Below, in pieces: positions 1 through 64,000 of a stretch of 64,000 bases of DNA. The notes below the pieces were generated by a model. It ran no database searches. It was not told the origin of the DNA and was given only the letters and a program-made list of their open reading frames with translations. The translations under genes were made by a program, and so were the position numbers. The stretch covers positions 594,818 through 658,817 of the forward strand of contig NZ_CAMTTF010000001.1 in NCBI RefSeq assembly GCF_947077765.1, written 5' to 3'. The DNA comes from Salinibacter grassmerensis. GTDB lineage: Bacteria; Bacteroidota; Rhodothermia; Rhodothermales; Salinibacteraceae. Every line of letters begins with the position of its first letter. Within the stretch, counting starts at the first letter, position 1.

Positions 1-34
1 TGTTCACCATCGTCGCACTTCGTCCCACAGTCCC

Positions 35-1339
35 ATGCCGTTCAACTTCGACGTATACGAACGATCGGCGTACCGTGAGCCGGCCCCGATCGACCACGAC
101 AGCCCGTTCCAGTCCATGATGGAGCGGTTTGACGTGGCTGCCGAAATCCTTGAGCTCAGTCCCGGCTTCTACGATTATCTTTGCCGCCCGGCACGGATGC
201 ACGTGACGTCGATCCCCGTGGAGATGGACTCGGGCCGCGTGAAGGTCTTTGAAGGGTACCGGGTCATCCACAACAACGTCCTGGGGCCCAGCAAGGGCGG
301 CATCCGCTTCGCGCCGGACGTGACGCTCAACGAGGTGAAGGCGCTGGCCGGCTGGATGACGTGGAAGTGCTCGCTGGTGGACCTGCCCTTTGGCGGAGCG
401 AAGGGAGGCGTGTCGTGCAACCCGGAGGAGATGAGCCCGGGGGAGCTGGAACGCCTCACGCGCCGTTACACCGCCGATCTCTTCGACGTGTTTGGCCCGG
501 ACAAGGACATCCCGGCCCCCGACATGAACACGAACGAGCAAATCATGGCGTGGGTGCTGGACACGTACTCGATGCATGCCCGCCGGACCGAGAATGCCGT
601 CGTGACGGGCAAGCCCGTCGGGCTCGGGGGGTCAAAGGGGCGTCGGCAGGCCACCGGCCGGGGCGTGATGACCGTGACGCTCGCCGCGATGGAGCAGATC
701 GGCCTCGCGCCGGGCGACTGCACCGTGGCCGTCCAAGGCTTCGGCAACGTCGGGGCCACGGCTGCTGACCTGCTGGGCGAGCAGGGCTGCACCGTGGTGG
801 CCGTCAGCGACATTACGGGGGGGTACTACAACAAGGACGGGCTTGATCTGAAGGCGATGCAGGCCTACACGCAGCAGAATGGGGGCACGCTGGCGGGCTA
901 CGAGGAGGCGCAGCACATCACCAACGAAGAGCTTCTGACGCTCGACGTGGACGTCCTCGTGCCGGCGGCTAAGGAAGATCAAATTGACCGCGAGATCGCC
1001 GAGGGCCTTGGCGCCCGGATCGTAGTGGAGGGGGCGAACGGGCCCACCCATCCCGAAGCTGACGAAGTGCTGGCGGAAAAGGAGGTGCTCGTCATCCCGG
1101 ACATCCTGGCGAATGCAGGGGGCGTGACGGCGTCGTACTTCGAATGGGTGCAGAACCGACAGGGCTTCTTCTGGACCGAGGAGGAGGTGAATCGCCGCCT
1201 CGACCGGATGATGGGGGAGGCGTTCGACAAGGTCTACACGGCGGCGGACGAATACGACGTGTCCCTCCGCATCGCGGCGTACGTGGTTGGGATCCGACGG
1301 GTGGCCGAGGCGCTTCGGATGCGCGGGATCTACGCGTAG
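35..1339 (+). CDS. gdhA: Glu/Leu/Phe/Val dehydrogenase family, probable glutamate dehydrogenase
   Basis: Cytosolic enzyme of the amino-acid dehydrogenase family, predicted to interconvert glutamate and 2-oxoglutarate plus ammonia with NAD(P)H. It is 434 aa, the usual length for hexameric GDHs of this subfamily. The substrate-binding domain comes first and carries the signature PFGGAKGG, with the key lysine at K123; the NAD(P)-binding Rossmann domain follows with GFGNVG at about residues 236-241. The ATG at 35 is the first in-frame start after the window edge and fits the family's N-terminus. Coenzyme preference and exact amino-acid substrate cannot be read from sequence alone; leucine dehydrogenase is less likely because of the length and the N-terminal block. 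Confidence 0.93.
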   Translation: MPFNFDVYERSAYREPAPIDHDSPFQSMMERFDVAAEILELSPGFYDYLCRPARMHVTSIPVEMDSGRVKVFEGYRVIHNNVLGPSKGGIRFAPDVTLNEVKALAGWMTWKCSLVDLPFGGAKGGVSCNPEEMSPGELERLTRRYTADLFDVFGPDKDIPAPDMNTNEQIMAWVLDTYSMHARRTENAVVTGKPVGLGGSKGRRQATGRGVMTVTLAAMEQIGLAPGDCTVAVQGFGNVGATAADLLGEQGCTVVAVSDITGGYYNKDGLDLKAMQAYTQQNGGTLAGYEEAQHITNEELLTLDVDVLVPAAKEDQIDREIAEGLGARIVVEGANGPTHPEADEVLAEKEVLVIPDILANAGGVTASYFEWVQNRQGFFWTEEEVNRRLDRMMGEAFDKVYTAADEYDVSLRIAAYVVGIRRVAEALRMRGIYA

Positions 1340-1384
1340 AGGACGAACCGATCCCCCAACTGCGCAGTTCTCTGGCCTCGATTG

Positions 1385-3367
1385 ATGGGCGTGATGACGA
1401 TAGACGGACCGCCGGTGTCGAGTAGTAGCGGGTGTTGCTGGAGTGGAGACATCGGGAGGGGGCGGCTCGCCGTTGGGAGTGTCTTGGGACTGCTGGTTGG
1501 CCTTCTCGTGTCCTGTGCCAATCCGCAGGCCCCAAGTGGGGGGCCGAGAGACAGCACGCCGCCCTCGGTCGTCGAGACGCGCCCCGTGCGCGACACCGTT
1601 GACGTGTCCACGGACGCGGAGGCGCTGCGCGTCGAGTTTTCGGAGTACGTCGAGCGAAGCACCCTCTCGCAGTCGCTTTCGATCACCCCGACCTTCGAGC
1701 AACGTCCCCAGTTTAGCTGGGACGGACAGGCGGTCGAAATTCAATTTCCGTCCGCCCTTCGCGACAGCACGACGTACATCTTTACGTTCGATACGAACCT
1801 GAGCGACGCCCGCGGCGTCTCGCTCGAAACCCCGATCACGGTGGCGTTTTCGACGGGGGAGCGCATCAATCGGGGCCAGATTGAAGGACGTGTCGTAGAT
1901 GGCCGGGAGGGCACCACCCAGCAGGGCGTGGATGTGTTCGCGTACGCCCTGCCATCGGGAGCGGGGGCCGTTCGGCCGCTGCCCGATGCGCCCGGCTACC
2001 GCACGCAGACGGGCGAGGGGGGGCGCTTTTCGTTCGACTACATGCGAGAAGGGCCCTACTACGTCCTGGCCCTCCGTGACAACAACCGCAACCGCCAGCC
2101 CGATTTCCAAGAGCCCGTTGCCGTACCGCCCCGGCTGTCGATTCGGGCCGACAGTGGGGCCGCGGCGGTGCCGGTGCCCTGGCTTCTGGCTCGACGTGAC
2201 ACGACTGGCCCGCAACTCCAGCAGGTACGGCCGGTGAGTCAGCGGCGCCTGCGCCTGCGCTTTGACGAGCCGGTGCGACTCGGGACGCAGGCGCCAGGGG
2301 ATTGGGCCCCGCAGGACTCGGCCACCGGCGCGCCCGTGCCGGTCCAGGGAGTGTACAACGCCCCCAACCGCCCGACTGCGGTCGTGGTGCGCACGGACTC
2401 GATGCCCGACGCACGCCACGTCCTGCCGCTGCGAGAGGGAGCGGTGGTGGATACTTTGGGGCAGCCGTTGCAGCCGGACACGGTCCGGTTCGGAGCAGCC
2501 ACGCAGGCCGATACCCTGCGCACACGGTTCCGAGAATTTGTGCCGACCGGCCTGGGGCAAGATTCGACGGGCGCCCGCCCGGTCCTGCCGAGTGTGCGGC
2601 CGGGCGTCCGGTTTAATCAGGCCCCGGACAGTGCGGCGCTGCGGGAGGGGATCAGCGTCCAGGACACCACCGGCGCCCCCCGGTCATTTTCGTTTGCGAC
2701 CGACGATGGCACTACCTACCGACTTCGGCTCGACCCGCCCCTTTCTTCGGGGCAGGTCATTGACGTGAGGGTGGTGGGGGGCGTATTTGCCCAGCCCGAC
2801 ACGACCGTTCGTCGTCGCTTCCGGCGCGTCACCGGCCGGGTGCTCGGTGGGCTTGCGGGTCGTGTCCGCGTTGCCGACACGACGCGTGCATCGGAAGAGG
2901 CGGGGAGAGTGGAGGCAGACCCCCCGGCGGCCCGCCCGTCCCCCGTCCGTGCCGATTCGGTTCGGGCCGACTCTCTCACCGCCTCAGAGGACTCGCTAAA
3001 GGCGCAGCGGGACGAGACGCCCCCGGATTCGCTGCTAGATGGCGGCCCCGTCGCGGTTGACCTGACGGCGGTCAAGTCCTCTATTCCGGTGGCGCCCCGC
3101 CGACTGACCACGCTGCCCGATAGTCTGTTTGAGTTTACAGAGCTGCCGAAGGGGCGGTATCGGTTCCGGGCGTATCTGGACCGCAACGAGAATGGACGGT
3201 GGGACAGGGGCCAGATTCAGCCGTACGTGCCCGCGGAGCCGGCAACCTGGTTGCGAGAGCCGTTGGAGGCGCGCCCCCGATGGACGACGGAGCTACCGGC
3301 CCCGTTGCGGATTCCGGTGCTCGCGCCGGCGCCCGACACGTCCGGACCCGCCGGGCAAACCCGCTGA
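1385..3367 (+). CDS. Ig-like domain (SbsA/Big_5 type) outer-membrane lipoprotein
   Basis: Predicted secreted lipoprotein of about 660 aa. A hydrophobic stretch ends in the lipobox LLVSC with the lipidated cysteine near residue 44, followed by NPQAPSGGPRDSTPPSV, which is typical of Bacteroidota lipoproteins that begin with a bacterial Ig-like domain. Residues around 60-150 form the Ig-like unit; further beta-rich segments follow, including a carboxypeptidase-regulatory-like stretch (residues 165-230) and a C-terminal piece containing a calcium-motif-like DRNENGRWDRG. The pre-signal region is unusually long, so the true start may lie downstream of the ATG at 1385, although no better ATG is visible. 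Function is unknown; a structural or surface role is likely. Confidence 0.75.
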   Translation: MGVMTIDGPPVSSSSGCCWSGDIGRGRLAVGSVLGLLVGLLVSCANPQAPSGGPRDSTPPSVVETRPVRDTVDVSTDAEALRVEFSEYVERSTLSQSLSITPTFEQRPQFSWDGQAVEIQFPSALRDSTTYIFTFDTNLSDARGVSLETPITVAFSTGERINRGQIEGRVVDGREGTTQQGVDVFAYALPSGAGAVRPLPDAPGYRTQTGEGGRFSFDYMREGPYYVLALRDNNRNRQPDFQEPVAVPPRLSIRADSGAAAVPVPWLLARRDTTGPQLQQVRPVSQRRLRLRFDEPVRLGTQAPGDWAPQDSATGAPVPVQGVYNAPNRPTAVVVRTDSMPDARHVLPLREGAVVDTLGQPLQPDTVRFGAATQADTLRTRFREFVPTGLGQDSTGARPVLPSVRPGVRFNQAPDSAALREGISVQDTTGAPRSFSFATDDGTTYRLRLDPPLSSGQVIDVRVVGGVFAQPDTTVRRRFRRVTGRVLGGLAGRVRVADTTRASEEAGRVEADPPAARPSPVRADSVRADSLTASEDSLKAQRDETPPDSLLDGGPVAVDLTAVKSSIPVAPRRLTTLPDSLFEFTELPKGRYRFRAYLDRNENGRWDRGQIQPYVPAEPATWLREPLEARPRWTTELPAPLRIPVLAPAPDTSGPAGQTR

Positions 3368-3410
3368 GACGACCTTTGAACGATCGATTGAATGCGACTC
3401 GCTGTTCGAA

Positions 3411-5042
3411 ATGATGGCTTCGTCCGACGCTGAATCGCTGTGCACGCCTGCCCTCACGGCCGATGCCATGCGGGCGGCCGACCGCTACACGATTGACGAG
3501 TACGGCCTGCCCAGCTTTACGCTCATGGAGACGGCCGGCCGCGGCTGTGCCGAGCACATTCAGGACGCCTATGGGCCCCTGGAGAATGAGGCCGTGGTGG
3601 TGCTCTGCGGAAAGGGCAACAACGGGGGGGACGGGCTCGTCGTGGCGCGGCACCTCTTGATTGAGGGGACGCGGGTGCACGTCGTCCTAGCGAGTGCCCC
3701 CGATGCACTGAGCGACGACGCGGCCCACAACCTGTCGCTGCTGCGACAACTTGAGGCGAATGGGACGGCCGGGGAGCGACTGACGATCGGCACCCTGGAG
3801 GGCCTAAACGCGCTGACGGAGGCGGTGGCGCCGCTTCGGCCGTGCCTCTATGTCGACGCGCTCCTGGGCACGGGTCTCACGAGTGACGTGCGGGAGCCTA
3901 TTCGGGGCCTCGTCACGTGGGTTAATGAGCGTGAGGTCCCCACGGTCGCCCTCGATGTGCCCACTGGCCTCCACAGCGACACCGGAGCGGTGCTCGGCGT
4001 GGCCGTCCGGGCCGACCGTACGGTGACGATGGCCGCGCCAAAGGTGGGGCTGCGGGTCGGGGAGGGACCCACGCGGGCCGGCACAGTCGAGGTGGTCGAC
4101 ATTGGCATGCCTCCCTTCGTGCTCGACCGTGCCGCGGAGAAGACCGGCTGTGCGCGAGAGACAACGGACGCGGCCGTGCAGGCGTGGTGGCCGGCGCGGG
4201 AAGACGACGCGTACAAGTACAGTGTCGGCACGGCCCTGGTCATTGGGGGAGCGCCCCAGTTTACAGGGGCGCCGGTTATGGCGGCGAAGGCGGCGGGGCG
4301 CAGCGGCGCCGGGTACGTGCGGTGTGCCGGGCCGGAGACCATCCACTCAACGCTTGCCGGTGCCCTCACGACGATTCCTACACTCCCGCTCCCGACCGCG
4401 GACGGCAACGGCATCGATCCCGACGCGGCCCCTGATGCACTGGCCGACGCCGCGGACACTGCGGATGCCCTTCTCGTGGGGCCGGGCCTTGGGCGCGCCC
4501 CGGGAACGGCGCAGTTCGTGCGACGACTGGTGCGGACGGCCGACACGCCCCTCGTCCTCGACGCCGACGGCCTCAACGCACTGTCCGGCCACATCGACGA
4601 GCTGGCCGGTCAGCGGCAGGCCCCGTGGGTCCTGACGCCGCACGCCGGTGAATTTCGGCGCCTTGCCGGGGAGGAGGGGACCCTCACGGACCGGGTGCGC
4701 GTCGCGCAAACCTACGCAGAGCGGTGGGACGCCGTGTGCCTGCTGAAAGGCATGCCAAGCGTCGTCGCCGGGCCGGGCGGTCGGACTTTCCTCGGAAGCA
4801 TTACCACGCCGGCCCTGGCGACGGCGGGCACGGGCGACGTCCTGGCCGGTCAGTGCGTGGGGCTCATGGCCCAGGGAGTGTCGCCGCTCAACGCTGCCGC
4901 TGCGGCCCTGCACGTAGGGGGGGCTGCGGCCGAGCGCTACGGGGCCACCCACGATCCCCGGTCGATGGTGGCGACCGATCTGCTCGACACGATTCCCCGT
5001 GTGGCCGCCGAACGGTTTGGGGACGGGCATCGGCAGAACTGA
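3411..5042 (+). CDS. nnr: Bifunctional NAD(P)H-hydrate epimerase / ADP-dependent NAD(P)H-hydrate dehydratase
   Basis: Metabolite-repair enzyme. The N-terminal YjeF domain (about residues 1-230) epimerises damaged NAD(P)HX, and the C-terminal ribokinase-like domain dehydrates the S form back to NAD(P)H using ADP. Visible motifs are TLMETAGRG and LCGKGNNGGDGLVVARHL in the epimerase half; the dehydratase half has VIGGAPQFTGAPVMAAKAA, VLDADGLNAL, LTPHAGEF and TAGTGDVLAG. The 543-aa length fits the fused bacterial form. The ATG at 3411 (MMASSD) is preferred because residues upstream in the same frame overlap the preceding lipoprotein gene and resemble nothing. It lies 43 bp after that gene. Confidence 0.95.
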   Translation: MMASSDAESLCTPALTADAMRAADRYTIDEYGLPSFTLMETAGRGCAEHIQDAYGPLENEAVVVLCGKGNNGGDGLVVARHLLIEGTRVHVVLASAPDALSDDAAHNLSLLRQLEANGTAGERLTIGTLEGLNALTEAVAPLRPCLYVDALLGTGLTSDVREPIRGLVTWVNEREVPTVALDVPTGLHSDTGAVLGVAVRADRTVTMAAPKVGLRVGEGPTRAGTVEVVDIGMPPFVLDRAAEKTGCARETTDAAVQAWWPAREDDAYKYSVGTALVIGGAPQFTGAPVMAAKAAGRSGAGYVRCAGPETIHSTLAGALTTIPTLPLPTADGNGIDPDAAPDALADAADTADALLVGPGLGRAPGTAQFVRRLVRTADTPLVLDADGLNALSGHIDELAGQRQAPWVLTPHAGEFRRLAGEEGTLTDRVRVAQTYAERWDAVCLLKGMPSVVAGPGGRTFLGSITTPALATAGTGDVLAGQCVGLMAQGVSPLNAAAAALHVGGAAAERYGATHDPRSMVATDLLDTIPRVAAERFGDGHRQN

Positions 5043-5090
5043 ATCGATCTCTTCTCCTGCAATCCCTTTGCACTCATACGTTCCCGCCCG

Positions 5091-5504
5091 ATGCGTATTT
5101 TGTCGTCGCTCCGAACTGTTCACTACCGCCTACTTGCGGCGCTCTGGACGGTGGGGATTCTCGTTGCGCTGACCCTCCCCACCGGCAGCATGCCGGACGC
5201 GCAGACCACTGGCCTCGACAAGGTCGTGCACGCAGGGCTCTTTGCTGGATTCGGGATTCTCTGGCTGCGGGGCCTGTGCCCACCGGACACCGAAAGGCTC
5301 TCGGCGTGCTTCCGTCGGCGCGGCGGGTTGTTCTTTGTCGGAGGGCTGCTATTTGCGGTGGGGACGGAGGTCTACCAACAACTGCTGCCCATCCGGCGGA
5401 TGGCGGACCCCTACGACGTCACAGCGGACCTCCTTGGATTCGGCGTTGCATTTCTAGGATACTACGTCTACCATGTGCGCCGGACTGACCGAGCATCGGC
5501 CTGA
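5091..5504 (+). CDS. VanZ-like family small membrane protein
   Basis: Small integral membrane protein of 137 aa with about four hydrophobic segments. The first helix is followed by LPTGSMPDAQTTGLDKVVHA, which matches the VanZ-like family pattern in which a conserved DK-x2-H (here DKVVH) follows helix 1. The last helix, near FLGYYVYHV, is also typical. VanZ itself gives low-level teicoplanin resistance in enterococci, but family members outside that setting have no defined role. It starts 48 bp after nnr and could be co-transcribed with it. Confidence 0.8.
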   Translation: MRILSSLRTVHYRLLAALWTVGILVALTLPTGSMPDAQTTGLDKVVHAGLFAGFGILWLRGLCPPDTERLSACFRRRGGLFFVGGLLFAVGTEVYQQLLPIRRMADPYDVTADLLGFGVAFLGYYVYHVRRTDRASA

Positions 5505-5545
5505 GCCGTGACGATACGCTGGGGGCAGGCTGGTCGGAGTCCTCT

Positions 5546-5578
5546 GAGGTGGTAAACACCCATTACCAAGAGCACCTC
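5546..5578 (+). promoter_or_regulatory. Nested stem-loop between the VanZ-like gene and tonB
   Basis: GAGGT followed directly by GGTAA pairs, across a 7-nt loop, with TTACC and then, after a 6-nt bulge (AAGAGC), with ACCTC. The structure gives a bulged hairpin of ten base pairs starting 41 bp after the VanZ-like stop codon. There is no T-tract, so it is a poor intrinsic terminator; it could be part of the tonB leader or a protein-binding site. Confidence 0.35.
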
Positions 5579-5617
5579 AAAGATGAAACATCGAGGAAGG
5601 GTCGATGTAGCTCTTCT

Positions 5618-5636
5618 TGTGACACGCGTTATCACA
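5618..5636. promoter_or_regulatory. Inverted repeat TGTGA-N9-TCACA upstream of tonB
   Basis: Half-sites TGTGA (5618-5622) and TCACA (5632-5636) are the half-sites recognised by CRP/FNR-superfamily regulators, but the spacer is 9 nt rather than the usual 6. It lies 60 bp upstream of the tonB start. This is a weak candidate operator only. Confidence 0.25.
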
Positions 5637-5696
5637 TGAAGCAGCCGTGTATCCGCGCGGCGGCGTTTGCACTGTCTCACAATAAGGTAATCCACC

Positions 5697-6356
5697 ATGG
5701 CCCTGCGCAAGAAAGAAGGGGCGGATCTACGCAAACAGTACCCGCTGTACGTAGAGATCGGCCTGGTTCTCTCGCTCACGCTCCTCATCGTGGCCTTTCG
5801 GGCCGATTTCTCGAACGAGAGTTCGTTCCAGGTCCAGATGGAGGAGCAGGAAACCGTGGACATGAAGCAGATCCAGCAGACCCAGCAGGAGAAGGAGCCA
5901 CCGCCGCCGCCGAAGCCGCCGGTTCCCCAGGAGGTGCCAAACAATGAGGTAATCGAAAATGAGACCGACTTCGACGCCTCGCTCGACATGGACGAGCGGC
6001 TGGATACCAGTCAAGGCCCGCCCGACGACGAGGAAGAAGAGGAGGAGGAAGAGCAGGAGATCTTCATGGTCGTTGAGAACCAGCCAGAGCTGGTCGGCGG
6101 CATGAGGGCACTCCAACAGTCGGTCGAGTACCCTGAGTTCGCGAAGAAGGCGGGGATCGAGGGGCGCGTAATCGTCCAGTTTGTCGTAGACGAGCAGGGC
6201 AACGTGCGGGACCCGAGTGTGACGCGTGGTGTCCACAAGCTTCTCAACCAGGAAGCCGTCAAGGCCGTCAAGGAGCAAAGCTTCAAGCCGGGGAAACAGC
6301 GTGGTCAGGCCGTGAAGGTCCAGATGTCACTTCCCGTGACGTTCCGGCTTCAGTAG
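5697..6356 (+). CDS. tonB: Energy transducer TonB
   Basis: Inner-membrane protein of 219 aa that would transmit proton-motive force to TonB-dependent outer-membrane receptors. A single N-terminal transmembrane helix spans residues 18-35. The periplasmic linker has a proline run (residues 68-78) and then an unusual acidic run of Asp/Glu (110-121). The TonB C-terminal domain spans about 135-219, with YPEFAKKAGIEGRVIVQFVV and a final VTFRLQ. The acidic linker suits a high-salt periplasm. No exbB or exbD is adjacent, so partners must be encoded elsewhere. AAGGT lies 11 nt before the ATG and may act as a weak ribosome-binding site. The gene ends in a clear intrinsic terminator. Confidence 0.9.
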   Translation: MALRKKEGADLRKQYPLYVEIGLVLSLTLLIVAFRADFSNESSFQVQMEEQETVDMKQIQQTQQEKEPPPPPKPPVPQEVPNNEVIENETDFDASLDMDERLDTSQGPPDDEEEEEEEEQEIFMVVENQPELVGGMRALQQSVEYPEFAKKAGIEGRVIVQFVVDEQGNVRDPSVTRGVHKLLNQEAVKAVKEQSFKPGKQRGQAVKVQMSLPVTFRLQ

Positions 6357-6389
6357 CGCGTCCCCCGACTTTCGGTTAATCCGTTTGAG

Positions 6390-6426
6390 CGCGCACCGTG
6401 GGAATGCCCGCGGTGCGCGTTTTTGT
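6390..6426 (+). terminator. Intrinsic terminator of tonB
   Basis: CGCGCACCG (6390-6398) pairs with CGGTGCGCG (6411-6419) and is followed at once by a T-rich tail TTTTTTGTT. The nine GC-rich base pairs plus U-tract make a textbook Rho-independent terminator for the plus strand, 34 bp past the tonB stop, protecting the convergent rpiA gene. Confidence 0.9.
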
Positions 6427-6466
6427 TGGGGGCTGCGTGACTGACGCGGGTCGTCACGGTCACGGG

Positions 6467-7162
6467 CTAGGACACCGAGTGGTGATCTACCGACTCGTCG
6501 GGATGTCCCACAAGGACGTCGGTGGCCATGTCTAGGAACAGGCCGTGGTCGAGCACGCCCGGGCGGTCGCAGAGCTGGCGGTTGAGGTCGCCGGGGTTAT
6601 CGATGCCGTCAGAAAACCGTGCGTCAATAATCCACAGGCCCTGATCGGTGACCACCGGGCCATCCTTTGCGTGGGCCGTGCGGAGCGTCGGCGTCGCCCC
6701 GGCTGTCTCCAGCGCGTTCATCACCGGCGTCGCGGCCATGGGGAGCACCTCCACGGGCACCGGAAACTGGGTGCCGAGCCGGTCCACCTCTTTCGTCGGG
6801 TCGACCAGCACCACGAACCGGTCGGCCTGGTGGGCCACCACCTTCTCGCGGGCGTGTGCCCCGCCGCCCCCCTTGATGAGGCGGAAGGCGCCGTCGACCT
6901 CATCGGCTCCATCGAGCGCAAGATCGAGGGTCGGGGTGTCGTCGAGTGAGGTGAGTGGGATGCCGTGGGTGCGGGCGCGACGCTCGGTGGCAAACGACGT
7001 AGGGACGCCCCGCACGTCGAGGTTCTCCTTCCGGATGCGGCGGCCGAGAAATTCGAGGGCGTACGCGGTGGTAGAGCCGGAGCCGAGGCCTATGCACATG
7101 CCGTCACGGACGAGTTGAACGGCGGCCCCGGCGGCGGCCTGCTTGGCGGTGTCGCGATCCAT
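6467..7162 (-). CDS. rpiA: Ribose-5-phosphate isomerase A
   Basis: Cytosolic enzyme of the non-oxidative pentose phosphate pathway, interconverting ribose 5-phosphate and ribulose 5-phosphate. It is 231 aa, the normal RpiA length. Motifs visible are the phosphate-binding GLGSGSTTAYALEFLG, DGADEVD, and IKGGGGAHAREKVVA. It is convergent with tonB and separated from it by the tonB terminator. On its own strand it follows the GNAT gene at a distance of about 110 bp. Confidence 0.95.
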   Translation of the reverse strand: MDRDTAKQAAAGAAVQLVRDGMCIGLGSGSTTAYALEFLGRRIRKENLDVRGVPTSFATERRARTHGIPLTSLDDTPTLDLALDGADEVDGAFRLIKGGGGAHAREKVVAHQADRFVVLVDPTKEVDRLGTQFPVPVEVLPMAATPVMNALETAGATPTLRTAHAKDGPVVTDQGLWIIDARFSDGIDNPGDLNRQLCDRPGVLDHGLFLDMATDVLVGHPDESVDHHSVS

Positions 7163-7271
7163 AGAAGCGGAGGTGAGTGGTGGGAGTATAGTTACGGAGA
7201 TGTATTGTGGAGAGGCCCGCGCGCTGCCTAGGACCTGATGTCCTCGACGCGGGGCCGGACCCGCCCAAGGG

Positions 7272-7763
7272 TTACGCCTCGTCGAAGGTCCAGGCGAAGC
7301 GAAGCCGGTAGTCCTCGTATTTGGCGCTGTAGCCGGCCCGAATCACCTCGAACCCTTCGTCGAGGCCGAGGACCGTCATCCCGGGGTGCTTGTTCGGAAA
7401 CGTATCGTACACGAATCGCTCGTAGCCGCGGCGGGCCACGACGTCGAGCATGTCGTAGAGAAGGGCCCGGGCAATGCCGTTGCGACGATGGGCGGGGTGG
7501 ACGCCGCCCTTGGCGCTGTAGAACGCGGCCTCGTTGAGCCGGTAGCCCAGCTTGAAGCCCACGTTGGTGCCGCCCGACCGGGCGAGCAGCATGAGCAGGT
7601 CGTCTCGCTCAAACGTCTCGATGATGTGGGCGTCGTCGAAGATAGCGACGTTGAGGCGGCGGATTGCATCAATCCGCTCCATGCCCACCTCCACGATTTC
7701 GAGGGGAACCTCGGCCACCTCGTGCGCCTCGGGCGAAGTAGAGTGCTCGTGCGGCGTCCTCAT
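7272..7763 (-). CDS. GNAT family N-acetyltransferase
   Basis: Single-domain GNAT acetyltransferase, 163 aa from the ATG at 7763. The acetyl-CoA-binding motif A is visible as GVHPAHRRNGIARALLYDML, preceded by the beta-strand NVGFKLGYRL. The motif resembles small-molecule or protein N-acetyltransferases; the substrate is unknown. An in-frame upstream start would overlap the helicase gene by 50 bp, so the ATG at 7763, 34 bp after the helicase stop, is preferred. It is probably co-transcribed with that helicase. Confidence 0.85.
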   Translation of the reverse strand: MRTPHEHSTSPEAHEVAEVPLEIVEVGMERIDAIRRLNVAIFDDAHIIETFERDDLLMLLARSGGTNVGFKLGYRLNEAAFYSAKGGVHPAHRRNGIARALLYDMLDVVARRGYERFVYDTFPNKHPGMTVLGLDEGFEVIRAGYSAKYEDYRLRFAWTFDEA

Positions 7764-7797
7764 GATGAAGCGATCGGGGCGGTCAGAAGCGGGTTGG

Positions 7798-9945
7798 CTA
7801 AAACGGGAGGCCGTCGACGTCAGTCGGGTCCTCGGGGGGACCGTCATCGTGGGCGGATTCGGTGGACGCCGGGGCCTCTCCGTTCTGGAAGGCGGGCATT
7901 TCGTCGTTCGCCCCGGACGAGTTTGATGCGTCCGGGGCCTCCCCGTCTACGGCGTCTTCTTCCACAAGCTGCGCCGGTTCGAGAACATCTTCGGGCACGT
8001 CCTCGACGAAGCGGCTCGGGCTCGTCATGTACTCGCCCTGTCCCCGTCGGTACTGCGTCATCGGGTAGGAGATGAAGAGGTCTTCCTCCGCCCGCGTCGC
8101 GGCCACGTAGAAGAGGCGCAATTCCTCGTCGACCCCTCCCGGCTCACGAAGGGCGTGGCGCGAGGGAATGGTGCCGTCGAGCGCCCGAATCAGGAAGACG
8201 GTGTGGAATTCGAGGCCCTTCGCCGAGTGGATGGTCGACAGCACGAGGGGCGGCTCGTCGTCCTCCCCGGTTTCCTGATCGAGGGCGGTCAGCTCGATGG
8301 GGTCGAGCGTGAGCGAGGACAGAAAGCGCTGGCGCGACTCGTGGTTGGCGGCGAGGCCGGCCAGGTGCTCCAGGTCCGGAGCGCGCTTCGGATGGTCGTC
8401 GGCGTACTTGTTTTCGAAGAGGGGCTGGTAGTAGTCGAGGATGGCCTCCACCTGCTCGGTGACGGACGTATCGTCGGAGCGGACGTGGCGGAGCGTCGAG
8501 AAGAGCTGTTTGAGTCGGGCCGCGTACCGGTCGGAGAACGGGGCGCCGTCCCCGAGCGTCAGTGGGTCCTCGGCCGCTTCCGTCGTCCACTCAATGAGGG
8601 ACTGGGCCGTCTTGGGCCCGATGCCGTGGATGAGCTGGAGCGCCCGGTTCCAGGAGGCGGCGTCCTGCGGGTTCTCCACCACTTTCAGGTGGGCCAGCAC
8701 GTCCTTGATGTGGGCCGCCTCGTTAAGCTTCATCCCGCCGTACTTTACAAACGGAATGTTGCGCTGGTTGAGCTCCACCTCTAGGTCGTATGCGTTGTGG
8801 CTGCTGCGAAAGAGCACCGCCACGTCACTGAGGGACACCCCCTCCTCGCGCAGGCGCAACACCATCTCGGCCACAAATCGGGCTTCCATGTCGCCGTCGG
8901 CGGCCGGGACCAGGGCCGGGAGCTCCCCCTCCGTCTTCTCGGTAAAGAGCGTCTTGTCGTACGAGCGCTCGGCCTGCTCGATGACGTGATTGGCCAGGTC
9001 CAGGATCGGCTGGGTCGAGCGGTAGTTGCGCTCTAGCTTCAAGACCTCGGTGTCGTTGAACTCATCGGGGAAGCGGAAGATGTTGCGGAAGTCGGCGCCC
9101 CGGAATTTATAAATGCTCTGCGCGTCGTCGCCCACCACGGTCACGTTGCCGTGGACCGACGAGAATTTCTTGACCAGCTCGGCCTGGAGAGCATTGGTGT
9201 CCTGGTACTCGTCGACCAGCACGTGCCGGCAGCGGCTAGCCACCTGGTGCCGCACGTCGTCGTTCGTTTCGAGGAGCTCCAGCGTGCGTTCCAGTAGGTC
9301 GTCGAAGTCCATGAGCCCGTGCTCCTTCTTGTACCGCCGGTACTCGTCGCGGAGGCGTTTCAGCTCCGCGTGCAGGCTCGTGAACTGGGGGTAGCGCTTC
9401 GTAATTGTCTCGTTGAGCGTCTCGTCGCGGTTCGTGGCCGACGAGAACATTGAGTAGAGGGTGTTCTTCTGGGGGAAGCGCTCCTCTCCGTCGCCGTATT
9501 CGCCGCGGGCGCGAATGACGCTGAGCACGTCGGCGGCGTCGGCCGCGTCGAGGACCGTAAAGTTGCGCGGGAAGCCGAGGGCCTCGGCGTGCTGTCGCAG
9601 CACCTCCAAACAGAAGGCGTGAAACGTGCCGCCACGCACCTTCTCGCAGCGCCCGTCGAGCAGATCAGACGCGCGGGCCGTCATGTCCTTAGCCGCCCGT
9701 CGCGTGAAGGTGAGCAGCACGATCTGCCGGGGGCGTGTGCCCGTCTCGACCAGGTAGGCGAGGCGGTAGATGAGGGTGCGCGTCTTGCCGGTGCCCGCCC
9801 CAGCCACGATGAGGAGCGGCCCCTCGCCCGCCGTCGCCGCTGCGTACTGCTGATCGTTGAGGTCCTCCGCGTACTCGATCGTGAGGTCCTCGGTCGACCC
9901 CGACGGTTCGTCCCGGTCCGACGACAGTACAATGCGGCGCGCCAT
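7798..9945 (-). CDS. UvrD/REP-type superfamily 1 ATP-dependent DNA helicase
   Basis: 715-aa 3'-5' DNA helicase of SF1A. Walker A is GAGTGKT at residues 49-55; further motifs are LLTFTRRAAKDM (Ia), VDEYQDTN (II), VGDDAQSIYKFRGAD (III), ERNYRST (IV), STIHSAKGLEFHTVFL (V) and FYVAATRAEEDL (VI). A C-terminal acidic tail (after about residue 650) is rich in Glu, Asp and Ala and ends DVDGLPF. A second UvrD-family gene lies at 35300-37666, so this one is probably a paralogue rather than the main PcrA/UvrD. It is divergent from parA. Confidence 0.93.
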   Translation of the reverse strand: MARRIVLSSDRDEPSGSTEDLTIEYAEDLNDQQYAAATAGEGPLLIVAGAGTGKTRTLIYRLAYLVETGTRPRQIVLLTFTRRAAKDMTARASDLLDGRCEKVRGGTFHAFCLEVLRQHAEALGFPRNFTVLDAADAADVLSVIRARGEYGDGEERFPQKNTLYSMFSSATNRDETLNETITKRYPQFTSLHAELKRLRDEYRRYKKEHGLMDFDDLLERTLELLETNDDVRHQVASRCRHVLVDEYQDTNALQAELVKKFSSVHGNVTVVGDDAQSIYKFRGADFRNIFRFPDEFNDTEVLKLERNYRSTQPILDLANHVIEQAERSYDKTLFTEKTEGELPALVPAADGDMEARFVAEMVLRLREEGVSLSDVAVLFRSSHNAYDLEVELNQRNIPFVKYGGMKLNEAAHIKDVLAHLKVVENPQDAASWNRALQLIHGIGPKTAQSLIEWTTEAAEDPLTLGDGAPFSDRYAARLKQLFSTLRHVRSDDTSVTEQVEAILDYYQPLFENKYADDHPKRAPDLEHLAGLAANHESRQRFLSSLTLDPIELTALDQETGEDDEPPLVLSTIHSAKGLEFHTVFLIRALDGTIPSRHALREPGGVDEELRLFYVAATRAEEDLFISYPMTQYRRGQGEYMTSPSRFVEDVPEDVLEPAQLVEEDAVDGEAPDASNSSGANDEMPAFQNGEAPASTESAHDDGPPEDPTDVDGLPF

Positions 9946-10254
9946 GGTGGGGAGCGGGGGATGGGCGAGACAACGACGGGGCAGAGAAGCCGGATCGGCA
10001 CGGCTCGGGGCCCCTCGGTGGGCAGAACACTGACCGGCAGCGGCCGGTTGGGAGACCGTCCTATGATGAGGGCCCGAACAGCAAAAGCCGTGTACTAAAC
10101 CTTCGTAACGGGACGAGTGATCCGGTGACGAGGGGTGGACATTGGGGGGGCATGGTTCGTAGGTTGCTGTTACTGATTATCCGATGTGGGCCCTCCGTCA
10201 AACATGGGTCCAAATGAACCTCTTTGCGAGCGAGATTGTCTTCGGTAGTTTACT
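9946..10254. other. Divergent intergenic region, UvrD-type helicase / parA
   Basis: 309 bp between divergent genes. It contains a perfect 6-bp hairpin, ACCGGC-agcg-GCCGGT, at 10033-10048. No consensus parS site (TGTTTCACGTGAAACA) and no convincing promoter pair were seen. It must hold the promoters for both flanking genes. Confidence 0.5.
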
Positions 10255-11175
10255 ATGGGAAAAGTTATCGCGATCGCGAACCAGAAGGGCGGCGTGGGCA
10301 AAACGACCACCGCAATCAACCTAGCCGCCTCCCTGGCGGCCACGGAGCACCCCACCCTCCTGCTGGACATCGATCCGCAGGCCAACTGCACCTCCGGCAT
10401 TGGCATCGAGTCCGACGAGGTCGACGACTCCATCTACGAGGTGCTCATCGGAGAGGTGGATGCCTCCGACGCGGTGATGAGCACGGCGATGCCGTTCCTC
10501 GACATGATGCCGAGCCACATCAACCTTGTGGGCGCCGAGGTCGAAATTATCGACGAAACCCAGCGCGAGGAGTTGCTGAGTGCCGCCCTGCCCCGCATTC
10601 GACGCAAGTATGACTTCATCGTCATCGACTGCCCCCCCTCGCTGGGTCTGCTTACGCTCAACTCGCTCACTGCCTCGGACTCGGTCCTCATCCCGGTGCA
10701 GGCCGAGTACTTCGCCCTGGAGGGACTGGGGCAGCTGCTGAATACGATCAAGATTGTGCGCCAGCACCTGAACCCGGACCTGGACATCGAAGGCGTGCTC
10801 ATGACCATGTTCGACACGCGCCTCCGCCTGTCCAACCAGGTGGCCGACGAGGTGCGCCGGTACTTCGGCGAGCGGGTCTTCGAGACCATCGTGAAGCGCA
10901 ACGTGCGCCTCTCGGAAGCGCCCAGCTTCGGAAAGCCCGCCCTGCTGTACGAGGCCTCCAGCACCGGGGCCCAAAACTACATGGCCCTTGCCCGTGAGAT
11001 CCTAGACAACAACCAGGAGTACCTGAAGTCTACACCGGACAAAAATGGCCGGGGCGACGCGGAAACCATCGAGACGCCGTCCGCCGACGGTCAAGAAACC
11101 CTGTCGGATGCGATCGGGGCGTCATCCGAGGCCGATGAGGACGCCGCCACGCCGGCCGACGAGTTCTCCATGTAG
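10255..11175 (+). CDS. parA: Chromosome-partitioning ATPase ParA (Soj)
   Basis: Deviant-Walker ATPase that binds the nucleoid and moves ParB-parS complexes during chromosome segregation. Length is 306 aa. The deviant Walker A motif KGGVGKTTT lies at residues 11-19, followed by [13 protein letters not shown] and the Walker B-like [16 protein letters not shown]-terminal acidic extension of about 45 residues, rich in Asp, Glu and Ala, goes beyond typical Soj proteins and suits a halophile. parB follows 66 bp downstream, so the two form an operon. Confidence 0.95.
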
Positions 11176-11241
11176 CCCTGCACGCTGCGATCGTCGCACC
11201 TGATTGCTTCGTTCTCCTTTTTCGTCGATCCCCGGTTTCGC

Positions 11242-12225
11242 ATGGGTAAGAAATCAGCACTAGGCAAAGGCCTCAACGCGCTCCTGCCCGAAGACCGGGA
11301 TGAGCAGGCGTCCGGGGACGGCGAGGAGCAATCCGACGAGGCGCCGGAAGAGCAGAATCAGCTGTATCAGTTCGAGGACGGGACCCGGCTGCTGGGGCGC
11401 GTTGCGGAGGTGGCGGTGGAGCGCATCCGGCCCAATCCGTACCAGCCGCGGCAAGAGTTCGAGGACGGCGCGCTCGACGAACTGGCGGCGTCCATAGAGC
11501 AGATCGGCATCATCCAGCCCATCACGGTGCGGGCGCTGGGGGACGGTGAGTTCGAGATCATTTCCGGTGAGCGGCGCCTGCGGGCGGCCCGGCGGGCGGG
11601 CATGGAGCGCCTGCCGGCATTCATCCGCGAGGCCGACTCGGAGGAAATGCTCGAGATGGCCCTCGTCGAAAACGTCCAGCGCGAAGAGTTGAACCCCGTC
11701 GAGATTGCCCTTGGCTACCAGCGCCTCGTCGAGGAGTGCGACCTGACGCAGGAGGAGGTGGCCGAGCGCGTGAGCAAGAGCCGGGCGACGGTGTCCAATT
11801 TCCTCCGCCTGCTTCGCCTGCCGCCTCGCATTCAGGCCGCGCTACGGGACAAGCAAGTGAGCATGGGCCACGCCCGGGCCCTCATCGCGATGGACGACGA
11901 TGAGGCCCAGGTGGCGCTGCTCGAGGAAACCATCGCGGAAGACCTGTCGGTGCGTGAGGTGGAGCGTCGGGCCCGCCAATGGCACCAGGACGAGGAGGAG
12001 GACGACGACCCGACCGCGAAGAAATCGTCCGATGAGAACTCGACCCCCGAGGCAACCCCCGATCGGGACGATCTCCAGTTCGAGGAGCTTCGAAATCGGC
12101 TCCGCTCCCGGTTTAGTACCCAGGTGCAGATTCAGCACCAAAAGGACGGCGAGGGAACGATCGAAATCTCCTACTACTCGGAGGAGGACCTGAACCGCCT
12201 CGTGGAGCTCCTAGCCGACGAATAG
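11242..12225 (+). CDS. parB: Chromosome-partitioning protein ParB (Spo0J)
   Basis: parS-binding CTPase clamp, 327 aa. The N-terminus MGKKSALGKGLNALLPE is the usual ParB start. The CTP-binding domain has NPYQPR and SGERRLRAARRAG, followed by ENVQREELNPVEIALGYQRL. The helix-turn-helix region is around VAERVSKSRATVSNFLRLLRLP. An acidic linker with an EEEDDD run precedes the C-terminal dimerisation domain. It is the second gene of the parAB operon. Confidence 0.95.
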   Translation: MGKKSALGKGLNALLPEDRDEQASGDGEEQSDEAPEEQNQLYQFEDGTRLLGRVAEVAVERIRPNPYQPRQEFEDGALDELAASIEQIGIIQPITVRALGDGEFEIISGERRLRAARRAGMERLPAFIREADSEEMLEMALVENVQREELNPVEIALGYQRLVEECDLTQEEVAERVSKSRATVSNFLRLLRLPPRIQAALRDKQVSMGHARALIAMDDDEAQVALLEETIAEDLSVREVERRARQWHQDEEEDDDPTAKKSSDENSTPEATPDRDDLQFEELRNRLRSRFSTQVQIQHQKDGEGTIEISYYSEEDLNRLVELLADE

Positions 12226-12368
12226 GCGGGTGCCCGTCGTCCGGAGGTAGAGGCAAGAGAGAGTGCAGACATTCCCTAGACCGAGGGACGCACACTGTCG
12301 GAGAGAAGACGCTTCCCCTGGTGAAGGACCACATTATTTCGTTCGTCGATCGGGTGCCTACGATCCAG

Positions 12369-13064
12369 ATGCTCCGTGTTGGAGTCGGCCTGGGACTGCT
12401 GATCGTGGCGCTGGGAGCGGGCCTGGTCACCGGCACGGCCTCCGCGCAGCCGGACAGCGTGCGCGCTTCCATCCTGGAGGAGCAGGGATTTTCACCGGAT
12501 CACTCTCCCCGCGGGGCCCTCTGGCGGGCAGCCGCCGTGCCGGGGTGGGGGCAATTCTACAACCGTCAGTACTACAAAACGCCGTTCGTCTATGCGGGCC
12601 TGGCGGGCGGTGGGTATGCCATCTACACCCTGACCCAGCGCTATCGCCTGTTCCGGGACGCCAACCTCTACGTGATTGGGAGGGGCCGAGCACAGGAGAA
12701 TGGCGGCGCCAATCCGTACGGGCAGTTTCAAGGAGAGTACGACGAGGCCGTCGTGCGACTAGGGGGGGACCCGCAGAGCAGCAGCGTTGGGGGGCGCGAA
12801 CTCCGAGATCAGCGTGATCAGTATCGACGCTGGCGGGACCTGTCAATTTTGGGCACGGGCCTGTTCTACGCGCTAACCGTCCTGGACGCGTACGTCAGTG
12901 CACACCTGCTGAGCTTCAACGTCGGGGATGTCGCGCTCGACGTGCGCCCGAGCGGAGGTGAGCCCGTGCTTGCGGGACGGCAGGGCGGACGCGGCCGCGC
13001 CCCCGAGGAATTGTCTTTCCGAAGTCTTAATGGGGTTGGGCTTCGCCTCCACGTGCAATTTTAG
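12369..13064 (+). CDS. DUF5683 domain envelope protein
   Basis: Predicted exported or membrane protein, 231 aa from the ATG at 12369. This start gives a good signal peptide ending TASA before QPDSV; an in-frame GTG at 12321 would add 16 residues. After the signal comes the family motif AAAVPGWGQFYNRQYYKTPFV, then two hydrophobic segments (about 75-95 and 170-190). The family is common in Bacteroidota and has no known function. It often sits downstream of parAB, as here, with a 143-bp gap. Confidence 0.75.
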   Translation: MLRVGVGLGLLIVALGAGLVTGTASAQPDSVRASILEEQGFSPDHSPRGALWRAAAVPGWGQFYNRQYYKTPFVYAGLAGGGYAIYTLTQRYRLFRDANLYVIGRGRAQENGGANPYGQFQGEYDEAVVRLGGDPQSSSVGGRELRDQRDQYRRWRDLSILGTGLFYALTVLDAYVSAHLLSFNVGDVALDVRPSGGEPVLAGRQGGRGRAPEELSFRSLNGVGLRLHVQF

Positions 13065-13401
13065 TGGCGAGGGACCTATGCCCGCGGCGAACGAGATGTA
13101 AAACTGCCCCAAAATATCAGTCAGGGAGAGGGGTGGAAGCGCTTCGATTTCGGGAATCGGCGAAACCCCTGCGCCGAGAGACGTACTGATCAATCACGTT
13201 TAGTTAGTACCCGGACCCGAGAACTGTGGCATCCCACACAGCGGGAGACCCCGGGCGTCGCGTGTTACTTTCGTTCGGGGCAGTGCGGCATCATTCGAGT
13301 GCAGAAAGACTGTACTTATGTATTTAGTCGCGGGCACCCATCAACGCGCGGCATACCTTACGTTCTTCGCGTCCTGAACTACGCACTGCGTTCCCGCTTT
13401 T
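13065..13401. other. Intergenic region upstream of the spt-like gene
   Basis: 337 bp without a credible gene. It contains a short inverted repeat, CGATT-tcggg-AATCG, near 13146-13160 and a locally AT-rich stretch at 13185-13210. TATGTA at 13317-13322 could be a -10 element for the downstream gene, with TTCGAG 17 bp upstream as a poor -35. I see nothing else. Confidence 0.4.
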
Positions 13402-14715
13402 ATGACGACACCTGATCGTCCCCCCCGCCAGTCCACCCGTCCCGACGAGCCCGAGCAGACGTCGTCCACCGAGGAGGATCCCTCTCTGTTTGAGAAGTGT
13501 CACAGCTTCTTCGACCCGTCGGGCGACTACGCCAAGCTGAAGCAAGCGGACCTGTACCCCTACTTCCGGCCCATTGAGGAGAGTGAAGGGTCCCGGGCCG
13601 TCATGAACGGCGATGAACTCGTGATGGCAGGGTCGAACAACTATCTTGGGCTCACCGCGGACCCTCGTGTGAAGGAGGCGGCGCAGGAGGCAACAGCCAC
13701 GTACGGCACCGGCTGCACCGGCAGCCGCTTCCTCAACGGAACGCTCGACCTGCACCTGGAGCTGGAGGAGAAGCTCGCCACGTTCATGGGGAAGGAGGAA
13801 GCTGTCTTGTTCTCTACCGGCTACATGACGAACGAAGGCGTGCTCGAAGCCGTGGCGGGCCGTGGCGACATCATTTTCTCGGACAAAGACAACCACGCTT
13901 GTATCAATGCGGGGGCGCAGAAAAGCCTTGCGGAGACCAAGCGGTACCGCCACAACGACTTTGATCACCTCCGGAAAATGTTGAAGCGGGCCCATGAGGA
14001 GCGCCCGGACGCGGGCAAGCTCATTGCCACGGACGGCGTCTTTTCCATGAGTGGCAAGATTGCGCGGGTGCCCGAACTGCTCGACCTCGCGGACGAATTC
14101 GACGCGGCCCTCATGCTCGACGATGCCCACGCGATTGGGGTCATCGGCGACGGCGGGCGTGGATCGGCCTCCACATTTGGCCGCAAGGACGACGTGCACC
14201 TCATCACGGGCACTTTCTCCAAAAGCTTTGCCTCCATCGGGGGCTTCTGCGTAGGAGACCGCGACGTAGTCGAGTACATCCGGCACGAGGCGTCGACCCA
14301 CATCTTCAGTGCGTCCATGCCGCCGTCGACCGTGGCGACCGTTCTGAAGTCCCTGGAGATCCTTCAGGAGGAGCCGGGGCGGCTCGACCGACTGCACGAG
14401 ATCTCCGACTACATGCGCGACGGATTCCGCAACCTGGGCTTCGACGTGTGGGAGAGCGAGACGCCCATCATCCCCGTTGTCATCGGCGACATGGAGCTGT
14501 GCTTCCGCTTCTGGCGGGAGCTGATCGACGAGGGCGTATTCGTGAACGCCGTCGTGCCGCCCGCCGTGCCGAAGGGGCAGGCCCTTATGCGAACCTCCTA
14601 CATGGCCACGCACACCGACGAAGAACTCGACCAGATTCTCGACGCCTTTCACAGGGTGGGCAAGAAGCTGGGCGTGATCGCGACAAACGGCCACGGCGTG
14701 TCCGTGAGCGTGTAG
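13402..14715 (+). CDS. Alpha-oxoamine synthase: serine palmitoyltransferase or cysteate acyltransferase type
   Basis: PLP-dependent fold-type I enzyme, 437 aa, that condenses an amino acid with an acyl thioester, losing CO2. The PLP lysine is K274 in TGTFSKSFASIGGF; DDAHAIGVIG and GSNNYLGLT are also present. The N-terminal 60 residues before NGDELVM, the TGCTGSRFLNGT block and FASIGGF point to the serine palmitoyltransferase branch rather than BioF or Kbl. In sulfonolipid-making Bacteroidota, including Salinibacter, close relatives use cysteate instead of serine to make capnine; which substrate is used here cannot be decided from sequence. A GNAT-fold acyltransferase follows immediately and a long-chain-base N-acylation step is plausible. 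Confidence 0.85.
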   Translation: MTTPDRPPRQSTRPDEPEQTSSTEEDPSLFEKCHSFFDPSGDYAKLKQADLYPYFRPIEESEGSRAVMNGDELVMAGSNNYLGLTADPRVKEAAQEATATYGTGCTGSRFLNGTLDLHLELEEKLATFMGKEEAVLFSTGYMTNEGVLEAVAGRGDIIFSDKDNHACINAGAQKSLAETKRYRHNDFDHLRKMLKRAHEERPDAGKLIATDGVFSMSGKIARVPELLDLADEFDAALMLDDAHAIGVIGDGGRGSASTFGRKDDVHLITGTFSKSFASIGGFCVGDRDVVEYIRHEASTHIFSASMPPSTVATVLKSLEILQEEPGRLDRLHEISDYMRDGFRNLGFDVWESETPIIPVVIGDMELCFRFWRELIDEGVFVNAVVPPAVPKGQALMRTSYMATHTDEELDQILDAFHRVGKKLGVIATNGHGVSVSV

Positions 14716-14829
14716 TTGGCCCCCGAACAGCGGCCCCATTCGGTCCGTAATGACGCCGTCGTTTTCCGGCTTGCCGTCGGAAAGCGGCGGCGTTTTCGCA
14801 TGGTTCCCCACAGTCTCTGTCCGCCTCGC

Positions 14830-15999
14830 ATGCCGGCTTCGACCTCCACCGTGACCGTCCGCCCCGTCGATGGAGGGCGCGGTCGGGCCCGGTTCATCGA
14901 CGTTCCGTACGACTTCTATCCGGGGCGCTACCCGAAGTGGGTACCGCCGCTGCGCCGCGACGTGAAGGACACGCTCGACCCGTCCTCGAACGCATTTTTC
15001 GAGCACGGCGACATGCAGCTCTTTCTGGCCGAGGATGCCTCCGGCGCGGTCGTCGGGCGCATTGCGGGCATCGTCAATGGGATGCATCTGGAGAAGCACG
15101 AGGACGCGACCGGCTTCTTCGGCTTCTTCGAGTGCGTGGAGGAGTACGCCGTCGCGGAGGCGCTTTTCGACGCCGCCGCCGACTGGCTCCGCGAGCAGGG
15201 CCTTCACCGCATGCGCGGCCCGGCCAATCCGTCTCTCAACGACACCGCCGGCCTGCTGGTGGACGGGTTCGATCGGGCGCCGTCCCTGCTCATGCCCTAC
15301 AACCCGCCGTACCACGAGGACTTCCTGGAGCGCTACGGCCTGGAGCGGGCGATGACGATGTGGGCGTACTACCTCCACGAGAAGTACGCGGAGTACGAAC
15401 GACTGCAGCGGGGCGTGGATCTCGTCAAGCGGCGCACGCCGGGCCTCTCGCTGCGCACGCTCGACATGGATCGCCTCGAAGAGGAGGTGCGCACCGTTCG
15501 CGACATCTACAACGACGCGTGGTCCGACAACTGGGGGTTTGCGCCCATGACGGAGGGGGAGCTCCAGCAGCTCGCCGACGAACTGAAGCAGATTGTCGAC
15601 CCGGAGATCGTGTTCTTCGTCGAGCACGAGGGTACGCCGGTCGGCTTCTCCGTGGCGCTCCCGGACATGAATCAGGCGCTACAGCACGTCCCCGACGGGC
15701 GCCTCTTTCCGTACGGCGTGCCGTCCGGCCTCGTGAAGTTGCTCCTCCACACGCAGTACGGGGTCCACGAGTGTCGCATGCCGCTCATGGGCGTTCGGAA
15801 GGACTACCAGGGCAAAGGACTGGACAGCATGCTCGTCCTTGCCACCATCGAGAATGGACCGGCGAACGGCTACGCGGCCTGCGAGATGAGCTGGGTGCTC
15901 GACACGAACGACCGGCTGAAAAACCACGTCGAGTCCCTGGGGGCCGTCGTCGACAAGGAATACGCAATGTTCGAGACCCCCCTTTCCGAGAACGACTGA
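14830..15999 (+). CDS. Long GNAT-fold acyltransferase, candidate bacterial ceramide-synthase-like N-acyltransferase
   Basis: 389-aa protein with a duplicated GNAT-like fold. The first half contains GFFGFFECVEE and the conserved block GPANPSLNDTAGLLVDGF followed by MPYNPPYHEDFLERYGL. The second half has the acyl-CoA-binding region MGVRKDYQGKGLDSMLVLA and SWVLDTNDRLKNHVESLGA. Proteins of this layout are usually annotated only as hypothetical GNAT proteins. The bacterial ceramide synthase of Caulobacter is a GNAT-superfamily enzyme encoded near serine palmitoyltransferase, and the position directly after the spt-like gene suggests the same job: N-acylating the long-chain base. This is inference. 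The ATG at 14830 is chosen because the upstream extension is Arg-rich and unlike the family. Confidence 0.7.
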   Translation: MPASTSTVTVRPVDGGRGRARFIDVPYDFYPGRYPKWVPPLRRDVKDTLDPSSNAFFEHGDMQLFLAEDASGAVVGRIAGIVNGMHLEKHEDATGFFGFFECVEEYAVAEALFDAAADWLREQGLHRMRGPANPSLNDTAGLLVDGFDRAPSLLMPYNPPYHEDFLERYGLERAMTMWAYYLHEKYAEYERLQRGVDLVKRRTPGLSLRTLDMDRLEEEVRTVRDIYNDAWSDNWGFAPMTEGELQQLADELKQIVDPEIVFFVEHEGTPVGFSVALPDMNQALQHVPDGRLFPYGVPSGLVKLLLHTQYGVHECRMPLMGVRKDYQGKGLDSMLVLATIENGPANGYAACEMSWVLDTNDRLKNHVESLGAVVDKEYAMFETPLSEND

Positions 16000-16056
16000 G
16001 GACGCGACCGACCGACTGCACCCTGACGCCTGCCCTTCGAAAGCTGCCCCACGACG

Positions 16057-16755
16057 ATGGATCCCGAATTCGTATACTTCGACCTCGACGACACACTGCT
16101 CGACCACCAGGAGGCCGAGCGGAAGGCCCTGGCCGACGTGCGGAACCGCTACCTGACCATCTTCGGGGCCCGATCGGTCGACGAGCTGCAGGAGACCTAC
16201 CACACCATCAACGCCCCGCTCTGGCGCCGGTACGCCGATGGGGAGATCAACAAGCGGACGGTGCAGCAGCGACGTTTCGACGGGCTGCTGGAGGCGGTGG
16301 ATGCCCCCCACGCCGACGCAACACTGATCGCCCGGTACTACATGCAGCGCTACGCCGAGCACTGGGCCTTTATTCCGGGGGCACGGGAGGCGTTCGAGGC
16401 CATCGCCGACCATCACCCGGTGGGCGTGATCACGAACGGCTTCGCCGAGGTGCAAGAGAAGAAGTTCGACCAGTTCCCCCTGCTTCGCGAGCGGTCCGAC
16501 GCCCTCGTAATCTGTGAAGACGTCGGCGCCCTCAAGCCCGATCCGGAGGTGTTTGATCACGCCACAGAGACGGTGGGGGTGTCCTACGAAGACGTGCTTT
16601 ACGTGGGGGACTCCTACCGGTCCGACGTGGAGGGCGCAGAGCCGGTGGGATGGCGGGTGGCGTGGTACACCCGGAACGGCACCAATGGTCACTCGACCAA
16701 TGAGCGGGGCTTCACCTTCTCGGACTGGGCCGAGCTGCGCGACCGGGTGCTCTGA
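16057..16755 (+). CDS. HAD family hydrolase, YjjG-like
   Basis: Haloacid dehalogenase-superfamily phosphatase, 232 aa, with helical cap type C1. Motif I is DLDDTLLDH, motif II VITNGF, motif III the lysine in KPDPEVF, and motif IV VGDSYRSDVEGA. The layout matches YjjG-type noncanonical nucleotide 5'-phosphatases, although the substrate cannot be fixed. It begins 57 bp after the GNAT acyltransferase, so it may be in that operon. Its stop lies only 4 bp from the convergent rhomboid gene's stop. Confidence 0.88.
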   Translation: MDPEFVYFDLDDTLLDHQEAERKALADVRNRYLTIFGARSVDELQETYHTINAPLWRRYADGEINKRTVQQRRFDGLLEAVDAPHADATLIARYYMQRYAEHWAFIPGAREAFEAIADHHPVGVITNGFAEVQEKKFDQFPLLRERSDALVICEDVGALKPDPEVFDHATETVGVSYEDVLYVGDSYRSDVEGAEPVGWRVAWYTRNGTNGHSTNERGFTFSDWAELRDRVL

Positions 16756-16759
16756 GGGC

Positions 16760-17401
16760 CTACCCGAGAAGCTGCCGGAACGACTCCAGGAAGACCTGTA
16801 CGGAGCGCGGCTCGAGGAGGATCGTGAGTATGACGCCCGCGAGCGCCCCCCCTACGTGGGCCTCGTGTGCAATCCAGTCGCCCACGCTGCCGCGCGCGCC
16901 GCCCCGGTCGCTGCTCCCCATTGCGTAGATCGATCCGAACACATACCCGAACGCGAAGAGGATGGCCGGAATGGGCAGCGCGAAGAACAGGTAGAGGTTG
17001 CGCAGTGGAAAGAACACGCAGAACGCGAACACGACCCCACTGATGGCACCGGACGCCCCCACTGCCGAGTAGTTTGGATCGTCACGGTGCGCGGCGAACG
17101 TGAGTGCATGGGCCGCGAGCTCGGAGCCGAAGTAGAGCATCAGAAACGCCCCGATCCCCAAGATGCCCTCCAACAGGGGCCCGAAGAAGTAGAACGTGAT
17201 CATGTTGAAGGCCAGGTGCGCGCCGCTGGCGTGCACGAAGCCGGCCGTGAGAAACCGGTAGCCCTCCCGGTGGGTCTGGATGCGGTGGGGCCGGAACGAC
17301 AGCTCGCGGAGGAGGGACGGGTCGGTGAAGGCGTATAGACTCACACCCAGGTTGGAGACCAGTAGTGCGAGTGTGATAGGGGCCTGAAGAAGACGCTCCA
17401 T
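16760..17401 (-). CDS. Rhomboid family intramembrane serine protease
   Basis: Polytopic membrane protease, 213 aa from the ATG at 17401, with about six transmembrane helices. The catalytic serine is S117 in GASGAISG and the catalytic histidine is H182 in HEAHVGGALAG. The L1-loop family feature HLAFNMITFYFFGPLLE is present. The upstream in-frame extension is arginine-rich and unlikely to be translated. Substrates are unknown. Confidence 0.92.
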   Translation of the reverse strand: MERLLQAPITLALLVSNLGVSLYAFTDPSLLRELSFRPHRIQTHREGYRFLTAGFVHASGAHLAFNMITFYFFGPLLEGILGIGAFLMLYFGSELAAHALTFAAHRDDPNYSAVGASGAISGVVFAFCVFFPLRNLYLFFALPIPAILFAFGYVFGSIYAMGSSDRGGARGSVGDWIAHEAHVGGALAGVILTILLEPRSVQVFLESFRQLLG

Positions 17402-17537
17402 TCCGTTTGTAGATGGGCGAGTGGGAGAACGGGGACGGCCCCGAAGACGGATCCTCTGCACGTCACGAGACGCGTGGCACCTACGGAAACGGGGGAGCGG
17501 CTACGCCTCTTCTGTGCTGGCCGTCGCAGTGTGTGCG

Positions 17538-18245
17538 TCACGCCGTGACGGCCGAGACGTGGTTCAGGAGCGACTCGAAGATGAGCCGACCGTCGTCGCC
17601 CCCGAGCAGTGACTCCACGCACCGCTCCGGGTGGGGCATGAGACCACACACGTTGCCCGCCTCGTTGACGAGGCCGGCAATGCCGCGGACCGAGCCGTTT
17701 GGGTTGGCGTCGTCGGTGATCTCACCGTCCGCCGTAGAGTAGCGGAAGAGCACCTGGTTGTTGGCCTCGAGGCGGGCGAGCACGTCCTCGTCGGCGTAGT
17801 AGCGGCCCTCGCCGTGGGAAACGGGGATCGTGACGACCTGGCCCTCCGTCAGGGCGTTCGTGAAGGGCGTGTCGGCGTTTTCGACCCGGAGCGGCGTGTC
17901 CTTGCAGACGAAGCGGAGTGACTCGTTGCGCATGAGGGTGCCGGGGAGGAGGCCCGCCTCACAGAGAACCTGAAAGCCGTTGCAGATGCCAAACACAGGC
18001 CCCCCGTCCTCAGCAAACTGCATCACGTCCTGCATGATGGGCGAGAAGCGGGCGACGGCACCGGACCGCAGATAGTCGCCGTACGAGAACCCACCCGGCA
18101 CGATCACCACGTCCACGTCCCCGAGCGTCTCCTCCTCGTGCCAGATGAAGCGCGTCTCTTGGTCGAAGACGTCGTGGGCGGCGTGGTAGGCGTCGTGGTC
18201 ACAATTCGACCCCGGAAAGACAATGACACCGAAGCGGGCGGGCAT
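17538..18245 (-). CDS. purQ: Phosphoribosylformylglycinamidine synthase subunit PurQ
   Basis: Glutamine amidotransferase subunit of the purine-synthesis FGAM synthase complex. It releases ammonia from glutamine for PurL. Length is 235 aa. Motifs: [13 protein letters not shown] at the start, the nucleophile cysteine in [28 protein letters not shown], and the His-Glu pair in [11 protein letters not shown]. purL and purS are not adjacent. The GATase class I triad is complete. Confidence 0.96.
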
Positions 18246-18342
18246 GAGACGGTAGGGGGATGGTCAAAAAACAGGTTCTGGACCTGAAGAGAACGGCTCG
18301 CAGGGGCCCCGAAATCCGTGCCGTGAACCCAGAGGTCCAGGG

Positions 18343-19878
18343 CTACGCCTCCACAAAGTCGAGCCACGCGCTCCCCTCCACGTAGTCGTCAATCACAGAC
18401 GGCGTTTGTGAGCGCCCGTAGGACGCGAGCAGGCGTTCGACCTTCTCCTGGAATGACTGGAGGCAGTTGGAGATCAGGTCGCTCCGAAAGCCCCGGTCGC
18501 CGAGCTCGATGACCATCTCCATCGTGACGACGCGCCCGAGAACGCGGCCCAGGTCCACGAGCTTGCGCTGCGAGAGCGACTGGTCGACCTCAAAGTCGAG
18601 CGCCCCGGAGAAGTAGTCGGTTGCGCGGGCCGTCAGGTCGTGGTCCTCCAAGAATGAGCGGAGGTTGCGCTCCTTCGCTTGACGCATGGACTTGAGAATC
18701 GACTCCGAGATCTGCTGGTAGAGGACATCGTTCGAGCCCTCGAAGATCTGGAACGGGCGGCTGTCGACCACCGAGCGGCCGGCCACATGGTCGAGCCGGT
18801 AGCCCTTGCCCCCAGTCAGTTGCAGGAGCGACTGGGCGGCGTTCTGCATGAGGTCCGTGACCACCGTCTTGGTGGCGTTGGCCGAGAGGGAACTGCCGGC
18901 CAGGTTGTTGTCGGTGTGGGCGTGCTCGCTGGTGTGGAGGCACATGGCCGAGCATGCCGTGTAGGCGGCCTGGATGTCCGCGACCCGGCGCTGCACCTGG
19001 TCGTACTCGAGCAGCGACTTGCCGCCCACGAAGCGTTCCTTGCAGTGCGCCAGGGCCTCGTCGAGAATGCGCTGGAGAAAGCCCATGCCCATGCCTGGAA
19101 ACTCGATCCGGCTCCGGTGCAGGGTGTCGAGCATCATCTTGACGCCCGTGCTCTCGGGCTGAAGGCGATGCTGCGCGGGGACCTGAATGTCGACATGGTT
19201 GCGCCCGTACGGAATCATGTAGAGGCCGAGGTTCTCGTAGAACTCTTCGACCTCGATCATTTGCTCGGGCTGGTTCATGTCGGCGACGAAGAAGTCGATG
19301 TCGCGCCCCAGGTCGCCGTTGGCGCCCTGACGCCGGGCCGTCACGAGCCAAAAGTCGGCCCAGCCCGTGAGGCCAGCCCAGTGCTTGGTGCCCGTGAGGT
19401 GGTAGTCTCCGTCCCCCGTCTCCGTGTAAGAGGTCTCCATGCTGAGGGCGTCGGTCCCGTAGTCCGGCTCCGTAATCATGAGCCCCCCCAGGTTTTTCTC
19501 CTCGATGAAGCGCTCAAAAATTGGGGGCTTGATGGACTCGGCGCCGTACTTCGTGAGGGGCTGAAGGAACAGAGCGCCGTTGATGCCCAGGGTGAGAGAG
19601 AGGGCGAGCGACTCGTACGAGGCCGTGGCCAAAATGGACTGGCACTCGTGTACGTGGCCCCCCCGTCCGCCGTACTCTTCAGGGATGAAGACCGAGAGCG
19701 GGGTCATCGACTGAATCTCCCGCATCATGAACGGCGGAAGGCCTCGCTGCGTGCTGACCGCATCGAAGTCGCCGCGCATTCGGAAGACCTTGTGGAGCTT
19801 CTTCTGGAAGGCGTCCCGGAACGTGTCGAATTCGACGGAGGTCCCGAGGTCTTCGGACAGGTAAGAGGCGATGCTCAT
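18343..19878 (-). CDS. Acyl-CoA dehydrogenase family protein
   Basis: FAD-dependent dehydrogenase, 511 aa, longer than the 380-aa core because of an extra C-terminal helical region of about 100 residues. The FAD- and substrate-binding region shows MITEPDYGTDALSMET and LTGTKHWAGLTGWADFWLV; the putative catalytic base is the glutamate in FQIFEGSNDVLYQQ, as in medium-chain enzymes. It probably acts in fatty-acid or branched-chain acyl-CoA oxidation. No electron-transfer flavoprotein genes are nearby. The ssb gene lies upstream on the same strand but is separated by an intrinsic terminator. Confidence 0.88.
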   Translation of the reverse strand: MSIASYLSEDLGTSVEFDTFRDAFQKKLHKVFRMRGDFDAVSTQRGLPPFMMREIQSMTPLSVFIPEEYGGRGGHVHECQSILATASYESLALSLTLGINGALFLQPLTKYGAESIKPPIFERFIEEKNLGGLMITEPDYGTDALSMETSYTETGDGDYHLTGTKHWAGLTGWADFWLVTARRQGANGDLGRDIDFFVADMNQPEQMIEVEEFYENLGLYMIPYGRNHVDIQVPAQHRLQPESTGVKMMLDTLHRSRIEFPGMGMGFLQRILDEALAHCKERFVGGKSLLEYDQVQRRVADIQAAYTACSAMCLHTSEHAHTDNNLAGSSLSANATKTVVTDLMQNAAQSLLQLTGGKGYRLDHVAGRSVVDSRPFQIFEGSNDVLYQQISESILKSMRQAKERNLRSFLEDHDLTARATDYFSGALDFEVDQSLSQRKLVDLGRVLGRVVTMEMVIELGDRGFRSDLISNCLQSFQEKVERLLASYGRSQTPSVIDDYVEGSAWLDFVEA

Positions 19879-20184
19879 TGTACTGGGGTCTCAGGGAGAC
19901 AGCGAGCCCAAGTTAAGGGCCGTGACGGAATATGATTGTCGTGTTTTCGCTCTATCGCAACGAGCATACAATGGAGAAGATCGACCGCAGAGAAGGGATC
20001 TGCAAACGAAGCTGCAACAAATCGCCCGGGTTAGATCGGGAAAAGATGTAACTTCCGCGTGTGTGCGCCTGCGAGGCGCAAAAAAAGAGGGGAAGATACA
20101 CAAAAGGAGGAAGACCGAGGTGCACTCGGCCTTCCTCCTCTCGAGACACAAGATCGCATGGAGCTGTGTCGGAAAGCGCCAGGA
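19879..20184. other. Intergenic region between ssb and the acyl-CoA dehydrogenase gene
   Basis: 306 bp, with both flanking genes on the minus strand. The right part holds the ssb terminator at 20101-20139. The left 200 bp must contain the acyl-CoA dehydrogenase promoter, but I see no clear -35/-10 pair. No gene is supported here. Confidence 0.5.
20101..20139 (-). terminator. Intrinsic terminator of ssb
   Basis: AGGAGGAAG-a-CCGAG (20105-20119) pairs with CTCGG-c-CTTCCTCCT (20125-20139) around a 5-nt loop. On the minus strand the hairpin is followed by TTTTG. Fourteen base pairs with a single mismatch lie 46 bp past the ssb stop. Confidence 0.85.
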
Positions 20185-20691
20185 CTAGAAGGGAAGATCA
20201 TCGTCCGGCTCGAACGTGTCCTCGTCCTCGCTTCCAGAAGACGCCTGCTGCCCGGGCTGCGGGCCGGAGGAGCCGGCGGGTTGTTCCTGGCGGGTTTGGT
20301 CCAGGGCCTCGTCCTCACGGGTCTGGTCGAAGCCGTCCATGTCCGCCCCGCCCTGGCGGTTGCTGTCGAGAAACATCATCTCTTGGGCCTTCACCTCCGT
20401 CGAGTAGCGCGTGTTATTGTCACGGTCCTCCCAGGAGCGGGTCTGGAGCTTTCCTTCGAAGTAGACCTGAGAGCCCTTACTGAGGTACTCGTTGCAGATC
20501 TCGCCGAGCCGGGCCCACGCCACTACGTCATGCCATTCGGTGTTCTGCACCTCGTTGCCGTCGTTGTCGGTGTAGGTTTCGTTGGTTGCGATCGACATGT
20601 TGCAGACGGCCGTCCCACTGCCGGTGTACCGGAGTTCAGGATCGTCGCCGAGGTTGCCGATAAGAATAACTTTGTTGACTCCGCGTGCCAT
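20185..20691 (-). CDS. ssb: Single-stranded DNA-binding protein
   Basis: Homotetrameric OB-fold protein that coats single-stranded DNA in replication and repair. Length is 168 aa from MARGVNKVILIGNLGDDPEL, the classical SSB start; an in-frame ATG three codons upstream is less likely. The OB domain occupies residues 1-110, with NMSIATNETY and EWHDVVAWARLGEI. The linker is rich in Gln, Gly, Ser and Glu, and the protein ends in the acidic tip EPDDDLPF that recruits partner proteins. It stands alone, with its own promoter and terminator. Confidence 0.97.
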   Translation of the reverse strand: MARGVNKVILIGNLGDDPELRYTGSGTAVCNMSIATNETYTDNDGNEVQNTEWHDVVAWARLGEICNEYLSKGSQVYFEGKLQTRSWEDRDNNTRYSTEVKAQEMMFLDSNRQGGADMDGFDQTREDEALDQTRQEQPAGSSGPQPGQQASSGSEDEDTFEPDDDLPF

Positions 20692-20756
20692 GATGACCAC
20701 CTAGCCGTGTTGTTCGAAGATCGATGAGCGCCCGAGCTCTTTTTGTGGTTCCGTTC

Positions 20757-20785
20757 TCTATACGACGAGTCGCGAAAAGTGTCCC
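20757..20785 (-). promoter_or_regulatory. Candidate sigma70-like promoter of ssb
   Basis: Read on the minus strand, GGGACA (20785-20780) is followed by a 17-bp spacer and TATAGA (20762-20757). This predicts a transcription start near 20750 and a leader of about 60 nt. It is a candidate only; the -35 matches four of six positions of the E. coli consensus. Confidence 0.4.
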
Positions 20786-20998
20786 GAGACGACGCCGCGG
20801 CGCAGGCGAACGCCAAAAGAAGAGCGCGGGCCCTGATTCGTTCCACAGACACACGGATGGTCCGCAGCATAACCCCTGAGGCAAACGCGCAGAACAGCCC
20901 GGAGTGGGGCCAAGATTCGAAGAGAACGGGCGTAAAAGGAAGGGAGCAAGGCCCGCTGTCTTCAGGCATTCTGGCCCCCCACGGCGAATCCTCAGAAC

Positions 20999-21043
20999 AA
21001 AAAAACCGGGCAGATGCGCTCACCCAAAGACGCATCTGCCCGG
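20999..21043 (-). terminator. Intrinsic terminator downstream of the alpha/beta hydrolase gene
   Basis: CCGGGCAGATGCG (21006-21018) and CGCATCTGCCCGG (21031-21043) form a perfect 13-bp stem with a 12-nt loop. On the minus strand the stem is followed by a run of seven T residues. It is a very strong Rho-independent terminator for minus-strand transcripts, 200 bp after the hydrolase stop. Confidence 0.92.
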
Positions 21044-21243
21044 CAAGGATGGAGGCCTCCTGGGGACTGTGACGTCCCGCACAACGTGACCGCGCACGCG
21101 ACCGACGCTGTATGACAGATGACGTGCAATGTGTGTGCCAGGCAGGCGTTAGCCGGCGCATCCGCAAACGAGCGCCGCCTGCGGGAGGGGGCGGCGTGCG
21201 CTTCGTCACACAGTTGTCCGGCCGATTGGACAGCGCAGGGCGT

Positions 21244-22059
21244 CTACCGCCCAGACGGGGACGTGAGGGGGGCCTCTTCGGCGAGCTCCTCCAAGAACTC
21301 GAGCGTGAGCGCGTTGAACGTATCCGGATGCTCGATCATCGGGGCGTGCCCGCACTTGTCGATAAACTCGAGACGAGCGTCCGGCATCCGATCCCGAAAT
21401 TCCTCCCCCACCTCGGGCGGCGTGACGATGTCGTCGCGGCCCCACACCAGCAGCGACGGCATGTCAAGCTGCGAAAGCTGTTCCGTGACGGTCTCCTCAT
21501 CGGCCGAGCGGGCAATTTTGAGCAGCCGAAAGGCCCGCGGCCGATCGTTCACGATTTCAAGCATGTCGTCGACCAGCTCCTCGGTGGCGTGGACCGGGTC
21601 GTAAAATGTCATCTCGGTGCGTTCCCGGATGAATTCGCGGTCTTGGCGCCGAAAGAACGACGAGCCCATCGTGGTCTCGTAGATGCCGGACGACCCGGAG
21701 AGCACCATGGCGTGGACCTTCTCCACGTGGTTCAGGGCGTACAGGAGAGCGACATGCCCCCCGAGGGAGTTGCCCACGAGGACAATCCTGTCGAGGTCGA
21801 GCGTGTCCACGAAGTCCCGGACGTGTGTCGTGAGGCGCGGCACGCCCGTCTCCGACAGCGGGAAGTCGTACACCGGAAGAACTGGGGCGAGCACCCGGTA
21901 GCCGTTGTCCGAGAGGGCCTCCACGGTATCGACCCAGTTGCTCAGGTCCCCCAGCATGCCGTGCAGGAGAACGACCGGAGGCAGGGAAGAGTCGGCGGGG
22001 CCCTCCGCATTGTACCGAAAGGAGCCCGTTTCGTGGATGGGAAAGGGGGTTTCGTGCAT
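21244..22059 (-). CDS. Alpha/beta-fold hydrolase
   Basis: 271 aa from the ATG at 22059. The oxyanion-hole motif VVLLHGMLGDLSNW is followed by the nucleophile elbow GNSLGGHVAL; the acid is likely the aspartate in WGRDDIVTPPE and the histidine lies in CGHAPMIEHP. The complete triad and short cap resemble esterases and C-C hydrolases of the epoxide hydrolase/MhpC group. No signal peptide is present, so it is cytosolic. The substrate is unknown. A start seven codons upstream is also possible. Confidence 0.88.
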   Translation of the reverse strand: MHETPFPIHETGSFRYNAEGPADSSLPPVVLLHGMLGDLSNWVDTVEALSDNGYRVLAPVLPVYDFPLSETGVPRLTTHVRDFVDTLDLDRIVLVGNSLGGHVALLYALNHVEKVHAMVLSGSSGIYETTMGSSFFRRQDREFIRERTEMTFYDPVHATEELVDDMLEIVNDRPRAFRLLKIARSADEETVTEQLSQLDMPSLLVWGRDDIVTPPEVGEEFRDRMPDARLEFIDKCGHAPMIEHPDTFNALTLEFLEELAEEAPLTSPSGR

Positions 22060-22539
22060 ACGTCGTAGACTCGTCGTCAATGAGGGCGGGGCAGTTCGAG
22101 GCCGCGCCGAGCATCGCTCCCGGCGGCGAAGCGCCCGGAACGACCCTCAGGCCCCAACGAAGGGCGACGCGTACGACCTGCGGGGTACCGTCACAGAGAC
22201 GGGTGGGGAAGCCCCAACCCGGTCGGTGGGGAACAGCAAGATCAGCCGACGCGCGTAGGCAAAGGCCGTGTAGATTCCCAGTTGCGTGTTGCAAGAAACG
22301 CACGAGGTCGGTAATATTCAAAGCCCTGAATGTAAAAGGGTTCGTTCTTCTCCCCGCCCCGCCCGGGCGTAACGACGAACGAAGCGAAGATTTAGGGAAG
22401 AGCCGTGATTCGGCCGGGGGACGGATGAGAACCGTGCAGCCATGCAGGATCTTCGGTTGAGAGAAACTGGACCGCTGCTGTACGGTAGAAAAAAGCTCAA
22501 TTCCCTCACACGTTTTCTCGCCCAGTACGCCGATTGTTC
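22060..22539. other. Divergent intergenic region, alpha/beta hydrolase / YtxH-like gene
   Basis: 480 bp. It includes a good sigma70-like promoter for the right-hand gene at 22289-22317. The left 200 bp would hold the promoter for the hydrolase. Several short reading frames are present but none looks like a protein family. Confidence 0.45.
22289..22317 (+). promoter_or_regulatory. Candidate sigma70-like promoter for the YtxH-like gene
   Basis: TTGCAA (22289-22294), a 17-bp spacer, and TAATAT (22312-22317). The match to the E. coli consensus is good at both elements and spacing is ideal. The predicted start near 22325 gives a leader of about 215 nt before the YtxH-like gene. Confidence 0.5.
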
Positions 22540-22869
22540 ATGAAGGAGACGTCACGGAAACGCATGACTCGAATTGGGGTGTGCAGTGCGCTGGCGGGAG
22601 GGGCCGTCGGATTTGCCCTAGGCATGCTCTTCGCCCCGCAGCGGGGCCCCGACGCACGCCGTCGCATCGCGTACCAGCTCGAACAATTGTCGGCGCAGAC
22701 GAGAATGCTGTTCCGTCGGCTCCTTCGGTCTGGGGGGGAGAGCGAAGGGCGCCGCAACAGCGCCGCCGTCGTGGAAGACGCAGAAACCCGAGCCGACCAC
22801 ATCCGCGATGACATTGACGCGCTGATGGACGAGCTCCGCCAGGCGTCGCAGGCCGACGACACAGACTGA
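22540..22869 (+). CDS. YtxH-like domain protein
   Basis: Small protein of 109 aa. A glycine-rich hydrophobic segment, VCSALAGGAVGFALGMLFAPQRGPDARRRI by position about residues 14-43, matches the YtxH pattern of an N-terminal membrane helix followed by APxxG and a basic turn. The remainder is charged and helical. Family members are linked to general stress responses in Gram-positives, but function is not established. The ATG at 22540 is chosen over a TTG two codons earlier. Confidence 0.7.
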   Translation: MKETSRKRMTRIGVCSALAGGAVGFALGMLFAPQRGPDARRRIAYQLEQLSAQTRMLFRRLLRSGGESEGRRNSAAVVEDAETRADHIRDDIDALMDELRQASQADDTD

Positions 22870-22950
22870 CTCGCATCTCGTGTCGGGGCACACCTTCTCT
22901 TCGCCCCCGCTCTCCTTTCTGTCGCCATCGATTGACCGACCGACCCCTAC

Positions 22951-23775
22951 ATGCCAGACCTGACCGTCCTGCTTTCCCCCGCCGACCAGAAGCAGCCCGG
23001 CGGAAATCCGTTTGCCCCGGACATGTTCGACTACCGCACATCGGGGACGTTCAATTACTTCGACGATCTGAATCCCGACCGGCGCGAATTAATCGACACC
23101 CTGCAGGAGGTGGTCGACGCGGAGGACGAGGAGGCGCTCGGCGAGGTGTTTGGGGTAGAGGGCTACGAACTGGAAGAGGCCATCCGCGTCAACGGTGAAA
23201 TCTACGATGCCCCGCTCATGTCGGCGCTTGACCGGTTCAGCCCAGGCGTGATGTACGCCGCCATGGACTTCGCGAACCTTCCAACGGGGGCGCAGCGTCG
23301 TCTCCTCGAAAACGGGGTGATCCTGTCGGGGCTGTTCGGGCTCCTGCGTCCCGACGACCTGATCCCGAACTACCAGCTCGGCATGGGGGCGTCCCTGCCG
23401 GACGTGGGACCGGTGGCCGACTACTGGGGACCCATCATCAGCCCCATGCTCAACGACAGCCTCGAAGACCGGTGGGTGTGGGACCTGCTCCCTGAGGTGC
23501 ACCGGAACGCCTGGACCGACGAGCACACCTACACGGCCCGCGTCGAGGTGCAGTTCGAACGTGTCGAGGACGGGGAGCGAGTCCCCATCACCGGGGAAGA
23601 CCTGGAGGTGCAGCGCGGCCAGTTCGTGAACTTCATCGTGCAGGAGACGGCCGAGGAGATGGAAGACCTCCGGGAGTGGTCGGAAGAGGAGTCCGACGAA
23701 CTCACGTTCGACGAGGACGCCTCCACCTACGACGAGGACACGAAAACCTGGAGGATCGTCATGGTACAAGAGTAA
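22951..23775 (+). CDS. YaaA-like (DUF328/UPF0246) protein
   Basis: 274 aa. The start TVLLSPADQK corresponds to the ILLSPAK signature of YaaA proteins, and the block ILSGLFGLLRPDDLIPNYQL (residues 124-143) followed by GMGASLPDVGPVADYWGP is the family's most conserved region; ALDRFSPGVMYAAMDF also matches. E. coli YaaA limits oxidative damage by lowering free iron during peroxide stress and binds DNA. This copy has an acidic, halophile-style C-terminus (EEESDELTFDEDAST) in place of the more basic surface of the E. coli protein. Cytosolic. It lies 81 bp after the YtxH-like gene. Confidence 0.75.
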   Translation: MPDLTVLLSPADQKQPGGNPFAPDMFDYRTSGTFNYFDDLNPDRRELIDTLQEVVDAEDEEALGEVFGVEGYELEEAIRVNGEIYDAPLMSALDRFSPGVMYAAMDFANLPTGAQRRLLENGVILSGLFGLLRPDDLIPNYQLGMGASLPDVGPVADYWGPIISPMLNDSLEDRWVWDLLPEVHRNAWTDEHTYTARVEVQFERVEDGERVPITGEDLEVQRGQFVNFIVQETAEEMEDLREWSEEESDELTFDEDASTYDEDTKTWRIVMVQE

Positions 23776-23830
23776 CCCGAAGCGTCCGCGAGCCCCTCAG
23801 GTCTTGTTCTGACTCGCACACCGCCCGCGC

Positions 23831-24502
23831 ATGTCCCTCCCCCGTGTTCCGATGTCTATGAATCCTCCGGTCGTTATTGGCATCGCCGGTGGATCCGGGT
23901 CGGGAAAGACGACGGTCCTAAACCACATCATTGAGGAGTTCGGGTCGGACCCAATCGCAATCCTCGACCACGACGCATACTACCGGGACCTCGCCCACCT
24001 TTCTCCGGAGGAGCGGGCACGCTTCAACTTTGACCACCCCGACGCGCTGGAGACGTCGCTCATGCGCGAGCACCTTGATCGCCTGATCGATGGGAAGGCG
24101 ATCGAGAAGCCGGTGTACGACTTCACCACACACACCCGCCAGGAGGAGACCGAGACCGTAGAGCCCCGCCCCGTCATCATCATCGAGGGCATCCTCGTGC
24201 TGGCCGAGTCGGCCCTTGAGGAGCGGATGGACATCAAGATCTACGTCGACGCGGCCGATGACATTCGGCTCATGCGCCGCATTCGTCGAGACATGCAGGA
24301 GCGGGACCGGTCCATCGAAGGCGTCTTGCGCCAGTATGAGCGGACCGTCCGCCCGATGCACCTCGAGTTTGTAGAGCCCTCGAAGCGGGAGGCCGACATC
24401 ATTATCCCACGGGGCGGACACAACGAGGTCGCCATCCAGATGGTCATGTCGCGGATTCAGGAACTGCTCCGACTGGTGGAGCAGGGAACGCTGCAGGCAT
24501 AG
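23831..24502 (+). CDS. udk: Uridine kinase
   Basis: Phosphorylates uridine and cytidine with GTP or ATP in pyrimidine salvage. Up to 223 aa. Walker A is IAGGSGSGKTTV; also visible are LDHDAYYRDL, FDHPDALE, PVYDFTTHTR, and the lid region RRIRRDMQERDRS. Three in-frame ATGs (23831, 23852, 23858) are possible; family N-termini favour one of the later two. It is convergent with coaX, 33 bp away. Confidence 0.94.
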   Translation: MSLPRVPMSMNPPVVIGIAGGSGSGKTTVLNHIIEEFGSDPIAILDHDAYYRDLAHLSPEERARFNFDHPDALETSLMREHLDRLIDGKAIEKPVYDFTTHTRQEETETVEPRPVIIIEGILVLAESALEERMDIKIYVDAADDIRLMRRIRRDMQERDRSIEGVLRQYERTVRPMHLEFVEPSKREADIIIPRGGHNEVAIQMVMSRIQELLRLVEQGTLQA

Positions 24503-24535
24503 CGCCGGCGCCCTGAAAACCCGCCAGGCGGGGAG

Positions 24536-25306
24536 CTACGTCCGATTTCTCTCCGCAAGCAGCCGCACGCCCCGCAGCACGAGATGAGGAGCGTGCGTGG
24601 CCTCGATGCTGAGGCGCTCGATGAGGAGGCCGCCCCAGCCGCCCGTAAGGACAACCTGGGGCGTGTCGGGAAGCCGGTCCGCGAGGCGAGTGGTCATCCC
24701 CTGAACGCTGTCGATGAGGCCCCACAGGATGCCGTTCTGTAGGGCCGTCTGGGTAGAGGCGCCGACCGGTGTCTCCGGAAGGGACAAGGGGGCGTCCGGC
24801 AGCTGTGCGGTGCCGCCCTGAAGGGCATTCCGCATCAGGACTGGCCCCGGGCCGATCGCCCCGCCCTGGTAGGTGCCGTTCTGGTGCACCACCTCGTAGT
24901 TGACCGCCGTCCCGGCGTCCACCACGACGACGCTGCGGGAGGCATCGCGCCCGTGCCGGGCCCACCCGGCGGCGGCCGCGGCCAGCCGATCGGTGCCCAG
25001 CGTGTCGGGGGTGTCGTAGTCGAGGGCGAAGGGGAGTGCCAGTCCGGGTTCAACGATCGTCAAGGGGGCGTCCACGAAGCCCCGAAGTCCACGCGTCACA
25101 GCGTCGGTGCGGGCGGGGACGACGGACACGAGCCCCACGTGGCTGACGGTCACGTCGGCGAGAGCCGAGGCGAGTCCGGCCCGCCAGTGAGCGGGGGCCG
25201 GGGCGTCGTCGTCCGGAGGGGCAACGGTGAACGCGCGGACGAGCTCGTCGCCCGAGAAAAGGCCCGCCTTCACAGCACTGTTGCCGACGTCGAGGGCGAG
25301 AAGCAT
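24536..25306 (-). CDS. coaX: Type III pantothenate kinase
   Basis: First step of coenzyme A synthesis: pantothenate to 4'-phosphopantothenate. 256 aa from the ATG at 25306, the usual CoaX length. ASKHA-fold motifs: [40 protein letters not shown] and [15 protein letters not shown]. Type III enzymes need a monovalent cation and are not feedback-inhibited by CoA. The start lies 26 bp after the birA stop, so the pair is co-transcribed; this birA-coaX linkage is common. Confidence 0.95.
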
Positions 25307-25332
25307 GCCTGGGAAGAAGAGGGATTTGGGGC

Positions 25333-26130
25333 TCAGCGCTGGGTCGTGACCTCGCCTGCGTGCACGATTTTCTCCGCACCGTCCGCCGTGTGCAGCCGCA
25401 GGGCTCCAGTCTCCGTGATGCCTTGCACGGTGCCGGAGAGGACCTCGTCGGTGCCGGGAAGGCGTAGAGACAGGGACGACCCGAGGGAGGCGAGGCGCTC
25501 CCGGAACGCGCTGCGGACCGATTCGGCCCCGTTGCGCTGCACGGCGTCGTACCGATGTTCGAGGGACTCGAGCAGCCGGGCCAGGAGTGGCGGGCGCGGC
25601 ACGGGGCGGCCGGTGGCGAGGCGGAGCGACGTGGCCGTGTCGGCGAGGGCGTCGGGGAAGTTGGTCTGGTTTACGTTGAGGCCGACCCCCAGCACGACCA
25701 CGGCGTCGGTGTTGGGCGGGGCAAGGGACGACTCCAGCAGGATGCCACAGGCCTTGCGGCCCTCCAGGAGAACGTCGTTGGGCCACTTGAGGGCGGCCGA
25801 ATGGGGGGAGACGAAGCTCTCAACGGCCTCGGCGACGGCCACGCCCGCGGCCACGGTGAAGAGACCGAACCGGTCCGGCGGCAGTGTGGGACGTAGCACC
25901 ACGGAGAAGAGAAGATTGCGGCCCTTGTCGGCCGTCCAGTCGCGCCCGTGCCGTCCCCGCCCGGTCGTCTGGTATTCGGTAAGCACCGTGGCGCCCTCCG
26001 GTGCGCCCTCCGCTGCCCACTGCGCCGCCCGTTCGTTCGTCGAACCGACCTCCTCAAATCCGCGCATCGACCGGCCGAGGCGGTCGGTGGAGAGCCGCCC
26101 CTGCGTGTCCTCGACGAGAGAGAGGGGCAT
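25333..26130 (-). CDS. birA: Biotin--[acetyl-CoA-carboxylase] ligase
   Basis: Attaches biotin to the carboxylase carrier protein through biotinyl-AMP. 265 aa. The biotin-binding motif GRGRHGRDW is present, followed by [19 protein letters not shown] and LGVGLNVNQ, then a C-terminal SH3-like domain. There is no N-terminal helix-turn-helix, so this is the ligase-only class without repressor activity. It is upstream of coaX in a two-gene unit. Confidence 0.94.
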
Positions 26131-26194
26131 GAGACGAAAGCGTCGATGTGGAAAAATAGAGACAAGGTGCGGACGTTATTTCGGGGACGCCCTG

Positions 26195-27040
26195 CTAACG
26201 GGGGGCGTACCCGTGGTACGCCGACACCGTGCGGAACTGGCGCGGGGCGCGAAGGGGCACGTCCACGACGGCCCGGACGCGGGTCAGGTGCGGCACCCAG
26301 GCCTCGTCGGGTGCCCGGCGGAGGCGGAGCGTGATCTGGCTCCGTTCGCGGAACAGCAGAATCTGGCTGGCCCGGGTCGTGGTGAGGCCCACCAGTGCGT
26401 GCGACGCGCGATCGATCGTAAGGCGGGCGTACCGGATGCTCCGGTCGGCGCCCCGTTCGTCCGAGCGCACCTTCGCCTCCACCACGTGGGTCGGCGTGCC
26501 GTCCAGGAGCGAGTCGCGGCGGAGGGCGTACCGGTAGGACTCCTGTGTGCGGGGGGCGAGGTACGCCGGCTTATCCGAGGTATCGGAAAGGACTTGTCCC
26601 GCCAGGTTGCTGGGGCGGGCGCGGCGGGACTGCGAAGGGGCAAGGCCCGCCAGCAGCCCCCCAGACTGGAACTGGCCGGTCGAGTCGGCCCGCTGGATCA
26701 TCCCAGGGTCCGTGCCGGGCGGATACCGGAGCGTTCGCGTCCGATAGGCGGTGGTCGCCCCGGTCGTATCCAACTGCTCGGTCCGTACGTCCCGGGTGAC
26801 GGCGTACGCGTCGAGACGGGCAAAGGCCGAATCGAATGCCGTCCGGTTGAGCTGGGCAAGGACGGTGAGGACCGAGTCGCGGGATGCGTCTACGGCCTCA
26901 ATCGTGTCGAGGGCGCCGAACGCAGCGTACTCTCCCTCGTACGCGACAGGTTGAGTACAGCCCAGGCCCCCAACCACCAGGAGCCACCCGCCTACAATGA
27001 CATGTAAAAAACGGGCGCGTTTGGAGGGGGCGGGCTGCAT
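26195..27040 (-). CDS. Hypothetical lipoprotein
   Basis: 281 aa with a lipoprotein signal peptide; the lipobox GGLGC puts the modified cysteine at residue 28. The mature part has no family I can name. It has alternating beta-rich segments, e.g. YRYALRRDSLLDGTPTHVVE and RYARLTIDRASHALVGL, that recall LolA/RseB-like lipid-binding half-barrels (outer-membrane lipoprotein carrier type), but this is only a fold-level impression. It is divergent from the inositol monophosphatase gene and upstream of birA with a 64-bp gap. Confidence 0.65.
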   Translation of the reverse strand: MQPAPSKRARFLHVIVGGWLLVVGGLGCTQPVAYEGEYAAFGALDTIEAVDASRDSVLTVLAQLNRTAFDSAFARLDAYAVTRDVRTEQLDTTGATTAYRTRTLRYPPGTDPGMIQRADSTGQFQSGGLLAGLAPSQSRRARPSNLAGQVLSDTSDKPAYLAPRTQESYRYALRRDSLLDGTPTHVVEAKVRSDERGADRSIRYARLTIDRASHALVGLTTTRASQILLFRERSQITLRLRRAPDEAWVPHLTRVRAVVDVPLRAPRQFRTVSAYHGYAPR

Positions 27041-27179
27041 CACTCATCGTCGATTTATATGTTGGGGCGGATTCCGGTACCGCTAGCCCGAAACCGGCCA
27101 AAAGTTTCGGCCCGCGCAACGGGCTTCGTAAAGTCTTCGGGGCGTTCGGCCTCCGATGCTCGCAATCGACCGTGCACAG

Positions 27180-28013
27180 ATGGATTCCCCTACGCACGAC
27201 TCGCCGTACGATCTGCTCCTCGACACGGCCGTACAGGCGGCCCGCCGGGCCGCCGCCGTGATTCGGGAGCAGGCCGGCGGGCCCGGCGACGTGCGCGACA
27301 AGGGGCGCAACGACTTCGTGACCGATGCCGACGAGCGAGCCCAGGCGGTCATCGTTGAGTATCTCCGCGAGACCTTCCCCCGAGACGCCATCCTCGCCGA
27401 AGAGGGAGCGGCAGGCGGCGAGAACGCGCCGGTCGTGTCGGGGCGGCGCTGGATTGTGGACCCGATCGACGGCACGACGAACTTCATGCATCAGGTGCCG
27501 CCCTACGCCGTCAGCATCGCGCTGCAGGAGGAGGGCGAGATCGTGGTCGGCGTGGTGCTCGACGTGCCGCACGATGAGCTTTTCACGGCCGTGGCGGAGC
27601 ACGGGCTTCAGGTGGACGGGACGGAGGCAGGGGTGAGCGCGACGGACGCGTTCGGGGACGCGTTTCTGGCGACGGGGCTTCCCTATCGCCGCTTCGACCA
27701 CACGGACCAGTACCTGGACGTACTGGCTGAGGTTCTCCGTGACGCTCAGGGGGTGCGCCGGCACGGCTCCGCGGCCATTGACCTGGCGTGGACGGCCTGT
27801 GGCCGGTTTGACGGCTTCTTCGAGACTGGACTCAGTCCCTGGGACATTGCGGCGGGCGTTCTGCTCGTGCGCGAGGGCGGCGGGCGGGTCACAAACTACC
27901 ACGATGACGCCGGGATCACGCCCGTATTCGACCAACAGATGTGCGCCACCAATGGGCCGGTGCACGCCGACCTGCTGGGCCACTTGGCCCCGATGGACGA
28001 CGTGCGACTGTAG
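27180..28013 (+). CDS. Inositol monophosphatase family protein
   Basis: Mg2+-dependent, Li+-sensitive phosphatase fold, 277 aa from the ATG at 27180; an ATG at 27156 is also in frame. Metal-binding motifs: DERAQAV, AEEGA, VDPIDGTTNF and SPWDIAAGVLLVREGGG, with the aspartate of WDIAAG completing the site. Such enzymes dephosphorylate inositol 1-phosphate, fructose 1,6-bisphosphate or PAP; substrate uncertain. It precedes fabI by 56 bp. Confidence 0.92.
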   Translation: MDSPTHDSPYDLLLDTAVQAARRAAAVIREQAGGPGDVRDKGRNDFVTDADERAQAVIVEYLRETFPRDAILAEEGAAGGENAPVVSGRRWIVDPIDGTTNFMHQVPPYAVSIALQEEGEIVVGVVLDVPHDELFTAVAEHGLQVDGTEAGVSATDAFGDAFLATGLPYRRFDHTDQYLDVLAEVLRDAQGVRRHGSAAIDLAWTACGRFDGFFETGLSPWDIAAGVLLVREGGGRVTNYHDDAGITPVFDQQMCATNGPVHADLLGHLAPMDDVRL

Positions 28014-28069
28014 GCGGCCCGCGGAGCCTTCTTTTGCTCACTCTCTTCCAACTTACGACTTCGACTGAC

Positions 28070-28906
28070 ATGGACGGTTACGACCTGCTCGACGGAAAGA
28101 CGGGCGTCATCTTTGGGGCCCTCAACGAGGACAGCATCGCCTGGTCGATCGCCCAGGCCTGTCACCGCGAAGGGGCGGACTTTGTCCTCTCCAACGCCCC
28201 GGTGGCCCGCCGCCTCGGCTCGCTCGACGAGCTGGCGGACGAGACGGACAGCTCCATCATCTGGGCCGACGCCACCGACGACGAGGAGCTCGCCGAGCTC
28301 TTCGAGGAGGTAAAAGACGAGCACGGCTCCATCGACTTCATCGTCCACTCCATTGGGATGGGCGTGAACGTGCGCAAGGACGTGCCCTACGAGGACCTTA
28401 ACTACAACTGGTACGAGCAGACGCTCGACGTGTCGGCCGTAAGCCTGCACCGCATCGTCAACCACGCCCTCAATACCGAAGCGATCGACGACGGCGGGTC
28501 AATCCTGGCGATGAGCTACATCGGGGCCGAGCGCATCTTCTCGAAGTACTCGGAGATGGGCGACGCGAAGGCACTGCTGGAAAGCATCGTCCGCTCCTTC
28601 GGCTCTCGGCTGGGCGAACGCGACATCCGCATCAACGCCATCTCCCAGAGCCCTACGAAGACGACCGCCGGCTCCGGGATCGACGGCTTCGACGCAATGT
28701 ACGAGTTTGCCGAGCGCGTCGCCCCCCTCGGCAACGCCGACGCCGACAGCTGCGCGGACTACGCCGTGACGCTTCTCAGCGACCTCACGCGCATGGTTAC
28801 TATGCAGACGCTCTACCACGACGGCGGCTTCGCCAGCATGGGCATCTCCGACAAGATTGTGGAGGCGATGGAGGACTCGCTCTCGGGGGAGGACACGGAG
28901 ACGTAA
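28070..28906 (+). CDS. fabI: Enoyl-[acyl-carrier-protein] reductase FabI
   Basis: NAD(P)H-dependent last step of each fatty-acid elongation cycle, 278 aa. The atypical SDR cofactor motif reads GALNEDSIAW; HSIGMG follows; the catalytic pair is Y160 and K167 in the FabI-specific Y-x6-K arrangement (YSEMGDAK); then INAISQSPTKTTAGSGI. The ATG at 28070 gives the conventional start (MDGYDLLDGKTGVI). Y-x6-K with this spacing distinguishes it from FabV and from 3-ketoacyl reductases. Confidence 0.95.
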   Translation: MDGYDLLDGKTGVIFGALNEDSIAWSIAQACHREGADFVLSNAPVARRLGSLDELADETDSSIIWADATDDEELAELFEEVKDEHGSIDFIVHSIGMGVNVRKDVPYEDLNYNWYEQTLDVSAVSLHRIVNHALNTEAIDDGGSILAMSYIGAERIFSKYSEMGDAKALLESIVRSFGSRLGERDIRINAISQSPTKTTAGSGIDGFDAMYEFAERVAPLGNADADSCADYAVTLLSDLTRMVTMQTLYHDGGFASMGISDKIVEAMEDSLSGEDTET

Positions 28907-28971
28907 CGGTGCCGACGGGCCCGATCCCCGTCAGGTGCCCCAACTTCCGATGCATGCTCCACCCAGCCCAC

Positions 28972-29706
28972 ATGATCAAACTGTTCATCACCGACATCGA
29001 CGGGTGCCTGGCCGCGCCCTACGAGGCGTACGACCTGACGGGGCTCGATACGCTCCGGCGGCTCCCGGACGAGGCGGACACGGCCCCGGCCCTCACCATC
29101 TGCTCGGGCCGGTCCTACCCGTACGTCGAGGCCATGACGCAGGCGCTCGACCTTAGCACCCCGGTGCTATTCGAGGCCGGTGGGGGGCAGTTCGATCCGG
29201 TGGCGGCCCAGACCGCCTGGAGCCCGCACCTCACCGACGAGGTGGAGGCCAAGCTCCACGCCGTGGAGCGCTGGTTCGCGACGGAGTGCGTCCCGGGCAC
29301 CCAAATCTCGATCGACTACGCCAAGCGCACGCAGACCGGCGTCGTCTCGCCGGAGGTGGAAGAGATTCAGGCTCTGCAGCCCCGGACCGAGCAGTTCGTG
29401 GCCGAGGAGACGCCCGGCCTCCATGTCTTTGCGACCGACATTTCGGTGGACGTCGTCCCGCCCGGCATTACGAAGCGGGATGGGGTCGAGTGGCTGGCCG
29501 ACCGCCTCGACCTATCGCTGACCGAGATGGCGTACATCGGCGACGCCGAGACCGACCTGGAGGCCCTCGACGCGGTGGGAACGTCGTTCGCCCCGGCCAA
29601 CGCCGACGCGACGGTGCGGGCCCAGGTGGACCATGTCACGGAGGGGACGGTTCTTGACGGCACCCTGGAGGCCTACCGATACTGTCGGGCCCAGAACGAC
29701 TCATAA
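28972..29706 (+). CDS. HAD family hydrolase with C2B-type cap
   Basis: 244 aa from the ATG at 28972 (MIKLFITDIDG). Motif I is FITDIDGCL, motif II ICSGRSYP, and motif IV YIGDAETDLEAL; the lysine is in ITKRDGVEWLA. The layout is HAD-IIB (Cof/sucrose-phosphatase type), so the substrate is probably a sugar phosphate. It starts 65 bp after fabI and may share its transcript. Confidence 0.88.
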   Translation: MIKLFITDIDGCLAAPYEAYDLTGLDTLRRLPDEADTAPALTICSGRSYPYVEAMTQALDLSTPVLFEAGGGQFDPVAAQTAWSPHLTDEVEAKLHAVERWFATECVPGTQISIDYAKRTQTGVVSPEVEEIQALQPRTEQFVAEETPGLHVFATDISVDVVPPGITKRDGVEWLADRLDLSLTEMAYIGDAETDLEALDAVGTSFAPANADATVRAQVDHVTEGTVLDGTLEAYRYCRAQNDS

Positions 29707-29765
29707 TTCGGATCCCGCCGGGCATCGCTCCGGGTGTCCGTGCCCCCCTTGCTAGCCGACGTGTC

Positions 29766-30596
29766 ATGCGCACGACAGGATGGGTGCTTCTTCTTGCCGC
29801 GGGACTGGCGAGCGGCCTGTGTTCGGTCGCCGCCCAACCGAGTGCCCCGTCCGACACGACGCGGACGTCCGCCTCGCCAAGATCGCCGACCCCGAGCCCG
29901 GACGTTCTCGAAGGGCGGAGGGGCGTATTCCGGTCGACGCCGCTGTTTTACGTGGCCGGGGAGACGGCGACCCTTCACAACCGCTCGGGCCTGAACACCC
30001 CGGTGACCCGGTTGTCGATGCGCACGCCCGTCCGACGCCTGTCGTGCGAGGCAGATTGGTGCCGGGTGCGGACCGACGGGGGCACGACCGGGTACGTTGC
30101 CGCCGAGGCCCTGTCCAACATGTGGATCCGCGTCTCGAAGAGGGAGCGGCGCATTTACGTGTACCGCGGGGCCGAGCTCGTCCACGCCTTCCAGGCGGAC
30201 ATGGCCTACAACTCCTTCGCCGACAAGAAGCGAAACGGTGGCGAGAACCGTCCCGACCACTGGCGCACGCCCGAAGGGACCTTCTACGTGGTCCACAAAA
30301 ACCCGCAGAGCGAGTTCTACAAGGCCCTCGTGCTCAACTACCCGAAGGTAGAGGACGCACGCCGGGGGCTGGACGCGGGGCTCATCTCCCGCTCCCAGTA
30401 CGAGGCGATCAGGCAGGCCCAGCAAGAGCACCGGATGCCGCCCATGGGCACGGACCTGGGCGGGTGGATTGAGATTCACGGCGACGGGACGGGGGACGCA
30501 ACCGCCTGGACACAGGGATGCGTGGCCATCCGCAACGCGGCCATGGACGTGATCTGGGAGCAGGTGCGCGTCGGGACGCCGGTGCTCGTCGAGTGA
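29766..30596 (+). CDS. L,D-transpeptidase (YkuD) with SH3-like domain
   Basis: Periplasmic peptidoglycan-modifying enzyme, 276 aa. A signal peptide ends near residue 24 (GLCSVAAQ). A bacterial SH3-like domain covers about 50-120 (CRVRTDGGTTGYVAAEAL) and the YkuD catalytic domain about 122-276. The catalytic motif is IEIHGDGTGDATAWTQGC with nucleophile C252, then VAIRN. Such enzymes make 3-3 crosslinks or attach proteins to peptidoglycan. It carries no lipobox. Confidence 0.9.
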   Translation: MRTTGWVLLLAAGLASGLCSVAAQPSAPSDTTRTSASPRSPTPSPDVLEGRRGVFRSTPLFYVAGETATLHNRSGLNTPVTRLSMRTPVRRLSCEADWCRVRTDGGTTGYVAAEALSNMWIRVSKRERRIYVYRGAELVHAFQADMAYNSFADKKRNGGENRPDHWRTPEGTFYVVHKNPQSEFYKALVLNYPKVEDARRGLDAGLISRSQYEAIRQAQQEHRMPPMGTDLGGWIEIHGDGTGDATAWTQGCVAIRNAAMDVIWEQVRVGTPVLVE

Positions 30597-30708
30597 CCGC
30601 AACCGCCTGAGACCGCCCGAGTACGGCCACGGACCGGGAACGCCTCCGGACCGGGCTCCTAACACCGTAGCACAATTTCACCCATCTCACCGATTACAAG
30701 ATCGTATC

Positions 30709-31455
30709 ATGTTTTCGACCCGCAACATTGCCACAGCGCTCGTCGGCGTTCTTTTCTTTTTTGTCGTCGGGTGTGGTGGAGGCAGCAGCCCCACGGCGCC
30801 GCCGGACGGCTGGCAGAACTCGGACATGCACTGGTGGGCGGAGGGGGTAGACACCTCGGCGGTGTTCATTAACCTCGACAGCCTGTCCGGCATGGGCGTT
30901 GAAAACGCAAAGGTGCAACTGTCAGCGAGTGGTGACGTCAACCAGGAGCAGTTCCAGTCAGCAATTAAGCGCAGCCTCCTGCCGCTCTACCGCAACAACC
31001 CCATGGTCGTGGACTCCCTCTTCGGGAAGTACGCCACTCCGCAACTGGAGGAGGTGGACCTGAGCGGAAACGTTCTGCAGAGCAACGGAGAGTTGCAGTC
31101 GGACCTGCTGAACAAGAACCAGAAGGTGGCCTACGAGGCGATCACTGAGTACTTCCGTGAGCCCCAGCGGGATCAGTCGCCCGACAACATTACCTGGCCC
31201 GACAGCCTGCGGTCGGAGGAGTACTCCGGCGTTGTGCAGCTGCAGGTACACCTTGGCGTTGAGGGAGAGGGGGAAAATGCGACCTCCCGGGCCGACGCCG
31301 TGGAGGTGCTCTCGGGGCCGCACCCGACGCTCAACCGAATCGCCCTCAAAGCCGCTACGCAGGCCACGTGGAAGCCCGCCTACGTTCTGGAAGATGGCAG
31401 CTGGACCCCGACTGAGAGCTGGGTCCAGTTCGACATTCCGTTCCAGATGCGGTAG
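30709..31455 (+). CDS. Lipoprotein with TonB-C-like C-terminal domain
   Basis: 248 aa. The lipobox FFVVGC puts the lipidated cysteine at residue 22. The middle (50-160) is of unknown type. The C-terminal part, about 165-248, has the TonB-C pattern: GVVQLQVHLGVEGEGE, then a hydrophobic LNRIALKAATQATWKPA and a final VQFDIPFQMR. Unlike a true TonB there is no transmembrane anchor and no Pro-rich linker, so energy transduction is unlikely. The TonB-C assignment is by eye and moderate. Confidence 0.6.
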   Translation: MFSTRNIATALVGVLFFFVVGCGGGSSPTAPPDGWQNSDMHWWAEGVDTSAVFINLDSLSGMGVENAKVQLSASGDVNQEQFQSAIKRSLLPLYRNNPMVVDSLFGKYATPQLEEVDLSGNVLQSNGELQSDLLNKNQKVAYEAITEYFREPQRDQSPDNITWPDSLRSEEYSGVVQLQVHLGVEGEGENATSRADAVEVLSGPHPTLNRIALKAATQATWKPAYVLEDGSWTPTESWVQFDIPFQMR

Positions 31456-31498
31456 GATCGGTTTCCGACCCGCGGCCCGCCCGGCACCGACCTCTATG

Positions 31499-31539
31499 CT
31501 CGGCCACTCTGCTTCGCGTGGAGGGGCCGAGTGTGTTTA
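31499..31539 (+). terminator. Possible terminator between convergent lipoprotein and nucleoside transporter genes
   Basis: CTCGGCC (31499-31505) pairs with GGCCGAG (31525-31531) and is followed by TGTGTTTAG. The stem is short and the tail only partly T-rich, so this is a weak call for the plus strand. Confidence 0.35.
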
Positions 31540-31577
31540 GGGACGCACGGCCGGAAGACAGGCCCTCTCCCAGCCTA

Positions 31578-32888
31578 CTAGGCCACGAGGACACCGGCGA
31601 CCGTGGCGGTGAGCCACGAGGCGAGCGCGCCCCCGAGCACGGCCCGCAGGCCGAGTGCCGCGATCTCGCTCTTGCGCGAGGGCGCGATGCTCCCAATGCC
31701 GCCGATCTGAATTGCGATGGACGAGAAGTTGGCAAATCCGCACAGGGCGTACGTGCCGATAATCGTGGACCGCTCGCTGATGGCCCCCTGGAGGTCGCGC
31801 AGCGAGGCGTAGGCCACGAACTCGTTCACGGCCACCTTCTCGCCGAGCAGGGTGCCGAACTGCAGGATGTCGGCCGTCCCCACGCCCATCGCCCACGCCA
31901 GCGGGGCGAAGAGGAACCCGAACACCGCCTCCAACGAGAGCGCGTCGAAGCGGCCGCCGGACGCCTGCGCCACGAGCTCATTCACGTTGTAGAGCTCAAC
32001 GCCGTACACCACCGGCGCCCCCGCCCACTCGAACCCGGCGTTGATGGTGCCGATGAGGGCCAGAAAGGCGAGCAGCATGGCGCCCACGTTGAGGGCGAGG
32101 CGCAGGCCGTCGGATGCGCCGTTGGCGGCGGCCTCGATGACGTTGTCCGCCTCCTCCGTGTCCTGCACTTCGGCCCCGCCGCTGGTCTCAGGGGTTTCGG
32201 TCTCCGGCACCAAAATTTTCGCCATCACGATCGCCGCGGGCGCGCTCATCACCGACGCCGACAGGAGATGCTTCGCGAAAAGCTGCCGCGACTCGGGCGA
32301 GTCCCCGCCCAGGAACCCGATGTAGGCGGCCAGCACCCCACCCGCAATGGTGGCCATGCCGCCCGTCATGAGCGTCATGATCTCACTGCGCGTCATGTCC
32401 TCCACGTAGGGCTTCACGGCCAGGGGCGCCTCGGTCTGCCCGATGAAGACGTTTGCCGCCGCGCCCAGCGACTCGGCCCCGGAGATGCGCAGGGTTTTTT
32501 GCATGATCCATCCCATGCCGTTCACGAGCGGCTGCACGATGCGCAGGTGGTAGAGCACCCCCATCAGCGAGGCGAAAAAGATGATCGTCGGCAGCACCTG
32601 GAAGGCAAAGTTGTTGCCCTCGTCCGGGTTGCCCAGGTCGCCAAAAATAAACTCCGATCCCTCGTACGTGAACGACAGCAGCGTGTCGAAGAAGGTGGCG
32701 AGGGTGTCGAACAGGGCCTCCCCCGGACCGGTCTTCAGCACGAGGAGGGCGAAGACGAGCTGCAGCCCGATGCCCATGCCCACGAGCCGCCAGTTGATGG
32801 CCTTGCGGTTGGTGGAGAACAGCACGGCGATGCCGATGAAGACGGTCAGGCCGATGAGGCCGCGAAGCAGGGCGACGGGAAACGACAT
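31578..32888 (-). CDS. NupC-type concentrative nucleoside transporter
   Basis: 436-aa inner-membrane protein of the CNT family that imports nucleosides with Na+ or H+. Family signatures include GALPPTI-like regions GETEAPLAVKPYVEDMTRSE, where the motif GQTEAPL is visible (FIGQTEAPL), VMSAPAAIVMAKIL, and CGFANFSSIAIQIGGIGSIAP near the end. About nine hydrophobic segments. The start at 32888 (MSFPVALLRGLIG) gives the usual first membrane helix. Na+ coupling would suit a halophile but is not shown. Confidence 0.92.
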   Translation of the reverse strand: MSFPVALLRGLIGLTVFIGIAVLFSTNRKAINWRLVGMGIGLQLVFALLVLKTGPGEALFDTLATFFDTLLSFTYEGSEFIFGDLGNPDEGNNFAFQVLPTIIFFASLMGVLYHLRIVQPLVNGMGWIMQKTLRISGAESLGAAANVFIGQTEAPLAVKPYVEDMTRSEIMTLMTGGMATIAGGVLAAYIGFLGGDSPESRQLFAKHLLSASVMSAPAAIVMAKILVPETETPETSGGAEVQDTEEADNVIEAAANGASDGLRLALNVGAMLLAFLALIGTINAGFEWAGAPVVYGVELYNVNELVAQASGGRFDALSLEAVFGFLFAPLAWAMGVGTADILQFGTLLGEKVAVNEFVAYASLRDLQGAISERSTIIGTYALCGFANFSSIAIQIGGIGSIAPSRKSEIAALGLRAVLGGALASWLTATVAGVLVA

Positions 32889-33007
32889 GGAGGCGCGTAT
32901 GACTGTAAGACGAGGGGAGTACGGCAGAGCCCTCCCTCCGAACCGGGCGTAAGATAACCACCATGGACGCGAACACAAGTCGCCCCCGCCTGCGTACTCG
33001 CCGCGCC

Positions 33008-33047
33008 AAAAAATCAAGGGCACCCGGCGCAAGCCCGGTGCCCTTGA
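33008..33047 (-). terminator. Intrinsic terminator of the M1 peptidase gene
   Basis: TCAAGGGCACC-c-GGC (33014-33028) pairs with GCC-c-GGTGCCCTTGA (33033-33047) around a GCAA loop. On the minus strand the hairpin is followed by TTTTTT. It lies 30 bp past the peptidase stop and upstream of the nucleoside transporter start. Confidence 0.92.
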
Positions 33048-33077
33048 GGAAGACTGCCGAAACGGAGCGTCATTCTT

Positions 33078-35093
33078 CTAGCGACCCGAGTCCGAAGAGG
33101 ACCCCGTGGACGACTCTGTGGCGTCCGACGGCGTCCAAATGTTGTTGCCCCGGTTCATGTCCGGCAGAATCTGATTCGGGTCGAGGGCGATGCGCTGCAG
33201 AGGGCCGTCGGTCACGCGAAGGGTGTTGGTGTCCTGCGTGAAAAAGGCCTCGGCGGGGACCCGCCGCTGCTCCGTAGAGCCGTCCTCGTAGGTGAGCTGC
33301 ACCGTCACCGGCAGCATCAGCTCCTCGTTCTGCGAGACCGTCACCATCGTCGTGTCGCCGGGGGCGACCGAGTCGACGGCCTGGTCCAGTGCGTCCGTCT
33401 CGTAGTACCAGCTGCGCCAGAACCAGTCCAGGTCCTCGCCGCTCACGTCCTCCATGGTGCGGAAAAAGTCGGCGGGCTTCGGGTGCTTGTAGGCCCAACG
33501 GTCGAAGTATTCCTTGAAGGCCGAGTCGAAGCGCTCGGGCCCCAGCACGTGCTCGCGCAGCACCATGAGGCCGTAGCCCGGCTTCAGGTAGGCGAGAAAC
33601 CCGAGGGCGTCGTCTCGAATGCGGTCGGCGTACGTCATGATCGGCTGATCCCCGAAGGGCGAGTCCATCTGCTTCGTCACGTACTTCGAGAGGCCGCCCA
33701 TCACCTTCGCCGGCGGCACCCGGCCCTGGCCGTAGAAGTCGAGCGCCGAGTACTGGTTCATAAAGGTGTTGAGGCCCTCGTCCATCCAGACCCAGCGGCG
33801 CTCGTCGGACCCTACGACCATCGGAAACCAGGCGTGGCCGAACTCGTGGTCGGTGACCTGGAAGAGGGAACGGCCGCGCGAATTGACGTCGCAGAACACG
33901 ATCTGTGGGTACTCCATGCCCTGCACCCGCCCGGCCACGTTGATCGCGTTGGGGTAGGGGTAGGGCGCCACGAAGTCGGAGTAAAACTCGACGGAGTGCT
34001 GCGTGTACGCGGTCGACCGCTCCCAGCCGGGGTTCTGGTCGGTGCCGAGCCCCTCTTTCGGGTAGAGCGACTGGGCAAGCACCGTGCGGTCCCCGGCGTT
34101 GGCCTGCGCCGCGTCCCAGATGAAGGCACTGGAGGCCGCCCACGCAAAGTCGCGCACCCGGTCGGCCTCGTACCGCCAGGTCAGGCGGCCCTCCCCCTCG
34201 GGGCGGGTGTTGGGGGCGCCCACCTCCGTGCTGTCGATGATCATGACCGGCTCACGGCTCTGGCGCGCCTCGGCCAGCCGCTCGCGCTGCGTCTCTGTGA
34301 GCACCTCGTCGGGGTTTTGGAGGCGCCCGGTGCCGCCCACGATCATGTTGCGCGGCACGGTGATGTTGACGTTGAAGGTGCCGTACTCCAGGTAGTACTC
34401 GCCCTGGCCCAGGTAGGGAAGCGGGTTCCAGCCGTTGACGTCGTCGTAGACGTACATCCGCGGGTACCACTGGGCGAACTGGTAGACGGTGCCGTCCTCC
34501 ATTTGCATCCGGCCGTGGCGGTCGGCGCCGTCCTCCGGAAGCGTGTAGGCGAAGTCAAACGAGAGCTGGAGGCTGTCGCCGGACGCGAGCGGGGTGTCGA
34601 GCGACACGCGCATCCGGGTCCCGTCGACGAGCGTGTCGGGCGTCGTGGTCTCGCCGCCGTGCTGGATCTGGAGGTTCGAGAGGTCGTACCCGGCCTCCTC
34701 AAAGAAGCCTCCGAAGCGGGCGTCGGCGGGCACGGCGGCGTTGCCGCGGCTGCCCGTCTTGAAGTAGTTCTGCTCCAGCTGCACCCAGAGCCGCTCCAGG
34801 GCCTCCGGGGCGTTGTTGGTGTAGGTGATCGTCTCGGTCCCGGTTACCCGGTTGCTGGCCGTGTCGAGCGCCACGTCGATCTGGTAGTCGGCGGCGTTCT
34901 GCCAGTACGCGCGGCCAGGGCTGCCGTCGGCGTCCCGGTACCGGTTCGGATCGGGAAAGTCGACCGGCTCGAACGATTCAAGGTTGTGCTCGGGCACCTG
35001 GTCGGGGGACTGCTGGGCGAGGGCCGTGCCCCACAGCATGGGGACGAGCGCCGCAACCAAGACGCTGGTGAGCAGGCGAGGACGGAGACGCAT
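33078..35093 (-). CDS. M1 family zinc metallopeptidase
   Basis: 671 aa, exported. A signal peptide (residues 1-26, ending GTALAQQ) precedes an N-terminal aminopeptidase-like beta domain. The zinc site is HEFGHAWFPMVVG, followed about 18 residues later by the third ligand in WMDEGLNTFMNQY. The usual exopeptidase GxMEN motif is not seen as such: near the active site the sequence reads VQGMEYPQIV, so the GMEN asparagine is replaced by Tyr. Periplasmic or surface aminopeptidase is the likely role. Confidence 0.9.
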   Translation of the reverse strand: MRLRPRLLTSVLVAALVPMLWGTALAQQSPDQVPEHNLESFEPVDFPDPNRYRDADGSPGRAYWQNAADYQIDVALDTASNRVTGTETITYTNNAPEALERLWVQLEQNYFKTGSRGNAAVPADARFGGFFEEAGYDLSNLQIQHGGETTTPDTLVDGTRMRVSLDTPLASGDSLQLSFDFAYTLPEDGADRHGRMQMEDGTVYQFAQWYPRMYVYDDVNGWNPLPYLGQGEYYLEYGTFNVNITVPRNMIVGGTGRLQNPDEVLTETQRERLAEARQSREPVMIIDSTEVGAPNTRPEGEGRLTWRYEADRVRDFAWAASSAFIWDAAQANAGDRTVLAQSLYPKEGLGTDQNPGWERSTAYTQHSVEFYSDFVAPYPYPNAINVAGRVQGMEYPQIVFCDVNSRGRSLFQVTDHEFGHAWFPMVVGSDERRWVWMDEGLNTFMNQYSALDFYGQGRVPPAKVMGGLSKYVTKQMDSPFGDQPIMTYADRIRDDALGFLAYLKPGYGLMVLREHVLGPERFDSAFKEYFDRWAYKHPKPADFFRTMEDVSGEDLDWFWRSWYYETDALDQAVDSVAPGDTTMVTVSQNEELMLPVTVQLTYEDGSTEQRRVPAEAFFTQDTNTLRVTDGPLQRIALDPNQILPDMNRGNNIWTPSDATESSTGSSSDSGR

Positions 35094-35299
35094 GACGGGG
35101 AGGGGTTGATGAGAAAAGCATCAGTGCTACGTAACGTAATCCCTCTGTGGGCGAATTTGAATGACGAAAACGTTAAAGCATGGTTAGGGCCGGACACAAC
35201 GGCCGGCCCGACACGGACCCGGCGCCCGAACGCCACCGCGCCCCGGGCGTACAGAAGTGTGTCGTTGTATCCATCTCACACCGATCCCCGCTCCGCCGC

Positions 35300-37666
35300 A
35301 TGCGCCGCATTCCGATTCGCCGATCCTCGTCCTCGACCCAGGTCGACCCCGACCCGGAGGCCGAGCAGCGCATCCTCGACGGCCTCAACGACAAGCAGCG
35401 CGAGGCCGTGACGACCACCGAGGGGCCGGTCATGATCATTGCCGGGCCGGGCTCCGGCAAGACCCGCGCACTGACCCACCGCATCGCCTACCTGCTGGCC
35501 GCGGGCAAGGCGCAGCCGCGCGACATCCTGGCCCTCACCTTTACCAACAAGGCGGCGAACGAGATGCAGGAGCGTGTGGAGTCCCTCGTGGGCGACGACG
35601 CCCGTGGGATGTGGGTGGGCACCTTCCACTCCTCGTTCGCCCGGCTGCTGCGGATAGAGGGGGACAAGATCGGCTACTCGGAGGACTTTTCGATCTACGA
35701 CACCTCCGACTCGAAGCGCCTCATCCGACAGCAGATGAAGGGGCGCAACCTCGACACCGACGTGGTGAAGCCGCGGTCGGTGCAGCGCATGATCTCCAGC
35801 GCCAAGAACGAAATGATCGACCCGCAGAAGTACGCGGACCTGGCGCGGGGCGACCAGCAGGAGATCGTCGCGGAGGTTTATCCCGCCTACGAGCGCGCCC
35901 TCAAGCAGGCCAACGCGCTCGACTTCGACGACCTGCTGCTCAAGCCGATCGATCTGTTCGAGCAGCACGAAGACGTCCTGGAGAAGTACCAGAACCGCTG
36001 GCAGTACGTCCACATCGATGAGTATCAGGACACGAACCAGGCGCAGTACGTCCTCGCCCGCAAGCTGTCCGGGGGCCACAGCAACCTCTGCGTGGTGGGC
36101 GACGACGCGCAGAGCATCTACGCCTTCCGCGGGGCCGACATCACCAACATCCTCAACTTCGACAACGACTACCCGGACGCCACCACGATCCGGCTGGAGC
36201 GCAACTACCGCTCCACCGAGAACATCATCCGCCTGGCCGACTCGATCATCGAGGAGAACGACGACCAGATTGAGAAGAGCCTGTGGACGGACAACGCGAA
36301 GGGGGAGTACGTGGCGCTCATGGAGGCGCTCAGCGAGAAGGACGAGGCGCAGAAGATTGAGCGCCGCGTCCGGGACCTGCACCTACGCGACGGGATGGAG
36401 TACGGCGACTTTGCGGTCCTCTACCGCACCAACGCGCAGAGCCGCGCCATTGAGGAGGCGCTGCGCAAGGAGAATGTGCCGTACCGCGTGATCGGGGGCA
36501 CGTCCTTCTACGAGCGGAAGGAGATCAAGGACGTGCTCGCCTACTTAAAGCTGCTGGTGAACCCGAACGACACGGCCAGCCTGCAGCGCATCATCAACTA
36601 CCCCACGCGTGGCATCGGCGACAAGACGCAGGAGCGCCTTCAGCGCTACGCCCAGCAGCAGGGCCTCTCGCTGTGGCAGGCCGTCGAGCGGGTGGAGGAG
36701 ATCGAGACGCTGGGCACGCGGGCCGAGCGGGCGGTCGGCACGTTTCGGCGCCTCATCGCCCGCTACGCCTCGAAGGCGGGCACCGGCAGCGTGCCGGCCG
36801 ACGAACTGGCGCGCGACCTGATCCAGGACGCCGGCCTCCTCAGCGAGCTGCGCAAGGAGCACACCCGCGAAAACCTGCAGCGCTGGGAGAACGTGCAGGA
36901 GCTGATCAGCGCGCTGGCCGAGTACGTCGAGTCTACCGAGGACGCCACCATCAGCACGTTCCTGCAGGAGGTGGCCCTCATGACCGGTCAGGACGAGGCC
37001 GAGGAGGGCGACGACAAGGTGACGCTGATGACGCTCCACGCCGCGAAGGGGACCGAATTCCCGGTCGTGTTCGTCGCGGGCCTGGAGGAGAGCCTCTTCC
37101 CGCTGGAGCAGGCGACCCAGGAGAAGGCGGAGCTGGAGGAGGAGCGGCGCCTCTTCTACGTCGGCGTCACGCGGGCGGAGGAGCGTCTCTATCTCAGCTG
37201 GGCGCGCAGCCGCTACCGCTACGGCGAGCAGACCTCCAACACGCGCAGCCGCTTCCTGGAGGAGGTCGACTCCGACGTGGTGCGCACCGAGGCGGGCGGT
37301 GAGCTGGAGCAGGAGACGGACCGCTTCTCCGCGGGCAACGGGTCCGGCGGCGATCAGGAGTACGACGAGATGGACCCGCACTACTACCGCCAGGACCTGA
37401 GCGGCGACCGCAACTCGGGCGGCTCATCGGATGGCCTCCGGCGCATCGAGTCGACCGACGGGGGCGGTGGGCGGCGCGTGGTCTACGACGAGGGCCAGGG
37501 CAACATCGTGCCCGGCGTCCGGGTGGAGCACCAGAAGTTTGGGCAGGGCAAGGTGCAGTCCGTCGAGGGTGAAGGTGAGAAGGCCACCGCGGTCGTGTTC
37601 TTCGGCGCGGACGTGGGAAACAAGAAGCTGAAGCTCAAATACGCGAACCTGCGGGTGATCGGGTAA
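35300..37666 (+). CDS. pcrA: PcrA/UvrD-like ATP-dependent DNA helicase
   Basis: 788-aa SF1A helicase. Walker A is GPGSGKT at residues 49-55; then LALTFTNKAANEM, HIDEYQDTNQAQY, VVGDDAQSIYAFRGADI, LERNYRSTENI, VTLMTLHAAKGTEFPVVF and FYVGVTRAEERLYL. The C-terminal tail holds a basic Tudor-like motif (PGVRVEHQKFGQGKVQSVEG), which is the PcrA/UvrD element that contacts RNA polymerase. This makes it the better UvrD/PcrA orthologue of the two helicases in the window. Replication, repair and transcription-coupled repair are the expected roles. The ATG at 35300 matches the family N-terminus. Confidence 0.94.
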   Translation: MRRIPIRRSSSSTQVDPDPEAEQRILDGLNDKQREAVTTTEGPVMIIAGPGSGKTRALTHRIAYLLAAGKAQPRDILALTFTNKAANEMQERVESLVGDDARGMWVGTFHSSFARLLRIEGDKIGYSEDFSIYDTSDSKRLIRQQMKGRNLDTDVVKPRSVQRMISSAKNEMIDPQKYADLARGDQQEIVAEVYPAYERALKQANALDFDDLLLKPIDLFEQHEDVLEKYQNRWQYVHIDEYQDTNQAQYVLARKLSGGHSNLCVVGDDAQSIYAFRGADITNILNFDNDYPDATTIRLERNYRSTENIIRLADSIIEENDDQIEKSLWTDNAKGEYVALMEALSEKDEAQKIERRVRDLHLRDGMEYGDFAVLYRTNAQSRAIEEALRKENVPYRVIGGTSFYERKEIKDVLAYLKLLVNPNDTASLQRIINYPTRGIGDKTQERLQRYAQQQGLSLWQAVERVEEIETLGTRAERAVGTFRRLIARYASKAGTGSVPADELARDLIQDAGLLSELRKEHTRENLQRWENVQELISALAEYVESTEDATISTFLQEVALMTGQDEAEEGDDKVTLMTLHAAKGTEFPVVFVAGLEESLFPLEQATQEKAELEEERRLFYVGVTRAEERLYLSWARSRYRYGEQTSNTRSRFLEEVDSDVVRTEAGGELEQETDRFSAGNGSGGDQEYDEMDPHYYRQDLSGDRNSGGSSDGLRRIESTDGGGGRRVVYDEGQGNIVPGVRVEHQKFGQGKVQSVEGEGEKATAVVFFGADVGNKKLKLKYANLRVIG

Positions 37667-37865
37667 GAAGAGGAGCCTGGGAATGCGGGCGGAGGAGAAG
37701 CAAGTCCAATCGGTCGGATCGCCTCACGGCCGTGCCGTCGCGGGCCGATTACGGTCACGAATTCGGCGCGCGCTTCAAACAGTGCAGCCAGGCGGTCCGT
37801 GCAGCGCCGGTTTTAGTCCGCCACCCAGATCTCCACGATGCGCTCAAGGTGGTCAAAGGACGGAG

Positions 37866-38705
37866 TCACCCCGCCTCCAGCGCCCGAAACGCCGCCAGCA
37901 GCTCCTGCGCCACCGGCCCGGGCGTGCCGTCGCCCACCGTCCAGTCGTCCACCTGCACGATGGACATGACGCCCGTCGTGGTGCCCATCAGAAAGAGCTC
38001 ATCGGCGTCGGGCAGGTCGTCGACGGCCACCGGAAATTTCTCGACGGGCATGCCGAGGTCCTCGCAGAGCTCCAGCACGACCTCTCGCGTGATCCCGGGC
38101 AGGGTGCGGTTGGTGAACGGGTGGACCGCGACCGTCCCGTCGAACACGGCCCCCACGCTGGAGTGGGAGCCCTCCGTCACGAACCCGTCGCGGACCAGGA
38201 GCGCCTCGTAGGCCCCGGCCTCCTGGGCGGCCTGGTTGGCGAGCACGTTGGGGAGGTAGTTGAGGGACTTGATGTCGCAGCGGTCCCAGCGCTGGTCGGG
38301 CCGCAGGATGACCTTGACGCCGTCGCGCCACTTCTCAAGCGGCGGCTCGTGGGCCGCGGCGCGGGCGTAGACGGTCGGCTCCGTCGAGGCATCGGGAAAA
38401 GCGTGCTGTCGCGGCGCGGCCCCCCGCGTGATCTGCAGGTACACCTTTGCGGGACCCTCGTCAAGACCGTTTCGGGGCAGCAGCCCGTGGACGCGCTCCC
38501 AAAGGACGTCGGTGTCGATGTCGGTGATCCGGATCGCTTCCAGGCTGCGGGCGAGGCGCCGCCGGTGGGCGTCCAGCCGAAAGAGGGCGCCGTCCTCGGC
38601 CCGGGCCACCTCGTAGACCCCATCCCCGAACACGAACCCCCGATCGTTGGGGGAGACGGACACGTCCGCCCTGTCCATGTAGCTGCCGTTGAAGTAGACC
38701 GTCAT
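37866..38705 (-). CDS. dat: Aminotransferase class IV, D-amino-acid transaminase-like
   Basis: PLP-dependent fold-type IV enzyme, 279 aa. The PLP lysine is in RCDIKSLNYLPNVLANQAA, a pattern shared with D-amino-acid transaminases; GSHSSVGAVF and LPGITREVVLELCEDLG follow. D-alanine/D-glutamate interconversion for peptidoglycan is a plausible role. Branched-chain transaminase or 4-amino-4-deoxychorismate lyase are the alternatives, less favoured by the DIKSLN motif. Confidence 0.85.
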   Translation of the reverse strand: MTVYFNGSYMDRADVSVSPNDRGFVFGDGVYEVARAEDGALFRLDAHRRRLARSLEAIRITDIDTDVLWERVHGLLPRNGLDEGPAKVYLQITRGAAPRQHAFPDASTEPTVYARAAAHEPPLEKWRDGVKVILRPDQRWDRCDIKSLNYLPNVLANQAAQEAGAYEALLVRDGFVTEGSHSSVGAVFDGTVAVHPFTNRTLPGITREVVLELCEDLGMPVEKFPVAVDDLPDADELFLMGTTTGVMSIVQVDDWTVGDGTPGPVAQELLAAFRALEAG

Positions 38706-38942
38706 CGGAGTGAGTGCGTCTGAACCAAATCGAGCGTGCGTCGCCCCGCCGGGACAGACTCAACGTAAGAAGTTCGGCGGAGAAACACAGTAGGGGAAAG
38801 GGGCCGCGTCCCGAGGCGAGCGGGCCGTCGGGGTTTTTCGTCGGTGGAGTTGACGTTTTGCAAAGAAACGGTTAATCATAACATAGGACTCAAGCCGGTC
38901 CGACGCCGCAGCAGTCCTCGTTCATCAGCCTCTTCGGATGCC

Positions 38943-39314
38943 GTGCCCCGCGACCGCTCCACCGAAAAGACAACTGTGTTTGCCATCTACTCGACCCGCC
39001 GCGACGCGGAGGTGGCCAAGGAGTACCTGCGGGAGTCGGACATCGAGGCATTCGTGCAGGCCGACGACGCCGGCGGCATGCACCCGCAAATGCAGCGCCC
39101 ACACGGGGTGAAGCTGGTGGGCATGAGCGGAGCGGCCCAGGACGCCTACGAGGCGCTTGATGTCGCCGACCTGTTGCCGCAGCCGGTGGAGGGACAGGCC
39201 GAGCCCGACGAGGCGACCGGCTCGGCAGACCTCACGATGTCGACGGGCGGCGTGGCGGGTGTGCTCGGGGCCGCTGCGGTCCTGCTTATCATCCTCTACT
39301 TCTTGCTGGCGTAG
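38943..39314 (+). CDS. DUF2007-like small protein with C-terminal membrane anchor
   Basis: About 123 aa if it begins at the GTG at 38943. The N-terminal 70 residues (FAIYSTRRDAEVAKEYLRES, then VKLVGMSGAAQDAYEALDVA) look like the DUF2007 fold, a putative signal-transducing domain resembling the regulatory part of PII-like proteins. An acidic linker leads to a C-terminal transmembrane helix (AAAVLLIILYFLLA). No ATG is in a good position; an upstream start would add residues of low complexity. Function is unknown. Confidence 0.6.
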   Translation: MPRDRSTEKTTVFAIYSTRRDAEVAKEYLRESDIEAFVQADDAGGMHPQMQRPHGVKLVGMSGAAQDAYEALDVADLLPQPVEGQAEPDEATGSADLTMSTGGVAGVLGAAAVLLIILYFLLA

Positions 39315-39470
39315 CCCGCACCGCTGTCCCCACACAGAGAGTCCGGTCGGCGTGGGAACGCAGCGACATCCGGTGAAACGTGCGATCTGATTGTGCCCGT
39401 CGGTCGCCGCGCACCCCGAGACTGCTTCTCTTCGGTTAGGACGCAGTCTGAAACTACTTCTTCCCTTCGA

Positions 39471-40118
39471 TCAGGGCGCAAGGCGTTCGAGGGTCCAGTC
39501 GTCCGCCGGGGCGGGGCGGCGGTAGCGGAGGCGGTCGTGGAGGCGATTCGGACGGCCCTGCCAGAACTCGATCTCTGTGGGGCGTACCACGTAACCCCCC
39601 CAATGGGAGGGCCGGGGGATCTCGTCCTCTTCTCCGTATTCGGCCTCTACGGTAGCCAGGTTCTCTTCGATTTCGGTCCGGCTGTCCACCACACGGCTTT
39701 GGGGGGAGGCCCAAGCTCCCATCTGGGCCCCGCGGGGACGGCGATGAAAGTACTCGGTCGACTCTTCGGCGGGCAGGCGCTCGACGGTGCCCTCGATGCG
39801 CACCTGCCGTTCGAGCGGCTTCCACAGGAAGACGAGTGCCGCGTGCGGGTTTTGACTCAGGTCGGTGCCCTTGCGGCTCTCGTAGTTCGTGTAGAAGTGG
39901 AAGCCGCGGTCGTCGAGGCCCTTTAGCAGCACGATGCGGGCGGAGGGTGTGCCATCCGTGGCGGCGGTGGCGAGCGTCATGGCATTCGGCTCCTCCAGCT
40001 CCGCGTCTTCGGCCTCGTCGAACCAGGCCCGAAACTGCTCGATCGGGTCGTCGGTCACGTGGTCGCGTGAGAGCTCGGCCCGGGCGTACTCCTGGCGTAA
40101 ATCAGCGAGCTTGGACAT
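39471..40118 (-). CDS. pdxH: Pyridoxamine 5'-phosphate oxidase
   Basis: FMN enzyme that makes pyridoxal 5'-phosphate, 215 aa. Motifs: ARIVLLKGLDDRGFHFYTNY, the FMN-binding SRKGTDL and FLWKPLERQVRIEG, and the C-terminal RPTEIEFWQGRPNRLHDR with WTLERLAP. The start MSKLADLRQEY at 40118 is the family's normal N-terminus. A stem AGACTGC / GCAGTCT (39419-39425 and 39443-39449) just past its stop may act as a terminator. Confidence 0.96.
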   Translation of the reverse strand: MSKLADLRQEYARAELSRDHVTDDPIEQFRAWFDEAEDAELEEPNAMTLATAATDGTPSARIVLLKGLDDRGFHFYTNYESRKGTDLSQNPHAALVFLWKPLERQVRIEGTVERLPAEESTEYFHRRPRGAQMGAWASPQSRVVDSRTEIEENLATVEAEYGEEDEIPRPSHWGGYVVRPTEIEFWQGRPNRLHDRLRYRRPAPADDWTLERLAP

Positions 40119-40245
40119 GTGTGAGACGAGTTGTGGTAGAAAGCAACAAGCTGAAAACGCCCCGGTGTAGCCCCTCGTTTCGGCCGCGCTGCATCTTTTG
40201 CGGGGGTGTAATACGGCCGTCTCTCCGCCCGGTCCCCACGCGGGG

Positions 40246-40989
40246 CTACCGCCAGATCTCCATCCGCAGGCCGCGGTCGTTGCGCGGCGCGGAGGCATCC
40301 TGAGACGGACACCGCTCGGCCGTGCCCTCGTGGATGCGGCGGGCTGTCCAACACGCGGCGTGGGCGTCGAGCACGTCGTCGGCGCCGACCGGGCCGCCCG
40401 ACAGGTGCGCGGCGACCGTCTCCACCTCCGGAAACCCGCGGGCGGCGAGGAGCGTCGTGCGGGCCGCCCGCCCCGCCTCGGTGTGTTTGCTGTCCTCGAC
40501 GGGCGCATCCCCGTTCATCGCGTAGAAGGCGAGCTCGGGGTGCACCTCACGGACGCGGTCCTGTAGGGCAGGCGTCATGCGGTCGGCCAGGGCCCGCATC
40601 TTGGGGAGGAGGTAAAACGCCTGCTTCGTAAGGCCCGGGGCGTCGGGGCCGCTGGCGTGATTGCGGCGCTGGGCCTCGTCGTAGGTCTCGGCCCCGAGGG
40701 CGGCATGCGCCGGGGGCGAGAAGACACTGGCACCCCGCGGGTGGCCCAGCAATTGTCGGGCGGCCTGATCGCACGTGCGCCCGCCGGGAACGGCCCGGTC
40801 GGGCAGGCCAATTACCATGTCGATACCAAGCACGGCCGGGGCCTCGGGCAGGTCGAACAAGGCATCGGCGCCGTCGACGGTGCGGCACCGCGTCGTGCCG
40901 GTGCGGGGGCGGTGGAGGACGACGACCCAGCCGTCCCGAAAGCCGTCCGCGCCGACCACCCAGGCGTCGGTTTCCGTAGAGGAAGACAT
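40246..40989 (-). CDS. DUF429 domain protein, predicted RNase H-like nuclease
   Basis: 247 aa from the ATG at 40989. It has the DUF429 pattern: WVVGADGFRDGWVVVL, GIDMVIGLPD, RGASVFSPPA, REVHPELAFYAMNG, SKHTEAGRAARTTLL and DDVLDAHAACWTARR. The acidic residues fit an RNase H-like fold predicted by others to be a nuclease; activity is not established. It runs divergently from proline dehydrogenase, 113 bp apart. Confidence 0.82.
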   Translation of the reverse strand: MSSSTETDAWVVGADGFRDGWVVVLHRPRTGTTRCRTVDGADALFDLPEAPAVLGIDMVIGLPDRAVPGGRTCDQAARQLLGHPRGASVFSPPAHAALGAETYDEAQRRNHASGPDAPGLTKQAFYLLPKMRALADRMTPALQDRVREVHPELAFYAMNGDAPVEDSKHTEAGRAARTTLLAARGFPEVETVAAHLSGGPVGADDVLDAHAACWTARRIHEGTAERCPSQDASAPRNDRGLRMEIWR

Positions 40990-41102
40990 CGAAAGAAGCA
41001 GTTGGGAAATTGCGGGCCACTTTACGTCGTCCCTCCAACTTCTTTGATTTCGGGGTGTTGAGGATGATAGCGCTTCCATTCCAAATCGTTGCTCTATGCT
41101 GT

Positions 41103-41963
41103 ATGAAACTGCCCTTCTTCCTCGCGAGCCGCTTCGTGGCGGGCGAGACGCTCGAGAGCTCCCTCCCGGTCGTGGACAATCTCAATCAGGACGGGCTCCA
41201 CGTGGCCCTCGATAAGCTCGGCGAGCACGTTCAGGACCGGAGCGAGGCGATCGCGGCCCGAGACGCCTACATCGACCTCGTCCGCACGATGGCCGAGCGG
41301 GGCGACCATGGGCAGCGCAACCGCATCTCGATCAAGCTCTCGATGATGGGCCAACTCATCGACGAGGACTTTTGCGAGGAGAACCTGCGGCAGCTTTTGG
41401 AGGTGGCCGCCGAGCACGACCTGTTCGTGCGGCTGGACATGGAGGGCAGCGATCTCACCCAGTCGACACTCGACCTCTTTGAAGCCGTCTATCCCGATTT
41501 CCCCAACCACGTGGGACCGGTCCTGCAGGCCATGCTGAAGCGGACGGACCGCGACATCGACCGCATGTGCGAGCTCGGCGTGAGCGTGCGCCTCTGCAAG
41601 GGGGCCTACGCCGAGCCCTCGGCGGCCGCCTACCAGGACATGAGCCAGATCCGGGAGCGCTACCTCGACTACACGGAGCGGCTCTTGCAGCACACCGACT
41701 ACTCCGGCATCGCCACCCACGACGATCAGCTCATCGAGGCGACCAAGTCGTTCGTCGACCGTCGCGACATCGACCGGGACGACTTTGAGTTTCAGATGCT
41801 CTACGGCCTGCGCCGCACCACGCAGCGCGAGATGGCCCAGGAGGGATACAACATGCTCGTGTATGTGCCCTACGGCACCGAGTGGTTTCCGTACTTCACC
41901 CGTCGCCTCCGCGAGAAGAAGGAGAATGTCTGGTTCGTCCTGCGCAGTCTGTTTCAGGGATAG
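41103..41963 (+). CDS. putA: Proline dehydrogenase
   Basis: Monofunctional flavoenzyme oxidising proline to pyrroline-5-carboxylate, 286 aa, in the size range of non-fused bacterial PRODH. Conserved segments: ISIKLSMMGQLIDEDF, VRLDMEGSDLT, VSVRLCKGAYAEP, ATHDDQLIE, FEFQMLYGLR and the final VPYGTEWFPYFTRRLRE. The P5C dehydrogenase gene is not adjacent. Proline catabolism fits a halophile that may take up compatible solutes. Confidence 0.94.
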   Translation: MKLPFFLASRFVAGETLESSLPVVDNLNQDGLHVALDKLGEHVQDRSEAIAARDAYIDLVRTMAERGDHGQRNRISIKLSMMGQLIDEDFCEENLRQLLEVAAEHDLFVRLDMEGSDLTQSTLDLFEAVYPDFPNHVGPVLQAMLKRTDRDIDRMCELGVSVRLCKGAYAEPSAAAYQDMSQIRERYLDYTERLLQHTDYSGIATHDDQLIEATKSFVDRRDIDRDDFEFQMLYGLRRTTQREMAQEGYNMLVYVPYGTEWFPYFTRRLREKKENVWFVLRSLFQG

Positions 41964-41972
41964 GGCGGCGCG

Positions 41973-42728
41973 TCAGTCGCGGGGCGCCCATGTGGTCCGG
42001 GCCGCCGCCAGGAGGTCGTCGGTCTCGGCGTGGTGAAGCGCATGGCGGGCCGCTGGGCCGTCGTCGGCCGTGTCAACCTGGGCAGTGGTGTGGACGGGCG
42101 TGCCGGCCGTGGCCTCGGCCCGAAATTGCAGGGCGAGGCCCGTGCACCGGTGGGCGTCGAGCAGCGCGTCGGGGAGGGTGCCCAGGGCCCACTCCAGATA
42201 GCGGACGCTGTTGACGTGGCGGTTCAGGTCGAGGTCGTGGTACCGGGCCGTCCAGGTCGTTTCGTGGTCGGTACGGTCCGGGGTGGGCAGGTCATCGAAT
42301 GCCTGGCGGAGCGGGCGCGGGCGGTCGGGCATGTCCAGGTCGTAAAGCAGGCGGGGTGGGCGTACGGGGCGTCGCCGCTCGGTGTCGATGACGAACCAGC
42401 GGCTCGTGGCCCGCCCCATCTCGGTGTCGTCGACGGAAAGAACGAACTCGCGTGTGGCGTGGAGGCCGTCCAGCCCCGACGGCCACGTCTCGACGGCTAC
42501 CGTCTCGTTTTCCTGCGGCAGCCGGTCAAGGTGGAGGTACATGTGCGAGAGCACCCAGGCCTGCTCCTTCTCGCGTAGGTCCCGCATCGACACACCCAGG
42601 GCGTCGGCGTGATGGCCCGCCGCCTCCTGTAGGTACACGCACAGGGCGGGCATCGACGCGGTGCCGTGTGGGGTGAGGTCGGAAGAGCGGACCGGGACGG
42701 TCTCGGTCCAGGTGATGGGAGAAGGCAT
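41973..42728 (-). CDS. Acyl-ACP thioesterase family protein
   Basis: 251-aa double-hotdog-fold thioesterase of the plant FatA/FatB type (also found in bacteria). N-terminal WTETVPVRSSDLTPHGTAS is followed by LQEAAGHHADALGVSM; the catalytic block is HDLDLNRHVNSVRYLEWAL, holding the conserved N-x-H-V-N. It would release free fatty acids from acyl-ACP. Its stop lies 9 bp from the convergent proline dehydrogenase stop. Confidence 0.88.
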   Translation of the reverse strand: MPSPITWTETVPVRSSDLTPHGTASMPALCVYLQEAAGHHADALGVSMRDLREKEQAWVLSHMYLHLDRLPQENETVAVETWPSGLDGLHATREFVLSVDDTEMGRATSRWFVIDTERRRPVRPPRLLYDLDMPDRPRPLRQAFDDLPTPDRTDHETTWTARYHDLDLNRHVNSVRYLEWALGTLPDALLDAHRCTGLALQFRAEATAGTPVHTTAQVDTADDGPAARHALHHAETDDLLAAARTTWAPRD

Positions 42729-42754
42729 GGGCGATGGTGAGAATGGAACCCGTG

Positions 42755-43015
42755 TTATGAGTCGGTCTCGTCCTGGACGGCGGCCAGGATCTGCTCGTGG
42801 ACCGAAAGGGCGTCTTCGTCGAAGAGGACGAATCGGACGTGGGCAACCGATGCGAGATCAGGGGCCGCGTCGAAGATCGCCTGGAGGGCGCCGGCCACGC
42901 CCCTGCCCGTCCGCAGCTGTGCGTTCGCCGCGCTGACGACGGCCTCCATGTCGGACTGCTCCGCGATGTCGCCCGTTGTCAGTTCGATCGTGACACCGGC
43001 TTCCACGTGCGTCAT
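42755..43015 (-). CDS. Internally deleted macro-domain protein
   Basis: 86 aa only. Residues 9-43 (ITTGD-like TIELTTGDIAEQSDM, then VVSAANAQLRTGRGVAGAL) match the N-terminal ADP-ribose-binding segment of macro domains, and residues 58-77 (HVRFVLFDEDALSVHEQIL) match the last strand and helix. The central region of about 85-100 residues, including the phosphate-loop glycine block (TGVYGYP type), is absent at the junction near residues 44-52. The reading frame is intact, so this is an in-frame deletion rather than a frameshift. It may be a pseudogene remnant or a minimal domain. It begins 28 bp from the thioesterase gene's start side. Confidence 0.65.
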   Translation of the reverse strand: MTHVEAGVTIELTTGDIAEQSDMEAVVSAANAQLRTGRGVAGALQAIFDAAPDLASVAHVRFVLFDEDALSVHEQILAAVQDETDS

Positions 43016-43160
43016 GGGGGCGACTATGGGAGAGTCGACGAGCGCAGGGACGAACAGAGTTGATGCTTCAGGGTACAGACTGTAGTCTCACATCCTCGTC
43101 GTGTTCGTTCTCCTGTGATCAGCCGCGCTCCCCTCCGTTCAGGCGCGCCCCACCGCCCCC

Positions 43161-43991
43161 ATGAAGTACGACCCAATCAAGGACCGGCTCGGTGACCTTG
43201 CGAGCCGCCACCCCGTGCTGCAGCGACTGCTCTTCGGGCTCCTCAACCTGCTTTTTCTTCGGGCGTGGTACGTGCGGCGGGAGGTGCGGCGGCTCCTCGG
43301 CGCCCAGGCGGGCGACCGCCCGGTGCGGGTGCTCGACGCCGGCACAGGGTTCGGGCAGTACGCCTATTTTGTGGCCCGTACGTTCCCGGCTGCTCAGGTG
43401 CGAGCCGTCGACGTGAAGCACGAGTACCTGGAGCGGGCCCGCACATTTGTCGATCAGACCCCGCAGGCCGATCAGGTGGACTGGGCGATTGACGATCTGA
43501 CGGACCTGCAGTCGGAGGGGCCGTTCGACCTGATCCTGGCGGTCGACGTGATGGAGCATATTCCCGAGGACGAGACGGTATTCGAGCACTTCGAGCGCGT
43601 GCTGCGGCCGGGGGGGCACGTCATCATCAACACGCCGTCGGACCGGGGCGGCTCGGACGTGCAGGACGAGGCCGACGAGAGCTTCATCGGGGAGCATGTG
43701 CGGGAAGGCTACGGACGGGCCGAGCTCGCGGACAAACTCCGGGCGGCGGGGCTGGAGCCGGTGCGGGGCCTCTACACCTACGGGCCGTACGGCTCCGCGG
43801 CATGGCGGGGGCTCATCAAGTGGCCCATGCAGATGCTGGGGGCCACCTGGGCGTCGCTCCTCGCGCTTCCGTTCTACTACGCCGCGGCACTGCCCGTGGG
43901 CCTGCTGCTCAACGCCACCGACGTGACCCGCGACAATGCACGCGGAACGGGGCTTTTCATGGTCGCCCGCCGCCCGCCAGAGTCCAAGTAG
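43161..43991 (+). CDS. Class I SAM-dependent methyltransferase
   Basis: 276 aa. The SAM-binding motif I is VLDAGTGFGQYAYFVA, followed by AVDVKHEYLERA (motif II), DLILAVDVMEHIPEDE, and LRPGGHVIINTPS. The C-terminal 60 residues contain a hydrophobic pair (about 220-250; SLLALPFYYAAALPVGLLL) that could anchor it in the membrane, hinting at a lipid or lipid-linked substrate. The target is unknown. Confidence 0.88.
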   Translation: MKYDPIKDRLGDLASRHPVLQRLLFGLLNLLFLRAWYVRREVRRLLGAQAGDRPVRVLDAGTGFGQYAYFVARTFPAAQVRAVDVKHEYLERARTFVDQTPQADQVDWAIDDLTDLQSEGPFDLILAVDVMEHIPEDETVFEHFERVLRPGGHVIINTPSDRGGSDVQDEADESFIGEHVREGYGRAELADKLRAAGLEPVRGLYTYGPYGSAAWRGLIKWPMQMLGATWASLLALPFYYAAALPVGLLLNATDVTRDNARGTGLFMVARRPPESK

Positions 43992-44261
43992 CGGAACGGG
44001 GGACTGGGCGGGCCGTAGCCTCACATAGTGTTCATATCTCCTTTGTAAACACTGAATTTGCACGCCCCGCCTCCGGCGAACACCGGCACGATTGGCCGGT
44101 TGCGGACGGCGGTACACAAAGCGCTGTGGAGGGCCCAGTGTCATCCCGCACCCTCACACGCCTCTCCTGTTCTTCTGTCATGAGACGGGCGACTCCTCCA
44201 CCCGCACGCCGATCGAACGGCCGTCCGATCACGTTCTCCTGACCCCGACCCCCGCTTGACC

Positions 44262-44669
44262 ATGACCATAGACCGCATCATGAGCCGCGACGTCGTCACG
44301 GTCGCTCCGGACGCGGCCCTCATCGACATCCGAAAGCGCCTTCAGGAAGGCGGATTCAACCACATGCTCGTCGTCGAGAACGAAGCGCTCTGTGGTGTGA
44401 TCTCGGACCGGGACGTTCTGAAGGCGATCAGTCCCTTTCTCGACACCTACAGTGAGAAGCATCGCGACGTGAAGACGCTCAGCCGGCCGGCGTCGGAAAT
44501 CATGCAGGGAGACCCCATCACGGTCGCGCCCGGCACGCCAATCGAGGAGGCGTCCCAGACGTTGCTCGACAACCGGGTGTCGTCGCTGCCGGTGGTGGAG
44601 GAGGGCGACCTCCTGGGCATCGTCACCGGGAAGGACATGCTGGAGTATTACGTGTCGGAGGAGGCGTGA
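44262..44669 (+). CDS. CBS-domain pair protein
   Basis: 135 aa made of two CBS motifs, residues 5-55 (DRIMSRDVVTVAPDAALIDI ending CGVISDRDVL) and about 75-130 (ASEIMQGDPITVAPGTPIEE ending LGIVTGKDMLEYYV). Such Bateman modules sense adenine nucleotides. There is no attached enzyme domain, so it is a stand-alone sensor. An ATG at 44262 is preferred to the TTG at 44256. Confidence 0.92.
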   Translation: MTIDRIMSRDVVTVAPDAALIDIRKRLQEGGFNHMLVVENEALCGVISDRDVLKAISPFLDTYSEKHRDVKTLSRPASEIMQGDPITVAPGTPIEEASQTLLDNRVSSLPVVEEGDLLGIVTGKDMLEYYVSEEA

Positions 44670-44973
44670 GCGATACGACCGTGAGTTCGATGGACGCGTC
44701 GGCGTGAAGCAGTGGGGACCGTTTGCGTTTGCCCTCACCGGGATGATGCCCGGAGCAGTCAACGCGAAGGGGCGCCACACTCGTCGCCAAGCGAATGCCT
44801 GACGGCGGAATGGGGGCTGGATACGGACCCCTCTGCGGGCGCTTCGTGGCGAGGCGGCTTCCGTTGGGACTCATCCGTGGCCCACAGGCAAGAACGGTGC
44901 GCGGTGAAACCGGTCACGTGCCGAGAGACGAGACGGGCCTAGGGGAATGTCACGTCCTGGCGGATGCGCAGGG

Positions 44974-45009
44974 CCGGTGGGACACGGGGTTTCGAATCGA
45001 TCCCACCGG
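44974..45009. promoter_or_regulatory. Perfect 9-bp inverted repeat upstream of pyrG
   Basis: CCGGTGGGA (44974-44982) and TCCCACCGG (45001-45009) flank an 18-nt spacer. It lies about 105 bp upstream of the pyrG promoter candidate, so it may be a protein-binding site or part of an older transcript's leader. Role unknown. Confidence 0.4.
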
Positions 45010-45114
45010 AATGTCCCTGTATATGGTCTCCCCCCTCGACCACCAGGCCCTGGTCCCAAACGAAGAAAACTAGGTCATGATTGTACGGTGTGTGCCCGAG
45101 GCCAAGGGGGCGAA

Positions 45115-45144
45115 TTGATAAAGCCCTGCGGGGCCCCCTATCTT
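45115..45144 (+). promoter_or_regulatory. Candidate sigma70-like promoter of pyrG
   Basis: TTGATA (45115-45120), an 18-bp spacer, and TATCTT (45139-45144). The predicted start is near 45151, giving a leader of about 57 nt before the GTG at 45208. Confidence 0.5.
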
Positions 45145-45207
45145 AAAAGTAGTTCCCGTAGATCGAAGTCCCAGTCGTCTTTCCCCCCTCCAATCCTCTT
45201 TCGTGCC

Positions 45208-46905
45208 GTGCAGACCAAGTACATCTTCGTCACCGGTGGCGTCACCTCTTCTCTCGGCAAGGGCATCTTCAGCGCCTCCCTGGGGCGACTGCTTTCCGAC
45301 CGCGGGCTCGACGTGACGATTCAGAAGTTCGACCCGTACATCAACGTTGACCCGGGGACGATGAACCCGTACGAGCACGGCGAGGTCTACGTGACCAACG
45401 ATGGGGCTGAGACCGACCTCGACCTTGGGCACTACGAGCGCTTCCTCGACCAGCCCACCAGCCAGGCCAACAACGTTACCACCGGGCGGGTCTACATGGA
45501 GGTGATTAGCAAAGAGCGGGAGGGGGCGTACCTGGGCAAAACCGTACAGGTGGTGCCCCACATCATCGACGAGATCAAGCACTGGATGTTGAAGCTCGGC
45601 GAGACGGGCGACTATGACGTTGTCATCACCGAGATCGGGGGGACGGTGGGCGACATTGAGGGGCAGCCCTACCTAGAAGCCATCCGCCAGTTGCGCAATG
45701 AGTTGGGCCCGCGCAACACGATGATTGCCCACCTTACGCTCATCCCCCACCTGCGCGCCGCGGGCGAGCTGAAGACGAAGCCGACGCAGCACTCCGTGAA
45801 GGAGCTCCTCGCCCACGGCCTCCAGCCGGACACCATCGTCTGCCGGTCGGAGCGGTCCATCACCACGGAGGTGCGGCGCAAGATCTCCCTCTTCTGCAAC
45901 GTCGAGGAGGAGGCCGTCATCCAGATGCTCGACGCAGAGTCGATCTACGAGGTGCCGCTCCTGCTCCGCGACGAGGGCATGGGGGAGCTCGTCGTCGATC
46001 GCTTCTACCCCGAGAGGGGCGACGACGATGAGGGGTGTAGCGACACGCCCGACCTCGGCGACTGGATTGGGTTCTTGAAGCGCCTGAAGAATCCGGAGGA
46101 AACGATTCCCATCGCCCTCGTGGGGAAGTACGTGGAGCACCAGGACGCCTACAAGTCCATCACCGAAAGCTTCATCCTCGCCGGCGTGCCCGACGAGGTC
46201 CAGGTGGAGGTCAAGTACGTGCCCTCGGAGGACCTGTCGCCGGGCAATGTGGAGTCGCAGCTCGGGGACGTGGCGGGCATTCTCGTGGCCCCCGGCTTTG
46301 GGGACCGGGGTGTAGAGGGCAAGATTCTGGCAGCCCAGTACGCCCGCGAGCACGACGTTCCCTTCTTCGGCATCTGCCTGGGGCTGCAGTGCGCCATCGT
46401 CGAGTTTGCGCGGCACGTATGCGGATGGGACGGGGCCCACTCCACCGAGTTCGATGAGGAGACCGCCTACCCGGTCATCAATCTCATGGAGGAGCAGAAG
46501 GAGATCTCCGACAAGGGGGGCACTATGCGCCTCGGACAGTACGACTGCCGCATTCAGAAGGACTCGCGCGCCCGCGAGATCTACGAAGACGAGATGGTGC
46601 AGGAGCGGCACCGCCACCGGTACGAGGTGAACAACGTTCTCCGCTACAAGCTGCTGGAGGAGGGCATGCGCTTCAGCGGCGTGAACCCCAATACGGACCT
46701 GGTCGAGATTATGGAGCTGCCCGACAAGCGCTGGTTCCTGGGGGTGCAGTTCCATCCGGAGTACCGGACCACCGTGGGGGATCCGCACCCGCTGTTTCAA
46801 TCGTTCGTGCGGGCCTGCACGTCCTACGCCCACGAGGAGGACCTCGTCACCGCACCCCAGCCGCCCGAGCGCAAGGCGGTCCCCCTCGCGTCGGTCGACA
46901 TGTAG
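45208..46905 (+). CDS. pyrG: CTP synthase
   Basis: Makes CTP from UTP, glutamine and ATP; 565 aa. The synthase domain begins with KYIFVTGGVTSSLGKG and has GTMNPYEHGEVYVTNDGAE and EIGGTVGDIEGQPYLEA. The glutaminase domain (about 300-555) holds the nucleophile in FFGICLGLQCA and the His-Glu pair in QFHPEYRT. The start is a GTG at 45208 (VQTKYIFVTGG); upstream in-frame residues are not family-like. The acidic C-terminal end is normal for the organism. Confidence 0.97.
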   Translation: MQTKYIFVTGGVTSSLGKGIFSASLGRLLSDRGLDVTIQKFDPYINVDPGTMNPYEHGEVYVTNDGAETDLDLGHYERFLDQPTSQANNVTTGRVYMEVISKEREGAYLGKTVQVVPHIIDEIKHWMLKLGETGDYDVVITEIGGTVGDIEGQPYLEAIRQLRNELGPRNTMIAHLTLIPHLRAAGELKTKPTQHSVKELLAHGLQPDTIVCRSERSITTEVRRKISLFCNVEEEAVIQMLDAESIYEVPLLLRDEGMGELVVDRFYPERGDDDEGCSDTPDLGDWIGFLKRLKNPEETIPIALVGKYVEHQDAYKSITESFILAGVPDEVQVEVKYVPSEDLSPGNVESQLGDVAGILVAPGFGDRGVEGKILAAQYAREHDVPFFGICLGLQCAIVEFARHVCGWDGAHSTEFDEETAYPVINLMEEQKEISDKGGTMRLGQYDCRIQKDSRAREIYEDEMVQERHRHRYEVNNVLRYKLLEEGMRFSGVNPNTDLVEIMELPDKRWFLGVQFHPEYRTTVGDPHPLFQSFVRACTSYAHEEDLVTAPQPPERKAVPLASVDM

Positions 46906-46943
46906 TCGCCAGGTGTGTGCGGACGGAGGGCAGAGGGACACAA

Positions 46944-47001
46944 GGGCCCCCCGAAAAGCGAACCACACCGCTGTGGTTTGAACGAAACGAGCGGGGGCCC
47001 C
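46944..47001. terminator. Nested hairpin between convergent pyrG and lexA-like genes
   Basis: An outer stem GGGCCCCC(C)G / CGGGGGCCC (46944-46953 with 46992-47000) encloses an inner perfect hairpin AACCACA-ccgc-TGTGGTT (46961-46978). It lies 38 bp past the pyrG stop. T-tracts are short, so it may be a two-way terminator of moderate strength or simply an extruding palindrome. Confidence 0.45.
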
Positions 47002-47148
47002 GATCGGCACATCAAACTGCCAACCAGCACGTGCGTCGTCTCTCGGGCACGAAGGGCCGAACGTCGTCTGCCCCGCCGCGCGGGACACAGATGAGGCCCG
47101 CATCGAGAAGGTCCTCCACGGCCGGGATGGATGGCCCTGCAACGAGAA

Positions 47149-47799
47149 CTACAGTGTACGGATGAGGCCCAGCACGCGGCCGATGACGTAGTAGTCGGAA
47201 TCCGTCGGTGAGAACGTTTCTTCGGCGTAGTGGGGGGCGGTGGGACGAAGGTGAATCTTTCGGTTGGCGAACTCGAACTCGCGCGCCAGCAACTGGTCTT
47301 GGAGGAGAACGGCCACCAGGGTCCTGTTGTCCAGGTCGTCCCACTCCATCTCTTCAACTAGCAAGAGGTCCCCCTTCTGGACGCCCGTCTCGGTCATTCC
47401 ATCGTCGCCGGCCCGCCCAAGAAGACAGTCGTCGGGCGTTCGGGCATTGCGCAGGAGTTGGTAATCGACGGACAGGGTGCCGGCGGGCCGCTCCCGGAGC
47501 CGCTCCGGGTGGTCGCTGGGCGTGCGGCTCACGATGGGAAGGTTCGGAGGGCCTCCGCCCCGCCCGAGCGGGTCCTGCTCCTGCTCCGCAAGCTGGATGC
47601 TCCGGGCCTTGTGCTTCTCGCGCTCGATCCAGCCCTTCTCCTCAAGCTTCTGGAGAAGCTTGTAGACGCCATTCGTCGACGCGATGTCCAGGGCGTCCCC
47701 AATCTCCTGAAGGGTGGGGGGCTTCCGGTGGCGGTCGAGGTACTGCTCGATAAAGTCGTACGCCTGATTCTGGCGTTGGGTAAGGGGGGCCTTGCTCAT
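47149..47799 (-). CDS. lexA: LexA-family repressor lacking autocleavage residues
   Basis: 216 aa from the ATG at 47799. The N-terminal winged helix is LexA-like: MSKAPLTQRQNQAYDFIEQY, then PPTLQEIGDALDIAS and a recognition region STNGVYKLLQKLEEKGWIERE. The C-terminal domain aligns across LPIVSRTPSDHP, RAGDDGMTETGVQKGDLLLVEE, LVAVLLQDQLLAREF and VIGRVLGLIR. The residues needed for SOS self-cleavage are all changed: S95-D96 stands where the Ala-Gly scissile bond should be, G134 replaces the catalytic serine, and A172 replaces the catalytic lysine. It therefore should not cleave itself with RecA. It is divergent from the dcw cluster. Confidence 0.85.
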   Translation of the reverse strand: MSKAPLTQRQNQAYDFIEQYLDRHRKPPTLQEIGDALDIASTNGVYKLLQKLEEKGWIEREKHKARSIQLAEQEQDPLGRGGGPPNLPIVSRTPSDHPERLRERPAGTLSVDYQLLRNARTPDDCLLGRAGDDGMTETGVQKGDLLLVEEMEWDDLDNRTLVAVLLQDQLLAREFEFANRKIHLRPTAPHYAEETFSPTDSDYYVIGRVLGLIRTL

Positions 47800-47912
47800 G
47801 AGAGCGAGAAGAGCTGGGGGGACGGGCGGAGAGCGTGCGGGGCGTGCAGGAATGTCATCGCGAGGGACTGCAAACATATGTGCGCCCGCCCCGGCGGGGC
47901 AAGAAAAAAGAG

Positions 47913-47949
47913 GTGAAAATATTTTCTTTAGTGGGTGAAAATGTTTTCA
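47913..47949. promoter_or_regulatory. Paired AT-rich palindromic operators
   Basis: Two near-identical sites, GTGAAAATATTTTC (47913-47926) and GTGAAAATGTTTTCA (47935-47949). Each is palindromic around its centre, and the centres (47920.5 and 47942.5) are 22 bp apart, two helical turns on the same face. They lie just upstream of the putative lexA -35 on the minus strand. A dimeric repressor, most simply the LexA-like protein itself, is the likely binder; this is inference. Confidence 0.6.
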
Positions 47950-47952
47950 TTA

Positions 47953-47968
47953 CGTCGTCGAGACGACG
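47953..47968. promoter_or_regulatory. Perfect GC-rich palindrome next to the paired operators
   Basis: CGTCGTC and GACGACG with a 2-nt centre form a perfect 7-bp inverted repeat starting 4 bp from the second AT-rich palindrome. It could be a third operator or a separate factor's site. Confidence 0.4.
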
Positions 47969-48051
47969 GAGTTGGTCCGCATTTCCACATGTGCGGGCGG
48001 CTCAGTCGAGGGAAAACGGGGGCGATAATCGCCTTTTGGCGCCGCTGAGCC

Positions 48052-48079
48052 TTGACATTGGCCCGGAACCGCGTACATT
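48052..48079 (+). promoter_or_regulatory. sigma70-like promoter of the dcw cluster (Pmra)
   Basis: TTGACA (48052-48057), a 16-bp spacer, and TACATT (48074-48079). The -35 is a perfect E. coli consensus. The predicted start is near 48086, inside the row of TGGGG boxes, which places MraZ binding on the promoter itself. Confidence 0.65.
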
Positions 48080-48080
48080 G

Positions 48081-48114
48081 TGGGGCGCGTGGGGAAATGT
48101 GGGGAACCGTCCCA
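48081..48114 (+). promoter_or_regulatory. MraZ operator: repeated TGGGG boxes
   Basis: TGGGG occurs at 48081-48085, 48090-48094 and 48100-48104, and its inverted form TCCCA at 48110-48114, spaced 9-10 bp apart. E. coli MraZ binds TGGGN repeats with a 10-bp period upstream of mraZ, so this is very probably the autoregulatory site. Confidence 0.75.
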
Positions 48115-48180
48115 AGATGTCTTCCGCTTCTCTGTTCTCATTTGCCGTTCCGCCGGGCCACTCGTGGGGCGTTTCCAGTC

Positions 48181-48618
48181 ATGGCGTTCAAAGGACAGGC
48201 TGAATATTCCGTCGATAGCAAGGGCCGGGTCGCCATCCCGGCCAAGATGCGGAAGTCCTTGTCGCCCGCCGCGAATGAGACGTTTACCGTTACGCGGGGG
48301 TTCGAAGACTGCATTTTCCTCTACCCGATGGACGAATGGGCTGATATTGAGGAGGAGATCGACGAGCTGAACATGTACGACCGAGAGGTTCGAAATTTCG
48401 TGCGCCTCATCATGCGATGGGCCAACGAGGTATCCCTCGACGGACAGGGGCGCATCAGCATCCCGAACTCGCTGATCGATTTTGCCGGGCTCGACGATTC
48501 GGCCCTCATTCTGGGGGCGTTCGACCACATTGAGATCTGGGACCCGGGGCAGTTCGACGGGTACCTCAACGAGCAGACCAACGACTACGAAACGCTTGCC
48601 GAGAGCGTTATGAGGTAG
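48181..48618 (+). CDS. mraZ: Transcriptional regulator MraZ
   Basis: 145-aa DNA-binding protein with two AbrB-like halves, the first gene of the dcw cluster. The first half reads [20 protein letters not shown], with the DSKGR motif; the second repeats it as [19 protein letters not shown]. MraZ forms rings and represses the cluster. The start ATG lies about 67 bp after the last operator box. Residue [15 protein letters not shown] is the family hallmark. Confidence 0.97.
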
Positions 48619-48652
48619 AGACGACTTCCCGCAGGGACCCGGCCACGAACCG

Positions 48653-49663
48653 ATGTCAGACGACGATTCTCAGAACGATTCTGCTCCGGCGGGGAACCCT
48701 CGCCGGTACGCGACTGACTTTCACGCACCTGTTCTTTCACACGACGTACAGGCCCGACTCGTCACCGACGCGTCCGGTTGCTACGTAGACGCGACCCTCG
48801 GTGGGGGAGGGCACACCCGCGCCCTGCTCGACGTGCTCGGCCCCGACGGATTTGTCCTCGGCATCGACCGGGACCCGGAGGCGTTGGGCACGGCCCGTGA
48901 CCGCCTCGCCGACGAACGCGACGGGGAGCGCTTCCAGGCAGTGCATGGCACCTTTGGAAATCTGCGGGATGTGCTGGCGGCCGAGGACCTCATTCCCATC
49001 GATGGGCTGCTGCTGGACCTCGGTGTCTCGTCCCATCAGATCGACGCCCCCGAGCGGGGCTTCAGCTTCCGGGAGGAGGGCCCGCTCGACATGCGGATGG
49101 ATCCGCAGCGTGGTCTCACCGCGCAGCAAATCGTGAACGACTGGGGCGAGCGTGACCTGCGCGATGTACTCCGCGAGTACGGGGAAGAATCGCGGGCGAG
49201 ACAAATTGCCCGGGCCCTCTGCGACGCCCGCCCGCTCAGCACGACGCGGGCCCTGGCGGAGGTCGTGGAGGGCTGCGTGCCGCCCCCCGACACGGTCAAG
49301 ACCCTAACCCGCGTCTTCCAGGCGCTCCGCATCGCGGTGAACGCCGAGCTCGACGAGTTGGAGACTGTGCTGGAGCAGGCCACGGAGGTGGTCCGCACGG
49401 GGGGGCGCATCGCGGCAATCAGCTATCACTCGCTGGAGGACCGGCGGGTGAAGCGATATCTCCGCTACGGCAACTTTGAGGGCAAGCCGCGCCGCGACCT
49501 GTATGGCACCCTCGTGGCGCCCTGGGCCGAGACGCCCCGCGGTCCCATCGAGGCCGATGATTCGGAGGTGGAGGCCAACCCCCGAGCACGGAGCGCGCAC
49601 CTCCGGGTGGCCGAGCGACGGGACGACGATGAGGCCGGGTCTCCGGTCCCGCCGCTCTCGTGA
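48653..49663 (+). CDS. rsmH: 16S rRNA (cytosine(1402)-N(4))-methyltransferase
   Basis: SAM-dependent rRNA methylase formerly called MraW, 336 aa. Motifs: [16 protein letters not shown] for SAM binding, [38 protein letters not shown], and [17 protein letters not shown] near the end. It starts 34 bp after mraZ. Confidence 0.97.
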
Positions 49664-49703
49664 GGCGAACTCGCATTCGCAACATTCGATCCGACACAGC
49701 ACC

Positions 49704-50201
49704 ATGAGCAGACGAAACGGCTCCGCACGTACAGGACGATCTTCTACTGGGTCCCCCCTGCGGCACGGCCGTGGGGACGGGGCCCCGAGCGACTCCGCCG
49801 CGTCGAGTGCGGTCTCCGGCGCCGCGTCCGACGGCTGGGTGCGGCACGGCACGGCGCTTCCGGGGTGGACCGACCTCGAGCCCTCTCAGAATCGCCGCCG
49901 CAACACGCCCGAGGGGGCATTCCTGGAAAACGTGTCGACCCTTCGATTTTCGCTCCTCATCCTTGCGGTCGCGGCGGTGTTTACCCTTTACGTAGGGCAC
50001 GTGCACGCCACGACCGATCTGTACAACCAGCTTCAGAAAGCCCGGACCGAAAACCAGCGCCTGCACCTCAAGCACAACCGCCTCCAGGGCGAATTCGGAC
50101 GCCGCGTCGGCCCGTCGGTCATCTACGAGCGTGCCCGCGAACTTGGACTACAGGGGAGCGTCACGTACGGACCGCCCATTACTGTCGAACCCGTCGAATA
50201 A
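49704..50201 (+). CDS. ftsL: FtsL-like cell-division protein
   Basis: Bitopic inner-membrane divisome protein, 165 aa. A long, Ser/Arg/Gly-rich cytoplasmic tail (residues 1-80) precedes the transmembrane helix (about 81-98, RFSLLILAVAAVFTLYVGHV) and a periplasmic coiled coil (about 103-135, TDLYNQLQKARTENQRLHLK). Sequence identity among FtsL proteins is low, so the call rests on topology and on position between rsmH and ftsI. The cytoplasmic tail is roughly double that of E. coli FtsL. Confidence 0.8.
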   Translation: MSRRNGSARTGRSSTGSPLRHGRGDGAPSDSAASSAVSGAASDGWVRHGTALPGWTDLEPSQNRRRNTPEGAFLENVSTLRFSLLILAVAAVFTLYVGHVHATTDLYNQLQKARTENQRLHLKHNRLQGEFGRRVGPSVIYERARELGLQGSVTYGPPITVEPVE

Positions 50202-50261
50202 TACCGAACGGCACACGGAGGCGCCCTGACGCGCCTGCGTTCTTTTCCACCCCAACCGCAA

Positions 50262-52214
50262 ATGCCCATGAAGCCCAAAGACCAGATTCTGGCCCGGATG
50301 TACGTGGCGCTGACGCTGCTGGGCCTCGCCCCGCTGGCCGTCGCGGTGCAGATGGGCCAGATTGTGGTGACCGAAACGGACGCGCTCCGCGATCAGGTGC
50401 GGGCGCAGGCCCGCTCATCGGTGACGATTCCGGCCATGCGCGGTGCCATTCTGGACCGGGACGGGCGGGGCCTCGCAACCAACACGGCCCGGTACGACCT
50501 GGCCGTGGACCCCACGGTGGACGGGTTTCAGAAGCAGGCGAGGACGTTCTTTGACAAGCTGGCCGGCCTAACCGACGCGTCGGCGTCGCAGTACCGGCGG
50601 CAGGTGCGCGACCGGCACAGTCCGCAGTACGTGAAGCTACGGGAAGAGCTCACGCCCCGCCAGTACGAAACCATTCGGGGGTGGGACGTGCCGGGCGTGA
50701 TTCTCACGCCGGAGTTCGGCCGGCGCTACAACTACGGGTCGACGGCGGCCCACGTGACCGGACACGTGGGGAGCGACGGGAACGGCCTCGCCGGGCTGGA
50801 GCTGGCGTACGACGACACGCTGACCGGCACGCCCGGGCGCCGCATCGTGCGACGGGACCGGAGCGGACGCATCGAGGCGCATGTGGGGGGGAAGGTGGTG
50901 CAGCCGGAGCGGGGCGACGACCTCGTGCTCACGATTGACCTGACGCGTCAGGCGGCGCTCGAAAATGAGCTTCGCCGTGGCGTGCGGGAGAGCGGGGCCG
51001 AGTGGGGAACGGCCGTGGCGATGGACCCGAGCACCGGCGCCATCCTCGGCATGGCCAATGTGCCGACCTACAATCCCAATCGTCCCGGCCGAGCCCCCAG
51101 CGGGGCGCGGCGCAATCGGGCCCTCACCGATCGGTTCGAGCCGGGCTCCACCTTCAAGCTCGTCGGGGCCGTTTCGGCCATCGAGCAGGACCTCGTGTCC
51201 CTCGACGACTCGGTAGAGACCGGCGACGGCTGGGCCGTCTTCCACGGCTACACGATGAAGGACGTGCAGGCGCACGGGACGATCTCGTTTGCCGACGTCA
51301 TTGCGAAGTCGAGCAATGTAGGCATGGCCAAGACGGTGAAGGAGCTCGACCCAGGCACCTACTATCAATACGCCCGCAACATGGGTTTCAGTCAGCCCAC
51401 GTGGATCGACCTTCCCGGGGAGGTGGGGGGCGTGTTGAAGCGGCCGCCTCAGTGGAGCGCCACGACTCAGACCTCGATGGCCATCGGCTACGAGGTATCG
51501 ATCACGCCGCTGCAACTAATCACGGCCTACAGCGCGCTGGCGAACGGTGGCCTCATCAAGCGCCCCTATGTCGTCGCCGAGCGGCGGGACGTAACGGGGA
51601 AGACCCTTTGGGAGAACGAGCCGGAGACCATCCGGCGGGCCTTTCGGGAAGAGACAGCCGATACGCTCCGCTCCGCCTTTGAGCGCGCCGTCGAGGACGG
51701 GACGGGCACCAACGCCCAGATCGACGGCCTCCGCGTGGCGGGGAAGACGGGCACGGCCCTCCGGCTCGCGGACGGGGAGTATTCTGCGGACGAGACCCGC
51801 GCCTCCTTTGCTGGGTTTTTCCCTGCCGACGCGCCGGAGGTGGCGCTGCTTGTGGTGCTGGGGTCGCCCCAGGGAGGCCCCCACGGCGGTGAGGTGGCCG
51901 CGCCGGTATTTCGGCGGGTGGCGCGCCGGTGGGCGGGCACGTTCCCCGCGGTGGTGGACCGCATGACGCCGGACTCGTCGCCCGCCTCGACCGTGGCACC
52001 GACGAGTGCCACCCCGTCGGCGGACACGCTTCCGTCGGGGCGGCCGGCCGCGATGCCCGACCTGACTGGACTCAGCACACGCCGGGCGGTGGCGTGGCTG
52101 CGGGAGCGAGACATTGAGCCGCAGCTCGATGGAGAAGGGGAGATTGTGCGCCAGCGGCCTCGTCCTGGGGCCCCGCTCCCGAAGACTCGTGCCCTTCTCA
52201 CGGCGGCCCAGTGA
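50262..52214 (+). CDS. ftsI: Peptidoglycan D,D-transpeptidase FtsI (PBP3-like) with PASTA domain
   Basis: Septal class B penicillin-binding protein, 650 aa. One N-terminal membrane helix, a pedestal domain, and the transpeptidase domain with the active-site serine S296 in STFK (296-299), the SSN triad at 350-352 and KTGT at 495-498. A Ser/Thr/Pro-rich linker leads to one C-terminal PASTA repeat (AAMPDLTGLSTRRAVAWLRE), as in the Spo0VD/PBP2x style. ATGs at 50262 and 50268 are both possible. It is followed after 4 bp by murE. Confidence 0.95.
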   Translation: MPMKPKDQILARMYVALTLLGLAPLAVAVQMGQIVVTETDALRDQVRAQARSSVTIPAMRGAILDRDGRGLATNTARYDLAVDPTVDGFQKQARTFFDKLAGLTDASASQYRRQVRDRHSPQYVKLREELTPRQYETIRGWDVPGVILTPEFGRRYNYGSTAAHVTGHVGSDGNGLAGLELAYDDTLTGTPGRRIVRRDRSGRIEAHVGGKVVQPERGDDLVLTIDLTRQAALENELRRGVRESGAEWGTAVAMDPSTGAILGMANVPTYNPNRPGRAPSGARRNRALTDRFEPGSTFKLVGAVSAIEQDLVSLDDSVETGDGWAVFHGYTMKDVQAHGTISFADVIAKSSNVGMAKTVKELDPGTYYQYARNMGFSQPTWIDLPGEVGGVLKRPPQWSATTQTSMAIGYEVSITPLQLITAYSALANGGLIKRPYVVAERRDVTGKTLWENEPETIRRAFREETADTLRSAFERAVEDGTGTNAQIDGLRVAGKTGTALRLADGEYSADETRASFAGFFPADAPEVALLVVLGSPQGGPHGGEVAAPVFRRVARRWAGTFPAVVDRMTPDSSPASTVAPTSATPSADTLPSGRPAAMPDLTGLSTRRAVAWLRERDIEPQLDGEGEIVRQRPRPGAPLPKTRALLTAAQ

Positions 52215-52218
52215 GCCG

Positions 52219-53757
52219 ATGCCAGGCCCCACGTCTGCACAAACTGAGCGAACTTCGGAGTTGGAGCCCGATCCCCTCTCCTGGTCGGCGCTCCGGCGCC
52301 GGCTGCAGGAAACGAGTCTGTTGAACGAAACGATTGTGGGGACGGAGGCTCCTGATCCCGACACGCTTGCGATTGACGGCTTGACGGACGACAGTCGGGC
52401 GGTCACGCCGGGCGGCGGCTTCGTTGCGATTCGCGGCGTGGACGCCGATGGCCACTCGTTCATTGACATGGCGGTAGAAAACGGAGCGCGTCTCGTCGTG
52501 TGCGAGGCGCTGCCGGCCCAGGCGCGTGAGCGCTTCCCCGGGGTCGTGTTTGCCCGTGTGACGGACACGCGGACGGCCCTGGCTGAGGGCGCCGCGGCCT
52601 TGTACGGCGACCCGGCCGACGAGCTGTCCCTCGTGGGCGTGACGGGGACGAACGGAAAGACCACGGTCGCCTATCTCGTCCACCACCTGCTGGAGACGCT
52701 TGGGGGGACCGCTGGGCTGCTCAGCACGATCGAGGTTCGGACGGGCGGCGGGACGACCGCCCCGGAGCTCACGACGCCGGGGCCGTTGGTCCTGCACCGC
52801 CGTCTGCGGTGTATGGTAGACCGGGGCTGCACGGCCTGTGCGATGGAGGTGTCCTCCCACGCCCTCGACCAGGATCGCGTGCACGGGCTCAACTACGAGG
52901 TGGCAATCTTCACCAATCTCTCGGTCGACCATCTCGACTACCACGACACGCCGGACGACTACCGGGCGGCGAAGAAGAGGCTGTTCGACGCACTCGGGCC
53001 TGACGCGACGGCCCTGTACAACGCCGACGACGAGGCCGGCCCCACGATGGTGGCCGACACGGACGCCGATGTCGTGTCCTTTGCGGTGGAGGCGGCTGCG
53101 GGCATTGAGGCAACTGTGCTGGAGGCCCGGCTCGACGGCCTGCGGCTCCGCCTCGACGGGCGGGAGCGCGCCGTTCGGCTGGCGGGGCGCTTCAACGCCT
53201 TCAACCTGGCGGCGGCCTATGGGGCCGGCACGGCCCTCGGCCACGCGCCGGACGCTGTGGCCGACGCCCTGGCCGATGCGCCGCCGGTGCCCGGCCGGGT
53301 CGAGCCGCTGCGCTTCGAGGACGGCACGACGGTCATCGTCGACTACGCCCACACGCCCGACGCGCTGGAGAATGTGCTCCGCGCCGTGCGCGACACGAGG
53401 CCGGCGGACGCTGCGCTCTGGTGCGTATTTGGCTGCGGGGGAGACCGCGACCCGGGCAAGCGGCCCATGATGGGCCGCATCGCCGAGCGGCTTGCCGAGC
53501 GCGTCATCGTGACGAGTGACAACCCGCGCACGGAAGCCCCGGTGGGGATTCTTCGAGACATCCGCGAGGGGGTGGAGCGGCCGGAGTCGATGCGCTGGAT
53601 TGTAGACCGGGAGGAGGCCATTCAGGCCGCGGCCGACGAGGCGATGCCGGGCGACGTAGTGGTGATCGCCGGCAAGGGCCACGAGACGACTCAGACCATC
53701 GGCACCGACACGCGCCCCTTCGACGATCGCGAGATGGCACGACAATACTTTGGCTGA
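52219..53757 (+). CDS. murE: UDP-MurNAc-tripeptide synthetase MurE
   Basis: Adds the third residue, probably meso-diaminopimelate, to UDP-MurNAc-dipeptide; 512 aa. The ATP loop is GTNGKTTVAYLVHHLL; the carbamylated lysine region follows EVSSHALDQDRVHG; DNPRTEAP (the DNPR motif) indicates mDAP rather than lysine. The start at 52219 sits 4 bp after the ftsI stop, so the two are translationally close. Confidence 0.96.
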   Translation: MPGPTSAQTERTSELEPDPLSWSALRRRLQETSLLNETIVGTEAPDPDTLAIDGLTDDSRAVTPGGGFVAIRGVDADGHSFIDMAVENGARLVVCEALPAQARERFPGVVFARVTDTRTALAEGAAALYGDPADELSLVGVTGTNGKTTVAYLVHHLLETLGGTAGLLSTIEVRTGGGTTAPELTTPGPLVLHRRLRCMVDRGCTACAMEVSSHALDQDRVHGLNYEVAIFTNLSVDHLDYHDTPDDYRAAKKRLFDALGPDATALYNADDEAGPTMVADTDADVVSFAVEAAAGIEATVLEARLDGLRLRLDGRERAVRLAGRFNAFNLAAAYGAGTALGHAPDAVADALADAPPVPGRVEPLRFEDGTTVIVDYAHTPDALENVLRAVRDTRPADAALWCVFGCGGDRDPGKRPMMGRIAERLAERVIVTSDNPRTEAPVGILRDIREGVERPESMRWIVDREEAIQAAADEAMPGDVVVIAGKGHETTQTIGTDTRPFDDREMARQYFG

Positions 53758-53811
53758 CGCGCCTGGACGAGTGCGACCGGGGTCCGGTGCACGCCCAGGT
53801 GCCCACACACG

Positions 53812-54969
53812 ATGCTCTACTACCTCATCGATTACATTGAGCGGCTCTACCACCCGCCGGGGTTTCAGGTGATTCGGTTCATCACCGTGCGGGCGGCGCT
53901 GGCCTCCATTACGGCGCTCGGCATTGCGATGGGGGCGGGCCAAGGCATCATCCGCTGGCTGCGGCGGCAGCAGCTCGGGGAACAGGTGCGGGAGGGCGAG
54001 GCCGCCGGGGCCATCAGCCACGCCCACAAGGCGGGCACGCCCACGATGGGCGGCATCATCATTTTGCTGTCCGTGGGCGGGGCGACGCTGCTCTGGGGGG
54101 CCGTCGCCAACACGTACGTATGGCTCTCCCTCGTGGCAATGGGTGGGCTCGGCGTGGTGGGCTTTGCCGACGACTACGTGAAGACGGTGAAGAAGCAAAA
54201 AGACGGCCTCAATGCCTGGTACAAGGTGGTGGGACAGGTTGCCGTCGGGCTTTTCGTCGGGGGGGTGCTGTACTTCCATCCCGACTTTGCGGCCTACAAC
54301 ACGTTCACGTTCATTCCTTTCCTAAAAGACCAGGTACTCGATTATGACCTCTTCCGGTTTCTAGAACTGGGCGTCGACCTTGGGTGGGCCGTCTACCTTC
54401 CGGTGGTCGTCTTCATCGTGACGGCGGTCTCCAATGCCGTGAACCTGACCGACGGGCTCGACGGCCTGACGACCGGCGTCACAGCGTTTGTATCGCTGGG
54501 GCTCGTTGCGCTGGTGTATGTCTCCGGCAACGCGGAGTTTGCGACGTTTCTGAACGTCATGTACCTGCCGGGCACCGGGGAGCTGACGGTGTTCGTGGCG
54601 GCCGTCACGGCGGCCTGCTTTGGGTTTCTCTGGTACAACGGGTACCCGGCGACCGTCTTCATGGGCGACACCGGCGCTCTCGCCCTCGGTGGGGCCGTGG
54701 GGAGCACGATCCTCATGGTGCGCAAAGAGCTGTTGCTGCCGCTGCTGGGCATCGTGTACTTCGCCGAGGCGGTCTCGGTCATCGTGCAGACGAGCTACTT
54801 CAAGTATACACGACGCCGCACCGGCACCGGCAAGCGCGTCTTCCGGATGGCGCCGTTGCATCACCACTACGAGGCGCTTGGGCTCCACGAGGCGAAAATC
54901 GTAACGCGCTTCTGGATTGTGACCGCCATTACCGTGATCGCCGCCCTGCTCATCCTTCGCATTCGATGA
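53812..54969 (+). CDS. mraY: Phospho-N-acetylmuramoyl-pentapeptide-transferase
   Basis: Polytopic enzyme that makes lipid I by moving phospho-MurNAc-pentapeptide to undecaprenyl phosphate; 385 aa with about ten membrane helices. Motifs: KAGTPTMGGI, VGFADDYVK, NLTDGLDGLTTG and the HHHYEALGLHEAKI motif near the end. Between murE and mraY there is no murF, which is usual in Bacteroidota. Confidence 0.97.
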   Translation: MLYYLIDYIERLYHPPGFQVIRFITVRAALASITALGIAMGAGQGIIRWLRRQQLGEQVREGEAAGAISHAHKAGTPTMGGIIILLSVGGATLLWGAVANTYVWLSLVAMGGLGVVGFADDYVKTVKKQKDGLNAWYKVVGQVAVGLFVGGVLYFHPDFAAYNTFTFIPFLKDQVLDYDLFRFLELGVDLGWAVYLPVVVFIVTAVSNAVNLTDGLDGLTTGVTAFVSLGLVALVYVSGNAEFATFLNVMYLPGTGELTVFVAAVTAACFGFLWYNGYPATVFMGDTGALALGGAVGSTILMVRKELLLPLLGIVYFAEAVSVIVQTSYFKYTRRRTGTGKRVFRMAPLHHHYEALGLHEAKIVTRFWIVTAITVIAALLILRIR

Positions 54970-55030
54970 CGAATCCCACGCCGCGGCGTGGGCTCGACCT
55001 TCCTTCACTTGAACCGACGCTTCCCCCCCA

Positions 55031-56413
55031 ATGACCCCGGACGAGGTCCGTACAGCACGAGCCACCGTAGTGGGCGGCGCCCGAAGTGGGCGCGCCGTGG
55101 CCCGGCTGTTGGCCGAGGCTGGAGGCGAGGTGTTTCTCACCGAGCAGGACGCCTCATCGGACGGGGCCGCGGCGGCCCTCGAGGAGGCTGGCGTCGAGTA
55201 CGAGTTTGGGGGGCATACGGTGGAGGCTCTCGATGCAGATTATTTTGTGCTCAGTCCCGGCGTCCCGACGCAGTCGAACATCGTACAACAGGCGTTGCGG
55301 GCGGGGCTCGACGTGTACTCCGAAATTGAGGCGGCGTCCTGGTTCTGCGACGCGCCCATTGTGGCCATCACTGGCACCAACGGCAAGACGACCACGACGA
55401 GCCTCACCGGGCATGTTCTTCGAACGGCATTCGCGGACGACCCGGACCGCGAGGCCATCGTGGCCGGCAACATTGGGTATCCGTTTTCCGACTACGTGCT
55501 CGATACGGAGCCGACGGACGTGGTGGTGCTGGAGGTGTCCAGCTTCCAGCTCGACCACGTGGACACGTTCCGTCCCCGCGTGAGCGTGCTGCTGAACATC
55601 ACGCCCGATCACCTGGGGCGCTACGACCACGACTTTGAGGCCTACGCACAGGCCAAGCACAGTATTTTCCGCAATCAGGGCGAAGGCGACGTGGTGATCT
55701 ACAATCGGGACGACGGGGACGTGCGGGACGCCGCGGAGCAGGCGGCCGCGGAGCAGGGCGTCCGCCCGATGGCCATCACCGGAGAAGGGGTGCCGGCGAC
55801 CGGGGCCGGACTGCGAGACGGTCGCGTCGTGCTCCGAGCCGACGACGAAGACGATTCACTTATGCCTCAGGACGAGCTTGCCCTTCGAGGGTGCCACAAC
55901 ATGTACAACTCGCTTGCGGCTGCGGTCTCGGCCCGCGTGATGGAGGTCGAGAATGACGTCATTCGCAAGAGCCTGTCCGGCTTTGAGGGCGTGCCGCATC
56001 GGCTGGAGGAGGTGCGCACGGTGGGTGGCGTGCTGTACGTCAACGACTCGAAGGCCACCAACGTGAATGCGGTCTGGTACGCCTTGGAGAGCTTCGACCG
56101 GCCCGTCGTGCTGATTGCCGGGGGGCGAGACAAGGGAAACGATTACACAGACCTCAAGCCGCTCGTTCGCGATCAGGTGCGGGCGGTGGTGGCCCTCGGG
56201 GAAAGTGCCGGGACGGTGGTTCGGGAGCTCGGGGACGAGGCCGGCACGCACAGCCGAGCCGACACCATGGAGGATGCCCTGAGCCAGGCCCAGCGCGCGG
56301 CCCAGCCGGGTGACGTGGTGCTGCTGAGCCCGGCGTGCTCTTCCTTCGACATGTACGAGAACTATGAGGAACGGGGGGACACCTTCCGCCGCCTCGTGGA
56401 CACGCTGCCATAA
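55031..56413 (+). CDS. murD: UDP-N-acetylmuramoyl-L-alanine--D-glutamate ligase
   Basis: Cytosolic ligase adding D-glutamate, 460 aa. The ATP loop is ITGTNGKTTTTSLTGH, followed by AGNIGYPFSDYV, EVSSFQLDHVDTFRP, NITPDHLGRYD and NDSKATNVNAVWYAL. N-terminal Rossmann segment VGGARSGRAVARLL binds UDP. It lies 61 bp after mraY. Confidence 0.97.
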   Translation: MTPDEVRTARATVVGGARSGRAVARLLAEAGGEVFLTEQDASSDGAAAALEEAGVEYEFGGHTVEALDADYFVLSPGVPTQSNIVQQALRAGLDVYSEIEAASWFCDAPIVAITGTNGKTTTTSLTGHVLRTAFADDPDREAIVAGNIGYPFSDYVLDTEPTDVVVLEVSSFQLDHVDTFRPRVSVLLNITPDHLGRYDHDFEAYAQAKHSIFRNQGEGDVVIYNRDDGDVRDAAEQAAAEQGVRPMAITGEGVPATGAGLRDGRVVLRADDEDDSLMPQDELALRGCHNMYNSLAAAVSARVMEVENDVIRKSLSGFEGVPHRLEEVRTVGGVLYVNDSKATNVNAVWYALESFDRPVVLIAGGRDKGNDYTDLKPLVRDQVRAVVALGESAGTVVRELGDEAGTHSRADTMEDALSQAQRAAQPGDVVLLSPACSSFDMYENYEERGDTFRRLVDTLP

Positions 56414-56537
56414 CGCATCACGTGCTGTGTATCGCGCATCCGGTCGTCTCTCTGGCGGCGTGCGCAACACGAAATACGCACCACATCCGAACCGACGACT
56501 CGACCTTTCGACCCATTATTTCCATCACTACCGTTCG

Positions 56538-57707
56538 ATGAGCATCGTCCAATTTCTCACACAGAAGGTGACCGACCGCGCCCCGGCGGACAAGTACGTG
56601 GTGTGGGTCGTGTTGGCGCTGTCGGCCGTGGGCGTGGTGGCGGTGTATAGCGCCGTCACGTACCTGGCCGAGGTGCGGGCCGGGACCGAGCCGGTGCACT
56701 TCCTGCTCCGGCACCTGGCCCGTGTGGGGATTGCCCTCGGGGCGATGGGCGTGGTGAGCCTCATCGACTACCGCACGCTGGCCCGGTACAGCCGGGTGGC
56801 GCTGGTGGGGGCCCTGCTCCTGTTGGTCGCCGTCAAGGTCGTCGGCCTCTTCTCGGGGGGCGCCGACCGCTGGCTGCAGGTGGCCGGGGTTGGGTTTCAG
56901 CCGTCGGAGCTCGCGCGGGTGGCGCTCGTCTTCTACGTGGCGGTGTTGCTGGTGAAGAAGCAGGACTACGTGAAGAGCTTCAGCCGCACGTTTCTGCCGG
57001 TGCTGGTGTGGGTGGGACTGACGGTGGGACTCATTGCGGTCGACGACCTCTCGACGGCCCTCGTGCTGCTGCTTGGCGTGCTGCTGATGAGCTTCGTAGG
57101 GCGCGTGAGTGTCCTGCAGATCGGGGGGCTCGCTGTGCTGGGAGGCGTGATGGCGTTCGGCGTCCTGTCTACGTCGCCCGACCGGGCCGCCCGCCTGGAG
57201 GCGTACCTCGGCATGGACCTGTTTCCGAATACCAACCCGGAGCAGGTCATGGACGTGAGGGGGGAGCAGTATCAGTCTCGGCAGGCCCGGATGGCCTTTG
57301 CGGCCGGGGGGCTTACCGGGGTGGGGCCGGGAAAGAGTGTTCAGCGCGACTTTCTTCCGGAGCCCTACAACGACTTTATCTTCGCCATCATCGCGGAGGA
57401 GTACGGCGTCTTTGGGGCCCTGGCCCTGCTGGCCGGGTTCTTCGTACTGCTCTTTCGTGGATACCTTCGCATTGCGCGGGACGCCCCGGACCCGCTCGGG
57501 CTTATTCTGGCCGTCGGGGTGACCACGCTCGTCGTGACGTACGGATTCGTGCACGCCGGGGTGGCCAGCGGGCTGTTGCCGGTGACGGGCCTGCCCATGC
57601 CGTTTGTCTCGTACGGAGGTACGTCTCTACTGGCCAACGGCATCATGATTGGAGTCCTGTTGAATATCTCCCGCCACGCGGGACAGCGTTCCGCCGAGCA
57701 GGTTTGA
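56538..57707 (+). CDS. ftsW: Peptidoglycan glycosyltransferase FtsW
   Basis: SEDS-family septal polymerase, 389 aa with ten predicted membrane helices. The family region GADRWLQVAGVGFQPSELAR and the C-terminal PFVSYGGTSLLANGIMIGVL are present. The start at 56538 (MSIVQFLTQKV) is chosen because the upstream in-frame sequence overlaps murD. Works with FtsI. Confidence 0.95.
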   Translation: MSIVQFLTQKVTDRAPADKYVVWVVLALSAVGVVAVYSAVTYLAEVRAGTEPVHFLLRHLARVGIALGAMGVVSLIDYRTLARYSRVALVGALLLLVAVKVVGLFSGGADRWLQVAGVGFQPSELARVALVFYVAVLLVKKQDYVKSFSRTFLPVLVWVGLTVGLIAVDDLSTALVLLLGVLLMSFVGRVSVLQIGGLAVLGGVMAFGVLSTSPDRAARLEAYLGMDLFPNTNPEQVMDVRGEQYQSRQARMAFAAGGLTGVGPGKSVQRDFLPEPYNDFIFAIIAEEYGVFGALALLAGFFVLLFRGYLRIARDAPDPLGLILAVGVTTLVVTYGFVHAGVASGLLPVTGLPMPFVSYGGTSLLANGIMIGVLLNISRHAGQRSAEQV

Positions 57708-57766
57708 GTTGCTCCGTTTCAAAATCTTTCTGGGCCTTTGGGCCCGCTGACGATTTTCGAGTTGCC

Positions 57767-58879
57767 ATGAGCACGCGTGCGCCACACATACTGATGGTTG
57801 GGGGCGGCACCGGGGGACACGTGTACCCGGCCATCGCCATTGCCGATGCGGTGCGGGCGCTCCGCCCGGATGCCCAAATCGTGTTTGCGGGCACGCAGGA
57901 CCGGCTCGAAGCGCGGGCCGTGCCGGAGGCGGGGTATGCCCTCCACCCCATCACGGCGCAGGGCCTTCAGCGGCGGGCCGTGGCGTCCAACCTCTTGCTG
58001 CCGATCCGCGTGGCGCAGGGCCTGATGCAGAGCTGGCGGCTTGTGGGCGCCATCGAGCCGGACGTGGCGGTGGGCACGGGCGGGTACGTGGCCGCCCCGG
58101 TGCTGATGGCGGCGTGGCTGCGCGGACGGCCCCTTCTGGTTCAGGAGCAGAACGCCTACGCGGGCCTTACCAACCGGGTGCTCGCGCGGCTCGCGCTGCG
58201 CATCCACCTCGCCTTTCCGGAGGCGAAGGGCTGGGTGCCCACCGAGCACGCGGTCGTGAGCGGAAACCCCACGCGCCAGTCGCTGCGGGACGCAGACCCC
58301 GCCGCGGCCCGGGCGGACTTCAACGTTCCGGAAGACGGGCGCGTGCTGCTGGTGATGGGGGGGTCGCTGGGCAGTGCGGCGATCAATGGGGCGATCCAGC
58401 ACGCCCTGGACACCCTACTGGCCGAGAACGACGTGTACGTGATATGGCAGACGGGGACCCGGTACTACGACGACCTGATGGCGGATCTCGACGAGCACCC
58501 GCGACTCCGCGTCGTCGAGTACATCGACCAGATGGGACACGCCTACGCCGTGGCCGACCTCGTGGTGTGCCGGGCGGGGGCGCTCACCTGCAGCGAGCTG
58601 ACGGTCACGGGCACGCCCGCGGTGCTCGTGCCCTCGCCCAACGTGACGGCCGACCATCAGACCAAGAACGCACGGAGCCTGGAACAGGCCGGCGCCGCCG
58701 TCCGGCTGGACGAGGCGGACCTTGAGGCCCAACTAGATGCGGTGCTGCTCGACCTACTCGGCGATTCCGACCGGCGCGCCCAGATGGCCGAGGCCGCCCA
58801 CGACCGGGCGCGCCCCGACGCCGCGGAGACCATCGCCCGCGACGTCCTTGCCCTTGCTGATCGCTACCGCGCGAACTAA
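57767..58879 (+). CDS. murG: UDP-GlcNAc:lipid I N-acetylglucosaminyltransferase
   Basis: Membrane-associated GT-B enzyme converting lipid I to lipid II, 370 aa. Motifs: MVGGGTGGHVYPAIAIAD (glycine-rich loop), VGTGGYVAAPVL, QEQNAYAGLTNR, MGGSLGSAAING, and the UDP-GlcNAc-binding RAGALTCSELTVTGTPAVLV. It starts 59 bp after ftsW. Confidence 0.96.
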   Translation: MSTRAPHILMVGGGTGGHVYPAIAIADAVRALRPDAQIVFAGTQDRLEARAVPEAGYALHPITAQGLQRRAVASNLLLPIRVAQGLMQSWRLVGAIEPDVAVGTGGYVAAPVLMAAWLRGRPLLVQEQNAYAGLTNRVLARLALRIHLAFPEAKGWVPTEHAVVSGNPTRQSLRDADPAAARADFNVPEDGRVLLVMGGSLGSAAINGAIQHALDTLLAENDVYVIWQTGTRYYDDLMADLDEHPRLRVVEYIDQMGHAYAVADLVVCRAGALTCSELTVTGTPAVLVPSPNVTADHQTKNARSLEQAGAAVRLDEADLEAQLDAVLLDLLGDSDRRAQMAEAAHDRARPDAAETIARDVLALADRYRAN

Positions 58880-58960
58880 TTCGTATTCTTTCTCACCGGC
58901 CCGTGGGCACCTGCCCGGGCCCCACGGAGCCGACGATCCGACCGAACCCAAATTGACGCG

Positions 58961-60382
58961 ATGGCTGAACTCCGAACACAACCGGCTTTGGGCCGCATCC
59001 GCCAGGTCCACATGGTGGGCATTGGCGGCATCGGCATGAGCTCCATCGCCGAGGTGCTCCTCAACCGCGGCTACGACGTGACGGGCTCGGACCTGGAGCG
59101 CAGCGACGTGACCGAGCGCCTGGAGGCGGAGGGGGCGACCATCCACGAGGGCCACGCCGCCGAACAGGTGGGCAAGGCCGACGTGGTGGTCTACTCCAGT
59201 GCCGTCGACCCCAACGAGAACCCGGAGACCCGCGAGGCCGAACGCCGCCGCATCTCGCTCATTCCGCGCGCCGAGATGCTGGGCGAACTGATCCGGATGA
59301 AGTTTGGCGTCGGCGTGGCCGGCACCCATGGCAAGACCACCACGACCTCGATGGCGGGGCTCGTCGTGGCCGAGGGCGGCTTTGATCCGACCGTGATCGT
59401 GGGGGGGAAGGTGACGGCCTTCGGCTCCAACGCCATCACGGGGGAGGGCGATGTCCTCGTGATTGAGGCCGACGAGTACGACCGCACGTTCCTGCGCCTC
59501 ACGCCGTCGCTGGCCGTTATCACGAGCATCGAGGAGGACCACCTCGACGTGTACGAGGACCTGGACGACATCAAAGCGGCCTTCACCCAGTACGCCAACA
59601 GCGTGCCGTTCTTCGGGGCGGCCATCCTCTGCCTCGACGACCCAAACGTGCAGGCCATTGTCGGCGAGGTGGAGCGCCGCGTCGTGACCTACGGCACGAC
59701 ACGCCAGGCCGAGGTGCGGGCCGAGAACATCCGGCGCGAGGGCATGACGACCCGGTTCGACGTGGTGGTGCGCGGAGAGCGCCTCGGTACCCTTGAGCTC
59801 CACGTGCCGGGCATGCACAACGTGCGCAACGCGCTCGCCGCCGTGGCGGTGGGGCAGGAGCTCGAGATTTCATTCGAAAGGGTGCGCGACGGGCTCAGCA
59901 CCTTCACTGGGGTCCGCCGCCGGTTTGAGAAGAAGGGGGAGGTCGGCGGCATCACGGTGCTCGACGACTATGCTCACCACCCGACCGAAATCGAGGCGAC
60001 CCTGGACGCGGCCCATCAGGGCTTTCCCGACCGCCGTGTCGTCGCGGTCTTTCAGCCGCACATGTACTCCCGCACCCAGAACTTTATGGATGAGTTCGCC
60101 CGCTCCTTCTTCAATGCCGACATGCTCGTCCTGACCGACGTGTACGGGGCGCGCGAAGAGCCGATTGAGGGGGTGACCGGCGGGCGCCTGGCCGAGCGGG
60201 CCGAGCAGTTCGGGCACCGGGCTGTGCACTACGTGCCGGACGAGACCAACCTCCCAGACCGGTTGCAAGAGCTCGCGGAGCCGGGGGACGTGGTCCTGAT
60301 GCTGGGGGCGGGTGACATTTGGCGCGAAAGCGAGGCCTTCGTGGACCTGCTCGGAAACAGCACTGAGAATGTGACCAACTGA
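58961..60382 (+). CDS. murC: UDP-N-acetylmuramate--L-alanine ligase
   Basis: First amino-acid ligase of the muropeptide pathway, 473 aa. UDP-binding start HMVGIGGIGMSSIAEVLLN, ATP loop VAGTHGKTTTTSMAG, IEADEYDRTFL, SIEEDHLDVY, and DDYAHHPTEIEATL at the C-terminal domain. It lies 81 bp after murG and 122 bp before ftsQ. Confidence 0.97.
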   Translation: MAELRTQPALGRIRQVHMVGIGGIGMSSIAEVLLNRGYDVTGSDLERSDVTERLEAEGATIHEGHAAEQVGKADVVVYSSAVDPNENPETREAERRRISLIPRAEMLGELIRMKFGVGVAGTHGKTTTTSMAGLVVAEGGFDPTVIVGGKVTAFGSNAITGEGDVLVIEADEYDRTFLRLTPSLAVITSIEEDHLDVYEDLDDIKAAFTQYANSVPFFGAAILCLDDPNVQAIVGEVERRVVTYGTTRQAEVRAENIRREGMTTRFDVVVRGERLGTLELHVPGMHNVRNALAAVAVGQELEISFERVRDGLSTFTGVRRRFEKKGEVGGITVLDDYAHHPTEIEATLDAAHQGFPDRRVVAVFQPHMYSRTQNFMDEFARSFFNADMLVLTDVYGAREEPIEGVTGGRLAERAEQFGHRAVHYVPDETNLPDRLQELAEPGDVVLMLGAGDIWRESEAFVDLLGNSTENVTN

Positions 60383-60504
60383 ACGCGACGAACGACGGGA
60401 CGGGCATCCCGCGAAACTGCTGTTCGGGCCGCGAGCACGACTCGCGGTTCGCACACTGCGATTGTCTCGACCCACTCAACAGGTACGACCGTCTTTCCAC
60501 ACGG

Positions 60505-61284
60505 ATGGCTCACGACAAGGCTTCTACATTTGGACGCCACGCCCGCCGCGCTGCGGGGATTGGGCTCCTCGTGGCGGGCGTCGTGGCCCTAGGCCTGCTA
60601 GGCTGGCAGTGGCGGGCGAACGTGACGGTGGACCGCGTGGCGGTGACCGGAACGCGGCACGCCCCGCCCGACACGCTGCGCCGCCTGGCCCGCGTGGACC
60701 GCGGCGCGGCAATGACGGCCGTGGAGCCGACGCTCGTGGCCGATCGGGTGGCCCGCCATCCGTGGGTGAAGGGGGCGACCGTGGAGCCCAAGTGGATGCG
60801 CGGCGTCCTGGCGCTTGCGGTGACCGAGCGCACGCCCGCGGCACTCGCGGTGGACGCGCAGGGCCGGCCGGCCTACTACCTCGACCGGAACGGCCACGCG
60901 ATGCCGCTGCCCGACAGCACCGGGTACGACGTGCCGCTCGTGCGGGGCCTCGAGGCGGAGGCCCCCTGGACGCGGCCCGACACCGCAGAGAGTCCCTCGT
61001 CGCTGCGCCGGGTGCTCAGGGCCCTCCCCGAGGCGGGGGTGGCCGATCTCGTGGCCGAAATCGAGATACAGGCCGGCGACACCATCCGACTTACGACGAC
61101 CCCGATCGGCCCGCATGACGCCCTGCCGGTGCACCTCGGGAGCGGCGACGTGCCCCAAAAGCTGCGTACGCTCCGCGCCTTTGCACGGCAGGTACTCACA
61201 TCGTCCCCCGATGAGCCGATCGAACACATTGACCTTCGCTTCGACGGACAAGTGGTAACCCGAACGCAACCGCTCGACGGATAA
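60505..61284 (+). CDS. ftsQ: FtsQ/DivIB-like cell-division protein
   Basis: Bitopic divisome protein, 259 aa. A short cytoplasmic tail, membrane helix at about residues 13-34 (AAGIGLLVAGVVALGLLGW), then a POTRA domain (TVDRVAVTGTRHAPPDTLRR through RVARHPWVKGATVEPKW) and the beta domain. Sequence conservation is low outside the POTRA; the position between murC and ftsA confirms the assignment. Confidence 0.88.
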   Translation: MAHDKASTFGRHARRAAGIGLLVAGVVALGLLGWQWRANVTVDRVAVTGTRHAPPDTLRRLARVDRGAAMTAVEPTLVADRVARHPWVKGATVEPKWMRGVLALAVTERTPAALAVDAQGRPAYYLDRNGHAMPLPDSTGYDVPLVRGLEAEAPWTRPDTAESPSSLRRVLRALPEAGVADLVAEIEIQAGDTIRLTTTPIGPHDALPVHLGSGDVPQKLRTLRAFARQVLTSSPDEPIEHIDLRFDGQVVTRTQPLDG

Positions 61285-61413
61285 TGCATGCGAGCCATTC
61301 CCCATAGTGCGCTGTGCTCTGCTCAGTGATGAGCGATGCGTGCGTCGTGAGACGGCCCGCGCGATCACGCGTCACGAATCACGATCCAGCCTGACATTGA
61401 CCCCCAAGTTGCC

Positions 61414-62673
61414 ATGAATGAAAACATCGTCGTAGGAGTCGACATCGGCACGACCAAGGTCTGTGCCGTCGTCGCCGGCAAGGACGACCTCGACCGCGTG
61501 AACATTCTTGGGGTGGGCATGGCCCCCTCCGACGGCCTCAACCGCGGGGTGGTCGTCAACATCGACCGCACCGTGGCGGCCGTTCGGGAGGCGGTGGAGG
61601 AGGCCGAGCGGGCCGCCGGCGTGGAGGTGCAGAGCGTGGTCGTGGGCATCGCGGGCGATCATGTGCAGAGCTTCCAGACGCGAGGGGTGGTGACGATCAA
61701 CGCCAACGAGATTACACAGAACGACGTGCAGCGCCTCCTGGAGGACACGACGCACGTCGCCCTGCCCGCCGACCGCGAGATCCTGCACGTCATCCCGCAG
61801 GAGTTCATCGTGGACGGGCAGGACGGCGTGGCCGACCCGGTGGGCATGAGCGGGGTGCGCCTGGAGGCGGACGTGCACATCATCACGGGGCTCGTCTCCG
61901 CCGCTAAGAACATCTACCGCTGCATCGAGAAGGCCGGCTTTCGGGTGTCCGACCTGGTGCTCGAGCCGCTCGCCTCTTCGTTCAGCGTGTTGCACGAGGA
62001 CGAGAAGGAGGTGGGGGTCGCCCTGATCGATATCGGGGGCGGGACGACCGACATTGCCGTCTTCGAGGACCACACGATCCGCCACACGGCCGTCATCGCG
62101 GTGGCCGGCGACAAGGTGACCGACGACATCCGAAAAGGCCTCGGCGTAATGCGGGACCAGGCCGAGCAGCTGAAGCGACAGTTCGGCGTGGCCCTCGCTG
62201 GGGAGGCGGACTCGGACGAGAAAATCGAGATTCCCGGCATCGGCGGGCGGGACGAGAAGACGATTGGGCGCGACGCCCTCGCCCAGATCATCCAGCCACG
62301 CCTGGAAGAGATTCTGGAGATCGCGGCGATGGAAATCAAGCGCAGCGGCTACGGGCGGCACCTGGGCGTCGGCGCCGTGCTGACCGGGGGCGGGGCGCTG
62401 GTCCCCTACACCGATGAACTGGCCGCCGAGGTGCTCGGCATGGAGGCCCGTGTGGGGCGCCCCATGGGCCTGAGCGGCGGGCTCGTGGAGGAAGTGAGCG
62501 ACCCGAAATTTTCGACTGGGGTGGGCCTCGTCCTCTACGGCATGCGCCCTGAGATTATCGGCGGCACCACGCTCTCCGAGGAGGTGCGTTCCCATCAGAA
62601 CGGGCAGGCCGGTGGGGAAACGCTCATGGCCCGCATCGCCAACCGCATGAAAGCCTGGTTCGACGAATTGTAA
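61414..62673 (+). CDS. ftsA: Cell-division protein FtsA
   Basis: Actin-like protein that tethers FtsZ to the membrane, 419 aa. Phosphate-1 motif VGVDIGTTKVCAVVAG, the 1C subdomain near residues 85-165, phosphate-2 IDIGGGTTDIAVFEDH, and adenosine motif TGGGALVPYTDEL. The C-terminal amphipathic helix MARIANRMKAWFDEL is the membrane-targeting sequence. Confidence 0.97.
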   Translation: MNENIVVGVDIGTTKVCAVVAGKDDLDRVNILGVGMAPSDGLNRGVVVNIDRTVAAVREAVEEAERAAGVEVQSVVVGIAGDHVQSFQTRGVVTINANEITQNDVQRLLEDTTHVALPADREILHVIPQEFIVDGQDGVADPVGMSGVRLEADVHIITGLVSAAKNIYRCIEKAGFRVSDLVLEPLASSFSVLHEDEKEVGVALIDIGGGTTDIAVFEDHTIRHTAVIAVAGDKVTDDIRKGLGVMRDQAEQLKRQFGVALAGEADSDEKIEIPGIGGRDEKTIGRDALAQIIQPRLEEILEIAAMEIKRSGYGRHLGVGAVLTGGGALVPYTDELAAEVLGMEARVGRPMGLSGGLVEEVSDPKFSTGVGLVLYGMRPEIIGGTTLSEEVRSHQNGQAGGETLMARIANRMKAWFDEL

Positions 62674-62847
62674 ATCGACGACGACGGGCACGGTGCAGGA
62701 CGGAGCGGTCCCTCGTTCCGCCAACCCTCACGCACACCGCTCGCCCTCCACATTCAGACCTTCACTCCCCAATTAGCTAGCACAAGACCACTTCGACAGG
62801 CCGGCACGCACGCGCTTGGAGCCGCTCACTTCAGGCCCGCCGGGCTG

Positions 62848-62863
62848 TACTCTCATACTCTCA
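62848..62863 (+). repeat. Two tandem copies of TACTCTCA in the ftsA-ftsZ gap
   Basis: The 8-mer occurs at 62848-62855 and again at 62856-62863, 26 bp before the ftsZ start. It may affect the ftsZ leader or be coincidental. Confidence 0.3.
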
Positions 62864-62879
62864 AAACCACAGACCCACT

Positions 62880-62885
62880 GGAGGG
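62880..62885 (+). promoter_or_regulatory. Shine-Dalgarno sequence of ftsZ
   Basis: GGAGGG ends 3 nt before the ATG at 62889. Most genes in this window have no recognisable SD, as is normal in Bacteroidota, so this one is exceptional. Confidence 0.6.
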
Positions 62886-62888
62886 ACC

Positions 62889-64000
62889 ATGGACCAAGAC
62901 TTTAGCTCAAAATTTTCGTTCGACGACGCCGCGAATGAGGAAGCCAAGATCTGCGTCGTCGGGGTCGGCGGCGGAGGCGGCAACGCCATCAACAACATGG
63001 TGCAGAAAGGCATCCACGGCAGCGTCGAGTTTATCGCCGTCAACACCGACTCCCAGGCGCTCAACGAGAATCGCGCGCCCCAGAAAATCCAGGCGGGCGA
63101 GGACTTGACCAGCGGCCTTGGGGCCGGGGCGCGGCCGAGCGTCGGCGCCGAGGCCATCGAAGAAAGCAGTGAAGAAGTCCGGCAGGCCCTCGAAGGCTAC
63201 GACATGGCCTTCATCACGGCCGGAATGGGGGGCGGCACCGGCACCGGCGGCGCGCCCGTGGTGGCGGCCATCGCCCGCAGCCTCGACATCCTGACCGTCG
63301 CCATCGTCACCAAGCCCTTCGACTGCGAGGGATCGCGGCGCATGAACACGGCGCTCGAGGGGATCGAGCTGCTGCGCGAGAACGTCGACACGCTCATTGT
63401 CATCCCCAACGAGCGACTGCTCGACATTGCCGACCCGGACACGAGCCTCATCGAGGCGTTCGAAAAGGCCGATGAGGTGCTCTACAACGCCACCCGCGGC
63501 ATCAGCGACCTGATTACGGTCCACGGCCTGATCAACCTTGACTTTGCCGACGTGCAGACGACGATGAAGGACGGCGGCACGGCCCTGATGGGCTCGGCCA
63601 CGGCCACCGGCGAGAACCGCTCGGAGAAGGCCGCCGTGCAGGCCATCAGCAGTCCGCTGCTCGACGGCCTCTCCATCGCCGGTGCCACCAACGTGCTCGT
63701 CAACATCACCAGCGGCCCGTCGCTCGGCATTCGCGAGGCCACACAGGCCACGAGCGTCATTCAAAAGGAGGCCGGCGAGGACGTGGAGGTCATCTTCGGG
63801 ACCGTCATCGAGGAGGACATCGAGGACAAGCTCCGCGTGACCGTCATCGCCACGGGCTTCGACCGCGACGAAGAGCCGGAGGACGACGGCGACGACGGGC
63901 GGCGCACGGTACCGCTCGAGGATCAGGGTGAGGACGACGACCCGGCGGACTACAAGGGCGAAACCAATCTCCGCCAGCTCGACACGCCGGCCTATGAGCG
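62889..64000 (+). CDS. ftsZ: Cell-division GTPase FtsZ, 3' end outside the window
   Basis: Tubulin homologue that forms the Z ring; at least 370 aa are in the window and no stop is reached. N-terminal GVGGGGGNAINNM, the tubulin signature AGMGGGTGTGGAP, NERLLDIADPDTSL, and the T7-like NLDFADVQTTM are visible. After about residue 318 begins an acidic, low-complexity linker (DEEPEDDGDDG, EDDDPAD), probably leading to the missing conserved C-terminal peptide. The ATG at 62889 follows an SD sequence. Confidence 0.97.
   Translation, partial: MDQDFSSKFSFDDAANEEAKICVVGVGGGGGNAINNMVQKGIHGSVEFIAVNTDSQALNENRAPQKIQAGEDLTSGLGAGARPSVGAEAIEESSEEVRQALEGYDMAFITAGMGGGTGTGGAPVVAAIARSLDILTVAIVTKPFDCEGSRRMNTALEGIELLRENVDTLIVIPNERLLDIADPDTSLIEAFEKADEVLYNATRGISDLITVHGLINLDFADVQTTMKDGGTALMGSATATGENRSEKAAVQAISSPLLDGLSIAGATNVLVNITSGPSLGIREATQATSVIQKEAGEDVEVIFGTVIEEDIEDKLRVTVIATGFDRDEEPEDDGDDGRRTVPLEDQGEDDDPADYKGETNLRQLDTPAYE

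Follow-up and report, generated by a model that had tools for sequence, protein, structure and literature searches.

In some bacteria, LexA ties the division genes to the SOS response. The locus analyzed here raises the question of what a LexA-like protein does when it is encoded beside the division genes and has lost the residues for self-cleavage. The window, i.e. the whole 64,000-nucleotide stretch of Salinibacter grassmerensis DNA that was analyzed, holds the following genes at this place:

47149..47799, minus strand: LexA-like gene without cleavage determinants (216 amino acids plus stop; Ser95-Asp96, Gly134, Arg173)
48181..48618, plus strand: mraZ, divergent from the LexA-like gene and first gene of the dcw cluster
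48653..49663, plus strand: rsmH (mraW), a conserved neighbour used in the synteny test

In the product of the 216-residue open reading frame, LexA_DNA_bind (PF01726) was detected at 62.1 bits (cut-off 23.7) and Peptidase_S24 (PF00717) at 38.9 bits (cut-off 23.3). With both domains above their curated cut-offs, the protein is a LexA homologue by domain content. Against the equivalog model TIGR00498 (transcriptional repressor LexA) it scored 97.2 bits, which is below the cut-off of 110.95. The AlphaFold2 model has a mean pLDDT of 86.3 and a pTM of 0.60, and its best structural match is the LexA structure 3k2z (Foldseek E-value 6.1e-16; Z 17.2; rmsd 7.1 over 189 residues). The modeled protein has the LexA fold. 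The two domains and this match bear out the initial annotation, which had stated that the winged helix and the C-terminal fold are kept. The stretch 47149-47799 is a real gene, and it encodes a LexA paralogue with a winged helix and an S24 domain.

The cleavage residues were compared by alignment with E. coli LexA. The scissile pair Ala84-Gly85 corresponds to Ser95-Asp96 and the catalytic Ser119 to Gly134, both as initially annotated. HMMER and MAFFT agree in aligning Lys156 with Arg173, and the Arg173 column is invariant across 19 aligned orthologues; the annotated loss of the catalytic Lys is upheld, and its assigned position, Ala172, was one residue off. The protein has neither the Ala-Gly scissile bond nor the Ser-Lys dyad of a self-cleaving SOS LexA. 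The same replacements are found in all 25 other aligned orthologues (L004-L028; the labels L, G and f stand for locus, genome and family), and the SGxSM position holds GDDGM or a close variant in the orthologues. No neighbouring residue that replaces Ser or Lys was seen in the aligned orthologues. Compensation by neighbours was rejected: residue 136 is unconserved and no Lys adjoins Arg173, and the loss stands. In four orthologue pairs, dN was 0.03-0.10 and dS was 0.36-0.86 (dN/dS about 0.07-0.12). Because all 25 orthologues share the replacements and dN is low against dS, the replacements are more than chance. As predicted from these residues, the LexA-like protein is unable to cut itself, so it should be deaf to RecA.

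A cleavable-looking lexA was found elsewhere in the genome. This second, canonical gene lies on contig C3, carries ISAGT, SGQSM and SLKR, and its product scores 111.8 bits against the TIGR00498 cut-off of 110.95. The LexA-like protein resembles canonical LexA (E. coli; TIGR00498) in its full-length winged helix and S24 fold and in the palindromic operators near its own gene. In contrast to canonical LexA, it has no Ala-Gly, Ser or Lys, falls below the TIGR00498 cut-off and coexists with a canonical lexA. By eye, a TGTG-N7-TGTG-like direct repeat was seen upstream of canonical lexA (L149-L163) and of several recA genes (e.g. L249 and L250), and it may be the SOS box of the order. Between the LexA-like gene and the MraZ-box-like repeats, exact copies of this element on either strand occur at two of 47 loci (L015 and L029), and SOS control by the LexA-like protein was rejected on this count. 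Two recA genes are present in G000 (C3:46065-46850 and C6:104633-105415; L252 and L254).

The distribution of the gene was then determined. An orthologue at 136 bits or more is present in 26 of 41 genomes (the own genome and 40 relatives), and 34 of 78 order genomes of at least 90% completeness score at least 140 bits. The f5 genomes G028, G071 and G073 have a diverged copy at the same place. The pattern [GAL][RP]AGDDGM[NAS], which is narrow and gives no census, matched 18 loci in one genome each of 84,980 species; the titles of these loci name Salinivenus, Roseithermus, Rhodothermus, Rhodothermaceae, Rhodothermales, Rhodothermia or Bacteroidetes. LexA-like proteins of this type are also found beyond the order, in families f34, f36, f40, f53, f31 and f52 of the same phylum. 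The 296-genome search was inspected at chosen places only, and repeats of one genome among L063-L080 were counted once, except L074.

Among 75 hand-chosen rows, 36 have Ala-Gly, Ser and Lys together. Arg stands at the Lys156 position in 39 of the 75, and none of these 39 has Ala-Gly; their Ser position holds Gly in 30, Ala in five, Ser in three (L167, L182 and L193) and Thr in one. The 39 Arg rows lie on one side of one branch with an SH-aLRT of 99, in an unrooted tree made by a quick method with the trait columns omitted and with Arg and Lys rows picked after looking. The tree omits near-copies (L150, L151, L159, L160, L163 and others), L023 with an in-frame stop, L164, and later loci such as L272. 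Judged by sequence, the Arg-type LexA paralogues are one old, deep lineage. G033 has, besides an mraZ-linked dead paralogue, the canonical-type LexA L164, from which Ala-Gly, Ser and Lys are likewise missing. Determinant loss is not confined to the Arg-type lineage, because L164 has lost all three too.

Linkage to the division cluster is conserved. The LexA-like gene is divergent from mraZ and rsmH at all 31 order loci L081-L111, and from rsmH at 24 of the 26 loci L003-L028. The two exceptions are L012, from G018, which carries the gene at a different place, and L026, the extra copy of G024, a genome that also has an mraZ-linked copy. In G004 the gene is seemingly absent, but the contig stops about 230 bp upstream of mraZ. 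Outside the order, L112, L113, L116, L118, L119, L120, L165, L167, L168, L169 and L171 are mraZ-linked. Five relatives (L172, L178, L179, L184 and L185) are not linked to mraZ within about 1.9 kb, and their mraZ is on other contigs or, in G338, about 60 kb away. Co-occurrence with mraZ was discarded as uninformative, since 75 of the 78 order genomes have mraZ. No mraZ was found in G005, G014 and G015, or in the less complete G002, G008 and G021, and the LexA-like gene is absent there too.

Two candidate operators lie in the divergent region:

47912..47929, plus strand: operator 1, GGTGAAAATATTTTCTTT, a candidate palindrome
47934..47951, plus strand: operator 2, GGTGAAAATGTTTTCATT, a candidate palindrome 22 bp from operator 1

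The order consensus of the palindromes is GGTGAAAATATTTTCACC, i.e. GGTGAA-N6-TTCACC. The pair is present at 35 of 41 order loci; three loci have a single site (L021, L028 and L111), and by the same measure no site was found at three (L012, L026 and L029). The start-to-start spacing of the 35 pairs is 22 bp in seven, 31 in two, 32 in 18, 33 in two, 41 in three and 54 in three. The sites were scored with a PWM trained on the positive loci, without L012, L026, L029 and six loci of other classes, and eight of the 37 mraZ loci were scored by position. In the 19 mraZ upstream regions from genomes with the gene (f5 aside), both sites score 14.2-30.3 bits. The 13 mraZ upstream regions (600 bp) from genomes without it reach no more than 6.3 bits; G004 (244 bp) and G034 (136 bp), for which shorter stretches were scored, are outside this count. 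By this score, the operator pair is absent at the mraZ promoters scored without the gene. When the own genus group was omitted from the PWM, first sites scored 10.6-30.0 bits and second sites 4.3-25.8 bits, the second sites falling to 4.3-9.0 bits in L007, L008, L028, L110 and L111. The f5 type scored 12.4 bits in G072 and 7.4 bits in G028.

Related pairs occur in other classes. The f40/f53 pair is ACTGAACA-N2/3-TGTTCAGT or close, 33-34 bp apart at six of six loci, and L171 (f36) has ACTGAAAATATATTCAGT and CTGAAAATATTTTCAG about 41 apart. The core common to the order and the other classes is TGAA-N6/7-TTCA. No such pair was seen at the mraZ-linked or diverged loci L113, L118, L165, L167, L182, L193, L194, L029 and L181; because these nine show no pair, the operator is not shared by the whole lineage. 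One GTGTA-type palindrome each is found at L193 and L194. In many order loci the pair is flanked by ACATATGTG- and CACATGTG-like elements, which in the window lie at about 47873-47882 and 47986-47993.

Further targets were searched genome-wide. With at most two mismatches, GGTGAAAANNTTTTCACC occurs at 54 places in the 41 genomes, 31 of them at the mraZ locus (two in G018). Of the 23 non-locus places, 10 fall in the 26 genomes that carry the gene and 13 in the 15 that lack it, which gives no sign of a wider regulon. The loose pattern GTGAANANNTNTTCAC (two mismatches) matched 63 places in the own genome versus 28 for the control, and weaker targets are possible because of this difference; the best of 15 fetched non-locus places scored 14.9 bits versus 21.8 and 23.5 bits at the locus. 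The exact pattern TGAACA-N2/3-TGTTCA occurs 15 times in the six f40/f53 genomes, eight of them at the locus, with two occurrences of the control pattern; G163 holds five of the seven non-locus copies. Unlike that of canonical LexA, the operator was found mainly at mraZ and was not seen at recA in the pattern search of 41 genomes, the recA upstream regions (13 of 14 genomes) having been read for another motif only.

The position of the pair was compared with the promoter elements on both sides:

47873..47902, minus strand: weak candidate promoter of the LexA-like gene, TTGCCC-18-TATGTT, from a hexamer scan that picked a like promoter only in L003-L009
48052..48079, plus strand: mraZ promoter, TTGACA-16-TACATT, with the first base of the -10 box 131 bp from the operator 2 centre
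48080..48104, plus strand: three GTGGGG repeats after the mraZ -10 box, read from the sequence

Outside L003-L009, the hexamer scan settled on no single promoter for the LexA-like gene. The GTGGGG repeats are taken by us to resemble MraZ boxes. In the window, the operators precede the expected mraZ start by about 143 and 165 bp. Most families have 129-133 bp between the operator 2 centre and the first base of the mraZ -10 box; the others have 104-113, 121-124, 141-142 or 154 bp. Phasing at 10.5 bp was evaluated over the distinct distances of 21 rows, which are genera (two split by hand) plus L074, with L018 included. The Monte-Carlo p was 0.002 for operator 2 to the mraZ -10 box, 0.0008 for operator 1 and 0.0005 for the pair spacing; periods of 9.5-11 fit about equally, and relatedness among the genera makes these p values optimistic. 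From operator 1 to the ATG of the LexA-like gene, no phasing was found (p 0.90). We read this helical phasing as tying the operators to the mraZ promoter.

On this sequence evidence, the protein is probably a RecA-deaf regulator that acts at essentially a single location, the divergent region separating its gene from the mraZ-dcw cluster, and it is probably autoregulated and dimeric. We infer that it binds the operator pair as a dimer, stays whole in cells and has mraZ as a target. An uncleavable LexA paralogue would be a permanent DNA-binding regulator. Two dimers would sit on the two palindromes, whole helical turns apart and always on the same side of the helix with respect to the mraZ promoter. 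The bound dimers would tune the division cluster and, most likely, their own gene, and the protein would act alongside MraZ, for which the box-like GTGGGG repeats lie after the mraZ -10 box. The initial annotation had proposed a stable, uncleavable DNA-binding regulator of the adjoining division genes. That proposal agrees with the missing Ser/Lys substitute, the conserved mraZ linkage and the phased operator pair, at least at the sequence level. Because the operators leave the mraZ promoter uncovered, we tend to favour autorepression combined with modulation of mraZ from an upstream position; with the pair off that promoter, activation or looping is no less likely than repression. A fuller account, that of a RecA-deaf governor of the division cluster, is offered tentatively. 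In it, an old LexA-mraZ link was freed from DNA damage when Arg replaced Lys, the former protease domain dimerises or senses another signal, and the protein acts on mraZ by way of phased twin operators.

Alternatively, the protein may repress its own gene only, with mraZ as a mere neighbour and the operators staying put as the compact divergent region rarely changes. This is somewhat unlikely. It agrees with operator 1, whose start is 36-147 bp from the own start codon in order loci (G016 aside) and which lies near or over promoter-like hexamers in many of them, and with operator 2, which never covers the mraZ promoter. However, the distances to the mraZ -10 box are phased and those to the own ATG are not, the ATG being a poor stand-in for the real promoter. 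Three genomes also speak against it. In G018, a MAG in which misassembly is possible, the gene adjoins pyrG on a different contig, where no operator was found in its vicinity, and an operator pair (23.2 and 23.0 bits) is upstream of mraZ. The gene of G345 (f52), the only LexA-like match found in that genome, is unlinked, and ACTGAACATTTGTTCAGT is upstream of mraZ; this is the one of the five unlinked genomes with a site at mraZ. The G016 gene, with its in-frame TGA, is 514 bp from the operators, which keep their usual place at mraZ.

Regulation of the divergent region, as favoured above, could also be held by a ligand or partner, with the former protease domain sensing a signal at Asp132-Asp133/Arg173 and switching mraZ, which we consider unlikely. 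Four residues (Asp132, Met135, Arg173 and Tyr191) do not vary in any of 16 rows from different families, a degree of conservation beyond that needed in a disused active site; against this, the invariant columns may serve folding or dimerisation. Any signal site in this domain would be sought at the conserved Asp132 and Arg173. It is improbable that the palindromes belong to another regulator and that the LexA-like protein acts elsewhere. ATATGTG-like elements do flank the pair, but among the scored mraZ upstream regions the pair accompanies the gene, and the palindromes are a LexA type of site. The N2 version of f40/f53 also contains GAAC-N4-GTTC, which we take to be the Gram-positive LexA box. 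A functionless, decaying LexA copy is hardly credible, since the lost catalysis and the stop codon of G016 are set against the low dN/dS of the four pairs, the invariant columns and the kept synteny.

The probable mraZ regulator was compared with known systems, which are described here from parts of the cited papers. The LexA of Synechocystis is uncleavable, has neither Ala-Gly nor the catalytic Ser and is not an SOS switch (PMC3091678, PMC7567884). The LexA-like protein likewise has LexA domains without Ala-Gly or the catalytic Ser, a likeness of kind only; Synechocystis LexA is described as regulating many genes, whereas the present protein is a paralogue with Arg for Lys and an operator pair at one place, mraZ. 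LexA sites at mraZ were described in gut Gram-positives, with EMSA using B. subtilis LexA (PMC3998124), and the E. coli dcw 5' region is said to have LexA boxes (PMC3265435). As proposed here, a LexA protein acts at the mraZ promoter in those bacteria, but those sites belong to a cleavable SOS repressor, in contrast to the dedicated cleavage-dead paralogue encoded next door here. The non-canonical LexA of Bacteroidetes is also an S24-domain regulator of the same wide bacterial group, and is defined by a CI-type penta-helical HTH, all cleavage residues and SOS-gene control (PMC8565304); the present protein has instead the LexA winged helix and has lost the cleavage residues. MraZ is likewise a regulator at the dcw promoter, but it belongs to an unrelated protein family and uses direct-repeat sites (PMC8475190). 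A dedicated cleavage-dead LexA paralogue at mraZ was not reported in the literature searched, mostly without subscription papers and preprints. The initial description as an undescribed system is tempered, since uncleavable LexA and LexA sites at mraZ are already in print.

Across the whole lineage, a LexA has apparently been uncoupled from DNA damage signalling and put to use at the dcw promoter. A 'lexA' adjoining mraZ ought not to be labelled the SOS repressor, and the setting of division-gene output in Rhodothermales and kin becomes testable. The two copies in G024 are of different placement: L272 is the mraZ-linked copy, and the unlinked second copy (L273, on C7) is of the SDDGM type.
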